DNA of 19,982 nucleotides. Origin: Actinoplanes liguriensis (GTDB lineage: Bacteria; Actinomycetota; Actinomycetes; Mycobacteriales; Micromonosporaceae). The notes under the pieces are model-generated. The model made no database searches. It saw only the letters and a list, made by a program, of their open reading frames with translations, and was not told the DNA's origin. Shown piece by piece: positions 1 through 19,982 of the stretch (its first letter is position 1; every line of letters begins with the position of its first letter). The stretch covers positions 14,217 to 34,198 of the forward strand of contig KL571200.1 in assembly GCA_000715855.1 (NCBI GenBank). The letters are read 5' to 3'. Position numbers and translations under genes: made by a program.

Positions 1-2
1 CT

Positions 3-266
3 GGCCGCTGGCGCGTCCAAAACGCGAAGCCCTACAGGGCGATCTCCGTGGATGGGCACGGTTACCCCCGAACCCTGACCGTCCCCGTTCCCGGTCAATG
101 CAGCCAAGCTACCGCGGCGGTACGACGTTCCCGCCGTTGTCCACAGAAGCGAGTTGTCCACAGGGCAGCAACGCGGGCCGGCGGAAATCCGCCACAATGG
201 TGGTGGGTGGCCTGCCCCCGGTTGGGGTGGGGACTGGGTTGTCGGCCGCCGTTCCTCAGCTGGTGA
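3..266 (+). CDS. Possible 3' end of an unidentified gene entering from the left
   Basis: One frame is open from the left edge to a TGA at 264-266. Its first 30 or so codons have mostly G or C in the third position, as expected for coding sequence here, but that bias weakens after about position 100. The encoded tail is Arg-rich and then Trp/Gly-rich, and I do not recognise a family. It would converge on the chorismate mutase gene with a gap of about 67 bases. The two other forward frames are less convincing; one stops at 78. It could equally be non-coding sequence. Low confidence. Confidence 0.25.
   Translation, partial: GRWRVQNAKPYRAISVDGHGYPRTLTVPVPGQCSQATAAVRRSRRCPQKRVVHRAATRAGGNPPQWWWVACPRLGWGLGCRPPFLSW
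137..162 (+). promoter_or_regulatory. Two direct DnaA-box-like nonamers
   Basis: TTGTCCACA occurs at 137-145 and again at 154-162 on the same strand, 17 bases apart start to start, and each is followed by G. This is the G-variant of the TTATCCACA DnaA box that is common in GC-rich actinobacteria. Two copies without an AT-rich region or dnaA/dnaN neighbours do not make an origin. They could titrate DnaA or regulate a neighbouring gene, or they could be chance. The pattern is seen; the function is inferred. Confidence 0.4.
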
Positions 267-333
267 GATGTCCCTCGGCCCCACGGCGAAGCCGGGTGGG
301 CGTCAGCCCGGTGACCGTCCTTGCCGGCTCGAC

Positions 334-804
334 CTACAGCGGGCCGCGGCCGGAGCGGAGCAGCAGCAGGGCGACCTGGGTGCCGTCCGGGCCGAGCGCG
401 GCGCGGAAGCGGTCGACGATCTCGCGTTCGCGGGCCAGGACCAGGCGGGTTCCGCCGGACGCCATGCGGGTCTTGCCGACCTCCTGGGAGAGGCGGGACC
501 GTTCCTGCCAGAGGTCGATGATGGCCTGGTCGATCTCGTCGATCCGTTCGCGCATGGCGCGGATCTCGTCGGCGGCGAGCGGCCGGCCGGCGCCGGTCGA
601 GGCGTCCAGGGCGGTGGCCGCGGCGACGGACTTGTCGGTGACGGTCATCGAGCTCGCGGTCGCCTTGTCTGCGGCGGTTGCTGTGCCGGTTGTCGCCTTG
701 TCCGCGCCCGGCAGCGGCCCTGCGGGCGATTTGTCCGCGACGGCGGCCGGGCCGGCGGAGGGTGACTTGTCGGCGGCGGACTGGTCCATCACGTCGGCGG
801 TCAT
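334..804 (-). CDS. aroQ: Chorismate mutase, AroQ class (Rv0948c type)
   Basis: This enzyme rearranges chorismate to prephenate, the first step specific to Phe and Tyr synthesis, in the cytoplasm. The 156-residue product has a typical all-helical AroQ domain from about residue 76: MRERIDEIDQ with Arg85, then GKTRMASGGTRLV with Arg113, then the ending LGPDG...LLLLRSGRG. This closely resembles the short M. tuberculosis enzyme Rv0948c as I recall it, which is weakly active alone and is activated by complex formation with DAHP synthase. The same partnership is likely here but is inferred. The ATG at 804 is chosen because GAGGAG lies just upstream; Met53 (codon at 648) is a weaker alternative. The N-terminal 75 residues are an Ala/Thr/Ser-rich extension with five spaced Asp-Lys motifs, absent from the short homologue. 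The leader upstream looks like an attenuator. Confidence 0.93.
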   Translation of the reverse strand: MTADVMDQSAADKSPSAGPAAVADKSPAGPLPGADKATTGTATAADKATASSMTVTDKSVAAATALDASTGAGRPLAADEIRAMRERIDEIDQAIIDLWQERSRLSQEVGKTRMASGGTRLVLAREREIVDRFRAALGPDGTQVALLLLRSGRGPL

Positions 805-856
805 GTTCGTGCTCCTCGGGTGCTCATCGCCCCGGACAGCCCGGCCCGGGATGCAA

Positions 857-942
857 CAAGCCCCGGGCTGTGGAAGCCCGGGGCTTGAAGTAGGTCTGTC
901 GTTCAGGGGCGACCTACGGCTGCCGGACTTCCGGGGCCGTAG
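857..942 (-). promoter_or_regulatory. Candidate attenuator of chorismate mutase
   Basis: On the minus strand, CTACGGC (942-936) can pair with GCCGTAG (920-914), with an inner CCGG/CCGG helix. The overlapping GTAGGTC (917-911) can instead pair with GACCTAC (896-890). The two hairpins share 917-914 and so exclude each other. A perfect 13-bp GC-rich hairpin follows: CAAGCCCCGGGCT at 887-875, a 5-nt loop, and its complement at 869-857, followed by TTGCAT. Together with the FFYY leader ORF this is the architecture of ribosome-mediated attenuation. The exact link between the 2:3 hairpin and the terminator is unresolved: they do not overlap, so both could form. The final U-run is weak. Confidence 0.6.
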
Positions 943-968
943 TAAAAAAATCGCGCCTGCTGGATCAC
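903..968 (-). CDS. Putative Phe/Tyr leader peptide of chorismate mutase
   Basis: A 21-codon ORF starts at GTG (968-966) and ends at TGA (905-903). Residues 7-10 are Phe-Phe-Tyr-Tyr, encoded by TTT TTT TAC TAC at 950-939. Phe and Tyr are the end products of the pathway fed by chorismate mutase, whose gene starts about 100 bases downstream. The Tyr codons overlap the 5' arm of the first leader hairpin, and the stop codon lies in the loop of the alternative hairpin. TTT is rare in this GC-rich genome, so a pair of them stands out. There is no Shine-Dalgarno sequence; the predicted transcription start falls at about 969-968, so translation may be leaderless. The ORF, its codons and pairings are seen in the sequence. 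The attenuation role is inferred. Confidence 0.6.
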   Translation of the reverse strand: MIQQARFFYYGPGSPAAVGRP

Positions 969-975
969 GCAGCCG

Positions 976-1005
976 AGTATGCCCCGCTCCCGGACCGCCT
1001 CGCAA
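976..1005 (-). promoter_or_regulatory. Predicted promoter of the chorismate mutase leader
   Basis: On the minus strand, TTGCGA (1005-1000) and CATACT (981-976) are separated by 18 bases. The -10 differs from TATACT at one position. Transcription would begin at about 969-968, on or beside the GTG of the leader ORF, leaving a leader of about 165 bases before the enzyme's start codon. Confidence 0.5.
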
Positions 1006-1119
1006 GGAAACCGCCCGAACGTTGGGAACCGGCACACAACCTGCCCCGGACGAGCGTGTCGCGACGGTGTTGCCGGAGCGTCAGGTTCGTCGTAAGGGCA
1101 GGAAAGTCCCGCCTTGACT

Positions 1120-1141
1120 CTGCCCCTGGGGCAGACCCCAG
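1120..1141. repeat. Short GC palindrome
   Basis: CTGCCCCTGGGGCAG (1120-1134) is a perfect palindrome around one central base. The overlapping CTGGGG/CCCCAG pair (1126-1141) gives an alternative 6-bp hairpin with a 4-base loop. It lies between the nucleotidase terminator and the chorismate mutase promoter and may be a secondary terminator. No other feature is seen between 1013 and 1181. Confidence 0.35.
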
Positions 1142-1181
1142 CATGGTCTCAGGCGAACGATCCGGGGCGATTCCGAAAGAG

Positions 1182-1212
1182 CGGCCCCCCGACCGAGGAG
1201 GTCAGGGGGCCG
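1182..1212 (-). terminator. Intrinsic terminator of the 5'-nucleotidase gene
   Basis: CGGCCCCC and GGGGGCCG flank GACC/GGTC, with a 5-base loop. The single non-Watson-Crick position reads as G-U in the minus-strand RNA but as C-A on the plus strand, which assigns the orientation. The minus strand continues with CTCTTTC. It starts 14 bases after the nucleotidase stop codon. Confidence 0.75.
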
Positions 1213-1225
1213 GTCGAGCAATAGG

Positions 1226-3070
1226 TCAGGAGGTGGTGGCGATGCGGTTGGCAGGGCCGGGGGCAACGGTGCCCGTGGCGAGGTAGGAGGTGAGGGCGTC
1301 GATGTCGAAGCCCGGGGCGGTGACCACCTTGGCGGGGTCCACGACCAGGTTGGTGAAGCCGTCGCCACCGGCGGCCAGGAAGTTGTTCATGGTGACCTGA
1401 TAGGTGGCGGCCGGGTCGATCGGAGTGCCGTTCAGAGCGAGGTTGCTGACTCGCGAGCCGAGGGCAGCCGAGGCGCTCCAGGTGTAGGTGAAGCCCGCCG
1501 AGACCTGGAGGATCTTGGTGGTGGTCTGCCCGGCGTAACCGGCGAACTGCTGCTCCAGCACGCTCTTGAGCTGTGCGCCGGTGAGCGGCTCGGTGGCGAC
1601 CAGGTTGTTGAACGGCTGGACGGTGAACGCCTCGCCGTAGGTGACCTGGCCGTAAGCCTCGCCACCGGAGGACTGGTCGGCGTCGAGGTCGGAGCGGATG
1701 CCGCCCGGGTTCATCAGGGCGATCTGCGCACCGGCCGACGAGGTGTAGGCCAGCTGGGCGTCAGCGATCACGTCACCGAGCGGGCTCTCGCCGGCCGCGG
1801 TGGTGGTGCGCACGATGTCACCGCTGATGCTGCCGATCACCTTGTTGGCGAGCGGCGCGACGGCGGTGCGGTACTTGTCGGCCACCTTCTTCGCCGCGGC
1901 GTCGACGGTGTCCGGGTTCTTCAGGTAGACCCCGGCCACGTCCTTCTTCCACCCGCCGTTGCCGTCCGATACGCCGTTCTCCACGATCACGTTCTTCGCG
2001 GTGATCTCGGCGAACTTCCCGGTCCGCTTGTCCAGCGAGTAGTCGATGTCGGTGATCAGCTGGCCGTTGGTGCCAGCGCTGGTCACCACGGTTTCCTTGC
2101 CGGCCTTGTCCGGCAGTTTGCAGCTGTAGAAGCGGTGCGTGTGCCCGGACACCACGACACCGATCTCCGGGTTCAGGCCCTTGACGATGTCGACCACCGG
2201 GCCGGTGAAGTTCACGCAGTCCGAGACACCCGGGGTGGGTGTCGCCGAGCCCTGCGCGCCGCCCTCGTGGAGCAGCAGCACCTGAGCCTTGACCCCGAAC
2301 AGCTTGAGGATGTTGCTCCACTTGTTCGCGGTCACGATCTCGTCGGTGAAGTGCACGTTCTTGATCCCGGCCGGGTTCACGATGCCGGCCGTGCCCTCGA
2401 GCGTCAGGCCGATGAAGCCGACCGGCACGCCCTTGACGTACTTGATCTCGATGGGCGGCAGGATCGGCAGCCCGGTCTTGTTGTTGATCGTGTTCGCGGC
2501 GAGGTAGCTGAACTTCGCCCCGCGGTACGGGTCGCCGTCCTGGCATCCGTCGACCGGGTGACACCCGCCGCGCTGGATCCGGATCAGCTCGTCCACGCCC
2601 TCGTCGAACTCGTGGTTGCCCACCGAGCTGACCTGCAGACCGATCGTGTTCATCAGCTCGATCGTCGGCTCGTCGTGGAACGCGGCGCTGACGAGCGGAG
2701 ACGCCCCGATCAGGTCACCGGCGCCGGCCGTGATCGTCTCCCGGCCCTCCTGCGAAGCCTCGGCGCGCAATTTCTTCAGGTACGTCGCGAGGTACTCCAC
2801 GCCACCGGCCGGGGTGCTCGTGCCGCCGGCGTTGACGACGGCGCCGCTGCCGGTCGGTGGGTCGATCGCGCCGTGGAAGTCGTTGTAGCTGAGGATCTGG
2901 CCCTTGACCAGCGCAGCCCCGTGCGACGCGCCGTAGGCGGCCGTCACCGGGGTGAACTCGGCAGGCGGCGCGGCGGCCGCGGACTGTGCGGCGGGCATCG
3001 TGGAGAGCGCGCCGACGACGGCCAGCGCGACGGCCGGTACGCCGAGACGCCGCCGTAGCGGAGAAGTCAT
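1226..3070 (-). CDS. Secreted 5'-nucleotidase / bifunctional metallophosphatase
   Basis: This is an exported enzyme that dephosphorylates extracellular nucleotides to nucleosides and phosphate, probably with two divalent metals. The 614-residue product begins with a clear signal peptide (MTSPLRRR, a hydrophobic stretch, then an AQSAAAA region near residue 34). The calcineurin-like domain shows Asp64/His66 (NDFHG), Asp119 (GAGDL), Asn152-His153-Glu154 (GNHEFD), His268 and the GHTH motif at 309-312. The C-terminal 5_nucleotid_C domain (about 408-580) has NPGGIR (454-459) and the substrate-stacking QPFNN (485-489). There is no LPXTG motif or C-terminal membrane segment, so release into the medium is likely. 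The ATG at 3070 is chosen because it begins the signal peptide; GGGGA lies about 10 bases upstream. It is transcribed alone, divergent from pcrA. Substrate (UMP, AMP, UDP-sugar) is not decided by sequence. Confidence 0.92.
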   Translation of the reverse strand: MTSPLRRRLGVPAVALAVVGALSTMPAAQSAAAAPPAEFTPVTAAYGASHGAALVKGQILSYNDFHGAIDPPTGSGAVVNAGGTSTPAGGVEYLATYLKKLRAEASQEGRETITAGAGDLIGASPLVSAAFHDEPTIELMNTIGLQVSSVGNHEFDEGVDELIRIQRGGCHPVDGCQDGDPYRGAKFSYLAANTINNKTGLPILPPIEIKYVKGVPVGFIGLTLEGTAGIVNPAGIKNVHFTDEIVTANKWSNILKLFGVKAQVLLLHEGGAQGSATPTPGVSDCVNFTGPVVDIVKGLNPEIGVVVSGHTHRFYSCKLPDKAGKETVVTSAGTNGQLITDIDYSLDKRTGKFAEITAKNVIVENGVSDGNGGWKKDVAGVYLKNPDTVDAAAKKVADKYRTAVAPLANKVIGSISGDIVRTTTAAGESPLGDVIADAQLAYTSSAGAQIALMNPGGIRSDLDADQSSGGEAYGQVTYGEAFTVQPFNNLVATEPLTGAQLKSVLEQQFAGYAGQTTTKILQVSAGFTYTWSASAALGSRVSNLALNGTPIDPAATYQVTMNNFLAAGGDGFTNLVVDPAKVVTAPGFDIDALTSYLATGTVAPGPANRIATTS

Positions 3071-3133
3071 GATATTCGATCCCCGAATCTTCAGTGGATG
3101 TTCGAGCAACTGGATCAGACTCGCTGATCGGTC

Positions 3134-3162
3134 GATGTGACGCCACCACTTCGAGGTGTCAA
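3134..3162 (-). promoter_or_regulatory. Possible promoter of the 5'-nucleotidase gene
   Basis: A perfect TTGACA (-35) lies at 3162-3157 on the minus strand. The hexamer 17 bases downstream, CACATC at 3139-3134, is a poor -10, so the promoter is only suggested. It sits in the 170-base divergent interval between this gene and pcrA. Confidence 0.35.
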
Positions 3163-3224
3163 GTAGATTGCCGACGACCGATGGCGCGGCCGCCGTGGCG
3201 CGTTTTCGTGTCAGAGGGTCGGCA

Positions 3225-3230
3225 TACACT
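3225..3230 (+). promoter_or_regulatory. Predicted -10 box of pcrA
   Basis: TACACT fits TANNNT and ends 10 bases before the ATG at 3241. There is no Shine-Dalgarno sequence in the 10-base gap, so the pcrA message is probably leaderless or nearly so. No good -35 is visible. Confidence 0.45.
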
Positions 3231-3240
3231 GGCTCCCGCG

Positions 3241-5682
3241 ATGCGACCTTCTTCAGAACCTTCCGACAACGCCCTGTTCGCGCTGCCCACGGTGGCCCCG
3301 CCGGCGCCGGTGGCGGTTCGCCCCGCGCACGCTCCGCCACCCCGCCCGTCGCGGCGGATCGACCCCGGCTCGCTGCTCGAGGGGCTGAACGGTCCTCAGC
3401 GGGACGCGGTGATCCACGCCGGCGGGCCGCTGCTGATCGTGGCCGGCGCCGGCTCGGGCAAGACCCGGGTGCTGACGCACCGGATCGCCTATCTGCTGGC
3501 CGCGCGGGACGTGCACCCCGGCGAGATCATCGCGATCACGTTCACGAACAAGGCGGCCGGCGAGATGAAGGAGCGGGTGGCCCACCTGGTCGGCCCGCGC
3601 GCCCGGTTGATGTGGGTGTCGACGTTCCACTCGGCCTGTGTCCGGATCCTGCGGGCCGAGCACGAGCACGCCGGGCTGAAGAGCACGTTCTCGATCTACG
3701 ACGCGGACGACTCGCGCCGGTTGATGCAGCTGGTCGCCCGCGAGCTGGATCTGGACCCGAAGCGCTACACCGCGCGGGGCCTGGCCGCCCAGGTGTCGAA
3801 CCTGAAGAACGAGCTGGTCGACCCGGAGGAGTTCAAGGGCCGGGCGAGCGGGCCGAACGAGCGGGCCGTCGCCGAGGCGTATGAGCTGTATCAGCGCCGT
3901 CTGCGCGAGGCGCACGCGCTGGACTTCGACGACATCATCATGGCCACCGTGCACCTGTTCCAGTCGCATCCGCTGGTCGCCGAGGCGTACCGTCGTCGTT
4001 TCCGCCACGTGCTGGTGGACGAGTATCAGGACACCAACCACGCGCAGTACACGTTGATCCGCGAGCTGGTCGGCAAGGACGACGAGGACCCGTCCGAGCT
4101 GTGCGTGGTCGGTGACGCGGACCAGTCGATCTACGCGTTCCGCGGCGCGACGATCCGCAACATCCTGGAGTTCGAGCGGGATTACCCGTCCGCGCGCACC
4201 ATCCTGCTGGAGCAGAATTACCGCTCCACCCAGACGATCCTCTCCGCGGCGAACGCGGTGATCGACCGGAACACGTCGCGCAAGCCGAAGCGTCTCTGGA
4301 GCGACCAGGGTGCCGGCGAGCAGATCGTGGGATATGTCGCCGACACCGAGCACGCCGAGGCGGACTGGGTGGCCCGGGAGATCGACCGGCTCTCCGACCG
4401 GCACGAGGTCCGCCCCGGTGAGGTGGCCGTCTTCTACCGGACGAACAACCAGTCCCGTGTGTTCGAGGAGGTGTTCATCCGCGTCGGCCTGCCCTACAAG
4501 GTGGTCGGCGGGGTGCGGTTCTACGAGCGCAAGGAGGTTCGCGACGCGTTGGCGTACCTTCGCGCGGTCGTGAACGACGACGACACGGTCAGCATCCGCC
4601 GCGTGCTGAACACGCCGAAGCGGGGGATCGGCGACCGGGCCGAGGCGTGCGTGGAGGCGCTGTCGGGCCGCGACCGGATCTCTTTCGGGCAGGCGCTGCG
4701 CCACGCGCGGAACGCGCCGGGCATCTCCACCCGCGCGGCGAACAGCATCGCCGACTTCGTGCAACTGCTCGACGACCTGCGGGAGCTGGCCGCCACCGCC
4801 CCGCCGGAGGAGGTGCTGGAAGCCGTCCTGCAGCGCTCCGGTCTGCTCAGCGAGCTGGAGGAGAGTCTCGACCCGCAGGACCAGGGCCGGGTGGAGAACC
4901 TGCAGGAGCTCGTCAGCGTCGCCCGGGAGTACACCGAACGGGTGGAGTCCCAGGCCGACGAGGAGAATCCGGAGGCGCCGGCCGCCACGCTGGCCGGTTT
5001 CCTGGAGCAGGTGGCGCTGGTCGCGGATGCCGACCAGATCCCCTCCGACGACCCGGATCATCAGGGTGTGGTCACGCTGATGACCCTGCACACCGCGAAG
5101 GGGCTGGAGTTCCCCGTGGTGTTCCTGACCGGTTTGGAGGACGGCATCTTCCCGCACATGCGGGCGATGTCGGACAACACCGAGCTGGAGGAGGAGCGCC
5201 GCCTGGCCTATGTCGGGATCACCCGCGCCCGCCAGCGCCTCTACCTGTCCCGGGCGGTGACCCGGTCGCAGTGGGGCCAGCCGCAGTACAACCCGCCGTC
5301 CCGGTTCACCGACGAGTTGCCCGCCGAGCTGGTGCGCTGGGAGCGCACCGGCGCGTCGTACACGTCCTGGTCCGGCACCGGTGGCGGGGTGGGTGGCCGG
5401 GGTGGCGGTGACCGTGGCCGTGGTGGTGGCTTCGCCGGGGGCACGCCGAAGGCGCAGCGCATCGCCGAGCGCCTCGGCATCGACGCCAGTCGGCTGTCCA
5501 CCGCGAGCGAGTTGAAGCAGGCGCCGAAGGTGGAGCCCGGCGACCGGGTCAACCATCAGCGTTACGGCCTGGGCCGGGTCGTGGCAGTCGAGGGGCAGGG
5601 CCCGGGCGCCCGGGCGCAGATCGACTTCGGTGACCAGACCATGTGGTTGATCATGCGCCACGCCCCGATCGAGAAGATCTAG
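3241..5682 (+). CDS. pcrA: ATP-dependent DNA helicase PcrA/UvrD
   Basis: This superfamily 1A 3'-to-5' helicase acts in nucleotide excision repair, clearing of replication-transcription conflicts and plasmid replication. The 813-residue product has the whole motif set: Q motif GLNGPQRDAV (Gln53), Walker A GAGSGKT (69-75), TFTNKAAGEM, TFHS, DEYQDTN (Asp260-Glu261), VVGDADQSIYAFRGA, EQNYRST, TLHTAKGLEFPVVF and EEERRLAYVGITRAR. A Gly/Arg-rich linker (about 705-730) leads to a C-terminal Tudor-like segment (PGDRVNHQRYGLGRVV to the end) that in PcrA homologues binds RNA polymerase. An upstream in-frame ATG at 3094 would add 49 unconserved residues; the ATG at 3241, ten bases after a -10 box, is preferred. 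Residues 1-40 are Pro-rich and poorly conserved. Its position next to chorismate mutase matches M. tuberculosis uvrD1. Confidence 0.97.
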   Translation: MRPSSEPSDNALFALPTVAPPAPVAVRPAHAPPPRPSRRIDPGSLLEGLNGPQRDAVIHAGGPLLIVAGAGSGKTRVLTHRIAYLLAARDVHPGEIIAITFTNKAAGEMKERVAHLVGPRARLMWVSTFHSACVRILRAEHEHAGLKSTFSIYDADDSRRLMQLVARELDLDPKRYTARGLAAQVSNLKNELVDPEEFKGRASGPNERAVAEAYELYQRRLREAHALDFDDIIMATVHLFQSHPLVAEAYRRRFRHVLVDEYQDTNHAQYTLIRELVGKDDEDPSELCVVGDADQSIYAFRGATIRNILEFERDYPSARTILLEQNYRSTQTILSAANAVIDRNTSRKPKRLWSDQGAGEQIVGYVADTEHAEADWVAREIDRLSDRHEVRPGEVAVFYRTNNQSRVFEEVFIRVGLPYKVVGGVRFYERKEVRDALAYLRAVVNDDDTVSIRRVLNTPKRGIGDRAEACVEALSGRDRISFGQALRHARNAPGISTRAANSIADFVQLLDDLRELAATAPPEEVLEAVLQRSGLLSELEESLDPQDQGRVENLQELVSVAREYTERVESQADEENPEAPAATLAGFLEQVALVADADQIPSDDPDHQGVVTLMTLHTAKGLEFPVVFLTGLEDGIFPHMRAMSDNTELEEERRLAYVGITRARQRLYLSRAVTRSQWGQPQYNPPSRFTDELPAELVRWERTGASYTSWSGTGGGVGGRGGGDRGRGGGFAGGTPKAQRIAERLGIDASRLSTASELKQAPKVEPGDRVNHQRYGLGRVVAVEGQGPGARAQIDFGDQTMWLIMRHAPIEKI

Positions 5683-5691
5683 ACCCGATTT

Positions 5692-6516
5692 TCAGTACGT
5701 GTCGCAGCCGGCGATGTCCACGCCGTGCTGATGCATCCACGCGGTCGGTTCGACCGGGTTCTTGTAGTGCCCCTCGTGCACCTCGAAGTGCAGGTGCGGG
5801 CCGGTCGAGTGCCCGGTCGAGCCCTCGTCCCCGATCTGCTCGCCGGCCTGCACGACCTGGCCCACGGTCACGGTGATGCGGGACAGGTGGCCGTAATGGG
5901 TGAGCCAGCCGTCGCCGTGGTCGATCAGCACGGCGTTGCCGTAGCCCTCGGCCGGGCCGGCCCGGACCACCACGCCGGCGCCCGCGGCGACGATCGGGGT
6001 GCCGTCCGGCGCGGCCAGGTCGACCCCGGCGTGCAGCCGGCCCCGGCGCGGGCCGTAGCAGGAGGTGACCTGGGCGGCCGGGTTCGGGCTGACCCACGCG
6101 GCGCCGGTCGCGTCGGGCGCGGAGAACGGGACGATCGTCGGGGCGGGCCGCTCCCTGCGCTTCACCGGGACCACCGGGACGCTGTCCAGCCCGGCGTCGG
6201 CATCGGCGTCGTTGTCCGTCAGTTTGGGGTACTCCTTGGCCGGCGCCTCGTCACCGGGTGGCGGGACGATCGGCAGGGCAGCGCCGGCGTGCGCGGCGGT
6301 GTGCCCACCGCTGGACGAGTGGTCGGCCGGGGAAGAGGCGGAGGCGGCGGCGCCGGCCACGCCGATCCCGGTGGCGAGGGTGGCGGTCAGCGCGGTGAGG
6401 GAGATCGCGGAGCGGCTGCGACTGGCGAAGAGTGCCGGGAAAGCCGGGGCCCGGTGCCGGTGGAGGCGCTCCTGACGGTGCCGCCCGCTCCAGCCTGCTG
6501 CCGAACTCTGCCCCAC
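5692..6516 (-). CDS. Exported M23 (LytM) family metallopeptidase, paralogue A
   Basis: Probably a peptidoglycan endopeptidase or amidase-activating LytM protein outside the membrane. In 274 residues there is a basic N-terminus, a hydrophobic signal or anchor segment at about 37-60, a low-complexity linker to about 140, and a C-terminal M23 domain. Zinc and catalytic residues are present: His162 and Asp166 (HAGVD), His207/His210 (THYGH), and His241/His243 (HLH). Cys153 and Cys271 bracket the domain and could form a disulfide. The GTG at 6516 is preceded by GGAGGAGA about ten bases upstream. Its stop codon lies only nine bases from the end of convergent pcrA, so terminators must overlap coding sequence. 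It follows the related gene at 6629-7384, and may have its own promoter in the 112-base gap. Confidence 0.9.
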   Translation of the reverse strand: MGQSSAAGWSGRHRQERLHRHRAPAFPALFASRSRSAISLTALTATLATGIGVAGAAASASSPADHSSSGGHTAAHAGAALPIVPPPGDEAPAKEYPKLTDNDADADAGLDSVPVVPVKRRERPAPTIVPFSAPDATGAAWVSPNPAAQVTSCYGPRRGRLHAGVDLAAPDGTPIVAAGAGVVVRAGPAEGYGNAVLIDHGDGWLTHYGHLSRITVTVGQVVQAGEQIGDEGSTGHSTGPHLHFEVHEGHYKNPVEPTAWMHQHGVDIAGCDTY

Positions 6517-6536
6517 GCGAGACTCTCCTCCCGACC

Positions 6537-6559
6537 ACCGTGATCAGTGCTGTCACGGT
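6537..6559. promoter_or_regulatory. Inverted repeat upstream of M23 gene A
   Basis: ACCGTGA and TCACGGT, 7 bp perfect, are separated by nine bases. The repeat lies 20-43 bases upstream of the GTG at 6516, just upstream of the ribosome-binding site. It may be an operator or a leader hairpin. Confidence 0.35.
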
Positions 6560-6604
6560 TCTGTCGGCCCCGTTCGGGGAGCGCTGAGGGGGTGGAACCG
6601 ACCT

Positions 6605-6621
6605 GCAACCGAATTGGTTGC
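6605..6621 (-). terminator. Small hairpin after M23 gene B
   Basis: GCAACC and GGTTGC pair around a 5-base AATTC-type loop, starting eight bases after the stop codon of the gene at 6629. The stem is only 6 bp and has no U-run, so it may terminate weakly or allow read-through into M23 gene A. Confidence 0.4.
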
Positions 6622-6628
6622 GTGCGGG

Positions 6629-7384
6629 TCAGGAGTCGGCTTCGGCGGCGGCCATGCTCGCGTAGACCGACTCGGTCTGGAGCTGGATGTCGACGCCGTG
6701 TGCCTTGAGGAAGGTGATCGGGTCGGTCGGCTTCCCGCCGACGTGGATCTCGAGGTGCAGGTGCGTCCCGTACGAGTACCCGGTGTTGCCCACCTCGCCG
6801 ATGACCTGACCGGCCTTGACCGCCTCGCCCTTCTTCACCAGCAGCCGCCGGGAGTGGGCGTAGATCATCTCGGTGCCGTCGTCCTGCTGGATGGTGATCG
6901 AGTAGCCGTAGCCGCCGTTGTAGCCGGATGCGGTCACCGTGCCACCGTGCACCGCCTTGTAGGGCGTGCCCTCCGGAGCGGCCAGGTCGATGCCTGCGTG
7001 CAGCTTGCCGAACCGGACCCCGAACGGGGCGGTGAACTCGTAGTCGTCGAGCGGCAGCAGGTAGACCTCGGCGGCGGCCTGCTCGTCGGTGATCTCGGCG
7101 CCCGCCTTGGCGGCGGTCTCGCGGTTCTCACTGCGGGAGGCGCGGCTCGGGTCGGACCGGTTCGCCAGCGCGTCGGTGGCTGCCTGCGACTGAGACTGAT
7201 CCAGGCTCTGCAGCACGTCCGGGCTGACGGCCTTGGCGTCGGAGAGGTTCGCGGCGCCGAGGGCGACCACGCCGGCGCCGACGAAGGCGGAGGTGACGAC
7301 TGCGGCGTAGCGGCTGCGGGGAGGGGTGGGTACACGGCGGCGGCCGCGATAGCGATCGGGCTCAGACGACAAGCGCTGGCGCAC
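6629..7384 (-). CDS. Exported M23 (LytM) family metallopeptidase, paralogue B
   Basis: A second cell-wall peptidase of the same family as its downstream neighbour; the two share the pattern LHAG(V/I)DLAAP(D/E)GTP. The 251-residue product has an Arg-rich N-terminus, one hydrophobic segment at about residues 27-46, a Gln/Ala/Ser-rich linker of possible coiled-coil character, and an M23 domain with His129/Asp133, His177 and His208/His210 (HLH). A TTG at 7390 would abut the GGAGGG Shine-Dalgarno sequence with no spacing, so the GTG at 7384, six bases from it, is the likely start. A good promoter lies about 110 bases upstream. Unlike paralogue A it has no Cys pair. Corresponds in position to the M. 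tuberculosis peptidase Rv0950c. Confidence 0.9.
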   Translation of the reverse strand: MRQRLSSEPDRYRGRRRVPTPPRSRYAAVVTSAFVGAGVVALGAANLSDAKAVSPDVLQSLDQSQSQAATDALANRSDPSRASRSENRETAAKAGAEITDEQAAAEVYLLPLDDYEFTAPFGVRFGKLHAGIDLAAPEGTPYKAVHGGTVTASGYNGGYGYSITIQQDDGTEMIYAHSRRLLVKKGEAVKAGQVIGEVGNTGYSYGTHLHLEIHVGGKPTDPITFLKAHGVDIQLQTESVYASMAAAEADS

Positions 7385-7497
7385 GAACAACCCTCCGTCG
7401 ACGACATTGCGGCGGCACCCCCGCGCCCCGCGTCAAGCGGTTAACGAGTGTTGGCCGGGCTCTCGCTTAGGGGTGAACCTGTGCGGGAGCCGTCGCC

Positions 7498-7526
7498 ACG
7501 GTAACGAAACGTCCGCCCGGTCACAA
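7498..7526 (-). promoter_or_regulatory. Predicted promoter of M23 gene B
   Basis: On the minus strand TTGTGA (7526-7521) and TACCGT (7503-7498) are 17 bases apart. The transcript would start at about 7491 and carry a 5' untranslated region of about 107 bases. Cell-wall hydrolase genes of actinobacteria often have c-di-AMP (ydaO) riboswitches there, but I could not assemble that fold here. Confidence 0.5.
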
Positions 7527-7588
7527 GTCGCAGCGCCATTTTCGTGACAGTTCTGCGCCGGTATTGATCGGCTATTGTCCGAATTGGC

Positions 7589-7647
7589 TTACTTTCCTTA
7601 CGGCCAAATTAGCGACGGTGTGTAATCGGCCATAAAGCAGAAAGTAA
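7589..7647. repeat. Long AT-rich imperfect palindrome
   Basis: TTACTTTC (7589-7596) pairs perfectly with GAAAGTAA (7640-7647). Inside it CTTA pairs with TAAAG (one bulge), GGCC with GGCC, and ATTA with TAAT, around an 11-base loop: about 20 base pairs in all. It lies in the divergent interval between M23 gene B and icmB and is far richer in A+T than its surroundings. Neither flanking gene ends here, so a terminator is unlikely; an operator, a small RNA or a remnant element is possible. Confidence 0.5.
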
Positions 7648-7691
7648 TGTGACCGGAGTAACCATTCCGGAGCCGTGTCCTGGTCCGGGGT

Positions 7692-7721
7692 GGTACCCGC
7701 GGTCCGGCGCCGCGGGTTACC
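7692..7721 (+). promoter_or_regulatory. Leader hairpin upstream of icmB
   Basis: GGTA plus CCCGCGG (7692-7702) pairs with CCGCGGG plus TACC (7710-7721) around a 7-base loop, with one bulged T. It ends 33 bases before the icmB start codon and could be a leader structure or a binding site. Confidence 0.4.
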
Positions 7722-7754
7722 GTTCGTTCAGGTGGACACCGAAGAGGGGTTGGC

Positions 7755-8159
7755 ATGCAAGCACGGATCAGGGTAGTCGTCGCGAAGCCCGGGCTGGACG
7801 GCCACGACCGGGGCGCCAAGGTCGTGGCCCGGGCGCTGCGGGACGCGGGCATGGAAGTCGTCTACACCGGGCTGCACCAGACGCCCGAGCAGGTCGTCGA
7901 GACGGCGATTCAGGAGGACGCCGACGCCATCGGCCTGTCCATCCTGTCCGGGGCGCACATGACGCTGTTCCGGCGGGTGCTGGAACTGCTCGGCGAGCGC
8001 GAGGCCACCGACATCGTGGTATTCGGTGGCGGCATCATTCCGGAGGACGACATCACGGAATTGGAATCACTCGGTGTAGCCAAGGTATTTACGCCCGGTG
8101 CTACCACCGCATCCATCATCGAATGGGTCCGCGCCAATGTGGGCAGCGCGGTGGCCTAG
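7755..8159 (+). CDS. icmB: Stand-alone cobalamin-binding subunit, isobutyryl-CoA mutase small-subunit type
   Basis: This 134-residue protein is a single B12-binding domain like the C-terminus of methylmalonyl-CoA mutase. It has the base-off/His-on signature D-x-H-x-x-G as Asp15, His17 and Gly20 ([10 protein letters not shown]), then SILSGAH and FGGGIIP, which line the nucleotide tail. The known small partner subunit IcmB of Streptomyces isobutyryl-CoA mutase has almost the same length, and in S. coelicolor I recall it also being encoded near pcrA and sucCD. It would need a separate large subunit, not in this window. Carbon-skeleton rearrangement into succinyl-CoA or related acyl-CoA would fit the adjacent sucCD. 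GAGGGG precedes the ATG by five bases. Another acyl-CoA mutase (methylmalonyl, ethylmalonyl, 2-hydroxyisobutyryl) cannot be excluded. Confidence 0.8.
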
Positions 8160-8165
8160 ACCTGG

Positions 8166-8214
8166 GCATAGGGAGAGGCCGGACGCACCCCTCACACGTC
8201 CGGCCCCTCTATGC
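8166..8214 (+). terminator. Terminator of icmB
   Basis: GGCCGGACG pairs with CGTCCGGCC around an 11-base loop, and the helix extends outward through GGGAG/CCTC to CATAG/CTATG. It starts seven bases after the icmB stop codon. It has no U-run, as is common in actinobacteria. Confidence 0.75.
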
Positions 8215-8695
8215 GCGATGCCCCGCCGCCACCCCTCGACCGACAGGGCATCGGCCGCTTTCTCGTCCGCGGGCCCGTGTAGCAGGCCGCTGACATCACA
8301 CTCAACGACGCCCTTCTCCCAGGGGTTACGCGCGCCCGCGTGACTTTTTCCGCACAGTTGTGCCGCGGCGGCTCCGGGATCGAAGGCAAAGGTTGCGAGG
8401 GGCGTTCCGCGGGCCCCGGTGATCTCTCTGTGCACGGCTGTCCCGACCGTCCCGGAGCTGCGATTTCGTCCCTCCAGTGTGTGGTCTTGCACACCGTGTA
8501 CCCGCGCGGGCACGAAGCCCGATTCGGTCGCTACTCTGCGGATGAAGGCCATTCGACGGCTGCGCTTCGGCAGGCTGGGAGATGGCCGGACGATCCTCAC
8601 GCTGGCGGCGCCACTGCGACGCGCCGCGCACACAACAGGTCGGGACGCAATGGTGCGGCTTGCCGGCGCTTGGCGTCGCGAGCGAAAGGAGACAC
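8215..8695. other. Gene-poor interval before sucC
   Basis: About 480 bases without a gene I can support. Several frames are open on both strands, but none has a recognisable product. The stretch contains an intrinsic terminator at 8325-8349 and presumably the sucC promoter in its right half. TACTCT at 8533-8538 fits TANNNT but has no convincing -35. Confidence 0.5.
8325..8349 (+). terminator. Intrinsic terminator with T-run in the icmB-sucC interval
   Basis: GTTACGCG (8325-8332) pairs with CGCGTGAC (8337-8344), with one G-U pair and a 4-base CGCC loop, followed directly by five T residues. It is a textbook forward terminator, yet icmB already has one about 120 bases earlier. It either backs that up or ends an unannotated transcript. 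Confidence 0.6.
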
Positions 8696-9874
8696 GTGGA
8701 CCTGTTCGAGTATCAGGGGCGCGACCTGTTCGAACGGCACGGCCTGCCCGTGCTGGGCGGCGGCGTCGCCGAGACCCCGCAGGAGGCCCGGGCGATCGCC
8801 GAGCGTCTGGGCGGCAAGGTCGTCGTCAAGGCGCAGGTCAAGGTCGGTGGCCGCGGTAAGGCCGGCGGCGTCAAGCTGGCCGACGGTGCGGACGAGGCCG
8901 AGGCCCGTGCGACCGACATCCTGGGCATGGACATCAAGGGTCACACGGTCCACAAGGTGATGCTGGCCGAGACGGCCGACATCAAGGAGGAGTACTACTT
9001 CTCCTACCTGCTGGACCGGGCGAACCGTACGTTCCTCTGCATCGCCAGCGTCGCCGGTGGTATGGAGATCGAGACGGTCGCCGAGACCGACCCGGACCGG
9101 GTCGCCAAGGTCGCCATCGACGCCAGCAAGGGCGTGGACGAGGCGAAGGCGCGGGAGATCGTCACCCTCGCCAAGTTCCCGGCCGACGTCGCCGACCAGG
9201 TCGTCGACATCGCGGTGAAGCTGTGGCAGGCGTTCGTCGCCGAGGACGCCCTGCTGGTCGAGGTCAACCCGCTGGCCAAGGTGGGCGACGGCCGGGTGCT
9301 GGCGCTCGACGCCAAGGTCACCCTGGACGAGAACGCCGGCTTCCGGCACCCCGACCACGAGGCGCTCGAGGACAAGTCCGCCGTCGACCCGATCGAGCAG
9401 GCGGCCAAGGCGAAGAACCTCAACTACGTCAAGCTCGACGGCGAGGTCGGCATCATCGGCAACGGCGCGGGCCTGGTCATGTCGACGCTCGACGTGGTCG
9501 CGTACGCCGGTGAGAAGCACGGCAACGTGAAGCCGGCGAACTTCCTCGACATCGGCGGCGGCGCGAGCGCCCAGGTGATGGCGAACGGCCTGGAGATCGT
9601 CCTCGGCGACCCGGCCGTCAAGTCGGTCTTCGTGAACGTCTTCGGCGGCATTACCGCCTGTGACGCGGTGGCCAACGGCATCATCCAGGCCCTCGAGCTG
9701 CTCGCCCAGCGCGGCGAGACGGTCACCAAGCCGCTCGTGGTACGCCTCGACGGCAACAACGCCGAGGCCGGCCGCGCCATCCTCGACGGCGCCAACAACC
9801 CGCTCGTCACGCGGGTCGACACGATGGACGGAGCGGCAGAGAAGGCCGCCGAGCTCGCGGCTGCGGGGAAGTGA
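8696..9874 (+). CDS. sucC: Succinyl-CoA synthetase (ADP-forming), beta subunit
   Basis: With SucD it converts succinyl-CoA, phosphate and ADP (or GDP) to succinate, CoA and ATP in the TCA cycle. The 392-residue product has the family's usual length. The ATP-grasp domain comes first ([48 protein letters not shown]) and the CoA-ligase domain second ([40 protein letters not shown]). The GTG at 8696 is chosen because AAGGAGA lies four bases upstream and the sequence VDLFEYQ matches the family start; an in-frame ATG at 8582 would add 38 unlike residues. sucD follows four bases after its stop codon, so the two are co-transcribed and probably coupled. Confidence 0.97.
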
Positions 9875-9878
9875 ACTA

Positions 9879-10760
9879 ATGGCTATCTGGCTCACCAAGG
9901 ACTCCAAGGTCATCGTCCAGGGCATCACCGGTGGCGAGGGCTCCAAGCACACCAAGCGGATGCTCGCGGCGGGCACCCAGGTCGTCGGCGGCGTGAACCC
10001 GCGCAAGGCCGGCACCAAGGTGGACTTCGACGGCACCGAGCTTCCGGTGTTCGCCACGGTCGCCGAGGCGATCAAGGAGACCGGCGCCGACGTGTCGGTC
10101 ATCTTCGTCCCGCCGGCGTTCACCAAGGCCGCGGTCGTCGAGGCGATCGACGCCGAGATCCCGCTCGCCATCGTGATCACCGAGGGCGTGCCGGTGCAGG
10201 ACTCGGCGTCCTTCTGGTCGTACAACGTGGCCAAGGGTGAGAAGACCCGGATCATCGGCCCGAACTGCCCGGGCATCGCCTCGCCGGGCGCGTCGAACGC
10301 CGGCATCATCCCGGCCGACATCACCCCGCAGGGCCGGATCGGCCTGGTCAGCAAGAGCGGCACGCTGACCTACCAGCTCATGTACGAGCTGCGGGAGTTC
10401 GGCTTCTCCACGGCGGTCGGCATCGGCGGTGACCCGATCATCGGGACCACGCACATCGACGCGCTGAAGGCGTTCCAGGAGGACCCGGACACCGATGCGA
10501 TCGTCATGATCGGTGAGATCGGTGGCGACGCCGAGGAGCGGGCCGCCGAGTTCATCAAGGCCAACGTCACCAAGCCGGTCGTCGGCTACATCGCGGGCTT
10601 CACCGCCCCGCCCGGCAAGACCATGGGTCACGCCGGCGCGATCATCTCCGGCTCGGCCGGCACCGCCGACGCGAAGAAGGCGGCGCTGGAGGCGGCCGGA
10701 GTCAAGGTCGGCAAGACGCCGAGCGAGACCGCGCGGCTCATGCGCGAGATCATGAGCTGA
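9879..10760 (+). CDS. sucD: Succinyl-CoA synthetase, alpha subunit
   Basis: This is the CoA-binding and phospho-histidine subunit of the SucCD complex. In 293 residues it shows the Rossmann CoA-binding start ([15 protein letters not shown]), [16 protein letters not shown] and [10 protein letters not shown], and the active-site His251 in TMGHAGAI, which carries the phosphoryl group. GGGGA upstream of the ATG lies inside the end of sucC. The length and motifs are complete. A strong hairpin follows the stop codon, so the operon appears to be just sucC-sucD, as in M. tuberculosis Rv0951-Rv0952. Confidence 0.97.
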
Positions 10761-10772
10761 CAGTCGATTCGG

Positions 10773-10830
10773 TACGAACGGCGCGCCGCGGGCCGGGTCG
10801 ATACGACCCGATCGGCGGCGCGCCGTCGTA
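10773..10830 (+). terminator. Strong nested terminator after sucD
   Basis: ACGGCGCGCCGC (10778-10789) pairs with GCGGCGCGCCGT (10815-10826), flanked by TACGA/TCGTA. Inside is a second perfect helix, GGGTCG/CGACCC, with a 3-base loop. It starts 13 bases after the sucD stop and has no T-run. Confidence 0.8.
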
Positions 10831-10873
10831 TCTGCATCGCCGTAAGTGCCTCGGCGTGACAAGGTAGGTCGCG

Positions 10874-12301
10874 ATGCCCAGCACAACCGACCGTCCCGGC
10901 GGCTCGGAGGACCCGTTCGCGGTCGCCGAGGCGCTGCAGTCCGTGGTGCGGGACACCGAGGCTGTGCCGGTCCTCGACGATCGGGAGCCGGAGACGCGGG
11001 ACACCGTCGTCGTCGACGACGAGGTGCTCGGCCGCCGTGAGACCGTCCGGGTCCCGGCCCAGCGCCGGTCCCCGGAACGACTGCGGGGCGCGCCGCTGCC
11101 GGTGGCGGTGGCCTTCGCCACGATCTGGGCGGCGCTGCTCACCTACCTGCCGGTTGCCGCGGCGATGGGGCTGGCCCGCACCCTGGAGGGGCAGGGCGGC
11201 CTGGTCGGTGCGGCCCACGCCGGCGCGGCCGCCTGGCTGCTCGGTCACGGGGTGGCGATCGGCACCTCGATCGGCCCGCTCGGGCTCGCGCCGCTGCTGC
11301 TCACCGTGCTCGTGCTGTGGCGGCTCAACCGGGCGGGGCTGCACGTGACCCGGGCGATCGGGGCGCGGCGCTCCGGCTCGATCGGGTCGGCGCTCCTCGT
11401 GGCCATGTGCGTCGGGGCGACGTACGCCGCAATCGGCGCCTTGACCGCCCACCTGACGGATGGTCGCGGCACCGAGGTCTCCACCGGCCGGGCCGCGTCT
11501 GATTTTCTGCTGCTCGGGCTGATCGGATCGCTGATCGGCGCACTGCGCGGCAGTGACGCCGTCACCACACTTGCCCGGCGGGTCCCGGCCGCGCTGCGTC
11601 ACGGTGTCCGGACCGGCCTGGTCGCGGGCTTCCTGATGGTCGGGGCCGGCGCGGCGGTCGGCGGTCTGTCGGTGGCGCTCGGCGGCGGTGACGCCGCGAA
11701 GATCATCGCGGCGTATCACACCGGGGTGGCCGGCCAGGCCGGAATCACCCTGATCAGCGTGGCCTACGCGGCGAACGCGGCGATCTGGGCCACCGCCTAC
11801 CTGCTCGGGCCGGGCTTCGCGCTCGGCGTCGGGTCAACCATCAGCCTGACCGAGTTCTCGGTCGGCGACCTGCCTACGTTGCCGCTGCTGGCGGGCCTGC
11901 CGAACGGTCCGGTCGGTGGTGGCGGCACGCTGCTGCTGGCGCTTCCGGTGATCGCCGGGGCGGTGGCCGGGTGGGGGCTGACCCAGCGGCTGCGGTACGG
12001 CCGCGCGAACGCCTGGGGCCCGGGCCGCGGCTCGGGCGCCGAGGCTCCGGAGCCGGACTGGTCGCTGCTGATCGGTGCGGGCCTGCTGGCCGGGCCGGTC
12101 GCCGGGCTGCTGCTGGGGTCGCTCGCGTGGTGCTCCGGCGGTCCGGTGGGCGCGGGGCGGCTCGCCGAGATCGGGCCGGCGGCCGGTCAGGTCGGGCTGG
12201 TCGCCACGGTCGTCGCCGCGATCTCGGTGATCGTCGGCGCGTCCGCGGCCCGAGTGTTCAGCACCCCACGCCGCCCTGCCCCGAGCAAAAGCCGCAGATA
12301 G
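10874..12301 (+). CDS. PerM-like multi-pass membrane protein (DUF6350)
   Basis: An integral membrane protein of 475 residues. Residues 1-70 are hydrophilic and acidic, probably cytoplasmic. About ten hydrophobic segments follow, near 75-98, 108-130, 134-151, 169-190, 210-224, 246-269, 288-318, 352-370, 397-420 and 438-460. The stretch TEFSVGDLPTLPLLAGLP is the kind of conserved block seen in this family. Its position between sucD and purN matches M. tuberculosis Rv0955 (PerM), which has been linked to cell division and persistence in the host; the role here is inferred from that synteny. AAGGTAGG precedes the ATG by five bases. Unusually, the last 16 codons and the stop codon are supplied by the first copy of the 55-bp tandem repeat, so the basic tail (TPRRPAPSKSRR) is probably a late addition. 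Confidence 0.8.
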   Translation: MPSTTDRPGGSEDPFAVAEALQSVVRDTEAVPVLDDREPETRDTVVVDDEVLGRRETVRVPAQRRSPERLRGAPLPVAVAFATIWAALLTYLPVAAAMGLARTLEGQGGLVGAAHAGAAAWLLGHGVAIGTSIGPLGLAPLLLTVLVLWRLNRAGLHVTRAIGARRSGSIGSALLVAMCVGATYAAIGALTAHLTDGRGTEVSTGRAASDFLLLGLIGSLIGALRGSDAVTTLARRVPAALRHGVRTGLVAGFLMVGAGAAVGGLSVALGGGDAAKIIAAYHTGVAGQAGITLISVAYAANAAIWATAYLLGPGFALGVGSTISLTEFSVGDLPTLPLLAGLPNGPVGGGGTLLLALPVIAGAVAGWGLTQRLRYGRANAWGPGRGSGAEAPEPDWSLLIGAGLLAGPVAGLLLGSLAWCSGGPVGAGRLAEIGPAAGQVGLVATVVAAISVIVGASAARVFSTPRRPAPSKSRR

Positions 12302-12585
12302 CCGCCCGGTTGTTCAGCACCCCGGCCGCCCGGCCCCGAGCAAAAGCCGCAGATAGCCGCCCGGTTGTTCAGCACCCCGGCCGCCCGGCCCCGAGCAAAA
12401 GCCGCAGATAGCCGCCCGGTTGTTCAGCACCCCGGCCGCCCGGCCCCGAGCAAAAGCCGCAGATAGCCGCCCGGTTGTTCAGCACCCCGGCCGCCCGGCC
12501 GCGAACAAAAGCCGCAGCCAACCGCCCGGATGTTCAGCGCCCCGCGCCGCCCGGCGGTGAACAATTGCCGTGGACAACCGCCCGA
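12255..12585. repeat. Six-copy 55-bp tandem repeat array
   Basis: Units beginning TGTTCAGC start at 12255, 12311, 12366, 12421, 12476 and 12531; the first is 56 bases and the rest are 55. Copies 2-4 are identical by eye. Copy 1 differs slightly in its middle. Copies 5 and 6 diverge progressively, with AACAAAAGCCGCAGCCAA and then TGAACAATTGCCGTGGAC replacing the standard end. The unit is about 70% GC, with an internal AGCAAAAGCC. There are no unique spacers, so it is not CRISPR. It fills the interval between the perM-like gene and purN, ends about 25 bases before the purN -10 box, and overlaps the end of the perM-like coding sequence. Confidence 0.95.
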
Positions 12586-12610
12586 TTTCGGATGACCTGA
12601 GCGGCCCGGA

Positions 12611-12616
12611 TAGGGT
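12611..12616 (+). promoter_or_regulatory. -10 box of a leaderless purN transcript
   Basis: TAGGGT fits TANNNT and ends exactly six bases before the purN GTG at 12623, the spacing expected when transcription starts at the start codon. No Shine-Dalgarno sequence is present. A weak -35 candidate, TTCGGA, lies 18 bases upstream. Confidence 0.55.
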
Positions 12617-12622
12617 GCTGAG

Positions 12623-13249
12623 GTGACTGACCCCGCGCCCGCCCGCCTGGTCGTCCTGATCTCCGGATCGGGCAGCAACCTGCAAGCTCTTCTCGAAGCG
12701 GCCGAGGACCCGGCGTATGGTGCCGAGGTCGTCGCCGTCGGCGCGGACCGGGCCGGCATCGCCGGTCTGGAGATCGCCGCCGCGGCCGGTGTCCCCACGT
12801 TCGTGGATTCGGTGAAGGCCTACCCGACCCGCGACGACTGGGATGCCGCGCTCACCGGGCACGTCGCCGAGCACCGCCCCGACCTGGTCATCTCGGCCGG
12901 TTTCCTGAAGCTGGTCGGCAAGCAGTTCCTGGACGCGTTCGGCGATCGCTACATCAACACGCACAACGCGCTGCTGCCGTCGTTCCCGGGCATCCACGGG
13001 CCGCGCGACGCGCTCGCCTACGGCGTGAAGATCGCCGGCGCGACGCTCTTCTTCGTCGACGCCGGTGTCGACACCGGACCGATCATCGCCCAGGTCAGCG
13101 TCCCCGTGCTCGACGACGACACGGAGGAGACGCTCACCGAGCGGATCAAGGTGGCCGAGCGGGCCCAGCTGGTCGACCACGTCGGCCGCCTGGTCCGCTC
13201 CGGTTGGACCATTCAAGACAGGAAGGTACGGATCCGTGACCGAGCGTAG
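12623..13249 (+). CDS. purN: Phosphoribosylglycinamide formyltransferase
   Basis: PurN transfers a formyl group from 10-formyltetrahydrofolate to GAR, the third step of de novo purine synthesis. The 208-residue product has the usual length and all key features: the phosphate-binding [13 protein letters not shown] near the N-terminus, the catalytic Asn112 and His114 in [12 protein letters not shown], and Asp150 in [10 protein letters not shown]. The GTG at 12623 is preferred because of the -10 box six bases upstream and because the next residues lead straight into the first beta strand. purH begins 14 bases before its end, on a shared transcript. The order purN-purH is common in actinobacteria. 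Confidence 0.96.
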
Positions 13250-14813
13250 TGGCGGCATGACCACCGAGGGTCTGCGTCCGATCAAGCGGGCGCTGCTGAG
13301 CGTGTGGGACAAGGCCGGCATCGTCGAGCTGGCCCAGGCCCTGCACGCGGCCGGCGTGGAGATCGTCTCGACCGGCTCGACGGCGTCGACCGTGGAGAAG
13401 GCCGGTGTCCCGGTGACCCGGGTCGAGGATCTGACCGGCTTCCCGGAGATCCTCAGTGACCGGGTGAAGACCCTGCACCCGAAGGTGCACGGGGGTCTGC
13501 TCGCCGACCTGCGGCTGGACAGCCACGCGCAGGAGCTGCGGGAGCACGGCATCGAGCCGTTCGACCTGCTCGTCAGCAGCCTCTACCCGTTCTCCGAGAC
13601 GGTCGCGTCCGGGGCGGGCGAGGAGGAGTGCATCGCCAAGATCGACATCGGCGGGCCGGCGATGGTCCGCGCCGCGGCGAAGAACCACGCGTCGGTCGCG
13701 GTGGTCGTCTCCACCGCCGGCTACCCGTTGATCATCGAGGCGCTCGAGAAGGGCGGCTTCACGCTCGCCCAGCGCAAGGTGCTCGCCTCCCGGGCTTTCA
13801 TCAACATCGCGGAGTACGACATCGCCGTCGCGAACTGGACCGCCACGGTGCTCGCGCCGTCGGAATGGCCCGACTTCGCCGGCCTCGCACTGCAGAAGCA
13901 GGACACCTTGCGGTACGGCGAGAACCCGCACCAGCAGGCCGCTCTGTACCTGGACCCGAACGCTCCCGCCGGGCTCGCGCAGGCCGAGCAGCTCAACGGC
14001 AAGGAGATGTCCTACAACAACTACGTCGACGCGGACGCCGCCTGGCGCACCGCGAACGACTTCACCGACCCGGCCGTGGCGATCATCAAGCACGCCAACC
14101 CGTGTGGCGTGGCGATCGGCGCGGACGTAGCCGAGGCGCACCGCAAGGCGCACGAGTGCGACCCGGTCTCCGCGTTCGGCGGCGTGATCGCCGTCAACCG
14201 GGAGGTCACGCTCGAGCTCGCGAAGCAGGTCGCGGAGATCTTCACCGAGGTCATCGTCGCGCCGGCCTTCGCGCCCGAGGCGCTCGACGTGCTGCGGGAG
14301 AAGAAGAACCTGCGCGTCCTCGTGGCCCCGGCGTGGAATCCGCCGCCCGCGGAGATCCGGCAGGTCGGTGGCGGCGTGCTGGTGCAGCTCTCCGACCGGA
14401 TCGACGCCGACGGCGACGACCCGGCGAACTGGACCCTCGCGACCGGCGCCCCGGCCTCGCCCGAGGTCCTGCGCGACCTGGCCTTCGCCTGGCGGGCGAT
14501 CCGCAGCGTCAAGAGCAACGCGATCCTGCTGGCCAGCGACGGCGCCACCGTCGGTGTCGGCATGGGCCAGGTCAACCGGGTCGACTCGGCCAAGCTCGCG
14601 GTCGACCGGGCCGGAGCCGACCGGGCGGCCGGCAGCGTGGCCGCGTCGGACGCGTTCTTCCCGTTCCCGGACGGGCTGGAGGTGCTGATCGCGGCCGGAA
14701 TCAAGGCTGTCGTCCAGCCCGGTGGCTCGATCCGCGACAACCTGGTGATCGAAGCCGCGGAGAAGGCGGGCCTGACCGTCTACTTCACCGGCACTCGGCA
14801 CTTCTACCACTGA
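13236..14813 (+). CDS. purH: Bifunctional AICAR formyltransferase / IMP cyclohydrolase
   Basis: PurH carries out the last two steps of IMP synthesis: formylation of AICAR and ring closure. In the 525 residues the N-terminal IMP cyclohydrolase domain has the MGS fold ([43 protein letters not shown]). The C-terminal AICAR transformylase domain has [61 protein letters not shown] and the terminal QPGGSIRD...TGTRHFYH. The start chosen is GTG at 13236, nine bases after AGGAAGG; the ATG at 13257 is seven codons later and too far from that site. It overlaps purN by 14 bases, which suggests coupling. The start of a longer open frame inside purN is not used. Confidence 0.96.
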
Positions 14814-14869
14814 ACCTAATTGCTGGGCCTGATTGCTTCGCTTCGCTCCGCGCACAAAACGCCTGGAAC

Positions 14870-14944
14870 CCGGTGAGGAGGCAGATGAGTTTCCGCCACC
14901 CGCACACCCCGCGGGCGCCGAAAAATCAGCTGCCTCCTCACCGG
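14870..14944 (+). promoter_or_regulatory. 15-bp inverted repeat that pairs a ribosome-binding site
   Basis: CCGGTGAGGAGGCAG (14870-14884) is an exact reverse complement of CTGCCTCCTCACCGG (14930-14944), with 45 bases between. The left arm holds AGGAGG immediately before an ATG, and the right arm holds CCTCCT. A run of five A residues lies just before the right arm. It may be the purH terminator, a translational switch for the pentapeptide gene, or a small repeat element; nothing in the sequence decides between them. Confidence 0.6.
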
Positions 14945-14965
14945 CGGCGTTTCGTGAGGTGCTGA
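14885..14965 (+). CDS. Possible small upstream ORF coupled to the pentapeptide gene
   Basis: A 26-codon ORF starts at ATG 14885 with AGGAGG three bases upstream. Its TGA (14963-14965) overlaps the ATG of the pentapeptide-repeat gene by one base. The product is rich in Arg, Pro and His, which is also what non-coding GC-rich DNA gives, so it may not be a functional peptide. The strong ribosome-binding site inside an inverted repeat and the stop/start overlap suggest it sets translation of the next gene. Confidence 0.35.
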   Translation: MSFRHPHTPRAPKNQLPPHRRRFVRC

Positions 14966-15555
14966 TGGACCGCCGGGCTGATGAGCGGTTCTCGGGGGAG
15001 GACTGGGCGCTTGGCGAGGAGGAGCGGGTTCACTACGTGGACTGCGTCTTTCAAGACGTGGACTGGAGCGAGTCGACCTTTGTCGGGTGCACGTTCGAGC
15101 GGTGTGAGTTCGGCAACGTCAAGTTCAACGCGTCGACGTTCGAGCGCAGCGCGTTCCTGCAGTCGACGGTGCGGCGCTGCTCATTTTTCGACGCGAGCTT
15201 CGTCGAGTGCAAGCTGACCGGCACCAGCTTCGACGACTGTGAGCTGCGGCCGCTCACCCTGGACGGCGGGGACTGGAGTTTCGTCTCGCTGCGCGGGCAG
15301 AAGCTGGCCGGCATCCGGTTCGGCGCGATCCGGCTGCGGGAGGCCGACCTGACCGGGGCGGACCTGTCCAAGGCCGATCTGCGCGGCGCGGATCTGTCGA
15401 ACGCCCGGCTCAAGGACGCCGTACTGAAGGGCTCTGATCTTCGGGGTGCCGATCTCGACGGCACACCGCTGCGCGAGGTGAACATCACCGGGGCGAAGAT
15501 CGACCTCGCGCAGGCGGCACACTTCGCCCGTGCTCATGGGGCGATCGTCAGCTGA
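14965..15555 (+). CDS. Pentapeptide-repeat protein
   Basis: The 196-residue product is a right-handed quadrilateral beta-helix protein. The N-terminal half has irregular five-residue rungs centred on Phe (TFVGC TFERC EFGNV KFNAS TFERS), and the C-terminal half has canonical A(D/N)LXX rungs (residues about 130-170). Its layout, with two repeat blocks broken by a short non-repeat segment near residues 93-115, resembles Qnr/MfpA-type DNA mimics that protect gyrase, but many proteins of this family have unknown targets. GAGG lies five bases before the ATG. It may be coupled to the short ORF just upstream. Its end overlaps the end of the convergent membrane-protein gene by eight bases. Function unknown. 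Confidence 0.88.
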   Translation: MDRRADERFSGEDWALGEEERVHYVDCVFQDVDWSESTFVGCTFERCEFGNVKFNASTFERSAFLQSTVRRCSFFDASFVECKLTGTSFDDCELRPLTLDGGDWSFVSLRGQKLAGIRFGAIRLREADLTGADLSKADLRGADLSNARLKDAVLKGSDLRGADLDGTPLREVNITGAKIDLAQAAHFARAHGAIVS

Positions 15556-16207
15556 GCGCCGCGAGGATCACCGCGGCCGTGAGCGTCGCCAGCGCCCACA
15601 GGGGAAGGGCGACCCGGGTCAGGCGACGGCGGTCCGGCCTGCCGGCGGCGGCCCTGGACCGGGAGTCGAGCGTCTCGCGGGGGCCGAGCAGCAGGACGGC
15701 GAGCACGCCGAGGAACGCGGTGACCCAGCCGGCGACCAGGCCGATCCGGAACGCCGGGGCGCCCGGCCCGGTGATGATGTCGGTGAGGCGGGCGCCTCGG
15801 GCCGGCAGGAAGGTGACCGCCACGATTCCGAGCGGCGCGCCCAGGATGGCCAGCGCGATGCGGGCGAGCCTCCGGATCCGGGCGGATCGGGTGGCGTGCA
15901 GGGCCCGGCGCTCGTCCCGGCTGAGGCGTTCCGGCTCGCCGAGCTGCCAGGCGAGGAAGGTGAGGGCGAACGGCGCGACCACGAGCAGCCACCCGGCGGC
16001 CGCCATCCCGCTCGCAGTGGTGCCGGTCACGTCGCGGGCCAGCTGGACGGCCGGGCCGTGCGTGACGAAGCCCCCGGCCAGCATGGTGCCGATGATCACC
16101 AGGATCGCGAGAGCTTTGCCCCACTCGAAAAGCTGATGCCGGATTCGTTCCTGGCGGCTCCATCCATGGCGAGCGGCGTAGCGCTTATCGGCACGCTCGG
16201 GCTCCAT
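15548..16207 (-). CDS. Unknown membrane protein with about five transmembrane segments
   Basis: I do not recognise a family. The 219-residue product starts with a charged region (residues 1-28), then hydrophobic segments near 32-54, 67-90, 113-133, 152-176 and 197-219. Basic loops (RDERRALHATRSARIRR at about 98-114; RSRAAAGRPDRRR at about 183-196) point to the cytoplasmic side. Its high GC third positions and clean hydrophobic periodicity argue that it is real. The ATG at 16207 has no Shine-Dalgarno sequence, but TACCAT (16220-16215 on the minus strand) lies seven bases upstream, so it is probably leaderless. It is divergent from icd and overlaps the end of the pentapeptide gene. Confidence 0.75.
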   Translation of the reverse strand: MEPERADKRYAARHGWSRQERIRHQLFEWGKALAILVIIGTMLAGGFVTHGPAVQLARDVTGTTASGMAAAGWLLVVAPFALTFLAWQLGEPERLSRDERRALHATRSARIRRLARIALAILGAPLGIVAVTFLPARGARLTDIITGPGAPAFRIGLVAGWVTAFLGVLAVLLLGPRETLDSRSRAAAGRPDRRRLTRVALPLWALATLTAAVILAALS

Positions 16208-16214
16208 CGCTGGG

Positions 16215-16220
16215 ATGGTA
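16215..16220 (-). promoter_or_regulatory. -10 box of the leaderless membrane-protein gene
   Basis: TACCAT on the minus strand fits TANNNT and ends seven bases before the ATG at 16207. No clear -35 is visible. Confidence 0.4.
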
Positions 16221-16266
16221 GAGGGGGATCACCAGTTGGGGCCGCCCGGCGATCTTCAGTAGGCGG

Positions 16267-16284
16267 GCAGTACGCTCGTACTGC
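16267..16284. promoter_or_regulatory. 18-bp palindrome in the icd promoter region
   Basis: GCAGTACG and CGTACTGC form a perfect 8-2-8 palindrome, 33 bases upstream of the icd ATG. It overlaps possible -10 hexamers (TACGCT at 16271-16276, or TACTGC at 16279-16284 with TTCAGT 18 bases upstream), which is where a dimeric repressor would act. Confidence 0.6.
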
Positions 16285-16317
16285 TAAGCATGTGTTTCGG
16301 GAGAGGAGCGCCGGCCG

Positions 16318-17532
16318 ATGGCGAAAATCAAGGTCAAGAACCCGGTCGTGGAGATCGACGGCGACGAGATGACCCGGATCATCTGGAAGCAGATCCGTGA
16401 GCAGCTGGTCCTGCCGTACCTCGACGTCAACCTCGAGTACTACGACCTGGGCATTCAGTACCGGGACGAGACCGACGACCAGGTGACGATCGACTCCGCC
16501 AACGCCATCAAGCGGCACGGTGTCGGCGTCAAGTGCGCCACCATCACCCCCGATGAGGCGCGGGTCGAGGAGTTCGGCCTGAAGAAGATGTGGCGGTCGC
16601 CGAACGGCACGATCCGCAACATCCTCGGCGGGGTCGTCTTCCGTGAGCCGATCATTCTGAGCAACGTACCCAGGCTGGTGCCGAGCTGGACGAAGCCGAT
16701 CATCATCGGTCGTCACGCTCACGGCGACCAGTACAAGGCGTCCGACTTCGTCGCGCCCGGCAAGGGCAAGATGACCGTCACCTTCACGCCGGAGGACGGT
16801 TCCGCGCCGATCGAGATGCACGTGGCCGATTTCCCGGCCGGCGGCGTCGGCATGGCGATGTACAACTTCGACGAGTCGATCCGCGACTTCGCGCGCGCCT
16901 CGTTCCGCTACGGTCTGGCCCGCAACTACCCGGTCTACCTGTCGACCAAGAACACGATCCTGAAGGCCTACGACGGCCGTTTCAAGGACCTGTTCGCGGA
17001 GATCTTCGAGACCGAGTTCGCGGACCAGTTCAAGGCCGCCGGCATCACCTACGAGCACCGGCTGATCGACGACATGGTCGCCGCCGCGCTCAAGTGGGAG
17101 GGCGGCTACGTCTGGGCCTGCAAGAACTATGACGGTGACGTGCAGTCCGACACCGTCGCGCAGGGCTTCGGCTCGCTCGGCCTGATGACCTCGGTCCTGA
17201 TGACGCCGGACGGGCAGACCGTCGAGGCCGAGGCCGCGCACGGCACCGTCACCCGGCACTACCGGCAGTGGCAGAAGGGCGAGAAGACCTCGACCAACCC
17301 GATCGCGTCGATCTTCGCGTGGACGGGTGGGCTCAAGCACCGCGGCAAGCTGGATGGGACGCCGGAGGTCACCCAGTTCGCCGAGACGCTGGAGCGGGTC
17401 TGCATCGAGACCGTCGAGGGCGGTCAGATGACGAAGGACCTGGCGCTGCTGATCAGCAAGGACGCGCCGTGGCTGACCACTGACGAGTTCATGAACGCGC
17501 TCGACGAGAACCTGGCGCGCAAGCTCGCCTGA
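16318..17532 (+). CDS. icd: NADP-dependent isocitrate dehydrogenase, dimeric eukaryote-like type
   Basis: It oxidises isocitrate to 2-oxoglutarate and CO2 with reduction of NADP in the TCA cycle. The 404-residue product shows [12 protein letters not shown] at the start, [12 protein letters not shown] for isocitrate binding, [50 protein letters not shown] for metal and substrate, and the NADP-type [31 protein letters not shown]. This is the homodimeric class found in eukaryotes and many actinobacteria, not the E. coli type or the monomeric 740-residue enzyme. AGAGGAG lies about ten bases before the ATG. It is transcribed alone, with an 18-bp palindrome over its promoter and a strong terminator after it. 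Confidence 0.97.
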
Positions 17533-17540
17533 TCATTCTC

Positions 17541-17621
17541 GGACCAAACCCCAACCCCTTATTGGGTACGGCGTGAGCGGTGCTCCGTCCGTACCAAATC
17601 GGGGGTTGGGGTTTTTGGTCC
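17541..17621 (+). terminator. Large intrinsic terminator after icd
   Basis: CCCCAACCCC pairs with GGGGTTGGGG, followed by TTTTT. The helix extends outward as GGACCAAA/TTTGGTCC after a 2-base bulge, and a second helix, GGTACGG/CCGTACC, forms inside. It begins nine bases after the icd stop codon. Confidence 0.9.
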
Positions 17622-17730
17622 TTGAACATCCGACAAAACTGACGTTTCGTGTCGTAACCGGCGGGTATCGGCTCTCGTTTGTCTCAGTGGTGCGTGTGGC
17701 GGGCTTGGGTACGCCACTCGCCGTCCCCTT

Positions 17731-17760
17731 CAGCGGGGGCCTTGTCCCGGGCCCCCGCTG
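17731..17760 (+). terminator. Second forward terminator between icd and galT
   Basis: CAGCGGGGGCC (17731-17741) pairs perfectly with GGCCCCCGCTG (17750-17760) around an 8-base loop, followed by GTCCCTTTTCC. It is about 110 bases beyond the icd terminator. It could be a back-up, a bidirectional terminator with galT, or the end of a small RNA. Confidence 0.6.
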
Positions 17761-17783
17761 GTCCCTTTTCCGCACCATGTGAA

Positions 17784-17810
17784 ACGGCCCCGCCCGTGGG
17801 GCGAGGCCGT
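17784..17810 (-). terminator. Terminator of galT
   Basis: ACGGCC/GGCCGT and GCCC/GGGC enclose a 3-base loop, joined by two positions that pair as U-G and C-G only in the minus-strand RNA. This orients it as the terminator of galT, whose stop codon is 18 bases away. The minus strand continues with TTTCAC. Confidence 0.75.
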
Positions 17811-17827
17811 CCGGTACGGCGGAATCG

Positions 17828-18922
17828 TCAGATGGCGTCGCGCAGCAGCTGCGCCGCCTTCTCCGGGACCACGTCGCTGACGAAGGCGCCCATCGCCGAC
17901 TCGGAGCCGGCCAGGTACTTCAGCTTGTCGGCGGCGCGCCGGATGCTGAACAGCTGCATGTGCAGGTAGCCCAGGTCGCGGCCCTCGCCGACGACCGCCT
18001 GGTGCCACGCCGAGATGTACGGCATCGGCTTGCCGAACAAACCGTCGAAACGGTGCAGAACGTCCAGGTAGAGCGGCCCGAACGCATCCCGCTCGTCGTC
18101 GGTGAGCCCGGGCAGGTCGAGCACCTGCCGGTGCGGCGCGATCTGCACCTCGAAGGGCCAGCGGGCCGCGGCCGGCACATACGCCGTCCAATGCTCGTTG
18201 GCGCCGATGATCCGGACCTTCGCCTCCTGCTCGGCGGCGAGCACGTCGGCGTAGAGGTTGCGCCCGCCGGTCTTCTCCGCGTGCTTCTGCGCGGCCCGCA
18301 GCATGGCGGCGGTGCGCGGCGGCACCATCGGGTACGCATAGATCTGGCCGTGCGGGTGGTGCAGCGTCACGCCGATCTCGACGCCCCGGTTCTCGAACGG
18401 GAAGACCTGCGCGACGCCCGGGAGCTGCGACATCTCGGTGGTCCGGTCGGCCAGCGCATCGATCACCGTGCGCACCCGCGACGGCTGCAGCGCGCCGAAC
18501 GAGCTGTTGTGGTCGCTCGTGAAGCAGACCACCTCGCAGCGGCCCAGCCCCGGCTTGACCGGCACCATGTCGGTCAGCTCGGTGATGTCGCCGCCCGGCA
18601 CCTCGCGGTAGCTGAACGACGGGAACTGGTTCTCGAAGACCACCACGTCGTAGCTGGGAGCCGGGATCTCACTGGCGAAACGCGAGTTCGTCGGGCAGAG
18701 CGGACAGGCGTCGGACGGGGGCAGGAAGGTGCGGGTCTGCCGGTGCGCGGCGACCGCGATCCACTCGTCGACCAGCGGGTCGTAGCGCAACTGCGACGCC
18801 GGCGGAGGCGGAGGCAGCTCGCGGGTGTCCGCATACGCCGATCGGCCGGAGTCCGGCTCCTCGTCGAAGTAGATGAGCTCGCGCCCGTCGGAGAGTGCGA
18901 CGGTCGAGCGGATGGGTGTCAC
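17828..18922 (-). CDS. galT: Galactose-1-phosphate uridylyltransferase
   Basis: GalT exchanges UMP between UDP-glucose and galactose-1-phosphate in the Leloir pathway. The 364-residue product has both HIT-like halves. Zinc ligands are visible: Cys73 and Cys76 (CPLCP), His138 (SDHNSSF) and His189. The nucleophile is His191 in HHPHGQIYAYP. The C-terminal half has NEHWTAYVPAAARWPFEVQIAPHRQ. The GTG at 18922 overlaps the TGA of the regulator gene by four bases (GTGA), so the two genes are co-transcribed and translationally coupled. galK and galE are not in the window. A strong hairpin follows the stop codon. Confidence 0.96.
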   Translation of the reverse strand: MTPIRSTVALSDGRELIYFDEEPDSGRSAYADTRELPPPPPASQLRYDPLVDEWIAVAAHRQTRTFLPPSDACPLCPTNSRFASEIPAPSYDVVVFENQFPSFSYREVPGGDITELTDMVPVKPGLGRCEVVCFTSDHNSSFGALQPSRVRTVIDALADRTTEMSQLPGVAQVFPFENRGVEIGVTLHHPHGQIYAYPMVPPRTAAMLRAAQKHAEKTGGRNLYADVLAAEQEAKVRIIGANEHWTAYVPAAARWPFEVQIAPHRQVLDLPGLTDDERDAFGPLYLDVLHRFDGLFGKPMPYISAWHQAVVGEGRDLGYLHMQLFSIRRAADKLKYLAGSESAMGAFVSDVVPEKAAQLLRDAI

Positions 18923-19695
18923 TGGGGGTTCACCACCACGAGTTCAGGGACGGTTTCGATGAGCAGGGAACGCGCGGTGGCGTCCAGGCCGTCGTCGGTG
19001 ATCAGCACATCGGCCCGCTCCAGCGGGACGATCGAGGAGATGCCGACGGTGCCCCACTTGGTGCTGTCGGCGAGCACGACCAGGCGTTCCGCGGCCTCGA
19101 CCAGGGCGCGGTTGACATCCGCCTCCATCAGGTTGGGCGTGGTGTAGCCGGCGCGCTCGCTCATGCCGTGCACACCCAGGAACAGCATGTCCAGGTGCAG
19201 GGTGCCGATCGCGGCCACGGCGACCGGGCCGACCAGCGCGTCGGACGGCGTGCGGGTGCCGCCGGTGAGCACGACCGTCTGATCCGGCCGGCCGGCGCGG
19301 TAGAAGACGTCGGCGACCGGGATCGAGTTGGTCACCACGGTCAGCGACGGGACGTCGACCAGCCGCTGGGCCAGCTCCGCGGTCGTGGTGCCGGCCGAGA
19401 GCGCGATGGCGTCGCCGGGCGAGACCAGGGCGGCCGCACGGGCCGCGATCGCGGTCTTCTCGTCGCGCTGGCGCACCGACTTGGCGGCGAAACCGGGCTC
19501 ATGTGCGGATCCGGGGCTGACCGTGGTCGCGCCACCGTGTACTTTCGCGAGCAGCCCACGATCCGCGAGCGCCTCGAGGTCACGGCGGATCGTCATGTCG
19601 GAGACGCTGTATTCCGCGGCCAGCTCGCTGACCCGGACGCCCCCGGTGGCGCGGACCCGGTCGAGGATCGCGGCCTGTCGCTGCTGTGCCAGCAT
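18919..19695 (-). CDS. DeoR-family transcriptional regulator
   Basis: This 258-residue protein has an N-terminal winged HTH typical of DeoR proteins (RVSELAAEYSVSDMTIRRDLEALADRGLLAKVHGGA) and a C-terminal sugar-phosphate sensing domain (DAIALSAGTTTAELAQ, VVTNSIPVA, LTGGTRTPSDALVG). It most likely represses itself and galT, with a phosphorylated sugar as inducer; the sugar is not evident from the sequence. The ATG at 19695 is chosen, six bases after GGTGGA; a TTG two codons earlier is possible but unneeded. Its stop overlaps the galT start. Direct TGTTC repeats 37-57 bases upstream are a candidate operator. Confidence 0.93.
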   Translation of the reverse strand: MLAQQRQAAILDRVRATGGVRVSELAAEYSVSDMTIRRDLEALADRGLLAKVHGGATTVSPGSAHEPGFAAKSVRQRDEKTAIAARAAALVSPGDAIALSAGTTTAELAQRLVDVPSLTVVTNSIPVADVFYRAGRPDQTVVLTGGTRTPSDALVGPVAVAAIGTLHLDMLFLGVHGMSERAGYTTPNLMEADVNRALVEAAERLVVLADSTKWGTVGISSIVPLERADVLITDDGLDATARSLLIETVPELVVVNPQ

Positions 19696-19731
19696 CAGCA
19701 ATCCACCAACTTCGGCCAGGTTTTCCGCACT

Positions 19732-19751
19732 ATTTCGAACACACTTGAACA
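19732..19751 (-). promoter_or_regulatory. Candidate DeoR-type operator
   Basis: On the minus strand TGTTCAAGTG (19751-19742) is followed directly by TGTTCGAAAT (19741-19732): two head-to-tail 10-bp repeats sharing TGTTC and one helical turn apart. This resembles the spaced repeats bound by DeoR-family repressors and lies just upstream of the regulator's start codon. Confidence 0.45.
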
Positions 19752-19785
19752 GTACCGCTGATCGGGTGTGCGCGAAAGAGTGACT

Positions 19786-19982
19786 TCAGATACCGCGCCC
19801 CCGTTTGTGCAGCGCTGAAAGCACATTCTCCACCTTCACCGCGCCGGTCATCGCGGCGAGCGCGATCGCGGTACGCGGCTCCTTCCAGTTCGCCCGGACC
19901 GCCTCCTTGCTGAACTGCCACGCCTGGCTGCGGTTTCCGGTCGCGACAGACCAGCAGGCGAGCTGCCCGTACACCCGGGCGG
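19786..19982 (-). CDS. C-terminal part of a gene running off the right edge, possibly a glycosyltransferase
   Basis: The frame is open from the right edge to a TGA at 19788-19786, giving the last 64 or so residues. The text (YGQLACWSVATGNRSQAW ... ending HKRGRGI) is regular, codon-biased and looks like the helical C-terminal tail seen in some actinobacterial family 2 glycosyltransferases; that assignment rests on memory and is weak. A Met at 19974 is internal rather than a start. It ends about 90 bases upstream of the regulator and is on the same strand, but the operator-like repeats between them suggest a separate transcript. Confidence 0.65.
   Translation of the reverse strand, partial: ARVYGQLACWSVATGNRSQAWQFSKEAVRANWKEPRTAIALAAMTGAVKVENVLSALHKRGRGI

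What the first reader, a model, noticed from the sequence alone, without database searches (positions are those of the whole stretch)
903..968. Leader peptide with Phe-Phe-Tyr-Tyr upstream of chorismate mutase
A 21-codon ORF in the 5' leader carries TTT TTT TAC TAC (950-939 on the minus strand). Chorismate mutase makes prephenate, the precursor of exactly these two amino acids, so the codons match the pathway products. TTT is rare in a genome of this GC content, which makes a chance pair unlikely. Ribosome-mediated attenuation with such codons is established for proteobacterial pheA and trp operons. I know of no description of a combined Phe/Tyr leader on this AroQ-type gene of the Rv0948c class.
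Basis: partly seen in the sequence, partly recalled or inferred. Interest (0 to 1): 0.85.

Follow-up and report, generated by a model that had tools for sequence, protein, structure and literature searches.

The report
Phe/Tyr attenuator leading chorismate mutase
A short conserved leader gene, probably read from the very start of the messenger RNA, appears to let these soil bacteria switch on the enzyme that makes the precursor of phenylalanine and tyrosine only when those two amino acids run short, and look-alike leaders turn up in related families of bacteria.

Summary
The ORF at 968..903 (minus) reads VIQQARFFYYGPGSPAAVGRP*. It precedes the genome's only CM_2 chorismate mutase match. A matching leader stood upstream in 88 of 88 family CM loci picked by protein. 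A model trained on such leaders rings in 198 of 200 family genomes. All 39 inspected hits outside the family precede a chorismate mutase. Length changes are mostly in frame and aromatic residues interchange, while the C-terminus sometimes changes frame. The RNA keeps a hairpin whose first strand holds the last Tyr codon, and a covarying antiterminator and terminator that share a strand. A ribosome on the Phe/Tyr codons frees the antiterminator in silico. The start codon lies 6-7 nt after a -10-like hexamer, so the leader is probably leaderless. Elsewhere in the class similar leaders precede DAHP synthase and add Trp: 17 of 19 against 4 of 142. This fits ribosome-mediated transcription attenuation: a known mechanism at a new gene. 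Precedents: pheL (E. coli), aroR (C. glutamicum, Phe-Tyr-Phe). I found no report of it, but the Actinoplanes RNA-seq paper was not held. No expression data.

The parts
1000..1005 (-). -35-like TTGCGA, 18 nt before the -10
   Evidence: read by eye; the sigma-70 scan found no promoter in 780..1250
976..981 (-). -10-like CATACT, ends 7 nt before the leader start codon
   Evidence: [TCG]AN[AG]NT at gap 6 or 7 in 154 of 161 leaders, at most 3 at any gap other than 6-8; most family starts were picked with a -10 rule
903..968 (-). leader ORF GTG...TGA, VIQQARFFYYGPGSPAAVGRP*, probably leaderless
   Evidence: SD-like motif upstream in 4 of 161 leaders
939..950 (-). regulatory codons TTT TTT TAC TAC (Phe Phe Tyr Tyr)
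   Evidence: F in 142 of 142 and Y in 140 of 142 CM leaders
914..942 (-). hairpin A (1:2): CTACGGC 942-936 with GCCGTAG 920-914, inner CCGG/CCGG; strand 1 contains the last Tyr codon
   Evidence: 96.9% of cells paired in A1, 4 pairs with double changes; 85.6% in A2, weak covariation
923..932 (-). antiterminator 5' strand GGAAGTCCGG (loop and inner 3' arm of hairpin A)
   Evidence: pairs with 881..872: 92.7% in A1, 86.0% in A2, double-changed cells above all 500 shuffles
911..917 (-). helix B 5' strand GTAGGTC, overlaps the 3' arm of hairpin A
   Evidence: pairs with 896..890, 88.1% in A1, no excess covariation; own partners beat swapped ones
890..896 (-). helix B 3' strand GACCTAC
872..881 (-). 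antiterminator 3' strand CCGGGCTTCC, shared with the terminator 5' arm and loop
858..886 (-). terminator hairpin AAGCCCCGGGC/GCCCGGGGCTT, weak U-tract in this genus group
   Evidence: 98.4% of cells paired, 14 double-changed cells, 0/500 shuffles; terminator scan needing 5 T in 8 found none in 780..1250
812..817 (-). GAGGAG Shine-Dalgarno of the chorismate mutase gene
   Evidence: GAGGAGC followed by a start codon in 48 of 48 leaders of the Actinoplanes group, window included
334..804 (-). chorismate mutase (AroQ class, Rv0948c type), ATG 804-802
   Evidence: NCBIfam NF005894 106.9 bits, TIGR01808 76.3 bits; PDB Rv0948c chains

Best explanation
The region is a ribosome-mediated transcription attenuator that senses charged tRNA-Phe and tRNA-Tyr and controls the chorismate mutase gene. 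Transcription starts at or next to the GTG, and a ribosome loads directly on the 5' end (inferred). If Phe-tRNA or Tyr-tRNA is short, the ribosome stalls on TTT TTT TAC TAC and covers strand 1 of hairpin A. The loop of A and the following GTAGGTC then pair with the 5' arm of the terminator and with GACCTAC (antiterminator AT plus helix B), so the terminator does not form in time and RNA polymerase reads into the mutase gene. If both are plentiful the ribosome passes on to the UGA, which sits in the loop of B, blocks B, and the terminator forms. With no translation, A forms and the terminator forms too. Shown here: the ORF, its conservation, the pairing and its covariation, the folding of the stalled and free states. 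Inferred: start site, termination, response to Phe and Tyr.
For: Conservation: leaders in 88 of 88 protein-picked family CM loci (L049 and L093 are one locus) and R2 matches in 198 of 200 family genomes (place before a mutase not checked for each). Start to TAYGG distance 18-33 nt, in frame in 136 of 139; F/Y/W fill 351 of 556 codons before it in frame, 105 and 150 of 556 in the other frames. Covariation: AT 37 double-changed cells against 15.1 +- 7.2 in A1 and 35 against 17.3 +- 2.8 in A2, 0 of 500 shuffles each; terminator 14 against 1.5 and 31 against 12.4. Folding up to the terminator loop: free RNA A 0.99, AT 0.01; A site on Phe7, Phe8 or Tyr9 AT 0.95-0.98, on Tyr10 0.67. Over 161 leaders AT pairing peaks 1-2 codons before the Tyr of YG (0.81) and is 0.08 five codons past it. 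Target: sole CM_2 match, on the branch to Phe and Tyr; leaders before DAHP synthase add Trp.
Against: Once the 3' terminator arm is made, the equilibrium fold is the terminator in every ribosome state (0.99-1.0), so antitermination must be kinetic. With the ribosome at the stop codon AT alone still scores 0.89 in silico, and 0.66, 0.72, 0.63 on average in family, order and class CM leaders. Early stalls give AT too: 0.81-0.87 at codons 2-6 of the window, about 0.61 on average; the aromatic stall beats the free RNA by 0.2 in 69 of 90, 25 of 39 and 11 of 13 CM leaders. The number of AT pairs with any double change is no higher than in shuffles (3 against 2.0 in A1, 3 against 3.6 in A2). Helix B shows no excess covariation and hairpin A little in A2 (26 of 500 shuffles reach it). 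The U-tract is weak and the strict scan found no terminator. No expression data.
Confidence: 0.85

Rival explanations
1. The same leader and ribosome stalling act at another level: Rho-dependent termination or masking of the mutase Shine-Dalgarno, with the GC hairpin only an RNA-stability element.
For: Weak U-tract in the window and no hit in the terminator scan; some actinobacterial leaders lack clear terminators (PMC1262725, parts 1-2 of 3 read; PMC8079986 passages).
Against: The hairpin keeps 98.4% pairing with covariation and overlaps the covarying antiterminator strand; 4 or more T in 10 nt at its end in 143 of the 159 leaders where the 3' arm was found (no chance control was made).
Confidence: 0.1
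2. The peptide itself is the product or acts as a nascent-chain arrest peptide.
For: The C-terminus YG(T/S)GSPAAVGRA is conserved in much of the family.
Against: That stretch is the RNA of hairpin A and B; by a motif rule 15 of 142 CM leaders have a C-terminus in another frame or diverged (the rule misses L010), several with the RNA strands kept; aromatic residues interchange.
Confidence: 0.02
3. No leader peptide: the conserved stretch is promoter DNA or an N-terminal extension of the mutase.
For: The mutase frame is open back to the leader start in 34 of 48 Actinoplanes-group leaders; a -10-like box precedes it.
Against: That frame is closed in 14 of 48; conservation runs about 110 nt past the -10 with in-frame length changes; GAGGAG precedes the mutase start in 48 of 48.
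Confidence: 0.03

Closest known systems
E. coli pheA attenuator with pheL leader (PMC11802643, passages seen)
   Same: Leader peptide sensing charged tRNA-Phe; the controlled gene includes a chorismate mutase.
   Different: pheA is a fused mutase-dehydratase and pheL is reported to follow Phe only; ours has Phe and Tyr codons, is probably leaderless, and matches no Rfam family.
C. glutamicum aroR leader before aroF (Neshat 2014, not held; PMC4046766 and PMC11802643, passages seen)
   Same: Actinobacterial leader with Phe-Tyr-Phe on an aromatic-pathway gene.
   Different: Controls DAHP synthase, not the mutase; reported to respond to Phe but not Tyr.
Leader peptides of Streptomyces lividans, several leaderless (trpL, ilvL, leuL and others; PMC8079986, passages seen)
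   Same: Leader ORF at the transcript 5' end before an amino-acid gene.
   Different: The eight listed depend on Leu, Trp, Ala, Ile, Met or Thr; none on Phe/Tyr and none before a chorismate mutase.
Mycobacterial ilvB1 attenuator (PMC13236596) and cysteine-rich uORFs on leaderless mRNAs (PMC4633059), passages seen
   Same: uORF attenuation before amino-acid genes in an actinobacterium; leaderless uORFs in the cysteine case.
   Different: Other amino acids and genes; the cysteine genes are described as under translation attenuation (PMC13236596 passage).

Membership tests
Ribosome-mediated transcription attenuators (trpL/pheL type) | Short leader ORF with codons for the end products of the downstream enzyme | tested here: met
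Ribosome-mediated transcription attenuators (trpL/pheL type) | Mutually exclusive terminator and antiterminator, with a 1:2 hairpin at the regulatory codons | tested here: met
   pairing and covariation (weak for A and B); folding with ribosome (stop-codon state not clean)
Ribosome-mediated transcription attenuators (trpL/pheL type) | Intrinsic terminator with U-tract | tested here: inconclusive
   stem conserved but strict scan negative in the window; 4 or more T in 10 nt in 47 of 48 Actinoplanes-group leaders, no chance control
Ribosome-mediated transcription attenuators (trpL/pheL type) | Read-through rises when the cognate amino acid is limiting | not testable with these tools
   no expression data
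Rfam leader families | Match to a covariance model | tested here: not met
   0 matches at gathering over the window; the 4 matches at E<=1 in 700..1250 are not amino-acid leader families
Leaderless actinobacterial leader peptides | Start codon at the transcription start | tested here: inconclusive
   -10-like hexamer 6-7 nt before the start codon in 154 of 161; no 5'-end data
AroR/aroF leader of C. glutamicum | Sequence homology with aroR | not tested
   aroR sequence not fetched

The most novel reading that the evidence does not exclude
One ancient attenuator module, spread through the class that holds this genus, sits at the two control points of aromatic biosynthesis, and its regulatory codons track the branch: Phe and Tyr before chorismate mutase, Phe, Tyr and Trp before type I DAHP synthase. 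It would be a leaderless multi-amino-acid sensor whose input set evolves by codon swaps on a fixed RNA frame.
Probability: 0.5. Interest if true: 0.75.

Novelty: new member of a known kind. Interest (0 to 1): 0.62.

Why it matters
The 2005 survey of actinobacterial RNA elements found none for Phe or Tyr operons (PMC1262725, parts 1-2 of 3 read; no Micromonosporaceae in its set), and the S. lividans RNA-seq survey lists none (PMC8079986, passages). If right, the entry step to Phe and Tyr is under attenuation in this family, in many families of its order and in some beyond, among them antibiotic producers, and many unannotated leader genes follow. aroR is reported to answer Phe but not Tyr; here the codon mix varies naturally between Phe-rich and Tyr-rich, so whether a mixed leader reads one or both amino acids becomes directly testable.

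Tried and rejected
Rfam: nothing at gathering; the best weak hit (flg-Rhizobiales, plus strand 857-959) overlaps the hairpins on the other strand and is far below its cut-off. Consensus promoter and terminator scans of 780..1250 found neither. Leaders before the genome's DAHP synthase (type II, L209) and prephenate dehydratase (L210): no short upstream ORF with an aromatic run like this one (the only ORF listed, before L209, is by eye the end of the preceding gene; one search took the wrong ORF for L210 and was redone). A second copy of the element in the own genome: only the window locus stands out, the next hit is its reverse complement. Helix B as the antiterminator on its own: rejected, because it does not overlap the terminator; it is nested inside AT. 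For DAHP synthase leaders the ribosome folding test failed to separate states (0.62 free, 0.65 stalled; gain of 0.2 in 5 of 19), so their mechanism rests on codon content, own-versus-swapped pairing (-21.30 against -19.29 +- 0.55) and architecture. Of 40 class-level hits inspected (97 of 296 genomes had hits), 8 had neither gene nor leader.

Full report
WHAT IS THERE. On the minus strand, 98 bases before the ATG of a chorismate mutase gene (804..334), lies GTG ATC CAG CAG GCG CGA TTT TTT TAC TAC GGC CCC GGA AGT CCG GCA GCC GTA GGT CGC CCC TGA at 968..903. The gene is the Rv0948c-type AroQ enzyme (NF005894 106.9 bits, TIGR01808 76.3 bits; PDB chains of Rv0948c) and the only CM_2 match in this 12.4-Mb, 556-contig, 93% complete genome. 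The aromatic run is unique in the window and absent from 200 shuffles.

CONSERVATION. CM loci found by protein, blind to the leader: one search gave 53 loci of named genomes. The 48 from Actinoplanes and relatives plus Actinocatenispora carry the leader; in the five distant ones (L050-L054) none was found. Another 40 loci that I picked (31 other genera of the family and one of the window's own) also carry it; L091 and L094 escaped the -10 rule and were placed by hand. Of these 88, L049 and L093 are the same locus and L028/L124 and L034/L039 have identical leaders. The 30 loci that itself stored (one the window's own; they may repeat species) match model R2 at 93.7-113.5 bits. R2 has a match at E<=0.001 in 198 of 200 family genomes, 184 of 184 good ones and 43 of 44 genera; the two misses are 69% and 77% complete; two matches are weak (G013 6.8e-5, G030 1.1e-5), and I did not check that every match lies before a mutase.

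CODING CONSTRAINT. Peptides vary as VIQQARFFYYGTGSPAAVGRS, VIQQTRFFYGTG.., VIQQARFFTYGTG.., VIQRARFYDYGTG.., VFGQRYYFYYGTG.., VSLQARYYFFYGSG... Over 142 CM leaders (90 family, 39 order, 13 class; three identical pairs kept) F occurs in 142 and Y in 140; the two without Y are L005 and L010, where the T run is one base shorter and the frame after FF changes. The strand-1 motif TAYGG is in frame with the start codon in 136 of the 139 leaders that have it although the distance varies from 18 to 33 nt. In L023, L048, L087, L108, L119, L175 and L201 the C-terminus too is in another frame or diverged. So the aromatic codons, not the tail, are kept as peptide.

RNA. Alignment A1 holds 80 of 89 family leaders, window included: L032, L039, L093 and L124 were dropped as near-duplicates, and L005, L010, L025, L042 and L046 were also left out. 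Cells paired: hairpin A 96.9%, helix B 88.1%, antiterminator AT 92.7%, terminator T 98.4%; best slid controls 46.6, 36.0, 63.7 and 64.5%. AT and T exceed all 500 shuffles for double-changed cells; B does not; the count of AT pairs with any double change is ordinary (3, shuffles 2.0). A2 (20 family and 37 of 39 order leaders) gives AT 86.0% with 35 double-changed cells against 17.3 (again an ordinary number of pairs, 3 against 3.6), T 97.9% with 31 against 12.4, A 85.6% with 7 against 3.7, which 26 of 500 shuffles reach. In the order set AT is often GGACTCCGG/CCGGAGTCC instead of GGAAGTCCGG/CCGGGCTTCC. With partners swapped between leaders the pairing weakens: AT -20.08 own against -17.21 swapped, B -10.82 against -9.38 kcal/mol, 129 leaders; the drop is smaller within the family (AT -20.33 against -18.53). 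A and AT+B exclude each other; AT and T share CCGGGCTTCC; B is nested in AT.

RIBOSOME LOGIC. With RNA made up to the terminator loop, the free window leader forms A (0.99); with the A site at Phe7, Phe8 or Tyr9 it forms AT (0.95-0.98) and B (1.0); at Tyr10 AT falls to 0.67. Over 161 leaders AT pairing is highest at the aromatic codons (0.81) and lowest a few codons past YG (0.08), but it is about 0.61 for ribosomes on the first codons and rises again near the stop. Two results cut the other way: the finished terminator wins at equilibrium in every state, and a ribosome at the stop leaves AT possible without B. Antitermination is therefore a race, as I recall it is in the classical cases. The calculation ignores the bulk of the ribosome.

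START. A hexamer [TCG]AN[AG]NT ends 6 or 7 nt before the start codon in 154 of 161 leaders (90 of 90 family, 33 of 39 order, 13 of 13 class CM, 18 of 19 DAHP synthase), against at most 3 at any gap other than 6-8 up to 40; SD-like motifs occur in 4 of 161. Most family starts were chosen by such a rule and the models begin at the start codon, so this is supportive, not independent. I infer a leaderless leader mRNA.

BREADTH. R1 over 397 genomes of the order, the family included: 298 with E<=0.01. I fetched 40 of the listed places, 39 outside the family in nine families: all 40 precede a chorismate mutase (tblastn E 2.3e-11 or better) and encode leaders such as ..RFFYGTRTPAPVIA, VLTQTFEFFYGPG.., VVRLTARFFYGSGHPAAVIVV; L194 (VFSYG) has only two aromatics and fell below the script's ORF filter. 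R2 over 296 genomes of the class: 97 with E<=0.001. Of 40 fetched, 12 precede a mutase by tblastn and L242 by eye (six of these 13 belong to one more family of the same order, seven lie outside the order), 19 precede a DAHP synthase by motif, 8 have neither. Two DAHP synthases were checked (NF006421, TIGR01361).

CODONS TRACK THE BRANCH. DAHP synthase feeds Phe, Tyr and Trp; its leaders read MQRNFWRFYGYRP.., MRTAFWFWYGDG.., and 17 of 19 hold Trp (16 inside the aromatic cluster), against 4 of 142 mutase leaders (1 inside). Thirteen of the 19 come from one family (f31), so the rows are not independent and I rest nothing on the Fisher value. Two DAHP synthase leaders (L266, L267) lack Trp. Whether the two sets share an origin was not tested; R2 was trained on mutase leaders, which favours look-alikes.

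LITERATURE. Searches listed no paper whose title, abstract start or passages seen report a leader at an actinobacterial chorismate mutase; several lists were capped (68: 15 of 2,459; 84: 15 of 1,081; 11: 25 of 53; 54: 10 of 32; 67: 12 of 19). Known: aroR with Phe-Tyr-Phe before aroF (PMC4046766 and PMC11802643, passages), pheL before pheA (PMC11802643, passages), eight S. lividans leaders (PMC8079986, passages), none of them this one. Wolf et al. 2017 on Actinoplanes SE50/110 and Neshat et al. 2014 are not held; the former is cited for leader peptides in Actinobacteria and might mention this one. Novelty is claimed only within that limit.

Noticed in passing
L253-L267, L270, L272, L274, L277 (about base 300 of the oriented locus): Leaders rich in Phe, Tyr and mostly Trp (e.g. 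MQRNFWRFYGYRPDTPVACRALR, MRTAFWFWYGDGPESVRHLTLR) before type I DAHP synthase in six families of the class.
   Followed up: partly
L005:1419, L010:1419: The T7 run of the leader is T6, which shifts the frame after FF and ends the ORF at a TAG; a real variant or a homopolymer error in draft genomes.
   Followed up: no
L242:301: A leader with two aromatic clusters, MTRSAYFYGTGFFYEKSPAAVDAV, the second downstream of YG where hairpin A lies elsewhere.
   Followed up: no
window 625-802 (minus): The N-terminal part of the mutase holds repeated DK(S/A) units; many relatives align only from about residue 26 or 60 on.
   Followed up: no
window 1180-1220 (minus): GC-rich inverted repeat after the 5'-nucleotidase-like gene (1226-3340), by eye a possible terminator, so the leader may have its own transcription unit.
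   Followed up: no
family genomes: Many genomes give two R2 matches; in the loci the weaker one lies on the opposite strand over the terminator; the rest were not inspected.
   Followed up: partly
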